From Acidobacteriota bacterium (lineage in GTDB: Bacteria; Acidobacteriota; Terriglobia; Terriglobales; SCQP01), in the NCBI GenBank assembly GCA_021789895.1, contig JAJYIU010000001.1, forward strand, positions 1 to 64,000: 64,000 bases of DNA, read 5' to 3'. The notes under the pieces are model-generated. The model was given only the letters and a program-made list of their open reading frames with translations, had not been told where the DNA came from and searched no databases. Position 1 is the first letter of the stretch. Each line of letters begins with the position of its first letter. The translations under genes were made by a program, and so were the position numbers. Positions 1 to 64,000 of this stretch are shown one piece after another.

Positions 1-2107
<2,107 letters not shown>

Positions 2108-2581
2108 GCCAAGTGCTCCTGAACGGATAAGACCTCATCCCGCGAGTGCTGCTCATCGTTGGCGGTAGCGTGTGCATTCCCAACGGGGCCCGTCGTTATG
2201 CGGATTGGCGAGTGCATAAAAATGTATCTAATTAAAAAAGTGGCTGGTCTTCCCCGGTTGGCGTTGCTGGCATGCTCCGCCCGTGCGCAATCGCCTCGTT
2301 CCGTAGTGGCGTAACGTGGAACGCAGGCTCCCGGAGTGCAGTGCCTACAACTTTATGCAGCTACTGCAAAAGCTTTCAATTAGGAATAACCCGGAATGTT
2401 TTTTACGGCTGAATCGGGGAATTCCTGATTCCCATATCATGCGTTTCCATGCCGAACCGCGCGCGCAAATTGGAAGGGATGGCACGTTTCGGCCTCTATC
2501 CACTCACATCCGCGTGAGGTGTGCCCGTTTTCGGATAGCAATGCTGTCCGGTTCGACTCTTGACGTTTTAGGCGTTGGTGA
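2108..2581. other. 474-bp intergenic region, no supported gene
   Basis: This is more A+T-rich than its surroundings, with an ataaaaatgtatctaatt stretch near 2217-2234 that probably carries the promoter of the HAMP protein. A 6-bp hairpin (gggaat/attccc, 5-base loop) lies at 2417-2433. An 89-codon plus-strand frame at 2316-2585 has no ribosome site or recognisable similarity, so I do not call it. Confidence 0.5.
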
Positions 2582-2980
2582 TTAGCGCTGCACTACCTGG
2601 ATTTCCACTCGCGTGATCCCGGCGCCGGCAAAACCCAGCGCCCGCGCCGCCGCATAACTGACGTCGAGAACGCGATGCGGTACAAACGGCCCGCGATCGG
2701 TTACGCGTAAAAACAAGCTGCGCTTGTTTTCCAGGTTGGTTACTTTGATTTGCGTGCTCAGCGGCAAGGTGCGATGCGCGCAGGTCAATCGAAACATGTT
2801 ATAAGGCTGTCCCGTCGCCATCTCCTTCCCCTGAAATTCCCGTCCATACCACGATGCGATTCCGCGGGCCACGACGGGGCTGAGTCGCACTCGCCAGTGC
2901 GGTCCCAGGCTCGAATCCGTTCCGACCGAACCTGCCGCTATGGTCAAAACCAGCGCAATCGCCTTCAGGGTGCGTGCCAT
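2582..2980 (-). CDS. RlpA-like double-psi beta-barrel protein
   Basis: 132 residues. The ATG at 2980 is chosen because it follows CGGAGGCG at good spacing and begins a signal-peptide-like stretch (MARTLKAIALVLTIAAG); a longer frame upstream lacks support. The RlpA core is clear: GIASWYG near residue 40, then LTCAHRTLPL, VTNLENKRS and RVTDRGPFVPHRVLDVS. RlpA proteins bind, and in Pseudomonas cleave, peptidoglycan strands lacking stem peptides at the septum. There is no SPOR domain, and the signal peptide lacks a lipobox cysteine. The segment usually written TASGEPFD reads MATGQPYN here, replacing both acidic residues by amides, so catalytic activity is uncertain. It is transcribed alone, towards the HAMP gene. 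Confidence 0.85.
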   Translation of the reverse strand: MARTLKAIALVLTIAAGSVGTDSSLGPHWRVRLSPVVARGIASWYGREFQGKEMATGQPYNMFRLTCAHRTLPLSTQIKVTNLENKRSLFLRVTDRGPFVPHRVLDVSYAAARALGFAGAGITRVEIQVVQR

Positions 2981-3371
2981 GCTTTTTCGCCTCCGATGGG
3001 GTGATTGGAGCGGATGCCGGCTCGCGGAACCTTTCCTGTAACTTGCCGGGGCGGCAAGCCGGAAAAATGAATTGGAAGGAAAGGGGGCCGGCAGCCCTGA
3101 CTTGGGCCCGGCATCCGATTGGAGTAAAGGGCAGTATATACGATCGGGCACTCAGAATCCAGTCAGGAATGAGCCCGAGTGAGTTTCTTGAATGACATCA
3201 CGGGCAATTTTGCTTTACCTAAATATCTCAAACAATTGGGCTTAAGCGCATCTAGCGGAGGATTTTCTATTCCGCTATCTGCCACCTCCGTAATTTTCGC
3301 GATCAATGGCAGCCCTAAGCTGCAGATCTTCTGAAGCTCCAAAAACCAGGCCTGGCTGCGGAAAGACCATT
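2981..3371. other. Intergenic region, no supported gene
   Basis: About 390 bp between the divergent RlpA-like gene and the membrane protein gene. A 76-codon minus-strand frame starting with GTG at 3393 resembles nothing I know and would overlap the likely promoter of the next gene, so I do not call it. No repeats or strong hairpins were seen. Confidence 0.4.
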
Positions 3372-3377
3372 TAAACT
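3372..3377 (+). promoter_or_regulatory. -10-like hexamer TAAACT, 6 bases before GTG start
   Basis: TAAACT ends 6 bases before the GTG at 3384, placing the expected transcription start on or next to the start codon. There is no ribosome site between them. This is one of seven such arrangements in the window and supports the GTG start. Confidence 0.45.
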
Positions 3378-3383
3378 GGCCGC

Positions 3384-5138
3384 GTGCAATCACTTCCGGT
3401 AAAATCCCCCGACCGTGTCGCGGTCAGCCTGCACCGTGTCGCCTGGCCGCTGGGTTGTGCGGCGGCCGCACTCGCAATCGCCACCTTGCCCAACGTTTGG
3501 GCGCGCCTGCATTTTGGCTCCTGGTTCTGGATCTCCGATCACGACGGCTGGATCTATTTGCAAGTGCTGGCACATGCCGGGCCGGCATCGCCCTATCCCT
3601 GGCTGTTGTTCGGCCCTGCCCGGCTGGCGCAGCGCTGGCTGGGCTGGGGACCGGCCCGCCTCACCCTGGCCTGGAGCATTCAAGCCGCGCTGCTGACCGC
3701 TCTCCCGCTTTATTGCTGGCTCGAGGGCCTGTTGCGCGATTGCCTGCCGAATCCCGCGCCCCAGGCGGCGTTGTTGTCGCTGCTCTTCTGCTTCGATACC
3801 GGCGTCCTGCATTACTTTCCCGTTCTGCGCCAGTTCGCCGCGCTTTGGAAGCTCCCGCTGCTGCTGCGCCAAACCTACCCGCATCTGCTGCGGCAATGGA
3901 ATGTGCTCAGCCCCGCGCTCTGGCTGGGCTATTTATTTTTATTTCTTCTTCTGGAGCGCCGCGCCGCGCTGCATCCGGCTTGGCGCCGGAAGCTGGCGGC
4001 AATGGCCAGCCTGGCGGCGCTGGCCTACGTTTATTTTTATCTTTGGTCGGCCGCCCTGGTCGGCCTGCTGCTCCTGGCATTGTTGGATTGCTTCCTTCCC
4101 GCCGCCGTGAATCGTTCCTTCTCGCTCCTGCGCTGCCGGCTTGAAATCGCCGCCGGCGGGTTGCTGGCCGGCCTGCCGGCGCTCATCGCCGGCTCGCAGA
4201 CCATGGCCGCCGGCTGGCTGTCGCGCAATGGGCTTTGGGTGCACCGCTTTCGGCACGAACCGTTTCATGCCGGCAATCTGTTGCTCTATGCCTTGACCTT
4301 GATTTGGATCTGGCGTCGGGAACGCGATCTGTTGCCGCTCTGGACCACCAGCCTGGCGGCCTGGCTGCTGTTTTTTTTCCAGCCGCTGCTATTTGGCCGC
4401 GAATTGCAGAATTTTCATTGGCTCTATATCCGCAATCCGCTGCTCTACCTGCTTTGGCTGCTGTTGGCCGCGCGCGCAGCCGCGCGCTACAACTCGCGCT
4501 GGGGCGCGGCCGCGCTGGCCTGCCTGATAGGCGCCATGGCCGTCTCCGGATTTTATCTGCGTTGGCGCCAGGCGGATGCCAGCGCCGGGTCGCTCGAAGC
4601 GATGCGGCAATGGCGCGCCTGGACGCTCTCCTCCCCGTCCCCCTCGCCGCCGCGGGCCGCCGGAATGAATGTCGCCGCCGGAAATGCCAGTTACGTGCGT
4701 CTGGCCGTCATCCGCGCCGGCTGGCGCCCGCTCAGCGGTGATGCGGTGCTGCTGAATCCACTCGTTCCCAGCCGCGAGTGGATGGCGCGCACCGCATTGA
4801 ATCTTTATCTGCAGGCCGGCCCCGATCCGTCTGCCTGGCATTCCGCCGCCCTCGCCTGGCTGCGGCGCGAGGGCAGGCTGCATTCCGAACTGCCCTGGAC
4901 TTCGGTGCCGGCACGCCGCCGCCGCCTGCTCGCCCATCTGCGGCAGAATTTCATCAAAATCCGCCGGAATCCGCTGCCCGGGCTGTCACTCTACCAGGTC
5001 GGCTTGATCGCACTCCCCGCCGGCCGCCCGGCACCCTGGCTGCCGCCCGGCTGGCGCCGTCTGGCCTGCAGCCCTTCATGGCAGTGTTGGAAGGCTCCCG
5101 GCGCGGCGGCCCCGCTTACGACGCCTCGCCGGCATTGA
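3384..5138 (+). CDS. Polytopic membrane protein, possibly GT-C-type glycosyltransferase
   Basis: 584 residues with about ten to twelve hydrophobic segments spread over residues 15-420, followed by a hydrophilic, probably periplasmic C-terminal 180 residues. The sequence after the first membrane segment contains an acidic loop (WISDHDGWIYLQ, about residues 49-60). An acidic motif in the first extracytoplasmic loop is typical of GT-C glycosyltransferases that use lipid-linked sugars. That is the only hint of function, and I do not recognise the family. The GTG start fits the -10 hexamer at 3372. The 3' end overlaps the convergent CheB gene by 23 bp. Confidence 0.75.
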   Translation: MQSLPVKSPDRVAVSLHRVAWPLGCAAAALAIATLPNVWARLHFGSWFWISDHDGWIYLQVLAHAGPASPYPWLLFGPARLAQRWLGWGPARLTLAWSIQAALLTALPLYCWLEGLLRDCLPNPAPQAALLSLLFCFDTGVLHYFPVLRQFAALWKLPLLLRQTYPHLLRQWNVLSPALWLGYLFLFLLLERRAALHPAWRRKLAAMASLAALAYVYFYLWSAALVGLLLLALLDCFLPAAVNRSFSLLRCRLEIAAGGLLAGLPALIAGSQTMAAGWLSRNGLWVHRFRHEPFHAGNLLLYALTLIWIWRRERDLLPLWTTSLAAWLLFFFQPLLFGRELQNFHWLYIRNPLLYLLWLLLAARAAARYNSRWGAAALACLIGAMAVSGFYLRWRQADASAGSLEAMRQWRAWTLSSPSPSPPRAAGMNVAAGNASYVRLAVIRAGWRPLSGDAVLLNPLVPSREWMARTALNLYLQAGPDPSAWHSAALAWLRREGRLHSELPWTSVPARRRRLLAHLRQNFIKIRRNPLPGLSLYQVGLIALPAGRPAPWLPPGWRRLACSPSWQCWKAPGAAAPLTTPRRH

Positions 5139-6111
5139 AATTGCTCTGCGGCGATTCCGCCAGCATGCGCTTGATCGTTTCTGCATGCTGCGTGTAGGCC
5201 TGCGCCCGTTCTTGATAGCGTTCCGCCATGGAAGGCGAAACGTTGGCCAGCCGGAGACTTAGGCTGGCGTGTTCCTGCAGCACGCGCACCGCGGCCCAAA
5301 GCGCGTCCTCCACGTTTTCGTCCAGCCGCATTTCCAGGTTCTGCTCGGTATAGGCATGGCCGATGCGGCAGCGGTATTGCACCGGTCCCTCCTCGCGCGC
5401 CGCCCAGAGCACGCCATGACAATCGGGGCAGGCAAAGGGAGAAAGCTCCATGCCGGACGCGGGAGTGGCGCCTTCATTCTCAGGAAACGCCGGGGCTGGC
5501 GTGGAGACTTGAGCTTTGCGGGTGGGGCTCTGTTCGGTGTTGTCTTGTCCGGACCATGCTTCCATCATCGCGGCGATCTCCTGGGCCGGAAGCACGTGCT
5601 CGGGTTGCACCCAACGGATGACGGCTTGGGGCATAGAGGGATAACTGGCGTCTTCGGGCGATTGCACGATGGCCTCTCCGCCAGCTTGCTTGATCGCCCA
5701 AAGTCCGGCCGCGCCGTCATCCAGCGTGCCGCTGAGAATGATGCCGAGCGCGCGGGAACCGTACTGGCGCGCCGCCGTCCGAAACAGCGGATCGATTGCT
5801 GGGCGATGGCGGTTTTCCCGTGGATTGCGCGCCAGTTGCAGCTCGCCATCCTGGATCAGGGTATGAAAATCGGGCGGCGCGATATAAATGTGCCCGGCCT
5901 CGAGCTTGGCGCCATTGGCGGCCTGCAGGGTGGGCAATGGGCCGGCGCGGCCGAGAATCGCCGGCAGCGAACTGGGCTGTCCCGCGGGCAGATGTAGCAC
6001 GCAAACGATGGCGGCGTCCAGTTGGGTGGGAAGCCCGTGCAGGATGGCCTTGAGCGGTTCCAATGCTCCCGCCGACCCCCCGATCACGATGAGCGACGGT
6101 TGCATTTCCAC
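5116..6111 (-). CDS. Stand-alone CheB-type protein-glutamate methylesterase
   Basis: 331 residues. Residues 5-185 form a CheB esterase domain with Ser13 in IGGSAGALEP, His40 in CVLHLPAG and an Asp in SGTLDDGAAGL (131/132), which are the catalytic triad. The usual N-terminal receiver domain is absent. After a proline/alanine linker, residues 228-325 carry CPDCHGVLW and CRIGHAY, a small metal-binding-type module followed by a helical tail. This layout is common in chemotaxis-like proteins of environmental bacteria. CheB enzymes hydrolyse methyl-glutamate on chemoreceptors, but no che genes are nearby, so the target is unknown. The ATG at 6111 follows GGGGGGTGGAA. Confidence 0.88.
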   Translation of the reverse strand: MEMQPSLIVIGGSAGALEPLKAILHGLPTQLDAAIVCVLHLPAGQPSSLPAILGRAGPLPTLQAANGAKLEAGHIYIAPPDFHTLIQDGELQLARNPRENRHRPAIDPLFRTAARQYGSRALGIILSGTLDDGAAGLWAIKQAGGEAIVQSPEDASYPSMPQAVIRWVQPEHVLPAQEIAAMMEAWSGQDNTEQSPTRKAQVSTPAPAFPENEGATPASGMELSPFACPDCHGVLWAAREEGPVQYRCRIGHAYTEQNLEMRLDENVEDALWAAVRVLQEHASLSLRLANVSPSMAERYQERAQAYTQHAETIKRMLAESPQSNFNAGEAS

Positions 6112-6205
6112 CCCCCTTATGCCTGGATGCCGGAAATGGCATCGCAGTCTGGGGCAGTGTGGAATAGTTCCGGCCGGATCAAGGCCAGGCCGGCGGGGAC
6201 GCGGG

Positions 6206-7300
6206 TTATAACAGGTTGGTTTTCCCTTCTTTTTCTAATTCTTCGACCAGGGTTTTCACCGACTGCGCTTCGCTGCGCGGCACGATTAACAGCGCATCCG
6301 GCGTCTCCACCACGATATAGTCTTTCACGCCGATCAGCGCCACCGTCTTGCCGGGAGCGAAGACGAAGTTGCCGGTTGAGCCGATCTCCATCAGCTCGCC
6401 CGCCTGCTTCACCGAGCCGCCTTCTGGCGATAGCTCCTGATAAACGGCTTCCCAACTGCCTAAATCGTTCCAGCCCAGCCCGCCCGCCGGCAGGCAATAC
6501 AAATTGGGCGCTTTTTCCAGCACGGCATAATCAATCGAAATATCGGCGCAACCCGCGTACCAGCGCGTCAACGCCGAGGCGAATTTCGAGCGCGGCGCGT
6601 CGGCGATGCGCCGCAGCCGCTCGGACGTCCCCGGCAGGTATTCCGCCAGCGCTTCCAGAATGCTGGCCGCGCGCCATAAAAACATCCCCGCATTCCAGTA
6701 ATAATTGCCCGCCTGCACCAGCCGCCGCGCCACCGCTTCTCCCGGTTTTTCAAGGAAGCGCTTCACTCGCAGCGCGCCGCGGCGCGCGTGGGGATCTTCG
6801 ATCACTTCGATATAGCCGTAACCGGTTTCCGGCCGCGTGGGCGGAATGCCCAGCGCCAGCATCCGCCCCGGGCGCTGGATTTCGCCCATCCCCGCTTCGA
6901 TCAACGACTGAAACTTGCCCGGATGCCGCACCAGGTGGTCGGAGGGAAAGACCCCCATGGGCACGTCGCCCCGGGCCCGCAGAATGAGTTCCGCCCCCAG
7001 CCCGATCGCCGGCGCAGTATTGCGCCCCACCGGCTCGCCGATAATCTGCGCCGTCGGCACTTCTCCCGCCTGGGCGATGACTTGCGCCCGCTGCTCCGCG
7101 CTGGTGATGATCCAGATGTTCTCCGGCCGTGCCACCAGGCGCGCCCGCGCCAGCGTCTGCTGTAGCATTGAGCCTTCGCCCAGAATGTTGAGCAGTTGCT
7201 TGGGGGTGCGGCGGCGGCTGCGCGGCCAGAAACGCGACCCCCGCCCGCCGGCCAGAATCAGCGCTGCAAAATCTCCACTTTGTGTCTTCGTTCGTACCAT
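6206..7300 (-). CDS. manC: Mannose-1-phosphate guanylyltransferase
   Basis: 364 residues, starting at the ATG before VRTKTQSGDFAALILAGG; longer in-frame starts up to 7468 add sequence unlike the family. The nucleotidyltransferase signature is complete: ILAGGRGSRFWPRSR then TPKQLL near the N-terminus, GVFPSDH for substrate binding, and FLEKP further on. The enzyme makes GDP-mannose from mannose-1-phosphate and GTP for capsule, O-antigen or N-glycan-type polymers. The length matches the single-domain guanylyltransferase without the C-terminal isomerase domain. It stands alone; no other nucleotide-sugar genes are close. Confidence 0.9.
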   Translation of the reverse strand: MVRTKTQSGDFAALILAGGRGSRFWPRSRRRTPKQLLNILGEGSMLQQTLARARLVARPENIWIITSAEQRAQVIAQAGEVPTAQIIGEPVGRNTAPAIGLGAELILRARGDVPMGVFPSDHLVRHPGKFQSLIEAGMGEIQRPGRMLALGIPPTRPETGYGYIEVIEDPHARRGALRVKRFLEKPGEAVARRLVQAGNYYWNAGMFLWRAASILEALAEYLPGTSERLRRIADAPRSKFASALTRWYAGCADISIDYAVLEKAPNLYCLPAGGLGWNDLGSWEAVYQELSPEGGSVKQAGELMEIGSTGNFVFAPGKTVALIGVKDYIVVETPDALLIVPRSEAQSVKTLVEELEKEGKTNLL

Positions 7301-7603
7301 TTGCGCTGCTGCCTGCCGCTTTCCGGCCGGCGCCGTCGTCTTTCCGGCATCAAATACCCCTGGGCGCGACGGACCGGATTTATACATAAATCCGCATCCC
7401 GCCCGGATAGGGCCCGCACTCTCCACTGCGGATGAGGGAATTCGGCCGCCTGCGCCAGGCGGGCACACGGTTCTCGGCGTGGTTCCGTCAGGGCTGCGCC
7501 AGACCGCTTCCCGTAATGCAGAATAACAGGAAATCCTGGATATTCAGCGGATTTCATTGCCGCGGCACGGGTAATTTTAACGGATTTTGGTGGGAATGCC
7601 GGC
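7301..7603. other. Intergenic region, nothing recognised
   Basis: About 300 bp between two minus-strand genes. It should contain the guanylyltransferase promoter and any terminator of the M48 gene. I see no strong hairpin with a U-tract, no repeat and no convincing small gene. Confidence 0.4.
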
Positions 7604-8773
7604 TTAAGGCGCCGTCGCCGCCCGCTGTTTTTCCCATTCCCGCGCCCGCCGGATGCGGGTGGCAATGGCCGGATGGGAATAAAAAATCGCTTCCTTCCAG
7701 CGGGGTGGAGATACTTCGGCCAGATTGCGCTGTGCCAGTCGCTCCAAGCCTTGAATCAGCGGCTCCACTCTGCCGGTACTACTAAAAACGTAGTCGTCGG
7801 CCTGGCGTTCCAAGCGGCGGGAAAAAGCATTGGCGGCCGGCAGCAGCAGCAATGAAAGCGCGGCCACTACCAGCGCCAGCAGCGGCAGGCCGGCAATATC
7901 CGCGATCCCGTGCAGATGCAAGACCGGAGTCAAGCGTTCGAGCACCCGCGCCGAAAGCCAGAATCCGGCGAGCGAGAGACCGGCTTGCAGCAGCAATCCC
8001 TGGCGAATATGGCGGTGCACATGATGGCCGAGTTCGTGGGTAAAGACGGCTTCGATTTCGTCCACCCCGGCGGTTTGCATCAGGGTATCGCTGATCAGCA
8101 CCCGCCGGGTTGCGCCCCATCCGGCCAGCGCGGCATTTGCCTTGACGGTCTTTTCGCCCAGCATCCATTCGTAAATGCCGCGAATTCGCGCGCCGGCCGC
8201 GGCGGCGCGGCTGCTCAAGCGGCGAATCAGTTCGGCTTCGTTGGGATTTTCGGGCGAAAGCTCCCGGAATTTGAAAAACAGGGGAAACAACAGCACTGGC
8301 GCCAGTTGCGCCAGCAGAATGGTGAACGCCAGAAAAGCCAGCCAGCCCCAGAGCCACCAGGTTCGCGGCGCGGAGCGCAGCAGCGCGTAAATCAATTCAA
8401 TCGCTGCCAGGCCCAGAATGGCTTCGAGGGCCAGCCCCTTGGCCTCATCCCGCCACCAGCTCGCCCAACTCTGGCGATTCAACCCATAGCGGATCTCAAT
8501 GTGCTGTTCGGCCAGGCTGAATGGCAAGGATGCAAGCTTCAGCAGCGCGCCCAGTGCGGCCACGTAGCCCAAAACGATCAACCAGGCCGAGGCCTGGGCC
8601 GGCAGCCGGCGCACCACTGCGTGTTCAATACCCAAACTGGCGCCAGTGAAAGCCAAAGCGGCCAGCAGAACCAGTTCGATCGCGGTGGCGCTCAAGCTGA
8701 GGCGCAGCTTGGCGCGGCTATATCGGCGCGCCGAATCCTGATTTAGCGGCTGCGCCGCTTCTCCCGTTTCCAT
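7604..8773 (-). CDS. M48-family zinc metalloprotease (Ste24/HtpX-like) membrane protein
   Basis: 389 residues. The N-terminal half has several membrane segments (from about residue 25) as in CAAX-protease Ste24. The zinc site HELGHHVHRH lies near residue 250, and the second-ligand region is around ERQADDYVF about residue 330. A SDTLMQTAGVDEIEAVF stretch before HELGH is typical of the family. M48 membrane proteases degrade or process membrane proteins; the substrate here is unknown. The ATG at 8773 is preferred because TACACT sits 6 bases upstream; an ATG at 8803 is also open. Confidence 0.88.
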   Translation of the reverse strand: METGEAAQPLNQDSARRYSRAKLRLSLSATAIELVLLAALAFTGASLGIEHAVVRRLPAQASAWLIVLGYVAALGALLKLASLPFSLAEQHIEIRYGLNRQSWASWWRDEAKGLALEAILGLAAIELIYALLRSAPRTWWLWGWLAFLAFTILLAQLAPVLLFPLFFKFRELSPENPNEAELIRRLSSRAAAAGARIRGIYEWMLGEKTVKANAALAGWGATRRVLISDTLMQTAGVDEIEAVFTHELGHHVHRHIRQGLLLQAGLSLAGFWLSARVLERLTPVLHLHGIADIAGLPLLALVVAALSLLLLPAANAFSRRLERQADDYVFSSTGRVEPLIQGLERLAQRNLAEVSPPRWKEAIFYSHPAIATRIRRAREWEKQRAATAP

Positions 8774-8779
8774 AATGGC

Positions 8780-8785
8780 AGTGTA
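8780..8785 (-). promoter_or_regulatory. -10-like hexamer TACACT, 6 bases before ATG
   Basis: On the minus strand TACACT is followed by gccatt and the ATG at 8773, giving a predicted leaderless transcript of the M48 protease gene. No -35 box is obvious. Confidence 0.45.
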
Positions 8786-8812
8786 GTCTGGAAGGGCCGG
8801 CAATGCCGAGGC

Positions 8813-10294
8813 TTATGCCGGCGCGGCAACGATTTCCGGCAGCGCATGGGCGGGCAGTTCCACGATGAATCGCAGGCCGGCAGGGCGCCGTGATTCCACG
8901 CGGATTTTGCCCCGGTAGGCTTCGACCAGCGATTTCACGATTGCCAAGCCCAGCCCGAACCCTCCCGTGCCGCGGTTGCGCGATGGGTCGCCGCGATAAA
9001 AACGGTCGAAGATGCGCGGCAGGTCGGCGGCGGCTATGCCCGGCCCTTCGTCTTCGACGCTGATTCGCGCCTCGCCCCCCGCCGCCTCCACCCGGATTTC
9101 TACCCGGCTGCCGCTGGGGCTGTACTTGACCGCGTTTTCAATCAGGTTTGTCCAAATCAGCTCGAGGTCGTCGCCCTCGGCCCGGACCAGCGCGTCCTGC
9201 TTCACCACCAGTTTCGTCTCGATCTGGCGCGCCTGCGCCAGTTCCTGTAGTCGCTCCAGCGCCGCCGCGCACCCGGCCGCCAGCGACACTTCCGGCAGCC
9301 GGCTGGCGGCGCCGCTTTCGGCCGCCTGCTCGATGCGTTCCAGGCGCAGCATGCGGTCGAGCAGCAGTTGCAGCCGCTCCAGGTCTTCCAGCGATTGCTC
9401 CAAGCCCAGCCGGTAGGCCTGGTTGTCGCGCGGCCGCTGCAGCAGCGACTGCAAGGTGGATTTCATGATCGCTACCGGCGTTTTCAGCTCGTGGGCCGCG
9501 TTGCCGAGAAACTCGCGCTGCCGCAGGAAAGATTGGTGCAGCCGCGACAGCATGGATTCGAGCGCCGCAATCAAGGGCGCCAATTCGGCCGTGTCGCGCG
9601 CCGCCGGCGGCGGCCGGAATTCCCAATTCAATGCCGAAATTTCCGCGGCCTGTCCCGCCAGCCGGCGCAGCGGCGCCAGCCCGCGCCGTATGCCCCAGAT
9701 CGTCAATAACCCCGTCGCCGCCAGCAGCAGCAGTCCCGCCGCGCCGGCAAAAATCGCCGCATCCAGCACCCGCTGTTCGATGGACAGCATCGGCGACGCA
9801 TACGAGACTGTCAATTTCGGCGCTGGGCCGGGGAGGTTCTCCTCCGTATCCAGAACCGGCAGTTGCGTCAGCCGCAGCGAGCGGTAATGCACGCCATGCC
9901 AGGTCGAGACCGTGGGCGTGCGGCTGGTGGCCGGCGGCAAGCCCGCCGGCCAGTCGGCGGCGATCACCGGCCCGCCGGTTTCCTGCACGCGGTAAAAATC
10001 GGGATGCAGCCGGTTGGGCGAGGGCGGCTGCAGAGTAGCGTCGAAGACCAACTGAAAGGGTTTCTTTTCCGAATAGCGCACCAGCGCCGCGGTGGCCATC
10101 GCCCGCTCTTGCAGCATCGAGTCGAAGGCGGAGAGCAGCAGCCGTTGGGTGTACAGCACCAATACCACCAGCAGCGCCGATGCCAGCAGCAGTTCGGTCA
10201 GCAGCACGCCGGCAATCAACTGCCGGGATAATGACATGGTGCGGGCGCGCCGCGGGCGGGCTGCCGGCTGCACTTCCGGCTGTATTTCCGGCAT
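8813..10294 (-). CDS. Two-component sensor histidine kinase
   Basis: 493 residues. A membrane segment lies at about residues 24-50, a periplasmic sensor region at about 50-175, and a second membrane segment at about 178-200. HAMP follows to about 255. The HisKA motif is EFLGNAAHELKTPVA, with the phospho-accepting His. The ATPase domain has NLIENAVKYSP (N box), DEGPGIAAADL (G1) and GTGGFGLGLAIV (G2). It is an inner-membrane sensor that phosphorylates the response regulator encoded just upstream; the signal is unknown. The ATG at 10294 lies 2 bases after the regulator's stop codon, so the two are co-transcribed. Confidence 0.93.
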   Translation of the reverse strand: MPEIQPEVQPAARPRRARTMSLSRQLIAGVLLTELLLASALLVVLVLYTQRLLLSAFDSMLQERAMATAALVRYSEKKPFQLVFDATLQPPSPNRLHPDFYRVQETGGPVIAADWPAGLPPATSRTPTVSTWHGVHYRSLRLTQLPVLDTEENLPGPAPKLTVSYASPMLSIEQRVLDAAIFAGAAGLLLLAATGLLTIWGIRRGLAPLRRLAGQAAEISALNWEFRPPPAARDTAELAPLIAALESMLSRLHQSFLRQREFLGNAAHELKTPVAIMKSTLQSLLQRPRDNQAYRLGLEQSLEDLERLQLLLDRMLRLERIEQAAESGAASRLPEVSLAAGCAAALERLQELAQARQIETKLVVKQDALVRAEGDDLELIWTNLIENAVKYSPSGSRVEIRVEAAGGEARISVEDEGPGIAAADLPRIFDRFYRGDPSRNRGTGGFGLGLAIVKSLVEAYRGKIRVESRRPAGLRFIVELPAHALPEIVAAPA

Positions 10295-10296
10295 GG

Positions 10297-10992
10297 CTAC
10301 ACCTGTTCGCCCGCCGCCGGCTCGGCGCTCAGGCTGTAGCCGTGCCCGCGCAAGGTGTGGATCAGCTTCACCGGATGATCGTTATCCAGCTTTCTCCGCA
10401 GCCCGGAGATATACACTTCAATCACGTTGCTGAACTTCTCCCAGTTGTAATCGTAAAGGTGCTCGAGCAGCTCGCTTTTTGAGACCACCACCCGCGGACG
10501 ATGCGCCAGGTATTCCAGCACGCGGTATTCCATCGGGGTAAGGACGACTTCCACCCCGCGGCGCTGGACCCGCCGCTCGAGGGTATTGATTTCCAGGTCG
10601 GCGACCGTGAGCAGCGGCGTGGCCTGGCCCTTGCCGCGCCGGATCAGGGCTTTCACCCGCGCTAAAAACTCTCCCAAATCAAACGGTTTGGCCACATAAT
10701 CGTCGGCGCCGCTGTTGAGCAGCGCGACCACCGATGCCTTGTCTTCGCGCGCGGTCAGAATCAGCACCGGAGTGGCTACCTTTTCGCTGCGCAACTGCCG
10801 CAGCACCTCGCCCCCTTCCAGCTTGGGCAGCATCAGATCCAGCACGATCAGGTCGTAGGGATTTTGCTGCGCCATTTCCAGGCCGGCTTCGCCGTCGTTC
10901 GCAATATCCACCGCATAGCTGGCCGTCTCGCGCAAACTGCGCGCCAGGTTTTCCGCCAGCCGCGGCTCGTCTTCCACGATCAGCACCCGCAT
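10297..10992 (-). CDS. OmpR/PhoB-family response regulator
   Basis: 231 residues. The receiver domain has the acidic pair Glu7-Asp8, phospho-acceptor Asp52 in LIVLDLMLPK, and Lys in DDYVAKPFDLGEF. The winged-helix domain (about 130-225) ends in VYISGLRRKLDNDHP and IHTLRGHGYSL, diagnostic of the OmpR subfamily. It binds DNA as a dimer when phosphorylated by the adjacent kinase. The ATG at 10992 follows CCGGAGGCG; a TAATAC -10-like box lies a short distance upstream. Longer frames to 11265 are spurious. Confidence 0.95.
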   Translation of the reverse strand: MRVLIVEDEPRLAENLARSLRETASYAVDIANDGEAGLEMAQQNPYDLIVLDLMLPKLEGGEVLRQLRSEKVATPVLILTAREDKASVVALLNSGADDYVAKPFDLGEFLARVKALIRRGKGQATPLLTVADLEINTLERRVQRRGVEVVLTPMEYRVLEYLAHRPRVVVSKSELLEHLYDYNWEKFSNVIEVYISGLRRKLDNDHPVKLIHTLRGHGYSLSAEPAAGEQV

Positions 10993-11243
10993 GCGTGCGC
11001 GCCTCCGGGCTGTATTATGAACCAGTTCGGCGGCGGCTGCGCGCGCGCCCGCCGCGGCTGCCGGCGATCGCGACTGACCTCGCCTGCAATGTCGGGCATG
11101 CTTGGTGCTGGATGTGGTCTGATAAAGGATAAATGCCAGTTGAGCGGGCGATGAGTACGGCTTTTCCAGCGGCGCATCCCGCGCTGTTTGCGGAATGGCA
11201 AGCGGAAGAAAAGCCGTAGAAATTGCGCCTATCGCGTAAAACC

Positions 11244-11999
11244 ATGTCTGATGAAGCCACTTCATCTAAGCGGCGCCTCGATCAACTGCTGGTCGAGCGC
11301 GGATTGGCCGAAAGCCGCGAACGCGCCCAGGCGCTGATTCTTGCCGGCCAGGTGCTGGTGGCGGGCGAGCGCCGCGATAAGCCCGGCTGGCGCGCCGCCG
11401 GCGATGTCGAAGTGCGGGTGAAATCGTCCCCGCGCTTCGCCAGCCGCGCCGGCGATAAACTCGCGGCCGCATTGGCGGCTTTTTCCATACCCGCCGCCGG
11501 CCGCGTCTGCCTTGACATCGGCTCCTCCACCGGCGGCTTTACCGATTGCCTGCTCCAGGCCGGCGCCGTCCGCGTGCATGCCGTGGACAGCGGCCGCAAC
11601 CAGATGATTTACCGCCTGCGCCAGGATCCGCGGGTGCGCCTGCGGGAACGCACCAATGCCCGTTACCTGCGCCCGGAACAGATTGGCGAGCCGGTGGACA
11701 TCATCACTCTGGATGTTTCCTTTATCTCCGCCACGTTGCTTTTCCCCGCGCTGCTGCCGCTGCTTCGCCCGGACGGCGATCTGATCGTGCTGGTGAAGCC
11801 CCAGTTCGAGGCCGGGCGCGAAGCCGTGGGCAAAGGCGGCATCGTGCGGGATCCCGAAACGCGCGCGGCCGCGGTCGCGCGCGTCCGCCAGGCGCTGGAG
11901 CAGGCCGGAATGAGCGTCCAGGGGGTCATGCCCAGCCCGGTGTTGGGCGCCGAGGGCAATCAGGAATTTTTACTCTGGGCTCGCCACGACCGCCGCTAG
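11244..11999 (+). CDS. tlyA: TlyA-family rRNA 2'-O-methyltransferase
   Basis: 251 residues. An S4 RNA-binding domain occupies the first 65 residues (RLDQLLVERGLAESRERAQA), followed by an FtsJ-type methyltransferase with CLDIGSSTGGFTDCLLQ as the SAM-binding loop, ITLDVSFISAT and KPQFEAGREAVGKGGIV. TlyA methylates 16S and/or 23S rRNA ribose and influences capreomycin sensitivity; older literature calls it haemolysin A. The ATG at 11244 begins the conserved N-terminus; a TTG 21 bases upstream is also in frame. It converges on argJ with a 9-bp gap. Confidence 0.93.
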   Translation: MSDEATSSKRRLDQLLVERGLAESRERAQALILAGQVLVAGERRDKPGWRAAGDVEVRVKSSPRFASRAGDKLAAALAAFSIPAAGRVCLDIGSSTGGFTDCLLQAGAVRVHAVDSGRNQMIYRLRQDPRVRLRERTNARYLRPEQIGEPVDIITLDVSFISATLLFPALLPLLRPDGDLIVLVKPQFEAGREAVGKGGIVRDPETRAAAVARVRQALEQAGMSVQGVMPSPVLGAEGNQEFLLWARHDRR

Positions 12000-12008
12000 C
12001 TGCATGCT

Positions 12009-13202
12009 TCAGGTGCGGTAGCTGGCGTTAATCTGGATATAGCCTTCGGTTAAATCGCAGGTCCACATCCAGGTGCGCGCGCGGCCCGCGCCCAGTTTCA
12101 CCTTCACCAGCACCTCGTCCCTGTCCAGTTCGCGTTTCATCGCCGCTTCGTCAAACGGGAGCGCGCGCCCGTCGCCGTAAACCCGGGTGCGGTTGAACCA
12201 GACTTCGGCGCGGCCCGGCTGGAAGCGGGCGCCGGAATAGCCCGCGGCGGCCAGAATGCGTCCCCAGTTGGGGTCGGCGCCGGCGAGCGCGGTTTTCACC
12301 AGCGGGGAATGCGCGATGGCGCGCGCCGCAAGCTCGGCATCGGCGGGATTGCGCGCCCCCTCGACTTCGATTCGCACCAGGCGCCGGGCGCCTTCGCCGT
12401 CCCGCACAATGCCTACTGCCAGGGATTGCGCCACCGCCTCGAGTTCCCGCTGGAAGGCGCGCCGCCCGGCCGCGCTCAGCCCTCCGGCCATGCCGCTGGC
12501 CGCCAGCAGCACCGAATCGTTCGTGGATGTATCGCCGTCCACCGTAATCCGGTGGAACGAGGCATTGGCTGCTGGAATCAGTGCCCGGTGCAGCTCGGTG
12601 GGCGTGCATTGGGCGTCGGTGAAGAGAAAAGCCAGCATGGTGGCCATGCGCGGGTGGATCATGCCCGAGCCTTTCGCCATGCCGGCGATGTGAAACCGGC
12701 GCTCGCCGTCGTTGAAGGCGCCGAAGGCGATCTTGCGGCGGGTGTCGGTGGTCAGGATGGCTTGCGCCGCGGCTTCGCCGCCGTCGTCGCGCTGCAGCCA
12801 GCGCGGCAGCGCATCCAGTATCCGCTCGTGCGGCATCGGCACGCCGATGACTCCGGTCGAAGCGACGAAAATCTCCGCCGGCGGGCAGCCCAGGAATTTG
12901 GCCGCCGCCTGGGCGGTGGCGGCAGCCGCCCGCTCGCCCCGCTCGCCGGTGGCGCAGTTGGCATTGCCCGAATTGACCACGATCGCCCGCAGCCATCCGC
13001 CGCTGCGCCGCAGATGATCGCGGCTCAGCCTGACTGGCGCGGCCTGCAGGCGATTGGTCGTAAACAGAGCCGCCGCGGCAAACCGGGCCGGGCTCCAGAT
13101 CACGGCCAGGTCCGGCGCCGACGATTTCAGCCCGCAATGCCCGGCGGCGAAATGAAACCCGTCTGGCCAAGCGTTCTTTTGCGAAGTGACGGTGGCGGAC
13201 AT
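12009..13202 (-). CDS. argJ: Glutamate N-acetyltransferase / amino-acid acetyltransferase (ornithine acetyltransferase)
   Basis: 397 residues. ArgJ recycles the acetyl group from N-acetylornithine to glutamate in arginine synthesis. The family marks are present: GFHFAAGHCGLK at the N-terminus, VVNSGNANCATG, and the self-cleavage site in AKGSGMIHPRMATMLAFL, where autoproteolysis before the Thr of MATML makes alpha and beta chains. TVDGDTSTNDS and PNWGRILAAAGYSG follow. The ATG at 13202 is preferred over an in-frame GTG at 13217. Whether it is mono- or bifunctional cannot be told from sequence. No other arg genes are adjacent. Confidence 0.95.
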   Translation of the reverse strand: MSATVTSQKNAWPDGFHFAAGHCGLKSSAPDLAVIWSPARFAAAALFTTNRLQAAPVRLSRDHLRRSGGWLRAIVVNSGNANCATGERGERAAAATAQAAAKFLGCPPAEIFVASTGVIGVPMPHERILDALPRWLQRDDGGEAAAQAILTTDTRRKIAFGAFNDGERRFHIAGMAKGSGMIHPRMATMLAFLFTDAQCTPTELHRALIPAANASFHRITVDGDTSTNDSVLLAASGMAGGLSAAGRRAFQRELEAVAQSLAVGIVRDGEGARRLVRIEVEGARNPADAELAARAIAHSPLVKTALAGADPNWGRILAAAGYSGARFQPGRAEVWFNRTRVYGDGRALPFDEAAMKRELDRDEVLVKVKLGAGRARTWMWTCDLTEGYIQINASYRT

Positions 13203-13345
13203 AGCGTTTGCGATCACAGCAGGCTGTGTTCTGTATCAGCATAAAGCAGTCCGCGGAGCAGAATGGGCGGAAACAGGAAAAATCTACGGCAGCGCGGGAA
13301 AGTCTAATTTCCAAGCGCCAGCGTGAACAGCCGGCGGCGGCCCGG

Positions 13346-16300
13346 TCACTGCACCGTCAGCGTCAGATTTTGGCTATGAGACAAACTGCCGCTGGCGGCG
13401 GAAATCGTCAGCGTATAGCTGCCGGCGGGAGTGCCGGGCTGGCGGGGCGGCCCGGCGGCGGGCGCGTTGCCGCCATTGCCGCATCCGGCGGCAAACAGCA
13501 GCATTCCCAGCGCCAGTCCCAGCCGCCAGCGCCGCGCCCAGGCGTGGCGCTGGCGGATCGTCCAGAGCAGCATGGCAAGCCAGCCGGCCAGGCCGAGGAT
13601 CCAAGCCGGCGGCCGGCGGCGAGAATGGGGCGCCGGAATGGGCGCGAACGAGCCGGCCGTGGTGGTCACCGCAACATTGAGCGCGGCGCTGGCATTGGAA
13701 GCGAGGTTGACCGTCGCCGGAGAAAGGCTGCAGCTCGACAGTTGCGGCGCTCCGCTGCAACTGAGATTGATGGCCCCGCTGAAACCGCCCAGCGAGGCGA
13801 GCGCCAACTGGTACTGCGCCGCCTGTCCGGCCGTGACGCTGGCCGAAGTCGGAGCATTGGCGTCCGGCCCCAGCGCGAAGTCTTCGCCATCGCCGCTCAG
13901 GTTCAGAAATTGCGGGCTGCCGGGGGCATTGTCGGCCAGCGCCAGCAGACCCGAATTGGTGCCTGCGGTTTGCGGCGTGAAAATCAACTGGAAGCTGCAA
14001 CTCGCTTGCGCTGCCAGGCTGGACGGGCAATTGTTGGTCTGCGTAAAAGGACCGCTGATGTCCATGTTCGCAATCTGCAAATCGGCGCCCCCGGTGTTGG
14101 TCAAGACGACATTCACCGCGGGAGCGCTCGAGCCCAGCGTTACTGCGGGAAAGGCGGGCGCGGCCGGGTTGAAACTGGCCAGCGGCGAAAGCACGCCCGT
14201 GCCGTTGAGCGGCAGCCATTGGGTGCCGGCATTGCCGGTCACGATCAAGCGGCTGGTCTGGCTCCCCAGATCGTCGGGGGTGAAGCTGACGTTGATGGTG
14301 CAGCTCGCTTGCGGCGCCAGCGCCGCCGGACAGTCGTTATTTTCGGTAAAGTCGCCGCCCGCCATCGTGCTGATCGAGCTGATCGTCAGCGGCGCGTCGC
14401 CGGTGTTGGTCAGAATCGCCATCAGCGGAGCGCTGGTCGAGTTGATTGCCTGTTCGGGAAAGCTCAAGACGACGGGCGCAAACTGCGCCAGCGGCATCAC
14501 CAGCCCGGTAATCTCCGCCAGCCAGGCATCGCCTCCGGCGGTGCAGTTGCTGCAGGCTGGTTGCAGCGCATTCTCGCCGGGAAAGTTGAGCGAATCGGTG
14601 GCGCCGGCCAGCCAGGCATTGCCGTTGGCATCGAGCGCCAGCCCGGCGGCGGCATCATTGCCGCTGCCGCCGAGATAGCTGGAAAACATCCAGGCCGTCA
14701 GGGCGGCGTTCGCCTTCGCCAGAAAAGCGTCCGAAGCCGATCCGGCGCCCAGGTTGAGATGGGATTGGATCGGATCGGCGAGAGGAAAATCGGGCGAAAA
14801 CGTGACCCCGGCCAGCAGCGGCTCGCCGAGAGCATTGACGGCCAGCGCGGTGGCGGCATCGCCGCTTCGGCCGCCGAGGTAAGTGGAAAAAAGCAGCGTT
14901 GAGAGTGAGCCGTCGAATTCCGCCAGCCAGGCATTGGAGCCGCTGCCCAGCTCACAGGCGGGACAGGCCGGCTGCAGTGGGTTTTGGAGGGGGAAGTCGG
15001 TCGAAAGCGTCTTGCCGGCAGCGAATAGATTGCCGTTTTGTGGGTTCAGCGCGAGGGCGTCGGCGCGGTCCCAGCCGCTGCCGCCGAAATAAGTGCTGGC
15101 CACGAGCGCTGCCCCGCCGGCGGCCAGATGCGCCAGGAAAGCATCCGCTTGCGGCGACGGCAACTGGCAGCCGCCGCAAGTGTGCTGCAGCGCTGCCAGG
15201 GTGGGGAAATCGGGGGAGAGCGTCCAGCCGGCGACATAAATATCGCCCTTGGGGCCGATTGCCAGCGCCCGCGCCCGGTCTTCGCCGCTGCCCCCGAGAT
15301 AGCTGCTAAACAACAGCTTGCCGCCCGGCGCGATGGCGGCCAGAAAGGCATCGCTTTTCCCGGAGGAGCAACTGGAGCAGGCGGATTGCAGCGGCTGTTG
15401 CAGCACCAGATCGGGGGAGAGCGTCCAGCCCGCCAGCCAGGCATTGCCGGAAGCATCCAGGGCTAGCGCCGTGATGTGATCGTCGGCGCTGCCGCCGAAA
15501 TAAGTGCTGGCCAACAGCCGGCTGCCATCCGGGCTCAGTTCAGACAAAAAGCCGTCGCCGCTATCCGTGGTGCACTGGTCGCAATGCGCCGAGACCGGCT
15601 GCAGCGTCGGAAAATCGGCGGCCGTGGTCCGTCCGGCGACAAAGATATTGCCGCTGGCATCGAGCGCCAGGGCCGCCGGCGTGGTGGCGCCGCTGCCGCC
15701 CAGGAAGGTGGCAAAGATGAGGCGGGTGGCGCCGGGGCTGAATTTGGCGACAAAGCCGGCCGGCTCGCCCTGGGTGCAGGCGCTGCCGCAGGCGCCGTTC
15801 AGCGGCGACAGCAGCGGGAAGTCGCTGGAACTGGTGGAACCGGTGACATAGACGTTGCCGGCGGCATCGAGTGCGATCGCGGTGGCGGCATCCGCCGCGC
15901 TGCCGCCCAGATAACTGCCATAGGCCAGTGTGGGGTCAATCAGCAGCGCTCCCCGCCGCCAGCCCCGCACCCAGAAACTCACCCGGCGCCCATGCCGGCA
16001 GCGATAGCCGCCGCGCAGCCGCCGCCGGCGGCCGCGCCAGAGTTCGAAAAAACGCGGCCGGCGCCAGCGCAACTCGCCCTCCGGCAGGCGAAAGCGCAAC
16101 TCGCCGCCGGCCTCCAGCCGCGCCCTCGCGCCCCGCAGTTGCAGACGCAGCCGTGACAATCGGCTGCCGGGCGCAAGCTGAAAGCACAACTCCAGCCCGC
16201 CGCCCGCATCCTGCCGCATCCAGCCGCGGATGCCGGCATAGAGCTGGCGCCACTCGATCGCGGCATAACGGGGGACTCCTTGCCGCCAGTGCTGCGGCTG

Positions 16301-16651
16301 GGCGCCGATCAGATAATTGAGCCGGCCGCGCAGCCGCCCGCGCGCTTGCGGCTTTCCCGGCAGCGCATGGGAAAAGACGATGCCGATCTGGTGGCGTCCC
16401 TTGCGCAGCACGAAAGAGCGGTCTTTGATTTCTACCCTCAAGCCGGCGAGCGCGCCGGCAAATCGCACCCCGGCGCGATTGGGCGCCGCAGGTTGAAATG
16501 CCTCCAGGCGGGCGCGCCATGAGGGCCAGGGCTTTGCCAATGCCGGCAGACTCAAACCCGCGGCGCAGGCTGTCAGCAGCAGCAGGACTGGAGCTCTCCC
16601 GCGCCGGCTTTGACCGCGGGCTGGTGAGAATGGAAACGCAGGTAGGCGCAC
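13346..16651 (-). CDS. Secreted SBBP-repeat beta-propeller protein with choice-of-anchor D domains
   Basis: 1101 residues. A signal peptide is visible (LLLLTACAAGLSLPALA, cleavage near residue 39). Residues about 50-230 form the N-terminal domain usually found with SBBP proteins, ending in LLIDPTLAYGSYLGGS. Then come seven SBBP repeats of about 55-70 residues, each with YLGG or YFGG, ALDASGNxxVAG and an SxDFP motif. Two HYDIN/ASH-like domains follow (about 735-920; LAPQASCTINVSFTPDD and its copy), then an Ig-like domain, two hydrophobic segments near 1015-1065 and a short Ser/Thr tail. The GTG start at 16651 is the longest plausible one. The function is unknown; the fold suggests an extracellular surface scaffold. 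The C-terminal hydrophobic pair may anchor it. Confidence 0.85.
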   Translation of the reverse strand: MRLPAFPFSPARGQSRRGRAPVLLLLTACAAGLSLPALAKPWPSWRARLEAFQPAAPNRAGVRFAGALAGLRVEIKDRSFVLRKGRHQIGIVFSHALPGKPQARGRLRGRLNYLIGAQPQHWRQGVPRYAAIEWRQLYAGIRGWMRQDAGGGLELCFQLAPGSRLSRLRLQLRGARARLEAGGELRFRLPEGELRWRRPRFFELWRGRRRRLRGGYRCRHGRRVSFWVRGWRRGALLIDPTLAYGSYLGGSAADAATAIALDAAGNVYVTGSTSSSDFPLLSPLNGACGSACTQGEPAGFVAKFSPGATRLIFATFLGGSGATTPAALALDASGNIFVAGRTTAADFPTLQPVSAHCDQCTTDSGDGFLSELSPDGSRLLASTYFGGSADDHITALALDASGNAWLAGWTLSPDLVLQQPLQSACSSCSSGKSDAFLAAIAPGGKLLFSSYLGGSGEDRARALAIGPKGDIYVAGWTLSPDFPTLAALQHTCGGCQLPSPQADAFLAHLAAGGAALVASTYFGGSGWDRADALALNPQNGNLFAAGKTLSTDFPLQNPLQPACPACELGSGSNAWLAEFDGSLSTLLFSTYLGGRSGDAATALAVNALGEPLLAGVTFSPDFPLADPIQSHLNLGAGSASDAFLAKANAALTAWMFSSYLGGSGNDAAAGLALDANGNAWLAGATDSLNFPGENALQPACSNCTAGGDAWLAEITGLVMPLAQFAPVVLSFPEQAINSTSAPLMAILTNTGDAPLTISSISTMAGGDFTENNDCPAALAPQASCTINVSFTPDDLGSQTSRLIVTGNAGTQWLPLNGTGVLSPLASFNPAAPAFPAVTLGSSAPAVNVVLTNTGGADLQIANMDISGPFTQTNNCPSSLAAQASCSFQLIFTPQTAGTNSGLLALADNAPGSPQFLNLSGDGEDFALGPDANAPTSASVTAGQAAQYQLALASLGGFSGAINLSCSGAPQLSSCSLSPATVNLASNASAALNVAVTTTAGSFAPIPAPHSRRRPPAWILGLAGWLAMLLWTIRQRHAWARRWRLGLALGMLLFAAGCGNGGNAPAAGPPRQPGTPAGSYTLTISAASGSLSHSQNLTLTVQ

Positions 16652-16808
16652 GCTTTCATTGGAAGGTAGAGCGGCTTATGCTGCTTTGGTTTTAGGCCGA
16701 AAAAAGCATTTTCTAAATTTCAAAATAGTTGTTTCCGGGTCCGGGGAAAAAGCGCGGTGCCAAAATGGCATTCGCGCCCGATACAAGTCGCGGCGGGGCG
16801 CCATACAC
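16652..16808. promoter_or_regulatory. Intergenic promoter region of the SBBP gene
   Basis: 157 bp, A+T-rich, between two minus-strand genes. On the minus strand it contains TTGAAA followed by A/T-rich sequence, a plausible promoter for the SBBP gene. Nothing else is recognisable. Confidence 0.35.
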
Positions 16809-17894
16809 TCAACGCTGGATTCGCGCCGAGCCTCCGCTGGCCATCTGTTTTACCTGTTCGAGCGTCGCCATGGTGGTGTCGCCGGGAAAAGTGGTCAGCA
16901 GCGCGCCATGGGCCCAGCCCAAACGCACCGCGGTTTCCGGCTCGGCGCGGGTTAGCAGGCCATAAAACAACCCGGCAGCGAAGCCGTCGCCGCCGCCAAC
17001 GCGGTCGAGTACGTCCAGCTCGCAGGTCGGCGCGATATAGCTTTGGCCTTGAATCCAGGCGACCGCGCTCCAGCTATGGCGGTTGCTGGAGTGCACCTCG
17101 CGCAGCGTGGTGGCCAGCACCTGGAGGCGGGGGAATTGCCGGCGCACGGTTTCGATCAGTTCAAGAAATCCGCGGGGGTCGAGCGCGCCGGAGGATGCCG
17201 CCGCCGGCCCGCCCAGGCCGAGCGCCTGCTGCAGGTCTTCCTCATTGCCGACCAGCACATCGCAGAGCTCCACGATCCGGCGCAAGACCTTCTGCGCCCG
17301 CTCCCGGCCGCCGGCCCGGCGCCAGAGCTTTTCACGGTAATTCAGGTCGAAGGAGACGACCGCGCCGGCCGCGCGCGCCGCCTGAAACAGTTCCAGGATC
17401 AGCTCCGAGGTGGTGGGCGAGAGGGCGGCATAAATTCCGCCGCTGTGCACCCAGCGCACGCCGCGGGCGAAAATCGCCGCCCAGTCGAAATCGCCTGGCT
17501 TCAAGCCGGCGGCGGCTTCGTTGGCGCGGTTGTAAAAGACCACCGGCGGACGCACGCCCTGGCCGCGATCGCTATAAACCATGGCCAGGTTGGGGCCGGT
17601 GGCGCCGTCATGGTCGAACCATTTATAAAACGGCTGCACGCCCATGGCGCGGACGCGCTCGTCGGCCAGGTCGCCGATCGGGTAGCGCACCATGGCGGTG
17701 GCGATGCCGGTGCGTAATTTGAAGCAGTCGGCCAGATTGGCGGCAACGTTAAATTCGCCGCCGCTGATATGTATATGGCAACTGCCCGCCTTGCGGAAGG
17801 GAATCACGCCCGGATCGAGACGGTGCACCAGCGCGCCCAGGGAGAGGAAATCGAGCTCCGCTGAGGCGGGAAACGACAGACCGGATTGCGTCAT
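16809..17894 (-). CDS. PfkB-family sugar kinase, probably 2-keto-3-deoxygluconate kinase
   Basis: 361 residues. The ribokinase fold is marked by ISGGEFNVAANLA (N-terminal sugar-binding glycines), FDLNYREKLW in the middle and the catalytic anion hole with base in DRVGGGDGFAAGLFYGLL. The pattern and length are closest to 2-dehydro-3-deoxygluconokinases, which phosphorylate KDG in hexuronate and Entner-Doudoroff-like catabolism; fructokinase or another PfkB specificity is possible. No uronate genes are adjacent. On the minus strand TACAAT lies 22 bases before the start, giving a short conventional leader. Confidence 0.8.
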   Translation of the reverse strand: MTQSGLSFPASAELDFLSLGALVHRLDPGVIPFRKAGSCHIHISGGEFNVAANLADCFKLRTGIATAMVRYPIGDLADERVRAMGVQPFYKWFDHDGATGPNLAMVYSDRGQGVRPPVVFYNRANEAAAGLKPGDFDWAAIFARGVRWVHSGGIYAALSPTTSELILELFQAARAAGAVVSFDLNYREKLWRRAGGRERAQKVLRRIVELCDVLVGNEEDLQQALGLGGPAAASSGALDPRGFLELIETVRRQFPRLQVLATTLREVHSSNRHSWSAVAWIQGQSYIAPTCELDVLDRVGGGDGFAAGLFYGLLTRAEPETAVRLGWAHGALLTTFPGDTTMATLEQVKQMASGGSARIQR

Positions 17895-17951
17895 GGGTGG
17901 CCGACCAAGCTCGATTGTACGCCATGCGACTGCGGCGCCGGAGCGAGGGCG

Positions 17952-18539
17952 TCAGCGCCCGGTGGCGGCGGTGCGTACGAGCGCGGCGCGGGCGGCGGCT
18001 TCGCCGGCAAAGACTTCCGCTTGCCAGCCGCGCGCGCGCGCGGCGGCAACGTATTCGGGGATGTCGTCCAGGTAAAAAATTCCGTCCGCTCTGCCCGCCG
18101 CCCGGCTTTCGACCGCGGCAAAGATGGCCGGTTCGGGCTTCACCGCGCCGATTTCGTAGGAGAGCACGTGAAAATCCATCTCGCGCAGAAACGGGTGCTG
18201 GCGCTGCAGGTATTGAAAATGAATGGCATTGGTATTCGAGAGCAGCCCCAGGCGGTAGTGCCGGCGCAGGCTAAGCAGCCATTCCGGGTCCACTTGCGGG
18301 CGCGTATCGAAGACCGAACACCACCAGCGGTTGAAGGCGGCCTCATCCGCCGGCAAGGCCAGGTCCGCGCCGGGCAGGGCGCAGAGCCGCTGCCGGAATT
18401 CCGCCGGGCTGAGCTTGCCGGTCTCGAAGAGCAGCAGCAGCGGCATGACCGTTTCATCCACGGTCAGCAAGGGATCCAGGCGGGTAAAATCGAAGCCCAC
18501 CAGAGTGCGGCCCAGATCGAAAACTACGGTGTGCAGCAA
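17952..18539 (-). CDS. HAD-superfamily phosphatase (YihX/DLGN-type)
   Basis: 195 residues. The HAD motifs are FDLGRTLV (motif I, nucleophile Asp with Gly at +2, as in the YihX-like subgroup), GLLSNTNAIH (motif II) and VKPEPAIF plus FYLDDIPEYV (motifs III and IV). A helical cap fills residues 15-90. Such enzymes dephosphorylate small metabolites, for example sugar phosphates; the substrate is unknown. The start is TTG at 18539, supported by AGGAA 8 bases upstream. It lies 57 bp upstream of the sugar kinase and may be co-transcribed with it. Confidence 0.82.
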   Translation of the reverse strand: MLHTVVFDLGRTLVGFDFTRLDPLLTVDETVMPLLLLFETGKLSPAEFRQRLCALPGADLALPADEAAFNRWWCSVFDTRPQVDPEWLLSLRRHYRLGLLSNTNAIHFQYLQRQHPFLREMDFHVLSYEIGAVKPEPAIFAAVESRAAGRADGIFYLDDIPEYVAAARARGWQAEVFAGEAAARAALVRTAATGR

Positions 18540-18603
18540 AAATAATTCCTGTAACGCGAAGGGAATGAATCGGACGGCTGCTTAAATTTTAATGCGGCCG
18601 CGC

Positions 18604-18645
18604 CGAAAAACAAATCACCCTTCCGGCCGCGTGGACGGAAGGGTG
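18604..18645 (-). terminator. Intrinsic terminator after the zinc-ribbon gene
   Basis: A perfect 10-bp stem (cacccttccg at 18616-18625 with cggaagggtg at 18636-18645, 10-base loop) is followed on the minus strand by ATTTGTTTTT. It lies 30 bases after the stop of the zinc-ribbon gene and separates it from the HAD gene. Confidence 0.85.
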
Positions 18646-18675
18646 AAGATGAAAAGTCTCGAACTATAACCAAAC

Positions 18676-18897
18676 TCAGGCAGCGCGGCGACCACTTTTG
18701 CTCTGCTCGGGATCGGGCAAGAGTTCGAGCACGTAGCCAGCATCCAAGGATGCGTGGCAACGGGTGCATTTTTGGCCGGGCATCACGCGCAGGCGGGAAC
18801 GCCCAAGCCGCACTTCTGGAATCGCCAGCCCTTCCACCGTCCGGGTGCACATCGGACAATGAATGCGGGCCTTCAATCCATCCATTACTGCCGGCAT
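18676..18897 (-). CDS. Small zinc-ribbon protein, unknown function
   Basis: 73 residues. Two CxxC knuckles (CPMC near residue 17 and CTRC near 44) flank a short basic stretch with VRLGRSRLRVMPGQ, a compact zinc ribbon. A hydrophilic tail ends in KSGRRAA. The ATG at 18897 is preferred because it is preceded by AAAGGAGGTGA, an almost perfect anti-16S match with 8-base spacing; a GTG at 18906 would overlap that site. The gene has its own promoter, a structured leader of about 210 bases and an intrinsic terminator, so it is a monocistronic, apparently highly expressed unit. Family unknown. Confidence 0.75.
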   Translation of the reverse strand: MPAVMDGLKARIHCPMCTRTVEGLAIPEVRLGRSRLRVMPGQKCTRCHASLDAGYVLELLPDPEQSKSGRRAA

Positions 18898-19110
18898 ACG
18901 GCTCACCTCCTTTCAAGTCGAAATGATTGCTACTTTCTACGCCTGAACGGCTGCGCTCAAACGTATTGCAACTAAAATTCCATTCGTGCCATTGGACGCC
19001 GATGCCCCCCTAAAAGTTTCAGGACCTTGCCTGAAACTTCTAAGTTCCTGATTTTCTTAAGGAACCCTGGGTCCGGCTGCCCCAGGAAGAGGGGCAGGCA
19101 TCCGCTAAAA
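18898..19110 (-). promoter_or_regulatory. Structured 5' leader of the zinc-ribbon gene
   Basis: On the minus strand the region between promoter and start holds three hairpins: 19077-19083/19091-19097 (7 bp), 19044-19049/19060-19065 (6 bp) and 19014-19023/19030-19039 (10 bp, 6-base loop). Bases 19066-19071 can instead pair with 19081-19086, which would break the first hairpin. No Rfam class is recognised by eye. Confidence 0.45.
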
Positions 19111-19117
19111 AAAAGAA

Positions 19118-19146
19118 AAGATAGCCGAAAGCCGCCAGAATTGCAA
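19118..19146 (-). promoter_or_regulatory. Sigma-70-type promoter for the zinc-ribbon gene
   Basis: Minus strand: -35 TTGCAA (19141-19146), a 17-base spacer and -10 TATCTT (19118-19123). Each box matches consensus at four of six positions. Predicted transcription start is near 19111. Confidence 0.5.
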
Positions 19147-19199
19147 GCCATATGGGCACTCTTTACCTGTTAACCACCGTAATACCTAGCCTTTTGACG

Positions 19200-19400
19200 C
19201 ACTGGCGTGGGATTACGCGCAGACGGGCTGTCCCCGGCAGTCAGGTCGCAAAACTGCGAAACAAAATTCATAGTTTTTCCGGTGGCGGGCCCGGCAATGC
19301 GCCCTAAACTGTTTTGTCCGTCCGCCTGTAAGACAGGAACCAGGGGGCAACGGTTTGCCGCCCCGCGTATTTTTTTTATCCACTGCACCTGGAGAGTCCC
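19200..19400 (+). promoter_or_regulatory. Possible attenuating leader of the acyl-CoA dehydrogenase gene
   Basis: A 5-bp hairpin with a 3-base loop (19325-19337) lies just before a terminator-like hairpin (19343-19363) and a run of T (19370-19377). The ribosome site GGAGAG follows before the ATG at 19401. The G-rich arm of the terminator can also pair imperfectly with gcgccct at 19299-19305. The promoter is not evident and no known riboswitch consensus fits. Confidence 0.35.
19343..19377 (+). terminator. Terminator-like hairpin in the leader, 23 bases before ATG
   Basis: Stem ggg+ggcaa (19343-19350) with ttgcc-g-ccc (19355-19363), one bulged G and loop cggt, then cgcg and TATTTTTTTT. The 4-base gap before the T-run weakens it. 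No plus-strand gene lies upstream, so if real it would act on the acyl-CoA dehydrogenase transcript itself. Confidence 0.45.
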
Positions 19401-20546
19401 ATGTCACAACCGCCCTTGACCAGCCTGAACAGCGATGAGGAACTGCTGCGCCAAAGCGTGCGCCAACTGGCCGGGAGCCGCTTGCAGCCGCTGGTGGAGA
19501 GCATGGACGCAAGCGCACATTTCGAGCCCGCGCTGATCGAGGAATTCTTTCGCGCCGGCCTGATGGGAATCGAACTGCCGGAAGAGTTTGGGGGCGCGGG
19601 CGGCAGCTTTTTTGAAGCCATACTGGCGGTGGAAGAGCTGTCGCGGGTGGATGCCTCGGCCGGAGTCGTAGTGGATGTCCAAAATACGCTGGTCAACAAC
19701 GCCTTGCTGCGCTGGGCGTCGCAGGAGCAGAAGGCGCGTTACCTGCCCCGCCTGGCGCGGGAGTGGGTGGGCGCCTACGCCTTATCGGAGCCCGGGGCCG
19801 GCAGCGACGCCTTCGGGCTCGTGACCCGGGCCGAGCGGGTGGAAGGCGGCTACCGGCTGCAGGGCCGAAAGCTGTGGATTACCAATGCGGCGGAGGCGCG
19901 GCTGTTTATCGTTTTCGCCAACGCCAACCCGGATGCCGGCTACCGCGGCATTACCGCCTTCCTGGTCGAGCGCGAGCAGGCGGGATTTCAGGTCGGGCGT
20001 AAAGAGAACAAGCTCGGCATACGCGCATCCAGCACCTGCGAGCTGCTGCTGGAAGGCTGCGTCGTGCCCGAGGCTCAAGTGCTGGGCGAGCCCGGCAAGG
20101 GCTATAAGATCGCGATTGAAACCCTGAACGAGGGGCGCATCGGAATTGGCGCGCAGATGGTGGGCGTGGCGCAGGGGGCCCTGGATCATGCCCTGGCGTA
20201 CGCCCGCGAGCGCCGCCAGTTCGGACGCCCGATTGCCGATTTCCAGGGGGTGCAGTTCCAGCTTGCCGAGATGCGCACCGAACTGGAAGCCGCCCGCCTG
20301 CTGGTCTATAACGCCGCCCGGCGCAAGCAGGCGGGGGAGAGCTTTACCCAGGAAGCCGCAATGGCCAAGTACTATAGCTCGCAGGCGGCCGACCATATCA
20401 CCTCGCGCGCGCTGGAACTCTTTGGCGGCTATGGCTTTACCCGCGACTATCCGGTGGAAAAATATTTTCGCGACGCCAAAATCGGCAAAATCTACGAAGG
20501 CACCTCGAACATGCAACTGCAAACGATCGCCAAGCTGATGCTTTAA
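19401..20546 (+). CDS. Acyl-CoA dehydrogenase
   Basis: 381 residues, the usual length. FAD- and substrate-binding signatures are present: YALSEPGAGSDAFGL (about 130-145), LWITNAAEA, ERRQFGRPIADFQ (about 270) and, at the C-terminus, ELFGGYGFTRDYPVEKYFRDAK and KIYEGTSNMQLQTIAK with the catalytic Glu in YEGT. The Glu position is that of short- and medium-chain enzymes such as butyryl-CoA dehydrogenase. It oxidises acyl-CoA to enoyl-CoA and passes electrons to an electron-transfer flavoprotein. The ATG is preceded by GGAGAG. It lies upstream of mutY with an 11-bp gap but is functionally unrelated to it. Confidence 0.94.
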   Translation: MSQPPLTSLNSDEELLRQSVRQLAGSRLQPLVESMDASAHFEPALIEEFFRAGLMGIELPEEFGGAGGSFFEAILAVEELSRVDASAGVVVDVQNTLVNNALLRWASQEQKARYLPRLAREWVGAYALSEPGAGSDAFGLVTRAERVEGGYRLQGRKLWITNAAEARLFIVFANANPDAGYRGITAFLVEREQAGFQVGRKENKLGIRASSTCELLLEGCVVPEAQVLGEPGKGYKIAIETLNEGRIGIGAQMVGVAQGALDHALAYARERRQFGRPIADFQGVQFQLAEMRTELEAARLLVYNAARRKQAGESFTQEAAMAKYYSSQAADHITSRALELFGGYGFTRDYPVEKYFRDAKIGKIYEGTSNMQLQTIAKLML

Positions 20547-20557
20547 GCTGCACGCCA

Positions 20558-21631
20558 TTGCCGCGAGCGCCTCTGAAACCATTTCATAAATCGCGAGGGT
20601 GGGCGGCGGCCGGCGTCCTGCCTGCATCCGAGCTGCGCCGGCGGCTGCTGGGCTGGTACCGTCGCCACCGCCGCCATCTGCCCTGGCGCCGGCTGCAGCG
20701 CGCCGGCGATGCCTATGCCGTTTGGGTCGCCGAAATCATGCTGCAGCAAACTCGGGTCGAGGCCGTCATTCCCTATTACGAGCGCTTTCTGGCTCGCTTT
20801 CCCAACCCCGGCCAACTGGCTGCCGCGCCGGCGCGAGAGGTGCTGCGGCTCTGGAGCGGGCTGGGCTATTACCGCCGCGCGCGGCAACTGCACGCCGCCG
20901 CGCGCGCGATCGCGCGTCGCCACGCAGGGCGCTTTCCACTCGAGTTGGAAGCGCTGCGCGCCCTGCCGGGGGTGGGCGAATACACCGCCGGAGCGGTGTT
21001 GAGCATCGCCGCCGGGCGGCCGCTGCCGGCAGTGGACGGCAACGCGATACGGGTGCTGGGCCGGCTGCGGGGGGCGCCGGCCGCGCCGGCAGTTTTGCGG
21101 CAGGAAGCGTTGCGGCTGATTTCGCGGCGCCGGCCGGGCGAGTTCAACCAGGCAATCATGGACTTGGGCGCGATGGTGTGCCGGCCGCTCCGCCCGGCCT
21201 GCCCGCAATGCCCGCTGCGGCGGTTGTGCCGCAGCTACCCCTGGCAGCCGGCGGCGGCCACAGCGAAAAAAGGCGTTATACGCGCGCAGCGGCTGGAGTT
21301 GGATTATGCGCTCTGGCGGAAGGGCGGGCGCATACGGCTGGCGCGGCGTCCGGAAAATGCGGCCTGGATGCCGGGTTTATGGGAGCTGCCGGCGGCGCCG
21401 GAGGGCAGCGGCTGGCCGGTGCTGGCCGAGGCGCGGCATTCCATCACGCGTTATCAGATACGCGCGAGGCTGCTGGCGGCTCCGGCGAGCGAGCCGCCGC
21501 CGCGAGGGCGCTGGCAGGCGGAAAGCCAGCTCGATGCACTACCGCTGACCGGATTGACACGCAAGCTGCTGCGCGCATTTGCATTCCGCTACCCTGAGAA
21601 TTTTAGCTGCTTAGTACCACGCACCAGTTAA
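20558..21631 (+). CDS. mutY: A/G-specific adenine DNA glycosylase
   Basis: 357 residues. MutY removes adenine mispaired with 8-oxoguanine. Glu in AEIMLQQTRVEAVIPYY, the helix-hairpin-helix LPGVGEYTAGAVLSIA and Asp in AVDGNAIRVLGRL are the catalytic elements. The iron-sulfur loop follows as C-x6-C-x2-C-x5-C within CRPLRPACPQCPLRRLC. The C-terminal Nudix-like domain (about 240-345) contains LWELPAAPEG. No ATG is available in the first 65 residues; the frame opens with TTG at 20558, which I accept because the conserved core begins at about residue 25. Confidence 0.92.
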   Translation: MPRAPLKPFHKSRGWAAAGVLPASELRRRLLGWYRRHRRHLPWRRLQRAGDAYAVWVAEIMLQQTRVEAVIPYYERFLARFPNPGQLAAAPAREVLRLWSGLGYYRRARQLHAAARAIARRHAGRFPLELEALRALPGVGEYTAGAVLSIAAGRPLPAVDGNAIRVLGRLRGAPAAPAVLRQEALRLISRRRPGEFNQAIMDLGAMVCRPLRPACPQCPLRRLCRSYPWQPAAATAKKGVIRAQRLELDYALWRKGGRIRLARRPENAAWMPGLWELPAAPEGSGWPVLAEARHSITRYQIRARLLAAPASEPPPRGRWQAESQLDALPLTGLTRKLLRAFAFRYPENFSCLVPRTS

Positions 21632-22009
21632 CTCTTGTTCTGACTGGGCTTTACGCATGGCGCTAACTCGTTTTTTTGTTGCACGTTAGTGCCACGGCAC
21701 CCGCAACGGCTCGAAAATACCCCGGGTTGCTGAAAGACTGGCTGGGGCGGGCCTGGCGAGGCAACGTGGCGGCATTGCGGCGGCAATGCGGCGGCAAATT
21801 TTTACTTGCCGCCACATTTAAGTGACTGATAATCAGGTTGTTAAATGGCATGTGGCGGCAGCGCAAGCAAATTGCGGAACTGCCTTTTTAAGAGTCGTTC
21901 CGGGTAAATGTTCAGCGTGCTACGCCGGTATATATGGTTAAAACGAAATTCAATGGCGGCGCAGGCAGTCCACATTGTGCGGTGGTGGAGTGACCGCCTG
22001 GGATTGTGA
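21632..22009. other. 378-bp A+T-richer intergenic region with a strong hairpin
   Basis: No gene is supported; a 67-codon minus-strand frame looks spurious. A perfect 8-bp stem (ggcggcaa 21790-21797, ttgccgcc 21806-21813, 8-base loop) is preceded by near-repeats of gcggcaatgcggc. Base composition differs from the flanking genes. It could hold the terminators of the convergent mutY and recX units or be remnant DNA. Confidence 0.4.
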
Positions 22010-22564
22010 TTATCCCGTTGTATCGGGCATATTTTCTTCGGCCTCGGCTAGGGCATCGAGCCATTCCGGTTCCAGGCGCCAGCGGCGGAGGGCGGCGAAG
22101 ATGGCGGGCGAAGCAAAGCCGGCGAGGCGCAAGCGGCGGTAAAGGCGGGCGGTTTCGCGGGCATCGCGGGGCGGGCGGAGGCGTTTTTTCTCCAGCCAGG
22201 CGCGCAGCAGGGCCGGCTCGTTTTGAGCGGGATAGAGTTCGGCGAGGATGGGGGCGGCGAGTGGTTCGGCGACGCCGCGGCGGCGGAGCTCGCGCCGCGT
22301 CCGTTCGGCGCCGAATTTTTCCACGTCGCGGGCGTAAAGGGCGAGCGAGGCAGCGAAGCGGCGGTCATCGAGATAGCCAAGCTCGCGCAGGCGGGCGAGC
22401 GCCGGCTCCAGCGCGCCAGGGGCGGCGGAATGGCCTAGAAGGCGGCGCAACTCGGCTTCGGAGCGGCTGCGGCGGGCGAGCAGGCGGACGGCTTTCTGAT
22501 AGAGGGCTTCGCGATCGAGCGGGGCGGGAGGCGACTTCGGCGGCGCGCGGCGCACGGCGTTCAA
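22010..22564 (-). CDS. recX: RecX-family regulator of RecA
   Basis: 184 residues, nearly all helical, with the three-repeat RecX pattern: ALYQKAVRLLARRSRSEAEL then LGYLDDRRFAASLA, RTRRELRRRGV and ARLYRRLRLAGFASPAI. RecX inhibits RecA filament growth. recA itself is not in the window. The start is TTG at 22564, overlapping the pilT stop as TTGA, so translation is probably coupled to pilT. The recX-pilT pairing is unusual and may reflect only chance operon structure. Confidence 0.88.
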   Translation of the reverse strand: MNAVRRAPPKSPPAPLDREALYQKAVRLLARRSRSEAELRRLLGHSAAPGALEPALARLRELGYLDDRRFAASLALYARDVEKFGAERTRRELRRRGVAEPLAAPILAELYPAQNEPALLRAWLEKKRLRPPRDARETARLYRRLRLAGFASPAIFAALRRWRLEPEWLDALAEAEENMPDTTG

Positions 22565-23685
22565 AAACCGCGGTCGAGATCGCCGGCGGGGACGGTGGCG
22601 GGAGCCATGCCGCCGCTGGAGACGCCCAGCGCGCGCAGCTTGAACTCATCCGGATTGGAGGCCTGGACGAGCGCGGTTTCGTAAGTAATCTTTTTTTGCT
22701 GCCAGGAGTTGTAGAGCGACTGGTCGAAGGTCTGCATGCCGTACTGGCTGCCGCCCTTGGCGATGGCGTCGCGCAGCAGGGCGGTTTTTTCCGGATTGAC
22801 GATGCAGTCGCGGACGAAGGCGGTGGAGACCAGCACTTCGACGGCGGGGATGCGGCCGGGGTGGTCGCAGCGCGGCACCAGGCGCTGGGAGATGACCGCG
22901 CGCAGCACCGAGGCCAGTTGCAGACGGATCTGGCGCTGCTGCATTTCCGGGAAGTTGGAGATGATGCGCTGTATGGTTTCGGCGGCATCGAGGGTATGTA
23001 GGGTGGAGAGCACCAGGTGCCCGGTTTCAGCCGCCACCAGGGCCGTGTGAATGGTTTCCAAATCGCGCATTTCGCCCACCAGGATCACGTCCGGGTCCTG
23101 GCGCAGGGCGGCGCGCAAAGCGACGGCGAAGCTGGAGGTATCCACCGCGATTTCGCGCTGGTTGACCACGCCCAGTTTGTCCGTGTGCAGGTATTCGATC
23201 GGGTCTTCGATGGTGAGGATGTGATCGCTGCGGAGGGCATTGATGCGGTCCACGATCGCGGCCAGGGTGGTGGACTTGCCCGAGCCGGTGGTGCCGGTGA
23301 CCAGGATCAGCCCGCGGCGTTCATGGCACAGGCGCTCGATCACCGGCGGCAGGTCGAGCTCGTCAATGCCGCGGGGAGCGGAGGGCACCATGCGCAGCGC
23401 GATGCCCATGGCCCCGCGCTGCTGGTAAACGTTGACGCGCACCCGGCCGACGCCTTCGATGGTGCAGGCAAAATCGGCTTCGCGGGTTTCGCGGAAATGC
23501 TTCTGGTGGGCCGGGCCCATCAACTGTCCGGCGATGGCGACCAACTCTTCGGGGGCAATGACGCCGGCGCCGGGCAGGGCGCACAGCTCGCCATCCACGC
23601 GCAGGCGCGGCGGCGCGCCCGACTTGAGGTGCAGGTCGGAGGCTTTCTGCTCGACCGCGGCGCGTAAGAGTTCTTCCAGTTTCAT
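22561..23685 (-). CDS. pilT: Type IV pilus retraction ATPase
   Basis: 374 residues. Hexameric PilT-family ATPase: an N-terminal PAS-like domain (KASDLHLKSGAPPRLRVDG), Walker A in LVTGTTGSGKSTTLAA, the Asp box IEDPIEYLH, Walker B in DVILVGEMRDLET and the His box GHLVLSTLHTLDA. The retraction-linked motif reads FELRALGV-like near the C-terminus (EFKLRALGVSSGG). It drives pilus disassembly for twitching and DNA uptake, matching the minor pilins and ComEC later in the window. The ATG at 23685 starts the conserved MKLEELL; it lies 11 bp after the C45-type gene stop. Confidence 0.95.
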   Translation of the reverse strand: MKLEELLRAAVEQKASDLHLKSGAPPRLRVDGELCALPGAGVIAPEELVAIAGQLMGPAHQKHFRETREADFACTIEGVGRVRVNVYQQRGAMGIALRMVPSAPRGIDELDLPPVIERLCHERRGLILVTGTTGSGKSTTLAAIVDRINALRSDHILTIEDPIEYLHTDKLGVVNQREIAVDTSSFAVALRAALRQDPDVILVGEMRDLETIHTALVAAETGHLVLSTLHTLDAAETIQRIISNFPEMQQRQIRLQLASVLRAVISQRLVPRCDHPGRIPAVEVLVSTAFVRDCIVNPEKTALLRDAIAKGGSQYGMQTFDQSLYNSWQQKKITYETALVQASNPDEFKLRALGVSSGGMAPATVPAGDLDRGF

Positions 23686-23696
23686 GACGAATGCGT

Positions 23697-25133
23697 TCAG
23701 CGCGCCGCCTGGAACAGCGTCCAGGGATGCGACGGCATGTCGGTCAGATAGGGCTTTTCCCAGGCGTATTGCGGATGCGCCTTGAGGAAGGTGGCGGCAT
23801 TGAAGTTGATGCCGCAGGGATGGCCCATGGCGGCGTAAAACTCCATCTTGGCGGCTAGGGTGGAATCGGTCACCTTGGCCTGCACCGTGCCGCCGGGATG
23901 GTACGGGCCCCAGCCCCAGGCCGGCACGCCGTGGGCGGCGAGGTCGCCGTGGCCGCACAGCGTGCGCGCGTCGGGATGATTGGCCTTGTGGAGATAGGTA
24001 TCGTAGTGGTCGGATTCCATGGCCTCGGCCACCCGGATATTGATCTTGCCTTTTTCCGTCCGCATCAACTGATGCCAGCGCACGCGCCGGGCGTTGGGGC
24101 TGGAGGAGAGGAGGTTGGGATTGAAGCCGGGGCATTCGTACTTCATCACGCGCGGGTCGGAAGGATAATTGGAGCCGACCAGCATGCCGCTTTTCATCTT
24201 CCAGACGCGGTGGTATTTGAGCCCCAGCTCCAGGCGGGCGATTTCGTTGGTCTTGCGGTCGCCGATCAGCCAGTCGTTGGCATAGCCGCCGTTGTTGCCC
24301 TTCAGCAGGATGGCGATGTAGCTGTCAATCGAGTTGGCGTACTGCAGCGCCTTGCGCGAGCGCACGAACTCGGGAATGCCGTTGGGATTCCAGCCGAAGA
24401 ACTGGGTGATGGTGGTTTCGGTGATCATGATGCCGGCGGAGTTGACGCCGAAATCGTCGTCGCTGGTGATGACGCCGGGAAAGCCGTCCATCAGGATGTG
24501 GTAGCCGTGGCGGGGGGCGAGGTCGAAGACGATGTTCCAGTTTTCGCCGGGATAGTAGCTGGTCCAGGCGTTGTGCCCCATGACGATTTTATGGTCGCGG
24601 GTATAGGCGCCGCAGGCGATGAAGGCGCTGCAATTGCCGGGAGCGCGGAGCGCGGCCACCTGCTGCAGGTGATGCTGCCGGTTATACCAGGGCACGTAAT
24701 AATCGGGCAGCTCTTCGAAGCCGTTGAGGATGATGACGTCAATCGTGTCCCATTGGGTGTAGCCGCGGGCATGCAGGCCGTCGGCGATGCCGCTGAGCTC
24801 GCGCATGTACTGCGGCTCGATGTGCGGCAGCCACATGGTGCGCACCGCCTGGCGGTAGAAATGCCAGCTCTTGTGCGAGTTGCGCGGCCAGGTCGCCTTG
24901 AAGTCGCTCAGCATGCGGTTGATTTCGGGCGCCAGCCAGTAGCCGTGCTGGAAGCCGAGATCGGCGGCCGAGCCCTGGAGATGTACGTAGATCCAGCCGT
25001 TGTTCATGGGCCGGCGGAAGGAGCCGGCCAGGCGGGGGTCGGGGGGATGGGCGGGATTGGATTTAGGCGCGCTCTGGCAGGCCAGGCTGGCGGCCAGCCA
25101 GGCGAGCAGAAGCCACATGGAGCATTTATGCAT
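23697..25133 (-). CDS. C45/phospholipase-B-like N-terminal-nucleophile hydrolase, lipoprotein
   Basis: 478 residues. The N-terminus has a lipobox (WLAASLAC, Cys19), so it is probably anchored to a membrane after export. The catalytic region has GNCSAFIACGAYT, where Cys168 would become the N-terminal nucleophile after self-cleavage as in C45 acyl-transferases, followed by GHNAWTSYYPGENW and ITSDDDFGVNSAGIMITET. The overall pattern resembles phospholipase-B-like proteins. It should hydrolyse an amide or ester bond; the substrate is unknown. The ATG at 25133 is chosen for the lipoprotein signal. It lies 11 bp upstream of pilT, possibly co-transcribed. Confidence 0.78.
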   Translation of the reverse strand: MHKCSMWLLLAWLAASLACQSAPKSNPAHPPDPRLAGSFRRPMNNGWIYVHLQGSAADLGFQHGYWLAPEINRMLSDFKATWPRNSHKSWHFYRQAVRTMWLPHIEPQYMRELSGIADGLHARGYTQWDTIDVIILNGFEELPDYYVPWYNRQHHLQQVAALRAPGNCSAFIACGAYTRDHKIVMGHNAWTSYYPGENWNIVFDLAPRHGYHILMDGFPGVITSDDDFGVNSAGIMITETTITQFFGWNPNGIPEFVRSRKALQYANSIDSYIAILLKGNNGGYANDWLIGDRKTNEIARLELGLKYHRVWKMKSGMLVGSNYPSDPRVMKYECPGFNPNLLSSSPNARRVRWHQLMRTEKGKINIRVAEAMESDHYDTYLHKANHPDARTLCGHGDLAAHGVPAWGWGPYHPGGTVQAKVTDSTLAAKMEFYAAMGHPCGINFNAATFLKAHPQYAWEKPYLTDMPSHPWTLFQAAR

Positions 25134-25433
25134 GGACAAAAGACCCCCCGTTGCTGAAACGAGCACAGTGTAATGAAGGCGACGGGAAGAAGCAAGCCAT
25201 CAGCCAACCACCAACGGCTTTCACTTATCAGCCGCCATCCTGCGGCAATGGCGGAAATTGCATCCGCGATAACAAAGGTTCACGCGGGCGGCCGGTTCCG
25301 GTGGGGAGGAACCGAAAAGTGTGTACACGATAGCCTGAATCTTTCGGAGGGCATCAGGCCGTAAGGAATAGAATGGGCGGCGGGGCGGGCGCGTGTAAAA
25401 ATAGAAGTTCTACTACCCAACGAGGAGACGATC
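25134..25433. promoter_or_regulatory. Divergent promoter region with two hairpins
   Basis: 300 bp between the C45-type gene and the MBL gene. A 7-bp hairpin (cggttcc 25293-25299, ggaaccg 25308-25314) is followed by a second, 6-bp one (gcctga/tcaggc near 25335-25361), both upstream of the plus-strand gene. On the minus strand TACACT lies about 28 bases before the C45-type start. Confidence 0.4.
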
Positions 25434-26144
25434 ATGCTCGAACTCAAAGGCCTGCGCATCACCTGGTGCGGGCACGCCACCTTTCGTTTTCAATCCGGCG
25501 GACAGCAGCTCTACATTGATCCTTATTTGAAAGACAATCCCGCCTGCCCGGCGGCGGAGAAGGCGGCCCAGGCGGCGCAGGGAGCGCTGCTCACCCACGG
25601 GCACTTCGATCATGTCGGCGACGCGCTGGCGGTGGCCCGCCAGGGGGCGACGATGGTGGGCATGAATGAGCTGGCGCAATGGCTGGGGACGCAGAAAATT
25701 CCTGAAAAGCAGTTGATCGGGATGAACAAGGGCGGGACGGTCGAGCTGGCCGGGGCGAAAGCCACGATGGTGCATGCGCTGCATTCGGCCGGCATCAGCG
25801 ACCACGGGCAGACGGTGTATGGCGGCGAAGCGGCGGGGTTTGTAATGGAGTTTCCCCAGGGGCTGCGGATTTATCATGCCGGCGACACGGACGTGTTTGG
25901 CGACATGGGGCTGATTCGCGAGCTGCACCAGCCGCAGTTGGCGCTGCTGCCGATCGGCGGGCACTTCACCATGGATCCACGGCGGGCGGCGCTGGCCTGC
26001 AAGCTGCTGGGGGTGAAGTACGTCGTGCCTATGCATTACGGCACCTGGCCGGTGCTCAAAGGCACGCCGGAGGAGTTGAAGCAGCATCTGGCCGGCAGCG
26101 GCTGTGAGGTGGTGGTGATGAAGCCGGGCCAGACGCTGGAGTAG
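25434..26144 (+). CDS. UPF0173-type metal-dependent hydrolase (MBL fold)
   Basis: 236 residues, the normal length. The metal-binding motif is LLTHGHFDHVGD (about residues 57-68), with further ligands in HSAGISDHG, YHAGDTDVFGDM and PMHYGTWP. TWCGHATFRF at the N-terminus is characteristic of the UPF0173/UlaG-like group. These are cytoplasmic, and the physiological substrate is unknown. The ATG has a good ribosome site (GAGGAG, 7 bases upstream). Confidence 0.9.
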   Translation: MLELKGLRITWCGHATFRFQSGGQQLYIDPYLKDNPACPAAEKAAQAAQGALLTHGHFDHVGDALAVARQGATMVGMNELAQWLGTQKIPEKQLIGMNKGGTVELAGAKATMVHALHSAGISDHGQTVYGGEAAGFVMEFPQGLRIYHAGDTDVFGDMGLIRELHQPQLALLPIGGHFTMDPRRAALACKLLGVKYVVPMHYGTWPVLKGTPEELKQHLAGSGCEVVVMKPGQTLE

Positions 26145-26194
26145 CGGACGAGGCGGCGCCCGGCGGCGGGCGCGCGCCTGCCAAGGGAGGCGGC

Positions 26195-26833
26195 ATGAGC
26201 GGGGAATTGACCATTACCGGCGCGGAAGTGGAGCGCTATCTGAGGGAGGCGATTCCGCCGCGGGACGCGGTGCTGGCGGAGATGGAAGCACAGGCGGCGC
26301 GGCGGGACATTCCCATCGTGGGCCCGGTAGTGGGGCGATTCCTGTATCTGCTGGCGCGGATGGCGGGGGCGCGGCGCATTTTCGAGTTTGGCTCGGCCAT
26401 CGGCTATTCCACCTTGTGGTGGGCGCACGCGGTGGGCGAGGCAGGCGAAGTTTTCTACACCGATCACAGCCCGGCCAACCGCGAAGAGGCGGCAAAATAC
26501 TTCGAACGCGCCGGGGTCGCCGGCCGCATACGCCAGCTCACCGGCGATGCGCTGGCCTCGTTTGCCGCCACGACGGGCGATTTCGACCTGATTTTCTGCG
26601 ACCTGGACAAGCCTTCGTATCCGGAAGTGCTGCGGCGAAGCCTGCCGCGGTTGAAGCCGGGCGGGCTGCTGGTGGCCGACAACGTGCTGTGGAGCGGGCG
26701 GGTGGCGTGTCCCGACGAAACGCGGGAGACGCAGGCGATTTTGGAATTCAACCGCGCGGTGTATGCGCATCCGGGGCTGTTTCCGGCGATCGTGCCGCTG
26801 CGCGACGGGTTACTGGTGGCGCGGAAAGAATGA
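26195..26833 (+). CDS. SAM-dependent O-methyltransferase (COMT-like)
   Basis: 212 residues. The family-3 O-methyltransferase pattern is present: an N-terminal helical segment, IFEFGSAIGYSTLWWA for SAM binding (about 66-81), LIFCDLDKPSYPEVL with the metal-binding Asp pair, and LLVADNVLWSGRV. Such enzymes methylate catechol-like or small hydroxylated substrates with a divalent metal. GGGAGGCGGC precedes the ATG. It lies 50 bp after the MBL gene on the same strand, probably one operon. Confidence 0.88.
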   Translation: MSGELTITGAEVERYLREAIPPRDAVLAEMEAQAARRDIPIVGPVVGRFLYLLARMAGARRIFEFGSAIGYSTLWWAHAVGEAGEVFYTDHSPANREEAAKYFERAGVAGRIRQLTGDALASFAATTGDFDLIFCDLDKPSYPEVLRRSLPRLKPGGLLVADNVLWSGRVACPDETRETQAILEFNRAVYAHPGLFPAIVPLRDGLLVARKE

Positions 26834-26932
26834 TCCGGCAAGGGCTATGCTTCCTGGCCTGCGCCCGATTGATATTTTACCGGGCATGAAATCAATGGCT
26901 CATCGCTGCCCAGCCGGAGCCGCGGCAAGCTT

Positions 26933-27877
<945 letters not shown>

Positions 27878-28020
27878 CGGAGGGTAAAAATAAGCATCGC
27901 ATAGCTCGGCTGGAAAGAAGCCACCGGCCGGCCGCCCCGGGCAGTTATTGCGAAATTTCAGCGGAATGCTTTGGCAGAGGCTCGCGCGGGCCGGGCGCCA
28001 GGGCGGGCGGGCAGCAGGGC

Positions 28021-28962
28021 TCAGAATTGGAAGGGACGGCGGGGCGGGCGGGCGCTTTGGCGCCAGGCGGAGTAGTACAGGTTGGCCAGCATTTGAGCGC
28101 CGGCGGCAAGGCGGGCGATGACGAAATGGCGTCCGGCGGCGGAGCCGCGTCCGCGGAAAGCGCCCTGGCGCTCGAGTTGGTAGAGCGGCGCCACCTGGGC
28201 GTGCGTGGCGAAGAGAAAATGCAGGTAAGCGGTGAAGGGATGGGCCAGGTATTGGGGCGGGGCGAGTTTGCCATGCAGCGCGCCGGCGGGGATGGCGCGA
28301 TTGACGAAGAGGGTTTCAAAGCGCCAATGGATCTGGCGCGAACGGGTGTAGCCGGCCGGATCGGGTCCGGTCCAGCCGTTGAATTGAATGGTGGTGTGCA
28401 GCGGCTGCGAGCCGTCGGCGACGTAATGGCTAAGCAGGCCCATGACCTCGATGGCGTGGGCGGCAAACGGAGCCGGCGGCAGCCGGCGCAGGCGGGCGGC
28501 GCGGTATTCCTGAAACGCGACCACCAGGCGCTGGTAATTTTCGATGGCGGCGTAGGGGTCGAAGCCGACCCGCTGCGGCGCCAGGAGGGCGGCCTGGCGG
28601 GGGTGGCGGCGGGCGCGCAGGCGCGCCGCGGCCGCGTCTAGCGCCTGCATATAGCGATAGCGGTCGCGCGGCCAGGCGGCGTGGAAGGGGACGCGTTCGA
28701 GGTCTATGAAATGGTTGGGGGCGTTGTCGGCGTTGAGCGCGTCGAGGCCGGCTTCGCGCCAGCGGTCGGGCTCGTTGGCCAGCAGCAGCAGGGCGGCGCC
28801 GGGGCGGCGGGCGAAGGCGGGCAGGGAAGCGGGCAGATCGGCAGCGGCGGCGGCGGCGATGAGCTTGTGTCCCTTGGCGCCCCAACCCCAGGCGGGAAGC
28901 GGCTGGTTCAGCAACAACAGGAAAATCAAACCGGAACGAAGCCAGAATTGCAGGCGCGGCAT
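28021..28962 (-). CDS. S1/P1-type zinc nuclease, secreted
   Basis: 313 residues. A signal peptide ends near PLPAWG, leaving WGAKGHKLIA as the mature N-terminus; in S1/P1 enzymes this Trp and His are zinc ligands. Further ligands appear in APNHFIDLER and in LLSHYVADGSQPLHTTIQ. The family cleaves single-stranded nucleic acids or removes 3'-phosphates. A zinc-dependent phospholipase C-like role is possible because the folds are related. TACAAT lies 6 bases before the ATG, implying a leaderless mRNA. It is separated from truB by 143 bp with no recognised feature. Confidence 0.85.
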   Translation of the reverse strand: MPRLQFWLRSGLIFLLLLNQPLPAWGWGAKGHKLIAAAAAADLPASLPAFARRPGAALLLLANEPDRWREAGLDALNADNAPNHFIDLERVPFHAAWPRDRYRYMQALDAAAARLRARRHPRQAALLAPQRVGFDPYAAIENYQRLVVAFQEYRAARLRRLPPAPFAAHAIEVMGLLSHYVADGSQPLHTTIQFNGWTGPDPAGYTRSRQIHWRFETLFVNRAIPAGALHGKLAPPQYLAHPFTAYLHFLFATHAQVAPLYQLERQGAFRGRGSAAGRHFVIARLAAGAQMLANLYYSAWRQSARPPRRPFQF

Positions 28963-28968
28963 GGACGC

Positions 28969-28974
28969 ATTGTA
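28969..28974 (-). promoter_or_regulatory. -10-like hexamer TACAAT, 6 bases before ATG
   Basis: On the minus strand TACAAT is followed by gcgtcc and the ATG at 28962 of the S1/P1 nuclease. The hexamer matches the -10 consensus at five of six positions. Confidence 0.5.
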
Positions 28975-29209
28975 GCCGGAATGAACCGGGCAGGCTATCA
29001 GCCGGCAGCCGGCCGGCGGGCGTAAAAAAAATTACATCGCACTCCTTGCCGGATGTTTTGGCGGGACGGCAATGCGGGCCGCAGGGGGAAAATCTACCGG
29101 TTGATGCGGCTCAGGGGAAGTGATAGTCTCAGGGCGTACCGGGTGGGAGGCAGACTTTCCGCCTCCAATCATTTGCAGTCGAGAGTCCCGGCTCTCGGAG
29201 GGTAGCGCC

Positions 29210-29446
29210 ATGAGCATGGATTCCGGGGTCATCCGGCAGGATTTGATGGCCCACGACGATGCCTACCGCCAGCTAGTTTCCCGCCACCACGAATTAGAAA
29301 GCCAGCTAGATAGATTAAAGCAGCGAAGATTCCTGACCGCCGACGAAGAGGCGGAGGAAATGCGCATCAAGAAGCTGAAGCTGCGAATTAAAGACGAAAT
29401 GGAGCAGAAGCTCCGGCGTCGCATGAGCGATGCCGCCGAAGCCTAA
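29210..29446 (+). CDS. YdcH-like (DUF465) small coiled-coil protein
   Basis: 78 residues. The ATG at 29210 is preceded by GGAGGG at 8-base spacing. The sequence has the DUF465 pattern: DAYRQLVSRHHELESQLDRL, then a LTADEEAEEMRIKKLKLRIKD helix. It is predicted to be a single long helical hairpin. The function of this family is unknown. An upstream in-frame start at 29120 lacks a ribosome site. Confidence 0.85.
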   Translation: MSMDSGVIRQDLMAHDDAYRQLVSRHHELESQLDRLKQRRFLTADEEAEEMRIKKLKLRIKDEMEQKLRRRMSDAAEA

Positions 29447-29549
29447 GCCGGCTGCATCTCCTAAAAGAAGCGAACACTGGCTGCGGGAGACGTGTGCGCG
29501 GCCACATCCGTTGCGCCGGTTTTCCCGTAAGCTGGAACCAGGGTCCACC

Positions 29550-29582
29550 GCAGCCTGCCGGAGGAGGGAGCGGGCAGGCGGT
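29550..29582 (+). promoter_or_regulatory. Hairpin with Shine-Dalgarno-like loop before the TonB receptor
   Basis: gcctgcc (29553-29559) pairs with ggcaggc (29573-29579), and the 13-base loop contains GGAGGAGGGAG. The receptor start lies 20 to 68 bases downstream. It may be a translational control element or chance. Confidence 0.3.
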
Positions 29583-29598
29583 CAATGCCGAGGGTGGA

Positions 29599-32124
29599 GT
29601 GCGTCCGGCAGCGGCGTGCGCGGACGGAATCCGCCACGGCGTCATCATGCTTTCAGCGCTAATTTTGCTGGGCTGGTTCGGGCAATTGGCAGGCCAGCCA
29701 CCGGCGCCTGGCAAGCCGTCGGTGCCGGCTAGGCAAGCCAATTCAACCGCCAAGACACCGGCGGCCCGGCCGGCCTGGCTGCAAGGCCGCGTGCGCGACG
29801 CCAATGGCCTGCCGGTCGCCGGCGCGGAAACCACATTGTGGGAAGGCCGGCGGAGCTGGCTGGCCTACACTTCGCGCGCCGGGGCGTTTCGCCTCGGCCC
29901 GTTGCCGGCCGGCGCGAGCCGGTTAATCGTGCAAAAAAACGGATTTTACCGCCTCAGCGTAGCGGTGCAGTTGCAACCGGGCTGGAATCGCGCCCACCTG
30001 AAATTGCTGCCGACGCACGAGCTGGAGCAGACGGTGCGGGTGGTTTCGCATCCCAGCCCGATCGAGCCCGAATCCCTGGCCAACAAGTTCACTTTAACGC
30101 AGCGAGACATACGTAACCTGCCGTACCCGACCAACCACGATTTGCAGCAGGCACTCGTAACGATTCCCGGGGTGCTGATGGATAACAGCGGGCAACTGCA
30201 CGTAGCCGGAGCGCGCCCGCAGGCGATCGCCTACAGCCTGGACGGCTTCGACATTTCCGACCCGGCGACGGGGCAACTGGATGCACGGCTGAACGTGGAC
30301 GCGGTGCGCAGCGTGCAGGTGCAAAGCGGGCGATTTGGAGCGCAGCATCCCTCCGCCGGAGCCGGAGTGTTGTCGCTGCACACGCTGACCGGCAGCAATC
30401 ACCTGCGCTTCGGAACTACAAATTTCCTGCCGGGAGTGAGCCTCCAGCAAGGGTTGCGCCTGGGCAACTGGTATCCGCGGTTTACGCTTTCCGGCCCGCT
30501 AGTGAAAAACCGCGCCTGGTTTGCCGACGCCCTGAGCTGGCAGCATACCCTTTCGCTGGTGACGCAACTGCCGCGCGGCCAGAACACCGGCGAGCAATGG
30601 AACGGCGACAACCTGTTCAGCACGCAGTATATGCTCACGCCGCGGCAGGAGCTGGAAGCCAACCTGCTTTTCAACTACACCAACGACAGTTATCTGGGAC
30701 TTTCGCCGTTCACGCCGCAATCGGCGACGATGAACGATCATGAGCGCCGCGGCTGGGCGGGCTTGAAAGACGAGATCACGCTGGGCGGCAACCTGATTGA
30801 CCTGGGCGTGGCCGACGACCTGGCGCACGTGACGGTTTCGCCGCTGGGGACGGCGGTTTACCAGTACACCCCGCAAGGCCCGCGGGGGAATTATTTTCAA
30901 ACCGTGCAGCAGACGGCTGGCCGCGAGCAGGCCATTGCCAACGTGTTTTTCGGCAGCCACCCGGGGTGGGGCGAGCATAATCTGCGCCTGGGCGGCGACT
31001 GGATGGCGCCGCGGCTGCGGCACCAGGCGCTGCGGCGCACGTTCGAGATCATCGGCGCGGGCGGGGCGCGGTTGCAAACCAGCAGTTTTCTCGGCCCGAA
31101 CAGCTTTCAGGCGAGCGACACGCTGGCCGGCTTCTACGCCGAAGACGCCTGGCAATTGACGCGCAGCCTGCGGGTGGAACCGGCGCTGCGCCTGGACCAC
31201 GACCGGCTGGCCAGCGGCGCGCTGCCCGCGCCCCGGCTGGCGCTGAATTACCTGCCCTGGGCGGACAATCGCACCAAGCTCTCGGCCGGTTGGGGAGTGT
31301 TCTACCAGCCGATCGCGCTGAACACCTACGGGCTGGCCTTCGATCAGCAGCGGCAGGACACGCTGTACGACTCCGCGGGGCAGGCGCAGACGCCGCCGTA
31401 CACCATCCAGTTCGCCCTGCCGGGCGAGAAGCTGAAAGAGCCGCGCTACTATACCGCCTACGCCGGGCTGCAGCAGGCATTGCCGGAGCGGATTTACCTG
31501 GGCCTGCGCTGGCTGCAGCGGCAGGAACGCGACGGGCTGGCCTACGAAAACCTTTCGCCCGCGGGGCCGACGGAATTTTTTCTGCTGCAGAACAACCGCC
31601 GCGACCATTACCACGCGCTGGAGCTGACGCTGCGCCGCAATTTCAAACGGGCGGCGCTGTTCGGCGACTACATACGCTCGCAGGCGACCACCAACGAGGC
31701 GATCACGAACAATTTGAGCACGGCGGTGTTTTCCCCGCAGGCGGGCGGGCCGCTACCCTGGGACGCGCCCAACCGGCTGCTGCTCTGGGGCTGGGCGCCG
31801 ACGCATGTCTGGAACATTCTCGGAAGCTGGTTTTTCGAAACCCGCTCCGGTTTTCCCTTCAGCGTTTACAATGCCCGCGAGCAACTGGTAGGCCCGCCGG
31901 GAAGAATGCGCTATCCGGCCTATCTGAGCCTGAACGCCGCCTTCGAGCGCCGGTTCCGGTTTCACCATCACGAATGGGCGCTGCGGCTGGCGGTGTTGAA
32001 TATCACCAACCATTACAATCCCGACGCGGTGATCGACAATATCGCCTCGCCCGGATTTCTCAGCTTTTCCGGCGGCATGGGACGGGTGTTTACGGGAAGG
32101 CTGCGGCTGGTGGGCCGGCATTAA
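29599..32124 (+). CDS. TonB-dependent receptor with carboxypeptidase-like regulatory domain
   Basis: About 841 residues. After a signal segment (VIMLSALILLGWFGQLAG) comes a carboxypeptidase-D regulatory-like domain (LQGRVRDANGLPVAGAETTLW to QPGWNRAHLKL). A plug follows with LQQALVTIPGVLMDNSG and SLDGFDISDPATGQ, then a long beta-barrel region ending in GMGRVFTGRLRLVG. Receptors of this Oar-like type are typical of Acidobacteriota and import large or carbohydrate ligands across the outer membrane. The ligand is unknown. The start is uncertain: GTG at 29599 (preceded by GAGG) gives a positively charged signal n-region; ATG at 29647 gives a shorter one without charge. Confidence 0.85.
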   Translation: MRPAAACADGIRHGVIMLSALILLGWFGQLAGQPPAPGKPSVPARQANSTAKTPAARPAWLQGRVRDANGLPVAGAETTLWEGRRSWLAYTSRAGAFRLGPLPAGASRLIVQKNGFYRLSVAVQLQPGWNRAHLKLLPTHELEQTVRVVSHPSPIEPESLANKFTLTQRDIRNLPYPTNHDLQQALVTIPGVLMDNSGQLHVAGARPQAIAYSLDGFDISDPATGQLDARLNVDAVRSVQVQSGRFGAQHPSAGAGVLSLHTLTGSNHLRFGTTNFLPGVSLQQGLRLGNWYPRFTLSGPLVKNRAWFADALSWQHTLSLVTQLPRGQNTGEQWNGDNLFSTQYMLTPRQELEANLLFNYTNDSYLGLSPFTPQSATMNDHERRGWAGLKDEITLGGNLIDLGVADDLAHVTVSPLGTAVYQYTPQGPRGNYFQTVQQTAGREQAIANVFFGSHPGWGEHNLRLGGDWMAPRLRHQALRRTFEIIGAGGARLQTSSFLGPNSFQASDTLAGFYAEDAWQLTRSLRVEPALRLDHDRLASGALPAPRLALNYLPWADNRTKLSAGWGVFYQPIALNTYGLAFDQQRQDTLYDSAGQAQTPPYTIQFALPGEKLKEPRYYTAYAGLQQALPERIYLGLRWLQRQERDGLAYENLSPAGPTEFFLLQNNRRDHYHALELTLRRNFKRAALFGDYIRSQATTNEAITNNLSTAVFSPQAGGPLPWDAPNRLLLWGWAPTHVWNILGSWFFETRSGFPFSVYNAREQLVGPPGRMRYPAYLSLNAAFERRFRFHHHEWALRLAVLNITNHYNPDAVIDNIASPGFLSFSGGMGRVFTGRLRLVGRH

Positions 32125-32160
32125 ACCGCGATCAGCCATCGGCTGAAAACCGCCGCGGTT
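32124..32160 (+). terminator. Bipartite hairpin after the TonB receptor
   Basis: aaccgcg (32124-32130) pairs with cgcggtt (32154-32160), enclosing cagcc/ggctg (32133-32137/32141-32145). It starts at the stop codon, but no T-run follows, so it may stabilise the 3' end rather than terminate. Confidence 0.4.
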
Positions 32161-32457
32161 GCAGTGGAATGTTTGCCAAGCCGCCGGCGGGTCTCCGGCA
32201 GGGCGGCCAATCCAAGATGGAAAGCCTGATGGTAAACTAGCGGCATGCGCGGGTGTTCTCCGCCAATACCGCAGCCTGTAGGTTGTTGTAGCCCCCGGGC
32301 CGGCGGGGGCGCCACGCATTGCGGCCACGCAATGCCGTAGCCTGGGCCCGTCGCCGGCCGGGAAACCGGCGCGCGGCCGCCCCTCCCGCCCGGTTTTCTC
32401 CCGCACGACGACCGGTTTTTCGCCATGGATTGGGGTTGCCCAAGGAGAAAGAGGACT
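32161..32457 (+). promoter_or_regulatory. G+C-rich structured leader of the sulfurtransferase gene
   Basis: Three hairpins lie in a row: 32291-32310 (gccccc/gggggc), 32316-32335 (gcattgcg/cgcaatgc, perfect 8 bp, loop gcca) and 32352-32371 (cgccgg/ccggcg). No open frame is supported. No known riboswitch is recognised. Confidence 0.4.
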
Positions 32458-33318
32458 ATGAATTACGCTCATCCGGAAGTTTTAGTCACGACCGAATGGG
32501 TCGAGCAGCACCGCCAGCAGGACCACGTGCGCCTGGTCGAGGTGGACGTGGACAGCAATGCGTTCCACGAAGGCCACATTCCCGGCGCGATTGCCTGGGC
32601 CTGGAACAGCCAGTTGTGCGACACCACACGGCGCGACATTCTCAGCCGCGAGGCCTTCGAGCAACTGATGTCGCAGTCGGGCATCGACAACGACACCACC
32701 GTGGTGCTCTACGGCGACAGCAACAACTGGTTCGCCGCCTGGGCCTTCTGGCAGATGAAAATCTACGGCCACCAGGACGCGCGGATTCTGAACGGGGGCC
32801 GGAAGAAATGGCTGGCGGAAGGGCGCGATCTGACGCGCGAGGAGGCGCATCCGAAGCCGGCGCACTATCGGGCGGCGAACGCTGACCTGAGCCTGCGCGC
32901 CTTCCTGCCGCAAGCTCAATCCGCCAGCCGCGAGCAGTGCGCCGCGCTGGTGGACGTGCGCAGCCCGCAGGAATTCAGCGGCGAGATTCTGGCGCCTCCC
33001 GGCCTGCCGGAAACCTGCCAGCGGGGCGGGCATATCCCCGGGGCGCGCAATATTCCGTGGAGCAAGGCCTGCAACGACGACGGCACCTTCAAATCGGCCG
33101 ACCAGCTCCGGGCGCTGTACGCCGCCGAAGGCGTTGACAACTCGCGCCCGGTGATCGCCTATTGCCGCATTGGCGAACGCTCCAGCCACACCTGGTTCGT
33201 GCTGCGCTACCTGCTCGGCTATGCCCAGGTGACCAATTACGACGGCTCGTGGACGGAATGGGGCAACCTGGTGGGCGCGCCGGTGGAAAAAGGCGCGGCC
33301 GCGGCGGGCCAGGCATGA
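32458..33318 (+). CDS. Two-domain rhodanese-type sulfurtransferase
   Basis: 286 residues. Tandem rhodanese domains: the N-terminal one is inactive (Asp in VVLYGDSNNWFAAW where Cys would be), and the C-terminal one has the active loop AYCRIGERSSHTWFVL. CRIGERS matches thiosulfate sulfurtransferases of the mycobacterial CysA2 type, rather than the CGSGVTA loop of mercaptopyruvate enzymes. It moves sulfane sulfur from thiosulfate to cyanide or thiols. The ATG at 32458 follows AAGGAGAAAGAGG. The stop overlaps the start of the next gene (ATGA). Confidence 0.92.
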   Translation: MNYAHPEVLVTTEWVEQHRQQDHVRLVEVDVDSNAFHEGHIPGAIAWAWNSQLCDTTRRDILSREAFEQLMSQSGIDNDTTVVLYGDSNNWFAAWAFWQMKIYGHQDARILNGGRKKWLAEGRDLTREEAHPKPAHYRAANADLSLRAFLPQAQSASREQCAALVDVRSPQEFSGEILAPPGLPETCQRGGHIPGARNIPWSKACNDDGTFKSADQLRALYAAEGVDNSRPVIAYCRIGERSSHTWFVLRYLLGYAQVTNYDGSWTEWGNLVGAPVEKGAAAAGQA

Positions 33319-33530
33319 AGGCCGAACATTACCGCGAACGGCGGCTGGAAGTCGCGGGCTGGCCGCTGCGCCTGACCAGCTATAAAATCGGCGACCTCTT
33401 CCATTGCCATGCCGATAACGTCTCGCCGGGCGCGAACGTGGCGCGCGCTTCCGCGCCCACCCAGGAGGAAGCCGAGCGGCGGGCGCTGGAAAAGGCGCAG
33501 GAACGGCTGGCAAGCACCCGCCGGCGGTAA
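33315..33530 (+). CDS. Small conserved-looking protein coupled to the sulfurtransferase
   Basis: 71 residues. The ATG overlaps the sulfurtransferase stop as ATGA, indicating translational coupling. The N-terminal half is beta-rich (RRLEVAGWPLRLTSYKIGDLFHC), with a His and a Cys in FHCHADN. The C-terminal half is a charged helix (EEAERRALEKAQERLA). I do not recognise the family. The context suggests a partner or regulator of the sulfurtransferase. Confidence 0.7.
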   Translation: MKAEHYRERRLEVAGWPLRLTSYKIGDLFHCHADNVSPGANVARASAPTQEEAERRALEKAQERLASTRRR

Positions 33531-33779
33531 GCAACGATCAAGCCGGCAGCCGTCGCGGCGCAATTGCTTCGGCACCAGCTTTTACGGCATGGCGATGGCG
33601 GAGTTGGGCGAGGGTGGGCGGCGCCAGTGGGAACGGGGGATTTTTTTCGCCGGGAAAAGTCTCGTGCAAGCATCCCGGGACTCGGCATTCAGGATGGTAT
33701 GGCAGCGCACGCTGGGGCGGACGCATTGACGAATTGCCGCCGATCCAGTAGCTTAGATGATTACCTTGCAGGATTTTGA

Positions 33780-36700
33780 ATGCAGCGATTGAAACTCCGC
33801 CTGGCGGCGGTGGTGGCACTGGCGGCGTTAGCCGCAGCCTGCGGCGGCAGTTCCTCACCGACCACAAACCACAAAACCCCGGTCACCGCGTTTTATATCA
33901 CCACGTTGATCGAGCCGGTTTCCATTACCAGTCCGCCCAACTCGAGCTTGTTTGCGCCGGCGTATTTTCCCGCGCCATCGGCGGTGGTGGGAGTGCCGTA
34001 CGCCTTCGCGCTAGAGACGAATGTGGGGGCAACCAACACCGGCACCCATACGCCGGTCACCTTCCAGGTTTATAACAGCAGCAATTGGCCGCCGGGGTTG
34101 AGCCTGACGCCCTCCGGGCTGATTGCGGGGACGCCGACGCAAGCCGGGGCGTACACCGTCGGGGTACAAGCCATTGACAGCACTTCGCCGACGCCGGTGG
34201 TGAGCCGGGTAGCGATGATACCGTTTTACATCGGCCAGCCGGGCGCGACTTTGACCCAGGTGGGGCAGAACGATCTGGGCGGGGCGGGGCAGAATGGCGA
34301 TGTCACGGTGCAAGGCCACCTGGCCTTTGTGGGCACGCTGGGGGCGGGCAGCCCGCTATCGGCTACGCCGAGCGCGGGCGGAGAATCCTGTCCGGCGACC
34401 GGGATCAAAGTCGTGGATTTGAGCCAGGCCGACGCGCCCAAGCTGTTGACCACGATTACGGGCACGTCCGGGGATGCGCAGCCGCAGGCGAAAGCGGCGA
34501 TGGTCACCAGCGCCGGTTTTCATAGCGGTTCGAGCGGTGACCTGCTGGCAGTGGCGGAAGCGCCGTGCGCGACCGGCAGCGGCGACAGCGGTGTCGCCGG
34601 CGGCGTGGCTTTGTATGACGTGACCAACCCCGCCAGCCCGGTGTTTCTGGGCCGCTGGACCGCCGATTTCGGCAGCGGCCTGGGGAGCAAAGCGTCGGGC
34701 TGGGTGTTGAGCAACCAGGGGGCCTTGAACGCCAATGGCACTACGGCCGTGCAAAAGACCATGACTGCCGGCGTGGATTCCGTGGCGATCGTAACCTCCG
34801 GCAGCAACATTTACGTGCTGGCCGCGGTTCCCGGCTCGGAATGGCTGAGCGGCGGCGCCGTCGGCGACCTGCGGGTCATTGACGTCACCAACCCGCAGAA
34901 CCCGACGGCGATCGGCAGTTGGAATTTGAGCCAGGCCGTGAATGGGCCGGTATTGACGGCGACGCCAAAGAACACCACCCCGACGCTGGCCGCCGATCTT
35001 GCCCAGGTCAGCCAGGATTGCGGCTCCAGCGGCACGGCCAGCAGCACCTGCAGCGACGATCTGACCCTCTTCCAGCAGGACGACATTTTTTTAGGCTCGG
35101 ATTTGCGCTATTTCCTCGATCAGATTCATACGGACACGGAAACGGTCAACCAGCAGCCGCAAACCTATGCCTATCTGGCCTACCGGGATGAAGGTGCCAT
35201 CGTGCTCGATGTCAGCGACCCCAAAGCCCTGGTGACGGCGACGCCGCAGCCAGCGGCCCTGGCGCATATCATTTACCCGGTTGCGGGCCCCTATACGGCC
35301 ACCACGAAGACGGTAACCGGATCGGTGTCTATCCCCGAGGGCAACACCCATAACGCGCTGCCGGTGGAAAATGGTAAGGCGCTGTTGATGACCGATCAGA
35401 TCTGCGCCTCGACCCAAACCACTTCCAATAACGTCACCAGCTTCACCAATCCCAGCACCGCAGTGGTCTGCGGCTTCAGCGTGCCGCTGACGGCGACGCA
35501 GGGGTGGGGCTTTTTGCGGCTCTACGACCTGACCGTTCCCTCCGAGCCGGTGGCGCAAGGCTATGCAATTACCGCGCAAAGCCAATCGAATCCGGCGCCG
35601 GACGACGGCATTTACACGGCGCAGGGCCTGGCCTGGAACGGCGATGCGACGCATCCGCACGCCTACGTGAGCTGGTTTTCGAACGGCGTGCTGGACGTGG
35701 ATTTCAGATCGCTCTCCACCCCCGCGGTGCTGGCGGCGTTCGTGCCGCCGGCAACGGCGGATCCGGAGGGCGGCAATCCCGACAAGAACAATCCCAGCCT
35801 GCCGCTGGTGTACGGCGTGGGCGCGTTCAATCAGAACGGGGAACATTACCTGGTGGCCAGCGACATCAATTCCGGCCTGTACGTGGTGCAGGAAACCGCG
35901 CCGCCGGCCTTTGCCATCGTCACCAGCAGCCTGCCGCCGGCCAACGCGGGCATTCCCTACAGCGCGCAGTTTGAGAGCGCGAACTCGGCCGGGGGAGTGT
36001 CCTACGGCCTGGAGGGCGGCGCCTTACCGCCGGGGTTGACGCTTTCCGCAGCCGGAAATCTCAGCGGCACGCCGACGACCGCAGGGAGTTATAACTTTAC
36101 CGTCCGGGCGCGGGACGCGAACGGGGATGCGACCGACGCGGCGTTCAGCCTGACGGTGACCAGCAATCTGGCGATTGTCAACTCCTCGAATTTCCCATTG
36201 GCGACGCTCAACGAAAGCTATACCGCGACGCTCCAGGCGGCCAACGGTACCTCGCCGTACACCTGGGCGGTCAGTTCCGGCAGCCTGCCGGCGGGCCTAT
36301 CGCTCTCGAGCGGCGGCACCCTCAGCGGCACGCCGACGCAAACCGGCACGAGTAATTTCGCCATCACCGCCACGGATTCGGCCAGTCCGGCCAATAGCGC
36401 TACCCAGAATTTCAGCCTGACCGTGGCGACGCTGGAGTATGCCAGCCCTTCCAGCCTGCCGGATGGAGGGCAGGATACGGCCGGCTACTCCTATGTACTG
36501 GCGGCGGCCAACGGCACCGGGCCATTTACCTTCGCGCTGGCGAACAGCACCACGCTGCCTCCGGGGCTGAGTCTCTCCTCGACCGGCGGCATTACCGGCA
36601 CGCCCACCACCGCGGGCACGTACACCTTCAGCATCACCATGACCGACGGCGACAGCCAGACCGCGACACAGCAGTTCACGCTGACGGTCGAGCCGTTCGC

Positions 36701-36977
36701 GATCTCGACGACTGCGCTGCCGGCGGGAACGGTCGGCACCGGCTACTACTTCCAGCTACAGCTCGCGAAAGTCGGTGGCTACACGATTGGCGCCTCGCCG
36801 TTCACTTATTCCGTGATCACCGGCTCGCTGCCGGGAGGGTTGAGCCTGGATTCATCCTCGGGGGTCATCACGGGCGTGCCCACGACTGCCGGCAGCTCAA
36901 CTTTTACCGTGCAGGTCAAAGATAATTCCGGCGCGACAACGCAGCAGACCTATACCCTGGTCATCAGCAGCAGTTAA
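33780..36977 (+). CDS. Lipoprotein with LVIVD propeller repeats and putative-Ig (He_PIG) domains
   Basis: 1065 residues. The signal peptide has the lipobox LAALAAACGG. One He_PIG-like domain lies at about residues 55-145 (SLTPSGLIAGTPTQAGAYTV). Residues about 150-720 carry LVIVD-type blades such as LRVIDVTNPQNPTAIGSW and GVALYDVTNPASPVFLG. Four further He_PIG domains of about 85 residues follow to the end, each with LPPGLSLS and a GTPTTAGTYTF-like motif. It is exported and membrane-anchored, probably outer surface. The function is unknown; the architecture suggests binding or scaffolding. The ATG at 33780 is preceded by AGG at 8 bases. Confidence 0.85.
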   Translation: MQRLKLRLAAVVALAALAAACGGSSSPTTNHKTPVTAFYITTLIEPVSITSPPNSSLFAPAYFPAPSAVVGVPYAFALETNVGATNTGTHTPVTFQVYNSSNWPPGLSLTPSGLIAGTPTQAGAYTVGVQAIDSTSPTPVVSRVAMIPFYIGQPGATLTQVGQNDLGGAGQNGDVTVQGHLAFVGTLGAGSPLSATPSAGGESCPATGIKVVDLSQADAPKLLTTITGTSGDAQPQAKAAMVTSAGFHSGSSGDLLAVAEAPCATGSGDSGVAGGVALYDVTNPASPVFLGRWTADFGSGLGSKASGWVLSNQGALNANGTTAVQKTMTAGVDSVAIVTSGSNIYVLAAVPGSEWLSGGAVGDLRVIDVTNPQNPTAIGSWNLSQAVNGPVLTATPKNTTPTLAADLAQVSQDCGSSGTASSTCSDDLTLFQQDDIFLGSDLRYFLDQIHTDTETVNQQPQTYAYLAYRDEGAIVLDVSDPKALVTATPQPAALAHIIYPVAGPYTATTKTVTGSVSIPEGNTHNALPVENGKALLMTDQICASTQTTSNNVTSFTNPSTAVVCGFSVPLTATQGWGFLRLYDLTVPSEPVAQGYAITAQSQSNPAPDDGIYTAQGLAWNGDATHPHAYVSWFSNGVLDVDFRSLSTPAVLAAFVPPATADPEGGNPDKNNPSLPLVYGVGAFNQNGEHYLVASDINSGLYVVQETAPPAFAIVTSSLPPANAGIPYSAQFESANSAGGVSYGLEGGALPPGLTLSAAGNLSGTPTTAGSYNFTVRARDANGDATDAAFSLTVTSNLAIVNSSNFPLATLNESYTATLQAANGTSPYTWAVSSGSLPAGLSLSSGGTLSGTPTQTGTSNFAITATDSASPANSATQNFSLTVATLEYASPSSLPDGGQDTAGYSYVLAAANGTGPFTFALANSTTLPPGLSLSSTGGITGTPTTAGTYTFSITMTDGDSQTATQQFTLTVEPFAISTTALPAGTVGTGYYFQLQLAKVGGYTIGASPFTYSVITGSLPGGLSLDSSSGVITGVPTTAGSSTFTVQVKDNSGATTQQTYTLVISSS

Positions 36978-37203
36978 ATTCAGGGCCAAAGGAATCCGGA
37001 TGGCGGCGGGCCGGGCGCCGCCCGGGCGGCGGCCTGGCGGGCCGTGGACGGCAGCCAAATCCGATGCCGGCCGGCGGTTTGACCTTTGCCGACATCCGCC
37101 GTAGTCTGAGAGCAAGCGGGCGCCCCGCCGGTTGCGTTGCAGCGGCTTTCCGTGCCAATGGCGCGGAATCAGGATCCCCGGGGCGCGGGAGGAACCAAAA
37201 CAC

Positions 37204-37500
37204 ATGGAAAAAACACCGCAAAACATTCAGGATTCCTTCTTAAACACGGCCCGCAAGGAAAAGCTCATCATCACGATTTACCTGTTGAGCGGGGTCAAGC
37301 TTTCCGGGCGAATTCGCAGTTTCGACAAATATTGCCTGGTGCTGGAGACCAGCAACCAGGAACAGTTGATTTTCAAGCACGCCATTTCCACCGTCATCAT
37401 TCAACGCAGCGCGCTGCGGGAGGCGCATCCGGAGGCGCGGCATGCGGCCGCGCCGGTGCCGGCGGCGGCTGCGTCCCTGGCCGCCGATGCGGAAAGTTGA
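37204..37500 (+). CDS. hfq: RNA chaperone Hfq
   Basis: 98 residues. Sm1 is [20 protein letters not shown] and Sm2 is [12 protein letters not shown], where FKH stands for the usual YKH. The proximal-face residues QNIQDSFLN are present near the N-terminus. Hfq hexamers pair small RNAs with mRNAs. The C-terminal tail is short and Ala/Pro-rich ([18 protein letters not shown]). GGGAGG lies 11 bases before the ATG. hflX follows after 27 bp, the same order as in Enterobacteria. Confidence 0.95.
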
Positions 37501-37527
37501 TCCTCTTGCTGCGGCCGTAATCCATCC

Positions 37528-38850
37528 GTGAGCCGGCGCGCAATTTCATCTTCCACCTCCAACCGCGGTGCGGCCGCCGTGGCCGAGCGGGTGTATTTGC
37601 TCGGGGTGGAGTTCGAACGCCCTGCCGGCAATCCGCGCTGGGCGGTGGAAGAATCGCTGGCGGAGCTAGCCGAACTGGCGGCCAGCGCGGGCGGCGTGGT
37701 GGTGGGCCGACTGTCGCAGAGCCGGCCGGCGCCGGACGCGGCCAGCCTGATCGGACGCGGCAAAGTGCAGGAGCTGAAGGCGGCGCTGGCGGCGAGCGGG
37801 GCCGAGCTGGCGATCGTGGACCAGGACCTTTCGCCCACCCAGCAGCGCAACCTGGAACGGGCGCTGGAGTGCCGGGTCGTGGACCGCACCCAGCTCATTC
37901 TTGATATCTTCGCCCGGCATGCGCGCTCGCGCGAAGGCCAACTGCAGGTGGAACTGGCCATGCTGCGCTATCGCCTGCCGCGGCTGACCGGGCGGGGAGC
38001 GGAGATGTCGCGCCTGGGCGGCGGCATCGGTACCCGCGGCCCGGGGGAAACTCAACTGGAAAGCGACCGGCGGCGGCTGGAGCAGCGCATACGCAAGCTG
38101 GAATCGGCGCTGGATTCGGTGCGCGAGCAGCGCGGCCGCCAGCGCCGGAAGCGCGAAGCCGTGCCGCTGGCGACCGTGGCGCTGGTCGGCTATACCAATG
38201 CCGGCAAGAGCACGCTATTCAACCGCCTCACCGGCGCCCGGGTCGCCGCTTCGCCGCGCATGTTCGCCACCCTGGATCCCACCTTGCGCGGGCTGCGGCT
38301 TCCTTCCCGCCGCCGGGTGCTGCTCTCCGATACCGTGGGCTTTTTGCGCAACCTGCCGCACGGGCTCATCTCGGCCTTCCGCGCCACGCTGGAAGAGGTG
38401 CAGCGCGCCAGCCTGCTGCTGCTGGTGGTGGACGCCTCGTCACCGGACCGCGATTCCCACCTGGCGCAGGTCGAGCAGGTGCTGGGGGAGTTGCAGGTAG
38501 GCGGCTCGCCGCGGCTGGAGGTATGGAACAAAATTGACCGCCTCAGCCCGGCTGAGCGCGAAGCGCTGCGCGCCGGCGCCCCGGGGGAGGGGAAGATGGC
38601 GGAACGCATCGGGATCAGCGCGCTGAGCGGTGAAGGGCTGGCGGAATTGCTGGCCGTGATGGACGGCAAACTGCAGCTCGATCCGGTGAGCCGGGTGCGG
38701 CTGGAACTGCCCCACGCCGCCGGCCGGCTGCTGCACGCGCTCTATGCCGGCGGCGTGATCCATCATGCCGAAGCCGGCCCCGAATATGTGCGCGTCGAAG
38801 CCGACGTACCCGCCTCGCTGTTGCGGCAACTGCAGCCGTACCTGCGCTGA
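37528..38850 (+). CDS. hflX: Ribosome-associated GTPase HflX
   Basis: 440 residues. The N-terminal HflX domain contains LIGRGKVQEL and VVDRTQLILDIFARHARSREGQLQVELA; the glycine-rich GGGIGTRGPGETQLESDRR follows. The G domain has P-loop GYTNAGKSTLF, DTVGFL (G3) and NKIDRL (G4). HflX splits stalled 70S ribosomes after heat or antibiotic stress. The start is GTG at 37528. It probably forms an operon with hfq. It converges on ogt with 65 bp between. Confidence 0.95.
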   Translation: MSRRAISSSTSNRGAAAVAERVYLLGVEFERPAGNPRWAVEESLAELAELAASAGGVVVGRLSQSRPAPDAASLIGRGKVQELKAALAASGAELAIVDQDLSPTQQRNLERALECRVVDRTQLILDIFARHARSREGQLQVELAMLRYRLPRLTGRGAEMSRLGGGIGTRGPGETQLESDRRRLEQRIRKLESALDSVREQRGRQRRKREAVPLATVALVGYTNAGKSTLFNRLTGARVAASPRMFATLDPTLRGLRLPSRRRVLLSDTVGFLRNLPHGLISAFRATLEEVQRASLLLLVVDASSPDRDSHLAQVEQVLGELQVGGSPRLEVWNKIDRLSPAEREALRAGAPGEGKMAERIGISALSGEGLAELLAVMDGKLQLDPVSRVRLELPHAAGRLLHALYAGGVIHHAEAGPEYVRVEADVPASLLRQLQPYLR

Positions 38851-38915
38851 GCGGCGGACGCCATCAGCACTGAAGCATACGCCGAGGGAAGGCAGCTCAG
38901 GGTTCGGAATTCCGG

Positions 38916-39419
38916 TTAATGTCTGGCGGCGGGGTGCTGTTCCAACTGCAGCAGCCAGCGTTTTTTATTGACGCCGCGCGGGCCGCCATAGCCGGTCAAG
39001 CTGCCGTCGGCGCCCAGGACGCGGTGGCAGGGAACCACGATCGCCCAGGGGTTGGAGCGGTTGGCGCCGCCCACCGCGCGCGCCAGATGTTCGTAGCCGG
39101 CCGGACGCATGCGCCGCGCGATCTGGCCATAGGAGCGCGTCTGGCCGTAGGGGATGCGCAGCAGGCTGCGCCACACGCGGCGCTGGAAGGGCGTGCCGCT
39201 CCAATCCAGTTTCAGTTGGAACTGCCGCCGGCGGCCGCTGAAATATTCCTGCAGTTGAGCGCAGGCGGGGGCGGTGGCGGCGGCATCGAGCTGCGCTCCG
39301 GCGGGCGGGCGGCTTCCGAAGCGCACGCCGGCCAGCCCGCGCCGGGAGACCAGCACCAGGACGGGCCCGATCGGGGTTTGCAATTGGGCGTAAGCCAGAG
39401 GCTGCGATGGAGTGCTCAT
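38916..39419 (-). CDS. ogt: Methylated-DNA--protein-cysteine methyltransferase
   Basis: 167 residues. The active site is IVVPCHRVLGADGSLTGYGG with acceptor Cys131. FQRRVWRSLLRIPYGQTRSYGQIA and ARAVGGANRSNP provide the winged-helix and Asn hinge. It removes O6-alkyl groups from guanine in a suicide reaction. There is no Ada regulatory domain. The ATG at 39419 follows CAGGAG; longer frames to 39683 are antisense to the divergent gene. Confidence 0.94.
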   Translation of the reverse strand: MSTPSQPLAYAQLQTPIGPVLVLVSRRGLAGVRFGSRPPAGAQLDAAATAPACAQLQEYFSGRRRQFQLKLDWSGTPFQRRVWRSLLRIPYGQTRSYGQIARRMRPAGYEHLARAVGGANRSNPWAIVVPCHRVLGADGSLTGYGGPRGVNKKRWLLQLEQHPAARH

Positions 39420-39525
39420 GACCAGATCGGCTCCTGAAAGAAATTCACGGCTGCGCCACCGGGGATGGGGTATTTTATCGCAACTGGACGAGTACAAGGC
39501 GTTCCATTTCCGCCAGCAAGGCAGT

Positions 39526-40371
39526 ATGCTGGAAGCCGCGATGGCGACGGCGGAATCATCGAGCGGCAAGCGCGTTGCGTGTCCACTCTGCCAGGACACC
39601 GGCTGGAAGGTCGCGGTCTCGGCGGCGGCGGAAGGGAAGGCGCAGCCGTGCGATTGCCGGCGGCAGCGCGAGCGCGAGCGCATGCTGGAGCAGGCCGGAA
39701 TCCCGGCACGGTACGTTTCCTGTCTGCTGGAAAATTTTGAAATTCAGCCGCCCGGCGCCGCCGCTTCGCCTTCGCTGCGCCAGGCGCTGGGCAAAGCGCG
39801 GGCGTTTGTGGAGGATTACATCGTGCGCGGACGCCGCACCGGGCTGCTGTTGAGCGGGCCCTGCGGCGTCGGCAAGACCCACCTGGGGGTGGGGATGGTG
39901 CAGAAGCTGATGCTGGATTACGCCATTCCCTGCCGTTTCGCCGATCATCGCGAGCTGCTCAAGCGCATACAGGCCACCTACGATCCCCGCCATCCGCAGA
40001 CCGAAGCCGCCGTGATCGGGCCGTATCTGGATGCTGAAGTGCTGCTGCTGGATGATCTGGGAGTCGGCCGGGCCACCGAATGGGCGCTGGAGACGCTGCA
40101 CTACATTCTCAATGCCCGCTACAGCCGCAACCGCACCACCCTGATCACCACCAACTATGAAGACGAGCTGCCGCGGCCGGGCGGAAGCGAGGCGGGCGAG
40201 CTCAACCTGGGGCGTCCGCTGACGCTGGCGCAGGCGGTGGGCGAGCGGCTGCGCTCGCGGCTTTACGAGATGTGCGAGCCGCTGCCGATGCGCGGCGACG
40301 ATTTCCGCCGCGGCAGCGCCCTGCACCGCCATATCATGGCGGAAGAGAGCGGCCGCTTTCGCTCTTCCTGA
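39526..40371 (+). CDS. DnaC/DnaI-like AAA+ ATPase
   Basis: 281 residues from the ATG at 39526 (an ATG at 39541 is also possible). The N-terminus has a zinc-ribbon-like set, CPLCQDTGW and CDCRRQRERER. The AAA+ core has Walker A in LLSGPCGVGKTHLGVG, Walker B in VLLLDDLGVG, sensor 1 in TLITTNY and an arginine-finger region RLRSRLYEMCE. The family includes helicase loaders DnaC/DnaI and IstB of transposons; no transposase is near. A primosomal or loader role in the host is more likely. It is divergent from ogt. Confidence 0.85.
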   Translation: MLEAAMATAESSSGKRVACPLCQDTGWKVAVSAAAEGKAQPCDCRRQRERERMLEQAGIPARYVSCLLENFEIQPPGAAASPSLRQALGKARAFVEDYIVRGRRTGLLLSGPCGVGKTHLGVGMVQKLMLDYAIPCRFADHRELLKRIQATYDPRHPQTEAAVIGPYLDAEVLLLDDLGVGRATEWALETLHYILNARYSRNRTTLITTNYEDELPRPGGSEAGELNLGRPLTLAQAVGERLRSRLYEMCEPLPMRGDDFRRGSALHRHIMAEESGRFRSS

Positions 40372-40584
40372 CACGCCCCGGGCTGATGGCGAGGCGATGG
40401 CGGGCCCGGGCCCGCATTGACAGTTTGTGGATGGGAATCGTATCATTTGAATTGCACCGTATAAGATTCCGGCGCCATTTCCAGCTTGTCCGCTGTTGCT
40501 GCTCTTGCGGCCGTTGCTATTGAACGGCGGGGTGACTTACGGGCGGAAGCCGTTGAATCTGCAAGCGCGGCGCAGCCATCTTCC
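40372..40584. other. Region upstream of ribosomal protein S1
   Basis: 213 bp that should contain the rpsA promoter. A TTG at 40486 is in frame with rpsA and would extend it by 33 residues, but the added sequence does not resemble S1. No strong ribosome site precedes either start, as is common for S1 genes. Confidence 0.4.
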
Positions 40585-42246
40585 ATGGAAAAAACCTTCG
40601 AACAACTTTTAGACGAACAGGAACAACAAGCCGTATCCGAAGGCGAACTGCACAAGGGCACGGTATTGAAGATCAGCGGCGACGATGTCGTGGTCGACAT
40701 CGGACGCAAATCCGAAGGCATCGTACCGCGCCGGCAGTTCCTCAACCCCGACGGCAGCCTGCGCGTACGCCCGGGCGACATTGTGGACGTGGTGGTGGAC
40801 CGCGAGGACGCGGAGCACGGGCTGCGCCTGTCGCATGAACGCGCGATGCGCATACGGCTGTGGGACGACCTGGAAAAGGCCTATCAGGCCGGCACCATCG
40901 TACAGGGCCGCATCACCGAGCGGGTCAAGGGCGGCCTGGCGTGCAATATCGGGGTCAAGGCGTTTCTGCCCGGCTCGCAGGTCGAGCTGCGCCCGCTGCA
41001 CCACCTGGAACCCTATATCGGCCAGGACGTGAAGGTGCGGATTATCAAGCTCAACAAGAAGCGCGGCAATATCGTGGTTTCGCGCAAAGCGGTGCTGGAG
41101 GAGGAACAGAGCGTGCGGCGGGAACACACGCTGACCACCCTGGCGGAAGGCCAGGTGGTGACCGGAGTGGTGAAAAACGTCATGGATTACGGCGTTTTCG
41201 TGGATATCGGCGGGATTGACGGCCTGCTCCACGTCACCGACCTTTCCTGGGGGCGGCTGGGACATCCACGGGAGATGGTGCAGGCGGGCGACGAAATCAC
41301 CACCAAGGTGCTGAAATTCGACCGGGAGAAGATGCGGGTATCGCTCGGCTTCAAGCAGTTGCTGCCGGATCCCTGGCTGGATGCCGCCGAGCGCTATCCC
41401 ATTGGGGCCCGGGTGAAGGGCAAGATCGTCAGCATTGCCGAATATGGCTGCTTCGTCGAGCTGGAGCAGGGGATCGAAGGCCTGATCCACATTTCGGAGC
41501 TTTCCTGGTCCAAGCGGCTGAAACACCCCTCCAAGGTGGTGGAACCCGGCCAGGAAATCGAAGCGATCGTGCTGGAAGTGCACCCCAAAGAGCGCCGCAT
41601 TTCGCTTTCGCTGCGCCAGGCGCAGGAAAACCCCTGGGAGCAATTGCACGAGCGCTATGCTCCGGGGACGGTGGTCGAGGGGCGGGTGCGCAATCTGACC
41701 GATTTTGGGGCGTTTGTCGAGATCGAAGAGGGCATTGACGGGCTGGTGCACATCAGCGATTTTTCCTGGACGCGGCGCGTGAAGCACCCCTCGGAAGTGC
41801 TGAAAAAGGGCGACAAAGTGCGCGCCAAGGTGCTCAGCATCGACAGCGAAAACCGCCGCCTGTCGCTCGGGCTGCGGCAACTGGAGCCGGATGCCTGGGA
41901 AAACTTCTTCAGCACCCGGCAGTTGGGCGACGTGCTGCCGGGGCGGGTGGCGAGGGTGGTTTCCTTTGGCGCCTTCGTGGAAATCGAAGGTGGGATCGAG
42001 GGCCTATGCCACAATTCCGAGATCCATCCCGAGTTGCTGGGCGGGCACAATCTGGAGCCGGGGCGGGAATACGAATTTAAAATCATCAAACTCAACCCGG
42101 CGGAAAAGAAGGTAGGGCTGAGCCTGCGCGCCGCGCTGAGTGAAGCCGACCGCGCCGACATTGCCGCCTATTCGCCGGGGCCGGCGACTTCGACCATCGA
42201 GGAAATGGTCAGCTATAAGCGCGCCAGCGGCGATTCCAACGAGTAA
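40585..42246 (+). CDS. rpsA: 30S ribosomal protein S1
   Basis: 553 residues. Six S1 RNA-binding domains are visible in order: KGTVLKISGDDVVVDIG, QGRITERVKGGLACNIG, TGVVKNVMDYGVFVDIG, KGKIVSIAEYGCFVELE, EGRVRNLTDFGAFVEIE and PGRVARVVSFGAFVEIE. This is the full complement of a proteobacterial-type S1, which melts and delivers structured mRNAs to the 30S subunit. The ATG at 40585 is chosen because it opens the conserved MEKTFEQLLDE. S1 may help start genes with poor ribosome sites, relevant given the apparent leaderless genes here. Confidence 0.95.
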   Translation: MEKTFEQLLDEQEQQAVSEGELHKGTVLKISGDDVVVDIGRKSEGIVPRRQFLNPDGSLRVRPGDIVDVVVDREDAEHGLRLSHERAMRIRLWDDLEKAYQAGTIVQGRITERVKGGLACNIGVKAFLPGSQVELRPLHHLEPYIGQDVKVRIIKLNKKRGNIVVSRKAVLEEEQSVRREHTLTTLAEGQVVTGVVKNVMDYGVFVDIGGIDGLLHVTDLSWGRLGHPREMVQAGDEITTKVLKFDREKMRVSLGFKQLLPDPWLDAAERYPIGARVKGKIVSIAEYGCFVELEQGIEGLIHISELSWSKRLKHPSKVVEPGQEIEAIVLEVHPKERRISLSLRQAQENPWEQLHERYAPGTVVEGRVRNLTDFGAFVEIEEGIDGLVHISDFSWTRRVKHPSEVLKKGDKVRAKVLSIDSENRRLSLGLRQLEPDAWENFFSTRQLGDVLPGRVARVVSFGAFVEIEGGIEGLCHNSEIHPELLGGHNLEPGREYEFKIIKLNPAEKKVGLSLRAALSEADRADIAAYSPGPATSTIEEMVSYKRASGDSNE

Positions 42247-42273
42247 CTCCCGAGGCATTTCCGCGCGACCACG

Positions 42274-42302
42274 GCGGCCGCCGCGCAACCCGCGGCGGCC
42301 GC
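42274..42302 (+). terminator. Strong 12-bp hairpin after rpsA
   Basis: gcggccgccgcg (42274-42285) pairs perfectly with cgcggcggccgc (42291-42302), loop caacc. It starts 28 bases after the rpsA stop. The T-run that follows is weak, so it is terminator-like rather than certain. Confidence 0.55.
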
Positions 42303-42332
42303 TCAGCTTCTAAGCCACGGGGGTTTGTGTTT

Positions 42333-42809
42333 ATGGCAAGCCGCAACACGCGCTCACATGAGGAAATTCAGCAATGGGCGGAGGCGCACGGCGCCTGCCC
42401 CTCCATCGTCAGCCGCACCGGAGGCATGCTGCGGTTTGAATTCGATCCGGAACGCGCCCAGGAACTGACGCCGGTGGATTGGGACGATTTCTTCCAGGTA
42501 TTCGACGAGAAAGGCCTGGAGCTGGTCTATGACGACAAGCCCGAGAGCCGGTTTCATAAATTCGTCTATCCGGAAACGCTGGAGGCTAAAGCCACGCACC
42601 GGACGGCGAGCAAACCGGCGCGGGCCAAGCGGCGGCTTCAGATCGTCGGCGGCAACCGCGCCGAGGCGGCCAGCTCCGGGCGCAAGGGCACGGCCCCGCG
42701 CAAAAACGCGGGCGCCAGGGCGGGCGGCGCCGCCGGCAAGCGCCGCACGGCCGCCAAAACCAGCCGCGCCACGGCAAAAAAGGGCCGCCGCTCCCGCCCG
42801 GCCGCCTGA
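42333..42809 (+). CDS. Unknown protein with histone-H1-like basic tail
   Basis: 158 residues. The first 85 form a small acidic/aromatic domain (RSHEEIQQWAEAHGACPSIV, TPVDWDDFFQVFDEKGLELV) that I do not recognise. The last 75 are Ala/Lys/Arg/Gly-rich and disordered (AGGAAGKRRTAAKTSRATAK), like bacterial histone H1-type tails, and should bind nucleic acid. The ATG at 42333 is preferred (a GTG two codons upstream is also open). It lies between rpsA and an HU/IHF gene, consistent with a chromatin or RNA-associated role, which is inference. Confidence 0.72.
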   Translation: MASRNTRSHEEIQQWAEAHGACPSIVSRTGGMLRFEFDPERAQELTPVDWDDFFQVFDEKGLELVYDDKPESRFHKFVYPETLEAKATHRTASKPARAKRRLQIVGGNRAEAASSGRKGTAPRKNAGARAGGAAGKRRTAAKTSRATAKKGRRSRPAA

Positions 42810-43051
42810 GGCTCCGGCGCCTCCTGTCTCTGCGATAAGATCGCCTGGGGATTCTGCGGGGAAAACCGGTTGCCCGCGGATTCCCAGGCCCTCCCGGCCG
42901 CTGCCGTCGCATTCCTCTAAAAAGTTCGTCAGGGAAAAGATCTCTCGATTCCGGCCCGGGGGCCTGCACTTGTGCTAAACGCCCGCCTGGGGTAGAGTTA
43001 CGTTTGCAACTGCTGGCCATGGCGGCAGTGCGGCAAACCAGGACAAATATC

Positions 43052-43390
43052 ATGACCCGCGCCAACTTAATCGAAGAGGTCTCCCACAACCTGCAAATCA
43101 CTCGCAAAGAAAGTGAAATCATCGTCGAGGCGATCTTCGAGAGCATGGTCCGGTCGCTGCGCGCCGGCGACAAGATCGAGATTCGCGGTTTTGGTAGCTT
43201 TCGCGTGCGCGACCGCCGCGGGCGCATCGGCCGCAACCCCAAGACCGGCGAACAGGTTACCGTGCAGGCCCGCCGGGTGCCCTATTTCAAACCCGCCAAG
43301 GAACTGCGCGATCTGGTCAATCATGCCACCCCCGGCGCCGGCCTGGCCGCCAGCGCGGGCGCGCTCGAATCGAAGCCCGCGGTTTCCTGA
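43052..43390 (+). CDS. HU/IHF-family DNA-bending protein
   Basis: 112 residues. The family pattern is complete: MTRANLIEEVSHNLQITRKE, KIEIRGFGSFRVRDRRGR, GRNPKTGEQVTVQARRVPYF and KPAKELRD. The RNPKTGE arm would insert into the minor groove and bend DNA. It resembles the IHF-beta/HU acidobacterial form; a 20-residue Ala/Gly tail follows the core. The ATG at 43052 is preceded by AGGA at 9 bases. It packages DNA and shapes promoters. Confidence 0.92.
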   Translation: MTRANLIEEVSHNLQITRKESEIIVEAIFESMVRSLRAGDKIEIRGFGSFRVRDRRGRIGRNPKTGEQVTVQARRVPYFKPAKELRDLVNHATPGAGLAASAGALESKPAVS

Positions 43391-43419
43391 CCGGCCGCGC
43401 CGATTTATTTTTTTACTTG
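43378..43419 (+). terminator. Possible terminator after the HU/IHF gene
   Basis: A short stem (cgcgg near 43378 with ccgcg near 43396) is followed by gatttatttttttac at 43405-43419. The stem is short; the T-run is good. Confidence 0.4.
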
Positions 43420-43468
43420 AAGACAGCGGACAAGCTGTTTACATTACAACTACCCCCCAAGCAGGGCT

Positions 43469-43819
43469 ATGCTGAAAATCGGCGAGCGAATCCGGCAGTG
43501 CCGCCTGGAACGCGGCTTTTCCCAGGGCGATATTGAACAACGCACGGGGCTGCTGCGCTGCTATCTCTCCCGCGTCGAAAACGGACATACCGTGCCCTCG
43601 CTGCAGACCCTGGCCAAGATCGCCCGCGCGCTGGAAATTCCGCTGGCGCATTTTTTCTCGGAGAACGAAAACGGCAAGGCCGCGCTGCCGCAGTTATCCG
43701 ACCACGATCTCAGCTTCCTGCAAAAGCTGTACGCTTACACATCGGCCATGAAAGAAAAAGAGCGCGAGCAGGTGCTGGCGCTGGTTAAACGCATGGCCAC
43801 CGAGCCTGCCGCGCATTGA
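43469..43819 (+). CDS. XRE-family transcriptional regulator
   Basis: 116 residues. A helix-turn-helix of the Cro/CI type fills residues 5-60 (IGERIRQCRLERGFSQGDIE then YLSRVENGHTVPSLQTLAKI). The C-terminal half is a charged helix (LQKLYAYTSAMKEKEREQVL) without a known ligand domain. Its stop overlaps the next start as TTGA, so it is translated together with the deaminase-family gene. Confidence 0.88.
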   Translation: MLKIGERIRQCRLERGFSQGDIEQRTGLLRCYLSRVENGHTVPSLQTLAKIARALEIPLAHFFSENENGKAALPQLSDHDLSFLQKLYAYTSAMKEKEREQVLALVKRMATEPAAH

Positions 43820-44874
43820 TTCCCGACGCATCCGCGCCGCCTTCCGGCCTCGCCAGCGGCTATCCCGGGGACTGGCGGGAACGGCTGCGGCGGCTGCCTA
43901 AGGCGGAACTGCATCTGCACCTGGAGGGCAGTGTCGCGCCGCAGGACTTGCGCGAACTGGCGCTTCGCCAGGGCCATGCGGCCGCCGCGGGCCAGGCGGC
44001 GACGCTCTATTCCTACCGCGATTTTTCCGGCTTTCTTCAGGCCTTCAAAACCGTCAGCCAACTGCTCGCCAAGCCGGAGGATTACGCCTGGGTGCTGCGC
44101 CGGCTGGCCAGCGCGCTGAAGGCGCAAGGGGTGGTTTACGCCGAGTTGATCGTTTCCGTCGGGGTGATCCATTGGAAGCGCATGGCGTGGCAACCGGTCT
44201 GGGAGGCGCTGGAGACGGAGCGCCGGCGGATTGCGGCCGATCAAGGGCCGCGCCTGGCCTGGATCTTCGACGCCGTCCGCCAGTTTGGCGACGAGGCCGC
44301 CGCGCAGGTGCTCGAAGAAGCGCTGCGCTGCCGGCGCGACGGGCCGGTGGCGGCGTTCGGCATCGGCGGCGACGAAGCCGCGATCGCGGCGAGCGCGTTC
44401 CGCGCGCTCTATGCCCGGGCCGCGGCGGCGGGGTTGCACACCACCATCCATGCCGGCGAGAGCTGCGGCCCGGAATCGGTGTGGAGCGCGTTGCGCGAAC
44501 TGCGGCCGGAACGCATTGGACATGGCATACAGTCCGCGGCCGATCCCGAGCTGATGGCGCAGCTCGCGCGGGACCGGATCTGGCTGGAAGTCTGCCCTAC
44601 TTCCAATCTGCGCACCGGCGTGACCGCCTCGCCCGCCGCCCACCCGCTGCGGCGGCTCTGGGAGGCGGGCGTGCCCATCACGCTGGCCACGGACGATCCC
44701 GCCATGTTCGAGACCTCCCTGCTGGGTGAATACGAACGGCTGGCGGAATGGGGCTTTGGCTGGAACGACCTGCTGCGGATGTTGGATAATTCTTTCGCGG
44801 CCAGCTTCCTGCCCGCCGACGAGCGGCAGAACTGGCGCGAACGCCTGGCGCAGGCGGCGGGAGCGGGGGCCTGA
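43816..44874 (+). CDS. Adenosine deaminase-family enzyme (adenosine or 6-aminodeoxyfutalosine deaminase)
   Basis: 352 residues. The metal-dependent deaminase barrel is clear: KAELHLHLEGSV (two His ligands), GIGGDE, TIHAGESCGPE (His plus substrate residues), RIGHGIQ, EVCPTSNLRTG and LATDDPAMFETSL (catalytic Asp). The substrate cannot be fixed from sequence: adenosine deaminases usually have GIDLAGDE, and related enzymes act on aminodeoxyfutalosine in menaquinone synthesis. The start is TTG at 43816 within the TTGA overlap with the XRE gene. Confidence 0.85.
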   Translation: MIPDASAPPSGLASGYPGDWRERLRRLPKAELHLHLEGSVAPQDLRELALRQGHAAAAGQAATLYSYRDFSGFLQAFKTVSQLLAKPEDYAWVLRRLASALKAQGVVYAELIVSVGVIHWKRMAWQPVWEALETERRRIAADQGPRLAWIFDAVRQFGDEAAAQVLEEALRCRRDGPVAAFGIGGDEAAIAASAFRALYARAAAAGLHTTIHAGESCGPESVWSALRELRPERIGHGIQSAADPELMAQLARDRIWLEVCPTSNLRTGVTASPAAHPLRRLWEAGVPITLATDDPAMFETSLLGEYERLAEWGFGWNDLLRMLDNSFAASFLPADERQNWRERLAQAAGAGA

Positions 44875-44910
44875 GCCGCGGTCCGGAGAGCGGCGGGCGC
44901 GGCGCCAGTC

Positions 44911-44919
44911 TGCTATACT
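44911..44919 (+). promoter_or_regulatory. Extended -10 promoter (TGcTATACT) of the proC leader
   Basis: TG at 44911-44912, one base, then TATACT (44914-44919), five of six matches to consensus. The predicted start of transcription falls on or next to the ATG at 44927. No -35 box is evident. Confidence 0.5.
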
Positions 44920-44926
44920 GCATTGC

Positions 44927-44992
44927 ATGTTCGTCCTTGATCCGCGACCGTGCCCGTGCCCCGCATCCGCGGGCCGCGCCGCGCCGGTCTAG
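44927..44992 (+). CDS. Putative proline-rich leader peptide of proC
   Basis: A 21-codon frame starts 7 bases after the -10 element and ends at TAG, 112 bases before proC. It reads MFVLDPRPCPCPASAGRAAPV, with five Pro codons, four of them within codons 6-12. It is followed by a terminator and then by proC, the last gene of proline synthesis. The arrangement is that of an amino-acid attenuator. High G+C raises the chance of Pro codons, so this is a hypothesis from layout. Confidence 0.4.
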   Translation: MFVLDPRPCPCPASAGRAAPV

Positions 44993-45024
44993 GGCTGTGC
45001 ATCACCTTCGAGCCTGAAAACCCC

Positions 45025-45060
45025 CGCCCGCCGGCCCCTGGCCGCGGGCGTTTGTGTTTT
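45025..45060 (+). terminator. Intrinsic terminator (possible attenuator) upstream of proC
   Basis: The stem is cgcccg (45025-45030) with cgggcg (45045-45050), then a bulged C and cggcc/ggccg (45032-45036/45040-45044), loop cct, followed by TTTGTGTTTT. The 5' arm (gcccgc, 45026-45031) can instead pair with gcgggc at 44969-44974 inside the leader frame. Confidence 0.7.
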
Positions 45061-45104
45061 AGCAACCCCCGGCCCCAGCGGGCTTTACCCGACAGGAGCC
45101 TCAC

Positions 45105-45968
45105 ATGCAAAAGAAAAAAACCGAACCCTCCGTTTCTCCCTTCGGCGGCAATAAAATCGCCATCATCGGCTGCGGCACCATCGGCGAAGCGCTGGCGCGC
45201 GGGATGCTGGCCGCCGGCTTTGCCCAGGTCGGGCAGGTGCAGGCCTCTACGCGCACGCCGGAGCGGGCGCAGAAGCTGCATCGCAGCCTGGGCATCGTCG
45301 CCGGCACCGACAATCGCCGCATCGCCGAAGGCGCGGACGTAGTGGTGCTGGCGGTGAAGCCGCCGCTGGCGCTCACCGTGCTCGACGAAATCGCCGGCGA
45401 GCTGCCCGCCCGCCAGGCGATGGTCGTTTCGGTGGCCGCGGCGATCGGCACCGCGCCGCTGGAGCAGGCGCTGGAGCGCCGCAATGGCAGCTTTGGCGCG
45501 GTCGTGCGCGCCATGCCGAACACTCCGGCGCTGATCGCCACGGGCATGACCGCGCTGGCGCTGGGACGCAAGGTCAGCCACGCGCAGGCGGAACTGGCGC
45601 GCCACCTGTTTCTTTCCATCGGGCGCACCGTGATCGTGGAAGAGCGCCACATGGATGCCGTCACCGGGCTCAGCGCCAGCGGCCCGGCATTCATCTACAT
45701 GGTGGTCGAATCGCTGGCCGAAGGCGGCGTGCGCGTCGGCTTACCCCGCGAGCTGGCGCTGGAGTTAGCGGCGCAAACCGTGGTGGGGGCGGGCGCGATG
45801 GTGCTCGAGACCGGGGAGCATCCGGCCAAGCTCAAGGATGCCGTCACCACGCCCGCCGGCTGCACCGTGGATGGATTGCTGGAGCTGGAAGAAGGCGGGC
45901 TGCGCGTGGCGCTGATCAAAGCCGTCTGCCGCGCCGCCATGCGCGCCGGACAACTGGTGAGCCGGTGA
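45105..45968 (+). CDS. proC: Pyrroline-5-carboxylate reductase
   Basis: 287 residues. The Rossmann motif is KIAIIGCGTIGEALARGML, with VVLAVKPP and VRAMPNTPALI next. The C-terminal dimerisation/active region has LSASGPAFIYMVVESLAEGG and LKDAVTTPAGCTVDGLLELE. It reduces pyrroline-5-carboxylate to proline with NAD(P)H. The ATG at 45105 is preceded by CAGGAGCC. No other proline genes are near. The upstream leader suggests attenuation by proline supply. Confidence 0.96.
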   Translation: MQKKKTEPSVSPFGGNKIAIIGCGTIGEALARGMLAAGFAQVGQVQASTRTPERAQKLHRSLGIVAGTDNRRIAEGADVVVLAVKPPLALTVLDEIAGELPARQAMVVSVAAAIGTAPLEQALERRNGSFGAVVRAMPNTPALIATGMTALALGRKVSHAQAELARHLFLSIGRTVIVEERHMDAVTGLSASGPAFIYMVVESLAEGGVRVGLPRELALELAAQTVVGAGAMVLETGEHPAKLKDAVTTPAGCTVDGLLELEEGGLRVALIKAVCRAAMRAGQLVSR

Positions 45969-46053
45969 GCCGCTGCATGCGGGAATCCAACGCGGGCGAC
46001 GAGCGCAGAGAACATCGGCCGAGCCGCTAAAATGGTATCGGTTCCTTTTTTCG

Positions 46054-47211
46054 ATGGCCGAGCATCCACTATCGCTTTCTCCCGCGGACTGGGAAGTCCG
46101 GGCTCGCTCCCGGCGGCTGCCGGCATGGCGCGGGCGCCAGATTTATGCCGCGCTGCATGCACAGCGGATCGAAACCTGGGAGCAGGCGGCGCACCTGCCC
46201 GCGGGACTGCGCCGCGAGCTGTCGGGCGAATGGCCGGTGATCGCGCCGGAGGTGGAGCATGCCTACGCCTCCACCGATGGCACCGTGCGCTACCTGCTGC
46301 GGCTCGCCGACGGCGCCGAAATCGAGGCCGTCTATCTGCCGCTGGAGGAATTCGAAGCCGGCGGACGCCGGCGCGCCCGGCGGCATACGTTCTGCATTTC
46401 CAGCCAGGCCGGCTGCGCCGTGGGCTGCCGCTTCTGCCTGACCGCGCAACTCGGTTTGGAGCGCAATCTGGCCGCGGGCGAGATCGTGGCCCAGGTCTAT
46501 CTGCTGCTGCGCCGGCACGGCTTGCATCCCGGCGCCGGCGGCGACCGCCTCAACCTGGTGTATATGGGCATGGGCGAGCCGCTGCTGAATTACGCCGCGG
46601 TGATGGCCTCCGCCGGCCGCCTCACCGAGGCCGGCGGGCTGGAATTGCCGCCGCGGCGCATGACGCTATCCACCGCCGGCATAGTGGATAAAATCCGCCA
46701 GCTTGGCGGCGAGTCGCCGCGCCCGCGGCTGGCCATTTCGCTGCACGCCTCGACCGACGAGCTGCGCGAAAGGCTGGTGCCGCTGCATCGCGGCCAGGGC
46801 GGGCTGGAGGCGCTGTTGCGCGCGGCGCGCGAGTATCCGCTGGCGCCACGCGAGCGCTTGACGTTCGAATACGTCCTGCTGGGCGGCGTGAACGACAGCC
46901 TACAGGATGCCCGGCGGCTGGCGCGTCTGCTCGCCGGCATGCGCGCCAAAGTCAATTTGATTCCCTGGAACGCCGGCCCCGGCCTGGCGTTTGAAGCCCC
47001 GCCGCCGGAGCGCGTGCGGGAATTTCAGGCGCAACTGAACGCCGGGGGCTTGCCGGCCTGGATACGGCATCCGCGCGGGCAGGATATTTATGCGGCCTGC
47101 GGCCAACTGGCCCGCGCCGCCGCTCCGGGCGGGATTGCGGCCAGCGGCGACCGACCCCTGCCGGCTGCCGCTACGGCAATACCCGCGCAGCCATTACGAG
47201 ACACGCTTTGA
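46054..47211 (+). CDS. rlmN: 23S rRNA / tRNA adenine-C2 methyltransferase RlmN
   Basis: 385 residues. The radical-SAM cluster cysteines are C121, C125 and C128 in AGCAVGCRFC. YMGMGEPLLNY, STAGIVDKIR and LAISLHAS follow. The C-terminal mechanistic Cys is in DIYAACGQLA. RlmN methylates A2503 of 23S rRNA and A37 of some tRNAs. The ATG at 46054 is conserved in position; a -10-like TAAAAT lies about 20 bases upstream. The stop overlaps the next start as TTGA. Confidence 0.95.
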   Translation: MAEHPLSLSPADWEVRARSRRLPAWRGRQIYAALHAQRIETWEQAAHLPAGLRRELSGEWPVIAPEVEHAYASTDGTVRYLLRLADGAEIEAVYLPLEEFEAGGRRRARRHTFCISSQAGCAVGCRFCLTAQLGLERNLAAGEIVAQVYLLLRRHGLHPGAGGDRLNLVYMGMGEPLLNYAAVMASAGRLTEAGGLELPPRRMTLSTAGIVDKIRQLGGESPRPRLAISLHASTDELRERLVPLHRGQGGLEALLRAAREYPLAPRERLTFEYVLLGGVNDSLQDARRLARLLAGMRAKVNLIPWNAGPGLAFEAPPPERVREFQAQLNAGGLPAWIRHPRGQDIYAACGQLARAAAPGGIAASGDRPLPAAATAIPAQPLRDTL

Positions 47212-48047
47212 CCGAAACCGGGCAAAATTACTTCAATTACTTCACCGAGATTGAAGAGCAATTCCAGCGCCAGCGCGGCGCCCAGGTGTTTCTCTCACCG
47301 GTGGACTGGGCCTTAGTCGAAACGTGGCGGCAAGCGGGCGTGCCCCTGCCCGCCGCTCTGGCCGGGATCGAGCAGGCGTTCGCCAAATTCGCGCGCGGCC
47401 GGCGGCGCGATAGCGCGCGCCCGCGCTCGCTGCTCTACTGCGCCCCGGCGGTGATGCAGGCGGCGGAGAGCTGGCAGGCGGCGGCGGCGGGCGGGCGCAC
47501 CGCCGACAGCGCCGCCGCGGTGAGCGACGAACTGTCGCCGGCGCGGCTGGGGGAAAGCTGCGAACGCTGGCGGCGCGCGGTCGAAGCGGCGGCGCTGCCG
47601 CCGGGGCTGGAAACCACGCAGGCGGAAGCGGTGGCGGCGCTGGCCGGCTGGCGCGATGCGCTGGCGGCTGCGGCCGAGCCGACGGCGGCGCCGCCGGATT
47701 CGCCGGCTGCGAGCGGCCTGGCGGCTACATCTGCGGCGAGACCGCAGGCTTCCGCGACGGAACCGCCGGCGGCCAGCACCCAACCATCTAATCGCGCCGT
47801 TCCCGGCAGCCTGGAAGAACTGGAGCGCCATCTGACGGCGCTGGAAGACAAACTCGCCGCCGGCTGCCAGCAACACGCCCCGGCCGAAGCGCTGGCTGAA
47901 ATCCGCGCCGAGCTGGATCGCGCCCTCGCCCCCTACCGCCGCCGCCTCACTGCCGTACAGTTGGCTGCAATGGAGCCGCAATTCCTGCGCCAGCGCCTGC
48001 TGGACTACTTCCACCTTCCCCGGCTATCGCTTTTTCATCTGCCATGA
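47208..48047 (+). CDS. Unknown protein between two rRNA methyltransferase genes
   Basis: 279 residues, starting with TTG inside a TTGA overlap with rlmN and ending in an ATGA overlap with the RumA-type gene. The N-terminal 70 residues look folded (YFNYFTEIEEQFQRQRGAQV, SPVDWALVETWRQAGVPLPA). The middle (about 165-200) is a Pro/Ala/Ser linker. The C-terminal 75 residues are helical (SLEELERHLTALEDKLAA, FLRQRLLDYFHLPRLSLF). There are no catalytic motifs that I recognise. Tight coupling implies a role linked to rRNA modification or ribosome maturation. Confidence 0.75.
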   Translation: MTETGQNYFNYFTEIEEQFQRQRGAQVFLSPVDWALVETWRQAGVPLPAALAGIEQAFAKFARGRRRDSARPRSLLYCAPAVMQAAESWQAAAAGGRTADSAAAVSDELSPARLGESCERWRRAVEAAALPPGLETTQAEAVAALAGWRDALAAAAEPTAAPPDSPAASGLAATSAARPQASATEPPAASTQPSNRAVPGSLEELERHLTALEDKLAAGCQQHAPAEALAEIRAELDRALAPYRRRLTAVQLAAMEPQFLRQRLLDYFHLPRLSLFHLP

Positions 48048-49408
48048 GCAATGCGCCTGCAGTCAAGCTGGCGATCGAGCGCCTGGTTTTCGGCGGCGAA
48101 GGCCTGGCCCGGCTTGGCGACGGAACGGCCGGGCAGGCACAATCGGCGGCGCCGGAAGCAATTCTGGCGGGGGCGGACGCGGCCCCGGCTTCTCCGGAAA
48201 CCGCGCCGGCGGGGCGGGGCAAAGCGGTATTCGTACCGCTGGTGCTGCCGGGCGAGATCGTGGAGGCGCAGCTGGAAGAAGATCACCGCAGCTACGCCCA
48301 TGCGCGGCTGCTGCGGGTGCTGCGTCCCGCGGCGGCGCGGCAAAGCCCGCCCTGTCCCTATTTCGGCGAATGCGGCGGCTGCCAATGGCAGCAGATCGTT
48401 CCCGCGGCGCAATTGGAGTACAAGCAGGCGATTCTGGCCGAAACCCTGGGCCGGCTGGCGGGCCTGCGCGAGCTGCCGCCGATCGAGCTGCATCGCTCGC
48501 CGCCGTGGCAGTACCGCAACCGCGCGCGCTGGCGAATGCTGGCTTCCACGCCGCGCCTCGGCTACCGCCGCTGGCACAGCCGCGTGGCGCTGGGCGTCAG
48601 CCAATGCCGCCTGCTGCATCCCGCGCTGGAACGGTTGACGCAACTGGACTGGCCCGCTCCGCCGCGGGAAATAGAAGAGCTGGAGGCCGCGGTGAACGAA
48701 GCGGGCGAGCTGCAACTGCACTGGCTGGCGCGCGACGCTTCCGAAGACCTTGCGGCCTGGTGCAAAGCCGCAGCCGAGTTGGCCGGCGCGCGCGCCGCCG
48801 CCGTCACCAGCGGCGCTGAGACGCGCGCGCTCGGCGGGGGCGATGCCGCGCTGACCTTGACCGTGAACCGGATCGCGTATCGCCTCAGCCCAGGCGCGTT
48901 TTTTCAGGTCAACCGCTTTCTGCTGCCGGAGTTGGCCACGGCCATGGCGGCGGACACCGGCGGCGAGCGTGCGCTCGATCTCTACAGCGGCGTAGGGCTG
49001 TTCGCGCTGCCGCTGCTCGACGGCTTTGGCTGGGTGAGCGCGGTGGAGGCCGAGGCGACGGCGGCCTCCGATTTGCGCTGGAACGCCCGGCATGCCCAGG
49101 GAGCGGGGGATGGCCGCCTGCACGTTTCGGCGATGACGGCGGAGGAGTTTATCGAACGCTCCAGCGGGCAAAGCTTCGACCTGGCCATCGTGGACCCGCC
49201 CCGCGCCGGTTTGGGGAAACGCGTGCTGGCGGGGCTGCTGCGCCTGCAGCCGCGGCGGCTGCACTATTTATCGTGCGATCCGGCCACGCTGGCGCGGGAC
49301 CTCAAGCCGCTCTGCGCCGCCGGTTATCAGATCGAGCAACTGCACCTGTTCGACCTGTTTCCCCAGACGTATCATTTAGAAACGCTGGTTCGATTGCGGC
49401 GCGATTGA
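48044..49408 (+). CDS. RumA/RlmD-family RNA uracil-C5 methyltransferase
   Basis: 454 residues. An N-terminal TRAM-like domain is interrupted by an Ala/Pro-rich loop (about 30-60). The iron-sulfur cysteines are in CPYFGECGGCQWQ. The methyltransferase has QVNRFLLPEL, ALDLYSGVGLFALPLL, VDPPRAGLGK and the catalytic Cys in YLSCDPATLARDL. It methylates U747 and/or U1939 of 23S rRNA in relatives. The position is uncertain, so I do not assign rlmC or rlmD. The ATG overlaps the preceding stop. Confidence 0.92.
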   Translation: MSNAPAVKLAIERLVFGGEGLARLGDGTAGQAQSAAPEAILAGADAAPASPETAPAGRGKAVFVPLVLPGEIVEAQLEEDHRSYAHARLLRVLRPAAARQSPPCPYFGECGGCQWQQIVPAAQLEYKQAILAETLGRLAGLRELPPIELHRSPPWQYRNRARWRMLASTPRLGYRRWHSRVALGVSQCRLLHPALERLTQLDWPAPPREIEELEAAVNEAGELQLHWLARDASEDLAAWCKAAAELAGARAAAVTSGAETRALGGGDAALTLTVNRIAYRLSPGAFFQVNRFLLPELATAMAADTGGERALDLYSGVGLFALPLLDGFGWVSAVEAEATAASDLRWNARHAQGAGDGRLHVSAMTAEEFIERSSGQSFDLAIVDPPRAGLGKRVLAGLLRLQPRRLHYLSCDPATLARDLKPLCAAGYQIEQLHLFDLFPQTYHLETLVRLRRD

Positions 49409-49653
49409 GCGGAGAGATAAAATTTTCGATTTCGAGGAGAACGCGGGAAAAAGCGGCAAAAATTATAAAAATAAAAATTACCCGTGATTTTGCTGTCAGT
49501 ACTGTCAGTGGAGGGTAAAGCCTTTTCGATTCAACAGGTTGGGACTGACAGCAAGCTAAAATTTACTGCCGGCAGAAAAAGCTGAAATTCATGATTAACT
49601 GATTCAATATCTATAACTTAAGATCACTGACAGTAAATTTGAAGGGAGCTGTG
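49409..49653. repeat. A+T-rich stretch with nested inverted repeats around actgacag
   Basis: ttgctgtcagt (49490-49500) is inverted at 49544-49554 (actgacagcaa), and aaatttactg (49559-49568) is inverted at 49631-49640 (cagtaaattt). The core actgacag or its complement occurs four times between 49492 and 49634. Base composition is far below that of the neighbours. Confidence 0.6.
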
Positions 49654-50019
49654 GTGGAATGGTTGTTGTTCGATTTTGTTGCGGGAATTTGGAAGTTAAG
49701 CGATCGGCCTCCAAAGCGATTTTTGGAACAAGCGCTTATCGTGGGTGAATTTGAGGCCAGCAACAATTTTGAAGTTGATTTTGAAAAATTGCTGATCGCC
49801 GATGCGCTGGTATGCTGTTTTGCATTTCCAGCATCGGTCGTTCAGAAACATCCCAATGAATGCAATCTGGATGACTTTTCTAAACTCGCAAAGTATCGGC
49901 GTCAACATGCCCTGCAGCGCGGAATGACGGCTCTACCGGCATTTGTATTGGCATGTTTGAAAAGCGATAAAAAATTCGAATATCGGATTGTTGCAGAGTC
50001 GGCTGCGACAGCAGGCTAA
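49654..50019 (+). CDS. Unknown protein in an A+T-rich island
   Basis: 121 residues. GTG at 49654 is chosen because AAGGGAG ends 5 bases upstream; a GTG one codon earlier and a TTG at 49639 are in frame. The sequence (VEWLLFDFVAGIWKLSDRPP, LIADALVCCFAFPASVVQKH) has mixed hydrophobic and charged segments and no motif I know. Codon use is A/T-rich, unlike all flanking genes. This suggests acquisition from elsewhere or a non-coding origin. Confidence 0.5.
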   Translation: MEWLLFDFVAGIWKLSDRPPKRFLEQALIVGEFEASNNFEVDFEKLLIADALVCCFAFPASVVQKHPNECNLDDFSKLAKYRRQHALQRGMTALPAFVLACLKSDKKFEYRIVAESAATAG

Positions 50020-50163
50020 ATTTCTTGTTAGATGGTTTGACCAAAACAAAGTGCAGTAGTGGCGCAGAAATGCCTTGACCATAGCTTATCGAGAGGTCTA
50101 ACGATAAAAGCTGATTCCTGGCAAATCATGAGAAATTAAGCCAGGAAACGGCAGGCCCGACAC

Positions 50164-50169
50164 TACACT
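50164..50169 (+). promoter_or_regulatory. -10-like hexamer TACACT, 7 bases before the comEC ATG
   Basis: TACACT is followed by atttcgc and the ATG at 50177, with no ribosome site, which predicts a leaderless comEC transcript. Confidence 0.45.
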
Positions 50170-50176
50170 ATTTCGC

Positions 50177-52948
50177 ATGCAGCCGCTGTTTTATGCCGCG
50201 CTGGCATTTGCGCTCGGCATCGGCGCGGCGGGGCTGCTGGCGCCGCCCGCGCCGGCATGGTTTTGGGGCGCGCTGGCGGCGGCCCTGTCCCTAATACCGG
50301 CGGCGGCGCTATGCGCGCGCCGGAGGCGGATAAGCCTGCTGCTGTGGCTGGCCGTCTGCGCCAGCGCCGGGCTGGCGCGGGCGCAATGGGCGCGGCTGCA
50401 TACGCCGCCGCAGGACAGCCTGGCGCAGGTGGTGAACGCGCTGCACCTGGGCGTGCGCGAGCCGGTCGAGCTGACCGGCTACGTGCAGGGCGCGCCGGAG
50501 GCGACCGCGCGCTATCTGCGCTTCGATCTCGCCTGCCGAAGGCTGGAAGCGCGCGGCCGGATCTGGGCGGTGCGCGGCGGAATACGCTTATACGGCTATC
50601 TGCGCCCGCCGATCACGGCATCGCGGACGCCGGCGTTTACCGCGGCAGCGAAAGCCAATCCGGCTCCGCCGATACCATCAGCAGCCGCTACCGCGCAAAT
50701 CTGGACGGCATGGCGCCCACAGCTTCAGCCCGGGCGCGCCGTGAAGGTGCGCGTGCACCCGCGCGCGCTGCGGGCCTATCGAGACCCGGGCGTGCCCGAC
50801 TTCAGCCGCCGCCTGCGGGAAGCGGGGCTGGATTTTCAAGCCAGCCTGCGTCCGGCGCAGCTGCAGTTCGTTGCGGCGCGTCCGGGCGGCTGGAGCATGC
50901 GGCTGCGGGCGGCGCTGTGGAGCGCGCTCAGCCGGCGGCTCGATCGCCTGCTGCCACCGGCGCGCTATCCCCAACTCAATGCCGTCGCGCGCGCGATGCT
51001 ACTCGGCGACGAGCTGCGCCTGGACGAGGCCACGCGGCGCGCCTTCCAGATTGACGGCATCTACCATCTGCTGGTGGTGGCCGGATTGCATATCGCCATC
51101 CTGGCCGGATTTCTCTTCTGGCTGGGACGCCGGCTGCGGCTCTCGCGGTGGGCGGCGGGGGGGCTTAGCCTGCTGGCGCTGTACGGCTATGCCTGGCTGA
51201 TCGCCGCGCGCGAGCCGGCGGAGCGCGCGCTACTGATGATCAGCATCTATATGCTGGCGCGCTGGTGGTATCGCGAGCGCCAGCCGTTGAACGCGGTAGG
51301 GGCGGCGGCGCTGCTGCTGCTGGCCTGGCGACCGCTGGCGCTGGCCAACGCAGGCTGGCAAATGTCGTTTACCGCCGCCACCCTGCTGGCCGGCATTGCA
51401 TATCCGGTGGCGGCGCAGGTATTCGGCGCCCGCGCGCACGCCCTGGCGCGCTGGCGCGACGCCGGCTTCACCGAATCGCTCGATCCGCGCTGGGCGCAAT
51501 TCCGGCTGGATTGGCAGTTGCGGCTCAAGCCGCTCGCCCGCCGCTCGCCGCTGCTGGGCGACCGGCTGCTGCCCGGGCTGCTGCGCGCCGGCCTGCGGCT
51601 GGGCGAAATCGGCTGGGTTTCACTGGTGCTGCAACTCGGTTTTGCCGGGTTCATGATCGCCGATTTTCATCGCTACAATTCCTGGGCGGTGCTGGCCAAT
51701 ACGCTGGTGGTACCGCTGGCGGCGCTGCTGCTGCCGCTCACCTGGCTGGCGCTGGGGTGCAGCTTTGCGGCGGGCGGGCTGGCGCGGCTCGCCGGCGGCA
51801 TCGTGCAGCCGGCGGCGCGGGCCGCCGACGCGGCCTGGAGCGGGCTGCTGGCGCGCTGCGGATATCTATTACTCTGGCTGGCGCGAGCATTGACGCGCCT
51901 GCCGCAGGCGGCGATGCGCGTCCCCAGGCCGCCGCTGGCCGCACTGGTGCTGTACGCCGCGCTGCTAGCTTTCTGGCTGGTAACCGTTCAGCGCTGGCGC
52001 CGGCGGCAGGCGGAGCTGGAACGGCAGCCGGTTCCGGCGCGCCTGGCTGCCGCGCACGAGCGCGTTCCGCCGCTGGTGGCCGCCGCATTGATGCTGGCGA
52101 TATGGTCGCAGGCGCTGGCCTGGCTGCCGTTCCCGCCGCGTCTCCCGGCGCGCCGCCTCGAAGCCTGGGTGCTCGATGTCGGCCAGGGAGACTCCATTCT
52201 GGTCTCGTTTCCCGGCGGGCGCACGATGCTGGTGGACGCCGGACCCGCCACTGCTGGGGGCTTCAATGCCGGCCGCGAACTGGTTTCCCCGTTTCTATGG
52301 TGGCTGGGCCTGCGGCGGCTGGATGCGGTGCTGCTGACCCACGCTCACCGCGATCACATCGGCGGCATGGCGGCGGTGCTGCGCCGCTTCCATCCACGCG
52401 AGTTATGGGTCGCGGACAGTTTGCCGCCGGAAGCGGCGGTGTCGCGGCTGCTACGCGTGGCCGCGGCTGAACACCTACGACTGCGGCGGGTGGCGGCGGG
52501 GGAGCGCTTTCGAATCGGGGCCAGCTATCTTTCCGTGCTCGCTCCCGCGGCAAGCTATCGCCCGGGGCTGCGCGCCGCCAATGCCGATTCGGTGGTGGCG
52601 CGCATCGCCTACGGCAACGGCGCGCTGCTGCTCGAGGGCGATGCCGAACGCTTGCAGGAAGAGGCCATGGTGGCGAGCGGCTGGCCGCTGGCCAGCACCG
52701 TGCTCAAAGCCGGACATCATGGCAGCCAGACTTCTTCCACGCCGGCCTTTCTGGCCGCGGTCCATCCCGCGGCGGCGTTGATTTCCGCCGGCGCCGGCAA
52801 CCTGTATGGCTTGCCCGCGCCGGCGATTCTGGAGCGGCTGAAGCAGGATGGGATTCGCGTGTTTCGCACCGACCGGGGCGGCGCGGTCGAGTGCCGCTTT
52901 TCCGGAACGCGGCTGCGGGTTTTCCGCTATCGGCCTGCCTGGCGATGA
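50177..52948 (+). CDS. comEC: DNA internalisation competence protein ComEC/Rec2
   Basis: 923 residues. An N-terminal soluble/OB-like region (about 25-230) is flanked by membrane segments. The competence domain (about 275-600) contains LLVVAGLHIAILAGFLFWLGR and many membrane helices. The C-terminal metallo-beta-lactamase domain (about 655-915) has VLDVGQGDSILVSF, LLTHAHRDHIGGM and LKAGHHGSQTSS. ComEC forms the inner-membrane channel for single-stranded DNA during transformation. With pilT and the minor pilins it argues for natural competence. No comEA was seen. Confidence 0.94.
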   Translation: MQPLFYAALAFALGIGAAGLLAPPAPAWFWGALAAALSLIPAAALCARRRRISLLLWLAVCASAGLARAQWARLHTPPQDSLAQVVNALHLGVREPVELTGYVQGAPEATARYLRFDLACRRLEARGRIWAVRGGIRLYGYLRPPITASRTPAFTAAAKANPAPPIPSAAATAQIWTAWRPQLQPGRAVKVRVHPRALRAYRDPGVPDFSRRLREAGLDFQASLRPAQLQFVAARPGGWSMRLRAALWSALSRRLDRLLPPARYPQLNAVARAMLLGDELRLDEATRRAFQIDGIYHLLVVAGLHIAILAGFLFWLGRRLRLSRWAAGGLSLLALYGYAWLIAAREPAERALLMISIYMLARWWYRERQPLNAVGAAALLLLAWRPLALANAGWQMSFTAATLLAGIAYPVAAQVFGARAHALARWRDAGFTESLDPRWAQFRLDWQLRLKPLARRSPLLGDRLLPGLLRAGLRLGEIGWVSLVLQLGFAGFMIADFHRYNSWAVLANTLVVPLAALLLPLTWLALGCSFAAGGLARLAGGIVQPAARAADAAWSGLLARCGYLLLWLARALTRLPQAAMRVPRPPLAALVLYAALLAFWLVTVQRWRRRQAELERQPVPARLAAAHERVPPLVAAALMLAIWSQALAWLPFPPRLPARRLEAWVLDVGQGDSILVSFPGGRTMLVDAGPATAGGFNAGRELVSPFLWWLGLRRLDAVLLTHAHRDHIGGMAAVLRRFHPRELWVADSLPPEAAVSRLLRVAAAEHLRLRRVAAGERFRIGASYLSVLAPAASYRPGLRAANADSVVARIAYGNGALLLEGDAERLQEEAMVASGWPLASTVLKAGHHGSQTSSTPAFLAAVHPAAALISAGAGNLYGLPAPAILERLKQDGIRVFRTDRGGAVECRFSGTRLRVFRYRPAWR

Positions 52949-53028
52949 TTGCCCCAAGAACGCGAGCCGCGGATTTCACTATCATGGACTGTGGACTCCG
53001 GGCCGATCATACGCTCACGCAGCGAATC

Positions 53029-53445
53029 ATGACCAAGAGCATGACTGTCATTCAATTCGGCGACCTCGTTCTGGGCCCAATCAACATACCCGACGAAATC
53101 GTCCGCGCCTATCAAGCCCGCGCCCCTCTCTCGCGGCAGCACGCAACCATTCTTCAGAACATACTCGAACACCACGTGCGCACCATCGCCCTGACGGCGC
53201 CTATCCAAGAGCTCGTTGCCGCGGCCACTCGCAACGGCCTGCTCGAGTTGAGCAATGCCTCGATTGAATTAGGTATATGGACTTGCCCGAAGTGCCATGC
53301 CGCCGGGGAAGCGCCTCAGGGGCTGTGGAACAGAAGGGAAGCCCGCAAGCGCCGCGCCAGCCCGGCCGCGCCAGCGACCGAAGTGGAATGCCCATGGTGT
53401 TCCGCCAAATTTCAAGCCGATCATCTCCTGCAGCAACCCGGATAG
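53029..53445 (+). CDS. Unknown small protein with C-terminal zinc ribbon
   Basis: About 138 residues; the start is uncertain (ATG at 52984, 53029 or 53041), and none has a clear ribosome site. The N-terminal half (VIQFGDLVLGPINIPDEIVR, HATILQNILEHHVRTIALTA) is mixed alpha/beta. The C-terminal half carries CPKCHAAG and CPWCSAKF, two CxxC pairs for zinc. I do not recognise the family. It follows comEC after about 80 bp. Confidence 0.6.
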   Translation: MTKSMTVIQFGDLVLGPINIPDEIVRAYQARAPLSRQHATILQNILEHHVRTIALTAPIQELVAAATRNGLLELSNASIELGIWTCPKCHAAGEAPQGLWNRREARKRRASPAAPATEVECPWCSAKFQADHLLQQPG

Positions 53446-53519
53446 GCGAAGGGGCTGCATCGTCCAGGCCGGGGGAAGCACACATCGCGGCGGCTGCGGC
53501 AGGCGGGCGGCGCGCTTTT

Positions 53520-53525
53520 TATAAT
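53520..53525 (+). promoter_or_regulatory. Consensus -10 TATAAT, 6 bases before ATG
   Basis: A perfect TATAAT is followed by agaggc and the ATG at 53532. The predicted transcript begins at or next to the start codon. It is the best-matching of the seven such sites. Confidence 0.6.
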
Positions 53526-53531
53526 AGAGGC

Positions 53532-53801
53532 ATGAGTGGGGAGACGCCGGAATTACCCGAAGCGCAGTCAGAGACGGAGCGGCAGGAAGAAGCCCGCCGC
53601 CTGCGGCGGCTGCAGATTATGGTGGAGATGGTGATGGGAGTGATTGCACAAAGCGAGATCACCCTGGAGGAAGCGAGCGAACTGGCGGCCGGCGCCCGCC
53701 AGGCGGCGCTGGCGATGTTTCCGGGCAAGGAACTTGCCTTCGACCTGTTATACCGGCCGCGGCTGGAGCGGCTGATTCGCGAGCGCTTTCACATTGTCTG
53801 A
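53532..53801 (+). CDS. Small helical protein of unknown function, upstream of larE
   Basis: 89 residues. The start is fixed by the -10 element. The sequence is acidic then amphipathic helical (ETERQEEARRLRRLQIMVEM, ITLEEASELAAGARQAALAM), ending in LIRERFHIV. It has no known motif. It lies 13 bp upstream of larE and is probably co-transcribed with it. Confidence 0.7.
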   Translation: MSGETPELPEAQSETERQEEARRLRRLQIMVEMVMGVIAQSEITLEEASELAAGARQAALAMFPGKELAFDLLYRPRLERLIRERFHIV

Positions 53802-53814
53802 CGCCTGCAATTCC

Positions 53815-54648
53815 ATGAGCGAAGCCAAACAAGAACGCCTGCGCCACCTGCTCCGCGCCGCCGGCCCGATGCTGATCGCCTATTCCGGCGGGGTGGACTC
53901 GGCTTATCTGGCCTGGGAGGCGCGCCAGGCGCTCGGCCGCGAACGGATGCTGGCGCTAATCGCCGATTCCGCCAGCCTGCCCCGCCGCCATCTCCGCTCC
54001 GCCCTGGATTTCGCCCAAGCCCACGATATTGCCTGCGAGACCCTATACACGGCCGAGCTCGAGGATGCCCGCTATCGCCGCAACCACCCCGACCGCTGTT
54101 TCTATTGCAAGGATGAGCTGTTTCAGCGCATGGAAGCCGAACTGGCGGCGCGCCCGGGCTTTGGCGTACTGGCTTATGGCTTAAATGCGGACGATCCCGC
54201 CGACTATCGTCCCGGTCACGAAGCCGCCCGGCGGCACGGCATCCGCGCCCCGCTGGCCGAGGCCGGGCTGGGGAAAGCGGAGATACGGGGCCTGGCCCGC
54301 CAGGCCGGGCTGGAGGTCTGGGACCGGCCCGCCTCCGCCTGCCTCTCTTCGCGGGTCGCCTACGGCCTGGAGGTCACCCCGGAAGTGCTCGAGCGGATCG
54401 AGCGCGGCGAAGACGCCCTCGCCGAGTTGGGCTTTCGCCAATTTCGGGTGCGGTTCCATGGCGCGATCGTCCGCATCGAAATCGCGCGCGAGGAATTGGA
54501 CCGCGCCTTGAACCGGGAGATGGCGGAGAAGCTGACGTCCATCTTCAAGCGCCTGGGCTTCGATTTCGTGACCCTCGATCTGGAAGGCTACCGCAGCGGG
54601 GCCATGAACGCGGGGCTGGTGGCGCTGCGCCCTGAAAAACCTGAATAG
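53815..54648 (+). CDS. larE: ATP-dependent sacrificial sulfur transferase LarE-like
   Basis: 277 residues. The PP-loop SGGVDSAYLAWEA (about 24-36) binds ATP, NPDRCFYCKDELF-like sequence carries the CxxC pair (about 95-107), and PASACLSSRVAYG contains the Cys that in Lactobacillus LarE is sacrificed as sulfur donor. LarE builds the nickel-pincer cofactor of lactate racemase together with LarB and LarC, which are not in the window. Some LarE-like proteins have other sulfur-transfer roles. The ATG at 53815 is preferred over a TTG at 53794. Confidence 0.88.
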   Translation: MSEAKQERLRHLLRAAGPMLIAYSGGVDSAYLAWEARQALGRERMLALIADSASLPRRHLRSALDFAQAHDIACETLYTAELEDARYRRNHPDRCFYCKDELFQRMEAELAARPGFGVLAYGLNADDPADYRPGHEAARRHGIRAPLAEAGLGKAEIRGLARQAGLEVWDRPASACLSSRVAYGLEVTPEVLERIERGEDALAELGFRQFRVRFHGAIVRIEIAREELDRALNREMAEKLTSIFKRLGFDFVTLDLEGYRSGAMNAGLVALRPEKPE

Positions 54649-54984
54649 CCATTGAAGTCAGCCATCAGCGTTCAGCCGCCAGCGGTGGCGTGCATTCCGC
54701 CGGCCGTGCTGATTATATGGGGTCTATAACACGCGAAGGATTTCGACGCCTGCCGGACATGGGCGGATTTTCTGCGACATCTGCCCGGAACAACCTCGCA
54801 TCGTCATTACGGCAATTGAGCGCCGAAGCGCAGACGACGCATTAACCGATTGCGTCGCGCGCTTCTCAGGCTGGAACCAAACGGACCAACCCGGCGCCGG
54901 GGCCGCTAGTCCGGCCGCAGGTAAGTATTTAACATCAAAGGCTTTGCATTTTGGCAGCGGGGGTGCAATATTAAGAGCCCGGCC
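54649..54984. other. 336-bp intergenic region upstream of the pilin cluster
   Basis: It should contain the promoter of the minor-pilin operon. An aatattaagagc stretch at 54966-54977 is the only A/T-rich candidate. No gene, strong hairpin or repeat was seen. Confidence 0.4.
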
Positions 54985-55584
54985 ATGCGCGCCACATGCA
55001 GCCAGAGAGGGGTGAGTCACGCCCCGACAGGTCGAAACCTGCCGGCGCGGGGCTTTAGCCTGCCGGAGCTGGTGGTGATTGTGGGAATCATACTGGCGGT
55101 GAGCGTGCTGATCGCACCCAATATACAGGCCAGCCTGAACGCTTACCGGCTGAATACCGCCTTGAGCGCACTCTCGGGCAAACTATCGGAGGCCAAGTTC
55201 AAGGCGCAGGCGCAAAACACCGATTACGAAATCGTTCCCGACACCGTCAATCACGAATACTCGCTGGAGCAGATGACCAGCGCTTCGCCGCGCAGCTTCG
55301 CGCTGCCGGCGGGCGAGGCGCCGGTGGCGCTGCCCATGGGCATGAGCTTCAGCTACGGCTCACTTACCGTGCCGGCCGGGGATCCCGGCGACCAGCCCTC
55401 ACTCATGCAATCAACCGACATATGCTTCAACACCCAAGGCATGCCGGTGGATAACAACGGCCAGCCCACTTCGGCCAATGCGTTTTACCTCGACTACCAG
55501 GGGCTGTACGGCGCGGTGACGGTTTCGCTGGCGGGGCGGGTGCAAACCTGGTTATGGAACGGGAGCGAATGGACATACAAATGA
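54985..55584 (+). CDS. GspH/FimT-type minor pseudopilin
   Basis: 199 residues. The prepilin peptidase site is ARGFSLPELVVIVGIILAV, with cleavage after Gly and the Glu at +5; a hydrophobic helix to about residue 50 follows. The rest has a GspH-like beta-rich globular domain ending in GRVQTWLWNGSEWTYK. Minor pilins prime type IV pilus assembly. The start is uncertain (ATG at 54985 or GTG at 55012). It is the first of four overlapping pilin-type genes. Confidence 0.85.
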   Translation: MRATCSQRGVSHAPTGRNLPARGFSLPELVVIVGIILAVSVLIAPNIQASLNAYRLNTALSALSGKLSEAKFKAQAQNTDYEIVPDTVNHEYSLEQMTSASPRSFALPAGEAPVALPMGMSFSYGSLTVPAGDPGDQPSLMQSTDICFNTQGMPVDNNGQPTSANAFYLDYQGLYGAVTVSLAGRVQTWLWNGSEWTYK

Positions 55585-56108
55585 AAGCGCGCCGTCCGAC
55601 CCGGCGCAGCGGCGCCGGCTTTACCTTGATCGAAGTGCTGATCGCGCTGGCGGTGCTGGGGGTGGGCGTGCTGGCGGTGGCGGGGGTGTTCGTGCAGGGC
55701 GGCCTGACCTCGAATTCGCAAGCCGATCTCACCCAGGCGACGGTGGTCTGCCAGAGCAAAATGGAGCAATTGCGGACCTTGGATTTTTACGACAGCACTT
55801 CCGATACCACGCAGGCGGGCCCGCCTTACCCGGCCACCGGCACCGGGTTGGCGGTAGGCGGAAGCACCAGCTCGGCCGTTACCGGATATTCCGACCGGGT
55901 GGACAGCACCGGGCAGGAAGCGGTCAACGGCCTGACCCCGATTTACAACCGCTGGTGGCAGATCAGCGTGAATGCCACCGGCACGCTCAAGACCATCGCC
56001 GTCAGGTGCAGCGACGTGTCGGCGCGCGGGCCGATGGTTTCCGACCTGGAAGTGGTGACGGAAAAAACCTGCGACTCTTCCAGCAGCAGCCTTTGTCCGA
56101 ACCCGTGA
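55569..56108 (+). CDS. PilV-like minor pilin
   Basis: 179 residues from the ATG at 55569 (GGGAG 4 bases upstream); an ATG at 55581 overlaps the previous stop as ATGA. The prepilin site is GAGFTLIEVLIALAVLGVGV. The mature domain has a Cys pair region (KTCDSSSSSLCPNP) at the C-terminus. It is likely a minor pilin affecting pilus assembly or adhesion. Confidence 0.85.
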   Translation: MDIQMKARRPTRRSGAGFTLIEVLIALAVLGVGVLAVAGVFVQGGLTSNSQADLTQATVVCQSKMEQLRTLDFYDSTSDTTQAGPPYPATGTGLAVGGSTSSAVTGYSDRVDSTGQEAVNGLTPIYNRWWQISVNATGTLKTIAVRCSDVSARGPMVSDLEVVTEKTCDSSSSSLCPNP

Positions 56109-56116
56109 GCTGGACT

Positions 56117-57091
56117 ATGCCGTTGTTTCCTCATCGCCATCTCCGCGCGGAGCGGCGCCAACGTTGCCGGCGCGGCTTCACCATGGTGGAGTTACTGGTC
56201 AGCCTGGGGGTACTGGTTTCGGTGCTGGCGCCGGTGCTGGTGATGTTCAACGGGCTGGAAAAAAACTATACCGGCACGCAGCAACAGGTCAGCCTGCAGA
56301 TGCAAGCCCGCGCGGCACTGAACCTGATGGCCAACGAGATCGAGCTGGCGGGCAGCAATTCGGTCACCGATACGGTGGTGACCTCTACGGTCGGGCCGTG
56401 CACGCCCTGCACCGTTTATGTCGGCGACGGCGCGGCGCTGAATATCGGCGATTGGGTGATCGTCGATCCCGGCAACGCGACTTCCAGCGGCAACTATGAA
56501 ACCGCCCAGGTGCTCAGCTCCGCCGCCGACTACTTTACGGCCGACCTGACCAAATCGCATAACGTCGGCGCGGTCGTCGTCTATCCCGGCTACCCCTATG
56601 CCAGCGGGATTTACGGGGTCAAAGGCAGCTATAGCGGCACTTGTCCCACGGGCGCGGTTTGCGGCAGCGAGCTGCAGTTTTACGGCAACATTTTCGGCGC
56701 CGGCAACTGCCCGACGACCGGCACCTGCTCCTACGGGAAAATCTACTTTATCGAGTACCGCTACGATGCGACCAACCAGCGGCTGCTACGCTCCGCCACC
56801 CCGGTCGCCAACACTACCCTGCAGCCGTTTTATCCCATTTGCGACCACGTCAGCGCGGTGACCTTTGCGCTCTATCCGGACAGCGAGAACGATTATCCCA
56901 GCCTGAATCTCAGCCTGACCATTCAAACGCCTTACATCAACCCGCAGACCGGGCGGAAAGATACGTACAATTTGCAGCGCGGGGTGATCGAGGCGCGCAA
57001 CGTGGCCATTGCCTCGAAGATGATCAACAGCGCCGATGCCAGCAACGTCGCTCCCACCCCGACGAACGTGCCGACGCTGGCTTCACAATGA
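56117..57091 (+). CDS. PilW-like minor pilin
   Basis: 324 residues. The prepilin site is CRRGFTMVELLVSLGVLVSV. The mature part contains two CxxC or close Cys pairs (GPCTPCTVYVGD, CPTTGTCSYGK), probably disulfides. LMANEIELAGSNS is typical of PilW. An in-frame GTG at 56105 overlaps the pilV stop as GTGA and is an alternative start. The stop overlaps the next gene as ATGA. Confidence 0.85.
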   Translation: MPLFPHRHLRAERRQRCRRGFTMVELLVSLGVLVSVLAPVLVMFNGLEKNYTGTQQQVSLQMQARAALNLMANEIELAGSNSVTDTVVTSTVGPCTPCTVYVGDGAALNIGDWVIVDPGNATSSGNYETAQVLSSAADYFTADLTKSHNVGAVVVYPGYPYASGIYGVKGSYSGTCPTGAVCGSELQFYGNIFGAGNCPTTGTCSYGKIYFIEYRYDATNQRLLRSATPVANTTLQPFYPICDHVSAVTFALYPDSENDYPSLNLSLTIQTPYINPQTGRKDTYNLQRGVIEARNVAIASKMINSADASNVAPTPTNVPTLASQ

Positions 57092-58644
57092 AACGCCTGA
57101 TTCCAACCCGCCGCGGTCCCCGGCGCCAACGCGGCCTGGCGCTGGCCACCGTCATTTTTCTGATGGTGGTGCTCGCCTTATTGGCGGGCGCCATCTTGTA
57201 TGCCGCGCAACTGGATACGCTGACCTCCAACAGCTACGCCGCCACCACGCGCGCCGGCTATATCGCCGATGCCGGCCTGCAGCAGGCGCTGAACTGGTTC
57301 CAGCACAACTACTGCTCCGCCAGCCACGTCCCCGCCTGCGCCGGGCTGCAAGAGCCGGTGGGCGATTATGACAACACCAAGACTCCGGTCGCCTGGACGG
57401 TGAACGAGCAGCCGGTGGTGCTCGATGCCAGCGGGGGCAGCTCCAATTATCCCGACCCCGGCACCGTGACGTCCTTCCAGAACACGCTGCAAAACGTCTC
57501 CATCGGGAGCGGCCAGGGCGCGATCGCGGTGAAAGCGACGCTGATCTCCGACACGGTCGAGCATACGATCGAGGGAACACAATCGCTGGAGCGCTGGGAA
57601 GTGCAGGTGACCGGCAGTTGGACCGAGAACGGCGTGACCCTGGCGCAGACAGAAGTGGTTGGCTTCATCGAGGAGGGGATCACCCCGATCACCAATTACG
57701 CCATGTTCTCCACCGGCCAAACCTGCGGCAGCATCACCATGCAGGGAAATTCCTACACCGACAGCTACGACTCCAGCCTGGGTTATGAAGAATCGGTCAG
57801 CTCCACCACCGGCGGCGACATCGGTTCCTATGGCAACATACAGGCCAGCGGCGCGGCGAGCATCGGCGGGAATGCCTACGTGCCCGGCGGGGTGCGGGGC
57901 TCCTGCAGCGCCGGCAATCCGGTCGGCTTCACCCAATCCGGCGGCAACGTCAGCGTGGACGGGCAAATCGAAAGCATGACCTCGCCCTGCCTGACCTGTT
58001 TTCCGCCCCCGCCCATGGTCAGCAACTGCATGGCGAGTAACGATTGCCTGCCCATGCCCAGTCCGGATATCAGCGGCAATATCACCTTGCAGCCGACCTG
58101 CACGCAAGGCAACGACGGCACCACTACCTGCAGCACGGCTTCCATCGGCTATGGCAACCTGGCGCCTTCGGGCGGCACCATCTATTTACCCGCCGGCAGC
58201 AGCACCACCGCCAATGTGTATTACATCAACAGCATGCAGGCTTCCGGCACTACTAATCTGTCGATTTCCGGCACGGGCGAAGTCATTATCAACCTGGTCG
58301 GCTATGGCACGCTGCCGAATGTCACTAATTGCCAGAGCTGCGTTTTTGAGCTTTCCGGCGGCGTGGTGGTCAATCCCTCGCTGGTGCCGAGCAATTTACA
58401 GATCAATTACGCCGGCACCGGCAACATGCTGATTGATACCGGCGATACGACGGCCTCAATGGTGATTTACGCGCCACAGGCAGGGATTTATCTGTCCGGC
58501 AACTCGGGCATTTATGGCAGCCTGCTGGCCAAAAGCATTGCCGAAGGCGGCGCCGCCGGGGTGCATTACGATCGCCGGCTGAAAAACACCACGCTGGTGC
58601 TCGATCCGTTTCAGTTGGTAAGCTGGAACCGGCAAGTGCAATAA
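57088..58644 (+). CDS. PilX-like protein with large beta-rich C-terminal domain
   Basis: 518 residues. The N-terminal PilX-type segment (QRGLALATVIFLMVVLALLA, then TRAGYIADAGLQQALN) is followed by a very large exported domain. It is Gly/Ser/Asn-rich, with short repeats (GGDIGSYGNIQASGAASIGG, GEVIINLVGYGT) of the kind predicted to form a beta-helix, and several Cys (SPCLTCFPPPP, CMASNDC, CQSCVF) likely in disulfides. It is much longer than a normal PilX, so it may be the tip adhesin of this pilus. Confidence 0.8.
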   Translation: MKRLIPTRRGPRRQRGLALATVIFLMVVLALLAGAILYAAQLDTLTSNSYAATTRAGYIADAGLQQALNWFQHNYCSASHVPACAGLQEPVGDYDNTKTPVAWTVNEQPVVLDASGGSSNYPDPGTVTSFQNTLQNVSIGSGQGAIAVKATLISDTVEHTIEGTQSLERWEVQVTGSWTENGVTLAQTEVVGFIEEGITPITNYAMFSTGQTCGSITMQGNSYTDSYDSSLGYEESVSSTTGGDIGSYGNIQASGAASIGGNAYVPGGVRGSCSAGNPVGFTQSGGNVSVDGQIESMTSPCLTCFPPPPMVSNCMASNDCLPMPSPDISGNITLQPTCTQGNDGTTTCSTASIGYGNLAPSGGTIYLPAGSSTTANVYYINSMQASGTTNLSISGTGEVIINLVGYGTLPNVTNCQSCVFELSGGVVVNPSLVPSNLQINYAGTGNMLIDTGDTTASMVIYAPQAGIYLSGNSGIYGSLLAKSIAEGGAAGVHYDRRLKNTTLVLDPFQLVSWNRQVQ

Positions 58645-58816
58645 CGCTCGCCGCCGGCGGCCCAGCCCATTTTGGGAGCGGCGGCGGCGCAGCCCATATT
58701 GGCCCCCGGCCTTCGGCGCAGGCTGGCAGCGACCGGCAGGGCATCCCACCTGACCGCTTGCGCTGCAATCCAAACAGGGGTCTGCAATCGAGCCGAGCGT
58801 TGGAGCATCGTTATTT

Positions 58817-59023
58817 ATGCCATCCCGCATTCCCCCGCAGCCGGCCGGCCTGGGCCGGCGATTTCTGCAAATTACCTGCCGGCATCACTGGATACGGGCC
58901 CGCTGGCGCGACGGAAGCTATGGTTTGCGCTGCCAATACTGCATGCGCGAGTATCCGCATACATGGAATGAGTTGCTGCAGTCGGGGCTGTCGGCGCAGG
59001 CGCAGCGTCAGGACGTCGCCTGA
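58817..59023 (+). CDS. Small zinc-knuckle-like protein, unknown
   Basis: 68 residues. The ATG at 58817 follows GGAGC at 10 bases. It has TCRHHWIRARW and LRCQYCMREYPHTW, a possible single zinc site. It is basic and probably cytoplasmic. It overlaps the convergent glycosyltransferase gene by 16 bp. I do not recognise the family. Confidence 0.5.
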   Translation: MPSRIPPQPAGLGRRFLQITCRHHWIRARWRDGSYGLRCQYCMREYPHTWNELLQSGLSAQAQRQDVA

Positions 59024-59928
59024 GGCCGGGCGGGCGCTTCGACACTGTAGCGGTAAAGCAGCGCATACCAGGGATCGGGCAGCGGCAGGCGCGAATTGAG
59101 CAGCGGAGCCAGGGCCGGCGCGAGGCGCGGCACCAGAGGGCGCGCCCACCGTTTCCGCCAGCGCCGTTTGGGCGGCGCTTGCGCTTCGGCCGCACGAATG
59201 CTGCGCCCGGCATCGGTGGCGTCGAACAATGGCCGCAGCGCGGCATGCCGGCGCCCGCGCTCGACGGCCTGCTCGAAGCTGAAACGCTGATAATGCCAGC
59301 CGCAGGCGGCGGGATGATAGCGCAAGACCAGACCCGAGCGGTGCAATCTCCAGGAGAGCTCGGTATCTTCGAAAGCCGCCGCCGGGAAGCGCTCGTCAAA
59401 CCACCCATGCGCCAGCAGGAACTCGCGTTTCAGGCTTAAATTGCAGGTGTAAAACGAGATGAAATCCAGCCGCGCGCCGGGCTGGAAATGTCCGAAGCCG
59501 AACATCGGGCCGCGTTCTCCCAGCCAGCGCATGAAAGGGGTGGCGCGCATTTCCGGATGCCATTCCACCTTGCCCAGCGCCGCCGCGGCGGCTTCCGGAT
59601 AGCGGCGATGATAGGCCCGGTGTTCCGCCGCCAGGGCGGGGGTGGGGATGACGTCATCGTCGTTGAAGAGCACCAGTTCACCGCTGGCCGCCCGCAGTCC
59701 CAGATTGCGCGCCGCCGCCGGCCCGCGGCGCGGCTGGCGCAGGTAGCGCAAGCGCTCGCCGCCCCAATCCGGCGCCTGCGCCGCCACTTCGGCCGCGGTG
59801 GCGTCACTCGAGCCGTCGTCCACCACCAGAATCTCGTCCGGGGCTTCGGATTGCTCGCGATAGGCCGCCAGCACGCGCGCCAGGGTAGCGGCGCGGTTGT
59901 GGGTGGGAATGATGACGCTGAGGCGCAT
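59008..59928 (-). CDS. Family 2 glycosyltransferase
   Basis: 306 residues. The GT-A fold begins LSVIIPTHNRAATL, with LVVDDGSS, RGPAAARNLGL and the DxD metal motif in LVLFNDDDVIP. The acceptor-side motif FEDTELSWRLHRSG (ED box) follows. It transfers a sugar from a nucleotide donor to an unknown acceptor, probably for surface polysaccharide. The basic C-terminus (PPKRRWRKRWARP) may touch the membrane. Confidence 0.9.
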   Translation of the reverse strand: MRLSVIIPTHNRAATLARVLAAYREQSEAPDEILVVDDGSSDATAAEVAAQAPDWGGERLRYLRQPRRGPAAARNLGLRAASGELVLFNDDDVIPTPALAAEHRAYHRRYPEAAAAALGKVEWHPEMRATPFMRWLGERGPMFGFGHFQPGARLDFISFYTCNLSLKREFLLAHGWFDERFPAAAFEDTELSWRLHRSGLVLRYHPAACGWHYQRFSFEQAVERGRRHAALRPLFDATDAGRSIRAAEAQAPPKRRWRKRWARPLVPRLAPALAPLLNSRLPLPDPWYALLYRYSVEAPARPQATS

Positions 59929-59989
59929 AGGGTGAGCGAAAAGATAAGCGTCACTGGCAGCTAACCGCCATCAGGTAGCAGCCCGGAGC

Positions 59990-61414
59990 TTAGCCGGGCG
60001 AAATTCCGGCGGGATCTTCCAGCAACGGAGCCACGCTTTCGCCCGGCATTGCCAGTTCGCGCGCGGCGGCGCGGCCGCTTTCCAGGCAGTCGGGAATGCC
60101 GATACCCTGGTAGGCGTTGCCCGCCAGTCCCAGGCCCGGCCAGCGGCGCCGCAAAGTTCCGATGCGCTCGCGCCGCCGGCGATGCTCCGGCGTGTACTGG
60201 GCCATCGCCCGCGGCTGGCGCGAGATACGCATCCGGTCGGGGCCGGGGAGCGGCCCCAAGATTTCGCGCAATTCACGCAAGCCCAATTCACGCACGGCGG
60301 CATCGTCGAGTTCCAGCACCGCAGGGTCGCGCCGTCCACCGTAAAACAGCCGCAGCAAAGCCCCGCCGGCCGGGGCGCGACCGGGGAATTTGCGGTGCGA
60401 AAAACTACACGCCAGCATGCGCTTGCCTTCCCGGCGCGGCAACAGCGCGCCGAAGCCGGGCGGCAGCGGCGGGCTCTGGAAATAACCCAGGCTGAGAATC
60501 ATGGCGGAGCCGTAGGGAATGGCAGACAATTCCGCCGCCAATGCCGTGTCGAAGCTGCGCAGCAGCTCGGCCGCCGCCCATGCCGGCAGCGCCAAAATCA
60601 GACGCTCGCTTTGCAGCCGCTCGCCGCCGGCAAGCACCGCCTCCCAACCCGCCGCGGAGGGGCGCAACTGTTCCACGCGCGCGCGGGTGCGCAGGCGCCC
60701 GGGGCCGATGCGCCGCGCGAGCTCGTCCACCAGGCGCTGCAGGCCCGGGCGCAGGGTAGAGAACAAGGGCGCGGCGGGCGCAGCCTGGCGGCGATTGCGC
60801 CAGAGGGCGCGGCCCAGGCTGCCTTCGCGTTTCATGGCGCGCATGCGCGGAGCGATGGCATCCAGGCTCAGCTCTTCCGGCTCGCCGCCATAGACGCCGG
60901 CCAGCAGCGGCGCCGCCAGATATTCCACCGCCTCTTCGCCATAGAGCCGGCCGAGAAAGGCGGCCACCGATTCATCCGCGGGAGGCTGCGGCTCGCCGCG
61001 GGAGAAGAATTCGGCGGCGATGCGCAGCTTGGTGCGCCAGCTCAAGAGGCGAGTGGCGGCGATCGGGCCGAAGCGGGCGGGCGCCAGCAGTTGCCAGCCG
61101 GGAGGCAGCGGCAGCAGCCGCCGGTTGCGCAGGATCAACGTCTGGCGCGCGCGGTCCTGGGAGGCGGTGATTTCATCCCCCAAGCCCAACTCGCGGCAAA
61201 GCTGGGTCAGCGAGCGCTTCATGCCCAGCCAGGAGTCCGGCCCGGCTTCGAATACAAAGCCGTCGGCGGCTTCGGTGGCAATCACGCCGCCGGGACGGGG
61301 CCCGGCTTCCAGCAGCAGAAAATCGTTTTCCTGCCGCGCCAGCAGTTCGTAACCGGCGCCCATTCCGGCAATTCCGGCGCCCACGATCAGCGTACGCACT
61401 CGAGGCGGGCTCAC
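59990..61414 (-). CDS. Protoporphyrinogen oxidase (HemG/HemY type)
   Basis: 474 residues. The FAD-binding GAGIAGMGAGYELLAR motif opens the protein, with LLLEAGPRPGGVI next. The C-terminal FAD motif is GNAYQGIGIPDCLESGR. Length and pattern match oxygen-dependent protoporphyrinogen IX oxidase or coproporphyrinogen III oxidase (HemY); which substrate is used depends on the haem route and is not visible. The start is GTG at 61414 with GGAG upstream. It lies 18 bp after hemE in the same operon. Confidence 0.88.
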   Translation of the reverse strand: MSPPRVRTLIVGAGIAGMGAGYELLARQENDFLLLEAGPRPGGVIATEAADGFVFEAGPDSWLGMKRSLTQLCRELGLGDEITASQDRARQTLILRNRRLLPLPPGWQLLAPARFGPIAATRLLSWRTKLRIAAEFFSRGEPQPPADESVAAFLGRLYGEEAVEYLAAPLLAGVYGGEPEELSLDAIAPRMRAMKREGSLGRALWRNRRQAAPAAPLFSTLRPGLQRLVDELARRIGPGRLRTRARVEQLRPSAAGWEAVLAGGERLQSERLILALPAWAAAELLRSFDTALAAELSAIPYGSAMILSLGYFQSPPLPPGFGALLPRREGKRMLACSFSHRKFPGRAPAGGALLRLFYGGRRDPAVLELDDAAVRELGLRELREILGPLPGPDRMRISRQPRAMAQYTPEHRRRRERIGTLRRRWPGLGLAGNAYQGIGIPDCLESGRAAARELAMPGESVAPLLEDPAGISPG

Positions 61415-61432
61415 GCCGAGGCTCCGCGCGTT

Positions 61433-62464
61433 TCAACCGTTATCTTCATGCACCCATTCCACCACGCGCCGCGCCTGCTCGAGGTCGGTTTCGGGCAGGA
61501 TGCCGTGGCCCAGATTAAAGATATAGCCGGGATGCTCGCGCGTTTGGTCGAGCAGGCGCTTCACCGCGCGCCGCAGATCCTCCGCCGGGGCCAGCATGCG
61601 CGCCGGGTCCAGATTGCCCTGCAGTCCGCAGGAATAGCCCAGCCGGCGCCAGGCGGTATCCAACTCCACCCGCCAATCCAGCCCCAGCACCGCGGCGCCG
61701 GCCTCGTTTAAGGTTTCCAGGTACCCGCCCGTGCCGGTGGAAAAATAAATAACCGGCACGCCCAGCGCCTGCACGGCTTCGATCACCAAGCGGTTATAGG
61801 GCAGCACGAAATGCCGGTAATCGTTTTCCGAAAGCGTGCCGACCCAGCTATCGAACAGTTGTATCACCGCGGCGCCCGCCGCCACCTGCTGGCTGAGCAT
61901 TTCCACCAGCAGGGGACACAGCTTCTGCATCAGCAGCGCCCAGGCGCCGAAATCGGAGTAGAGCAGGCGCTTGGTGGCGAGAAAATTACGGCTGGGGCCG
62001 CCTTCGATCAGATAACTGGCGAGCGTAAACGGGGCGCCGGCGAAGCCGATCACCGGCAGCCGGGGGCCGAAGTGGGCATGGACTTTGGCGACGGCGGCGG
62101 CGATATAGCCCAGATCGCCGCCGCGGTTTTCCGGCAGCGCGGCGATGGCGGCGCGGTCGCGCAGCACGGGCTCGATCGCCGGTCCTTCGCCCGAGCTATA
62201 GCTCAACCGGAAGCCCAGTGGCTCGGCGGGCAGCAGCAGGTCGGAAAAAATAATAGCCCCATCCACGCCCAGCGTTTCTGCGGCTTCGATGGTGATTTCG
62301 GCGGCCAGTTCGGGCCGCCGGCAGAGCGTCAGCAAATCGTGCTGAGCGCGCCGGGCGCGATAGGAGGGCATGTAGCGCCCGGCCTGGCGCATGAACCAGA
62401 CCGGGGTTCGATCCACGGTCTGGCGGCGGCAGGCGCGCAGCAAGCGAGGCTGGGAATTGGGCAT
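61433..62464 (-). CDS. hemE: Uroporphyrinogen decarboxylase
   Basis: 343 residues. The conserved PVWFMRQAGRYMPSYR near the N-terminus holds substrate-binding Arg residues. GFAGAPFTLASYLIEGG and QLFDSWVGTLS follow, then GNLDPARMLAP and FNLGHGILPETD. It decarboxylates uroporphyrinogen III to coproporphyrinogen III. The ATG at 62464 is chosen because TACGCT lies 6 bases upstream; longer frames to 62518 are unlike the family. Confidence 0.95.
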   Translation of the reverse strand: MPNSQPRLLRACRRQTVDRTPVWFMRQAGRYMPSYRARRAQHDLLTLCRRPELAAEITIEAAETLGVDGAIIFSDLLLPAEPLGFRLSYSSGEGPAIEPVLRDRAAIAALPENRGGDLGYIAAAVAKVHAHFGPRLPVIGFAGAPFTLASYLIEGGPSRNFLATKRLLYSDFGAWALLMQKLCPLLVEMLSQQVAAGAAVIQLFDSWVGTLSENDYRHFVLPYNRLVIEAVQALGVPVIYFSTGTGGYLETLNEAGAAVLGLDWRVELDTAWRRLGYSCGLQGNLDPARMLAPAEDLRRAVKRLLDQTREHPGYIFNLGHGILPETDLEQARRVVEWVHEDNG

Positions 62465-62470
62465 GATGGC

Positions 62471-62476
62471 AGCGTA
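62471..62476 (-). promoter_or_regulatory. -10-like hexamer TACGCT, 6 bases before the hemE ATG
   Basis: On the minus strand TGcTACGCT is an extended -10 type element followed by gccatc and the ATG, predicting a leaderless hemE mRNA. Confidence 0.4.
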
Positions 62477-62531
62477 GCATGCGGCGGCGGGCGGCCGGCG
62501 CGAATCGCGGGGGCGCATGCGCGCCCGAATA

Positions 62532-64000
62532 TCAATGACGGAAATGGCGCATGCCGGTGAAGACCATAGCCAAGCCCAGCCGATCGCAAGCGGCGATCAC
62601 TTCGCCATCGCGCACCGAGCCGCCGGGCTGCATCACCGCGGTCACGCCATGGCGGGCGGCTTCCTCCACGCCATCGGGGAAGGGAAAGAAGGCGTCGCTG
62701 GCCAGCACCGTGCCCTGCACCGGCGATTGCGCCTTCATCACCGCCAGCCGCACGGAATCCACCCGGCTCATCTGTCCGGCGCCCACGCCGATGGTTTGCG
62801 TCCCGCGCGTCAACACGATGGCATTGCTTTTGACGTGCTTGGCGACGATCCAGCCGAACTGCAGGCTGGCCATTTCTTCGGCGCTGGGGGCGCGCTGCGT
62901 GACCGTCTGCAATTGCGCCGGATCGAGCGTGGCACGGTCCTCATCCTGCACCAGCAGTCCGCCCGGCAGCGATTTCAAGCGCCAGCCGGCGGCGGCGGAA
63001 CCAGCGCCGGCCGGCGGCGGCACCTCCAGCAGGCGCAGTTGTTTTTTGGCCGCCAGCAGGCGCCGCGCTTCTTCGTCATAGCCAGGCGCGGCGATGCATT
63101 CCACAAACAGCTTGGCGATTTCGGCGGCGGTGGCGCCGTCCACCGTGCGGTTGATGCCGACCACGCCGCCAAAGGCGGAAACCGGATCGCAGGCCAGCGC
63201 CCGCTGCCAGGCCTCGACCAGAGTGGCGGCGGTGGCGCAGCCGGCGGGGTTGGTGTGCTTGATAATCGCGATCGCGGGCGCCGTGAACTCGGCCGCCAAT
63301 TGCCAGCAGGCGTCCAGATCCACCCAGTTGTTATAAGAAAGCTCCTTGCCCTGCAGACAGCGCCCCCAAACCAATCCTGAAGATTGCTGCGGATCGCCGT
63401 AGAGCGCGGCGTGCTGGTGCGGGTTTTCGCCATAGCGCAGGCTGGAAAGCCGGCGATAATGCAGCACGAGCTGATCCGGGAATTCGGCTGCGGGGACGGC
63501 GCCGGCATACTCGAATTTTTCTCCATCCAGGCGCACCCGGGCCAGCGCCGCCGCGATGGCGGCATCATAGGCGGCAATCCGCTCAAAGCATAGCCGCGCC
63601 AGTTCCCAGCGAGTTTGCAGGCTGAGCCGGCGGTTGGCTTCCAGTTCGCCGGCCACGCGATCGTAATCCGCGGGTGCGGTGACCACGCCCACGCCGGGGA
63701 AGTTTTTGGCGGCCGCCCGCACCATGGTGGGGCCGCCGATGTCTATGTTCTCGATCAGATCGTCGAAACTGACGTTGGGACGCGCCGCGGTGGCCTCAAA
63801 CGGATAGAGATTGACCACGAGCAGGTCAATCGGCTGCAGCCCGTGCGCGGCCATCTGCCGCTGGTGTTCCGGGTCGTCGCGCCGGGCCAGCAGCCCAGCA
63901 TGGATTTTCGGATGCAGCGTCTTCACCCGGCCATCCAGCATCTCTGGAAAACCGGTGAAGGAGGAGACGTCCTCCACCGCCAGGCCGGCCTCACGCAGGG
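62532..64000 (-). CDS. purH: Bifunctional AICAR transformylase / IMP cyclohydrolase (N-terminus outside window)
   Basis: About 489 codons are visible; the frame is open to the window end and the first few dozen residues are missing. The N-terminal cyclohydrolase part has TGFPEMLDGRVKTLHPKIH and IDLLVVNLYPF. The transformylase part has RYGENPHQHAALYG, QGKELSYNNWVDLDA, IIKHTNPAGCATA with the catalytic Lys-His, and SDAFFPFPDGVEEAA. It carries out the last two steps of IMP synthesis. It lies 67 bp upstream of hemE on the same strand. Confidence 0.96.
   Translation of the reverse strand, partial: LREAGLAVEDVSSFTGFPEMLDGRVKTLHPKIHAGLLARRDDPEHQRQMAAHGLQPIDLLVVNLYPFEATAARPNVSFDDLIENIDIGGPTMVRAAAKNFPGVGVVTAPADYDRVAGELEANRRLSLQTRWELARLCFERIAAYDAAIAAALARVRLDGEKFEYAGAVPAAEFPDQLVLHYRRLSSLRYGENPHQHAALYGDPQQSSGLVWGRCLQGKELSYNNWVDLDACWQLAAEFTAPAIAIIKHTNPAGCATAATLVEAWQRALACDPVSAFGGVVGINRTVDGATAAEIAKLFVECIAAPGYDEEARRLLAAKKQLRLLEVPPPAGAGSAAAGWRLKSLPGGLLVQDEDRATLDPAQLQTVTQRAPSAEEMASLQFGWIVAKHVKSNAIVLTRGTQTIGVGAGQMSRVDSVRLAVMKAQSPVQGTVLASDAFFPFPDGVEEAARHGVTAVMQPGGSVRDGEVIAACDRLGLAMVFTGMRHFRH

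Follow-up and report, generated by a model that had tools for sequence, protein, structure and literature searches.

The interval between ada and proC in an acidobacterial draft genome quite likely holds a ribosome-mediated attenuator that adjusts proC transcription to the proline supply, a reading that draws on the sequence and on models of RNA folding. The interval lies in the window, the whole 64,000-nt stretch of DNA analyzed here, which corresponds to contig C76 in a draft assembly of 3.7 Mb and in which the gene order is ada, proC, rlmN. A proC match was obtained in 91 of the 100 genomes searched, and the single same-genus relative, G001 (Acidobacteria MAG YP1.bin64, contig JAKASR010000001.1), has a proC that is 83% identical. 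An extended −10 promoter, a 21-codon frame, a stem with a T-run, and a proC ribosome site had been proposed for this interval by a first-pass annotation, and all can be read base for base at the coordinates below. The principal features are:

43816..44874, + strand: ada, adenosine deaminase (TIGR01430, 254 bits), the 5′ neighbor
44911..44919, + strand: extended −10 promoter TGCTATACT, hexamer 44914-44919, identical in G001
44927..44992, + strand: 21-codon leader frame MFVLDPRPCPCPASAGRAAPV, ATG 44927-44929, stop TAG 44990-44992; G001 counterpart MFIRNPRPCPPPHFAGRVTLD
44942..44962, + strand: control region with Pro codons 6, 8, 10, and 12 (CCG CCG CCG CCC), all four Pro in G001
44949..44983, + strand: predicted 1:2 hairpin (44949-44956 with 44975-44983), which would hide region 2 when no ribosome is stalled; 15 of 16 cells paired in the two species
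44971..44976, + strand: region 2 core GGGCCG of the antiterminator, from folding
44992..45015, + strand: helper hairpin GGGCU/AGCCU (44992-44996 with 45011-45015) inside the antiterminator, from folding
45025..45050, + strand: putative 3:4 terminator hairpin CGCCCGCCGGCCCCTGGCCGCGGGCG, −22.4 kcal/mol; all ten of the pairs that were counted on the alignment are intact in G001
45032..45037, + strand: region 3 core CGGCCC, common to the antiterminator and the terminator hairpin, from folding
45051..45060, + strand: T-run TTTGTGTTTT, not kept in G001, which there has TCATCGTCTA
45094..45098, + strand: proC Shine–Dalgarno AGGAG, read from the sequence; G001 counterpart AGGGAG
45105..45968, + strand: proC, pyrroline-5-carboxylate reductase (TIGR00112, 270.7 bits, E 1.4e-80), ATG at 45105

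A probably ancestral promoter ahead of a leader frame

In the window and G001 alike, the leader ATG follows the −10 hexamer by 7 nt. Such proximity is frequent for proC itself: 13 of 28 other proC loci carry an extended −10 (TGnTAnnnT) 6–10 nt before an in-frame proC ATG, among them L012 and L013, two loci of the same family in which, judged by sequence, ada also lies upstream, as it does in G001. At the locus L011, an identical TGCTATACT is located 23 nt 5′ of the ATG. Order-level relatives display a near-uniform TGnTAGCCT 6–7 nt before the proC ATG (L017, L020, L023, L024, L027, L028, L030, L031, L033, L037, and L038), which suggests that a leaderless proC mRNA is the rule.

Since the relatives' proC promoters stand 6–10 nt before the ATG, the corresponding promoter here must transcribe through the leader. 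Transcription of proC from downstream of 45060, which had been named as an outcome that would overturn the attenuator, finds no visible promoter between 45060 and 45104, and it is the −10 at 44911 that matches the proC promoters of the relatives. The earlier hint that the leader peptide may itself be leaderless gains support from the equivalent spacing, 7 nt here and 6–10 nt at proC in relatives; the leader frame is probably leaderless, and its transcript would begin at or beside the ATG. What was ancestrally a leaderless proC promoter thus seems to serve a leader peptide that is itself leaderless. Because the promoter is kept, a leader frame and hairpins separate it from proC, and proC has a Shine–Dalgarno sequence, the most economical history would be one in which the leader was inserted, or grew, downstream of the ancestral promoter. 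The fuller proposal, that the genus gained a leader frame and a terminator/antiterminator pair between a leaderless proC promoter and proC, and with them a leaderless-AUG attenuator through which a lineage without proBA would place its one recognizable proline-specific gene under proline control, we regard as evenly poised. Neither the promoter nor the hairpin was listed by a simple promoter/terminator scan, as this asks for a pair of promoter hexamers and a stem free of bulges, and the hairpin bears a one-base bulge.

The hairpin at 45025–45050 retains 24 of its 26 bases (92%) in G001 and ends 43 nt before the proC Shine–Dalgarno sequence. By itself, a hairpin with a T-run is cheap, as 56 loose matches occur on both strands of the 64 kb window. 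Promoter, hairpin, and T-run together also have the shape of an sRNA gene, or the hairpin could serve as the ada terminator. The promoter at 44911 would then produce an RNA of ~130 nt, ending at the hairpin and unrelated to proline, while proC would have its promoter elsewhere and the Pro codons would be a by-product of GC-rich structure. Better folding of the leader than of its shuffles (z −2.66 and −3.15) fits such an RNA, as does nucleotide-level conservation that is highest in the hairpin and the 1:2 arms and is not clearly codon-like. It is nonetheless unlikely: the leader has no Rfam match, the 44911 promoter is the counterpart of the relatives' proC promoter with no substitute visible at 45060–45104, and at L012 and L013, where ada leads straight into proC, no comparable hairpin separates the two genes. 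Moreover, the stall-dependent switch described below appears in fewer than 1% of dinucleotide shuffles, and two of the four Pro codons have changed synonymously only.

Predicted alternative folds of the leader RNA

The first-pass annotation envisaged classical attenuator logic, in which a ribosome stalled on the Pro codons frees an alternative pairing and one that runs through to the stop lets the terminator form. Its segments, gcgggc at 44969–44974 and gcccgc at 45026–45031, are present as described; folding favors instead a pairing of 44971–44976 with 45032–45037, extended by several helices. The logic itself reappears as predicted on and off states in both species, states that are rare in shuffled sequences. 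These emerged when the leader was folded as exposed RNA for different ribosome positions in the window and in G001. In the ribosome-free leader, fewer than 0.7 expected 2:3 pairs form at every transcript length, and the terminator has a probability of 0.95 and 0.94. With a ribosome stalled at Pro codon 8 and RNA out to 45048, expected 2:3 pairs rise to 11.9 (window) and 9.9 (G001); a stall at Pro codon 6 gives 10.2 and 9.6, respectively. With the ribosome at the stop codon, the terminator forms in the predicted fold of both species, and the result is unchanged for assumed ribosome footprints of +9 to +17 nt. Each of the 16 antiterminator pairs common to the two species is a standard pair in either sequence; one of them has changed on both sides, from U-A to A-U, and two G-C pairs have become G-U.

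At equilibrium, full-length window RNA favors the terminator (0.93–0.94) even when a ribosome is stalled. For G001 the equilibrium fold, too, is the antiterminator, the terminator standing at 0.02 for ribosomes at codons 6 and 8. As the finished window terminator is more stable than the antiterminator, the window switch would have to be kinetic, acting before the terminator completes. During this decision the last bases of the hairpin would still be inside RNA polymerase, within its footprint.

The sequence itself shows the parts, their retention in a single congener, predicted structures that exclude one another, and, by homology, what proC does; we infer where transcription starts, that the frame is translated, that ribosomes stall on it, and that transcription terminates and responds to proline. 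RNA polymerase would start at ~44926 from TGCTATACT, and a ribosome would initiate at or beside the 5′ end on the ATG at 44927. When charged tRNA-Pro is plentiful, the ribosome would reach the stop at 44990 and cover region 2, the hairpin at 45025–45050 would form, and transcription would end in the T-run before proC. When prolyl-tRNA is scarce, a stall at Pro codon 6, 8, or 10 would break the 1:2 hairpin and free 44971–44976 to pair with 45032–45037 before the terminator completes, such that proC is transcribed. Without any translation, the 1:2 hairpin and the terminator would both form, an outcome known as superattenuation.

The leader peptide might instead act on translation, or through a Pro-rich arrest of the poly-Pro/EF-P type, with tRNA-Pro charging and termination playing no such part and termination being weak. 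The G001 peptide does hold a poly-Pro run (CPPPH), its T-run is lost, and the accessibility of its proC Shine–Dalgarno sequence rises from 0.24 in the free leader to 0.35–0.58 in the stalled one. The window peptide, by contrast, is devoid of any Pro-Pro pair, its Shine–Dalgarno accessibility is constant between states (0.32–0.34), and the 43-nt gap separates hairpin from Shine–Dalgarno sequence, which together render this explanation improbable. The constant accessibility in the window favors transcriptional rather than translational control, and control of translation through the proC Shine–Dalgarno sequence was rejected on this ground.

Conservation in a single congener

Absence of the short frame or of its Pro codons from relatives had been put forward as a finding that would speak against the attenuator. 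In the sole congener, the frame is kept without indels at 21 codons, with TAG in the same position and Pro at codons 6, 8, 10, and 12. From window to G001 these four codons read CCG/CCA, CCG, CCG, and CCC/CCG. The window frame has a fifth Pro at codon 20, which is lost in G001, where codon 11 has gained one. Two other residues, Arg at codon 7 and Cys at codon 9 (the PRPCP motif, window 44945–44953), are unchanged as well, such that Pro is not the sole conserved residue of the control region. A hand count on the alignment gives 6, 7, and 10 changes at codon positions 1, 2, and 3 of the frame, a pattern that is not clearly coding and by itself proves no coding, and the identity of the frame alone (65%) is not above neutral (p 0.08–0.13).

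Conservation of the whole element is more pronounced. Across 142 nt, from the −10 through the hairpin, window and G001 align free of gaps with 102 identities (72%), against 84 of 150 identical fourfold sites in proC (56%; binomial p 7.5e-5, Fisher p 0.0035); with two genomes of shared ancestry, this conservation counts as one comparison. The sequence flanking the block aligns with that of G001 only uncleanly. When the hairpin was retained and 44943–45022 shuffled, 1 of 500 dinucleotide shuffles of the window and 3 of 500 of G001 reached the real stall-switch score, and joint column shuffles did so in 0 of 400 cases for the window, 7 of 400 for G001, and 0 of 400 for both; the statistic was devised after the region had been seen, and the values are therefore indicative rather than formal p-values. 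We share the first-pass caution that high G+C yields Pro codons and pairings by chance, and the 65% G+C lowers the weight of the Pro count. That the whole is an incidental short frame in a GC-rich intergenic stretch, its similarity to the congener reflecting slow drift, is nevertheless very improbable: only two genomes are compared, and this composition makes both GC hairpins and frames rich in Pro commonplace, but the gapless block exceeds the fourfold sites, its hairpin is 92% identical, its flanks fail to align cleanly, and no joint shuffle reproduced the switch in both species.

Distribution, pathway context, and known attenuators

No Rfam family matched at its gathering score in the window, with chance-level matches alone at loose local thresholds, which speaks against a T-box or known riboswitch. 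A covariance model run against 397 genomes from the order and 399 from the class returned no homologue beyond the genus; its weak extra matches were coding sequences or unrelated hairpins. A contig scan matched solely JAKASR010000001.1 of G001, which was likewise the sole real match of a BLAST search within the family. The other BLAST matches examined (e.g., L041, L053, and L054) were short, GC-rich, and apparently coding. The scan of proC loci also detected Pro-rich short frames before 3 of the 28 other proC genes, all of them weak, with non-ATG starts, and judged to be chance. In the genera examined outside this one, proC is devoid of such a leader. Before leuA and hisG of both congeners, a simple scan detected no Leu- or His-rich leader, although at L092 the scanned stretch fell within the gene itself.

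The two congener genomes yielded no match to proA or proB above the curated cut-off. In 13 of 14 family genomes proA is under the cut-off while proC is mostly present; 12 of 14 control genomes score. Aminotransferases of the ArgD and PRK05769 types are present, the ornithine aminotransferase model falls below cut-off, and P5C, hence proline, may derive from ornithine. With no recognizable proA or proB, proC is the recognizable proline-specific step and a natural point of end-product control.

In the Bacillus T-box, prolyl-tRNA supply controls proline genes by premature termination, the T-box binding the tRNA directly, whereas no T-box was found at the proC leader. The candidate resembles the trp and his attenuators of Escherichia coli and Salmonella in its short leader frame, enriched in codons for the pathway product, and, by prediction, in its mutually exclusive 1:2, 2:3, and 3:4 regions, its terminator before the structural gene, and its superattenuation state. 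Unlike those attenuators, the present leader pairs proline with proC in an acidobacterium, begins its frame ~7 nt after the −10 with no room for a Shine–Dalgarno sequence, and alternates its Pro codons (PxPxPxP) instead of placing them in a run. A proven Pro-codon leader is mgtP of the Salmonella mgtCBR operon, whose translation controls downstream transcription and where low prolyl-tRNA raises expression (PMC3641672). Paired in tandem with a leader that senses ATP, it governs an operon for Mg2+ transport, whereas the target here would be the proline gene itself. Leaderless polycysteine short frames of mycobacteria have been proposed as attenuators (PMC4633059), and leaderless Cys-rich frames were later reported as such (Canestrari 2020, as cited in PMC9094748). 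They too are short upstream frames enriched in one amino acid before the genes of that amino acid, albeit with cysteine and in actinobacteria; here it is proline, and a terminator/antiterminator pair is visible.

In a broad survey, attenuators of Acidobacteria were almost without assigned function (PMC2965389), and no leader-peptide attenuator of proC or pyrroline-5-carboxylate reductase was found in a literature search covering mostly work outside subscription journals. If true, a proline attenuator of proC would add a phylum and an amino acid/gene pair for which that search found no precedent. It would also test whether leaderless 70S initiation couples to RNA polymerase tightly enough for a classical attenuator, and would illustrate how such a switch could plausibly arise, in the space between a leaderless promoter already in place and the gene it serves.

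Two further hairpins in these genomes bear on the fate of T-rich tails. A strong hairpin with a T-rich tail on the − strand at window 18600–18650 (−20.8 kcal/mol) has a counterpart in G001 (G001:C12:292334, −21.4 kcal/mol) and is likely a real terminator; G001 has retained the tail at this window-18615 site, though it lost the one before proC. A terminator-like hairpin 5′ of the frame that precedes hisG has TTTTTTGTTTT in the window's genome (L094:1001-1100) but CGTTGCCGTCTC in G001 (L095, reverse complement 1001-1100), which makes this the second T-run that G001 lacks.
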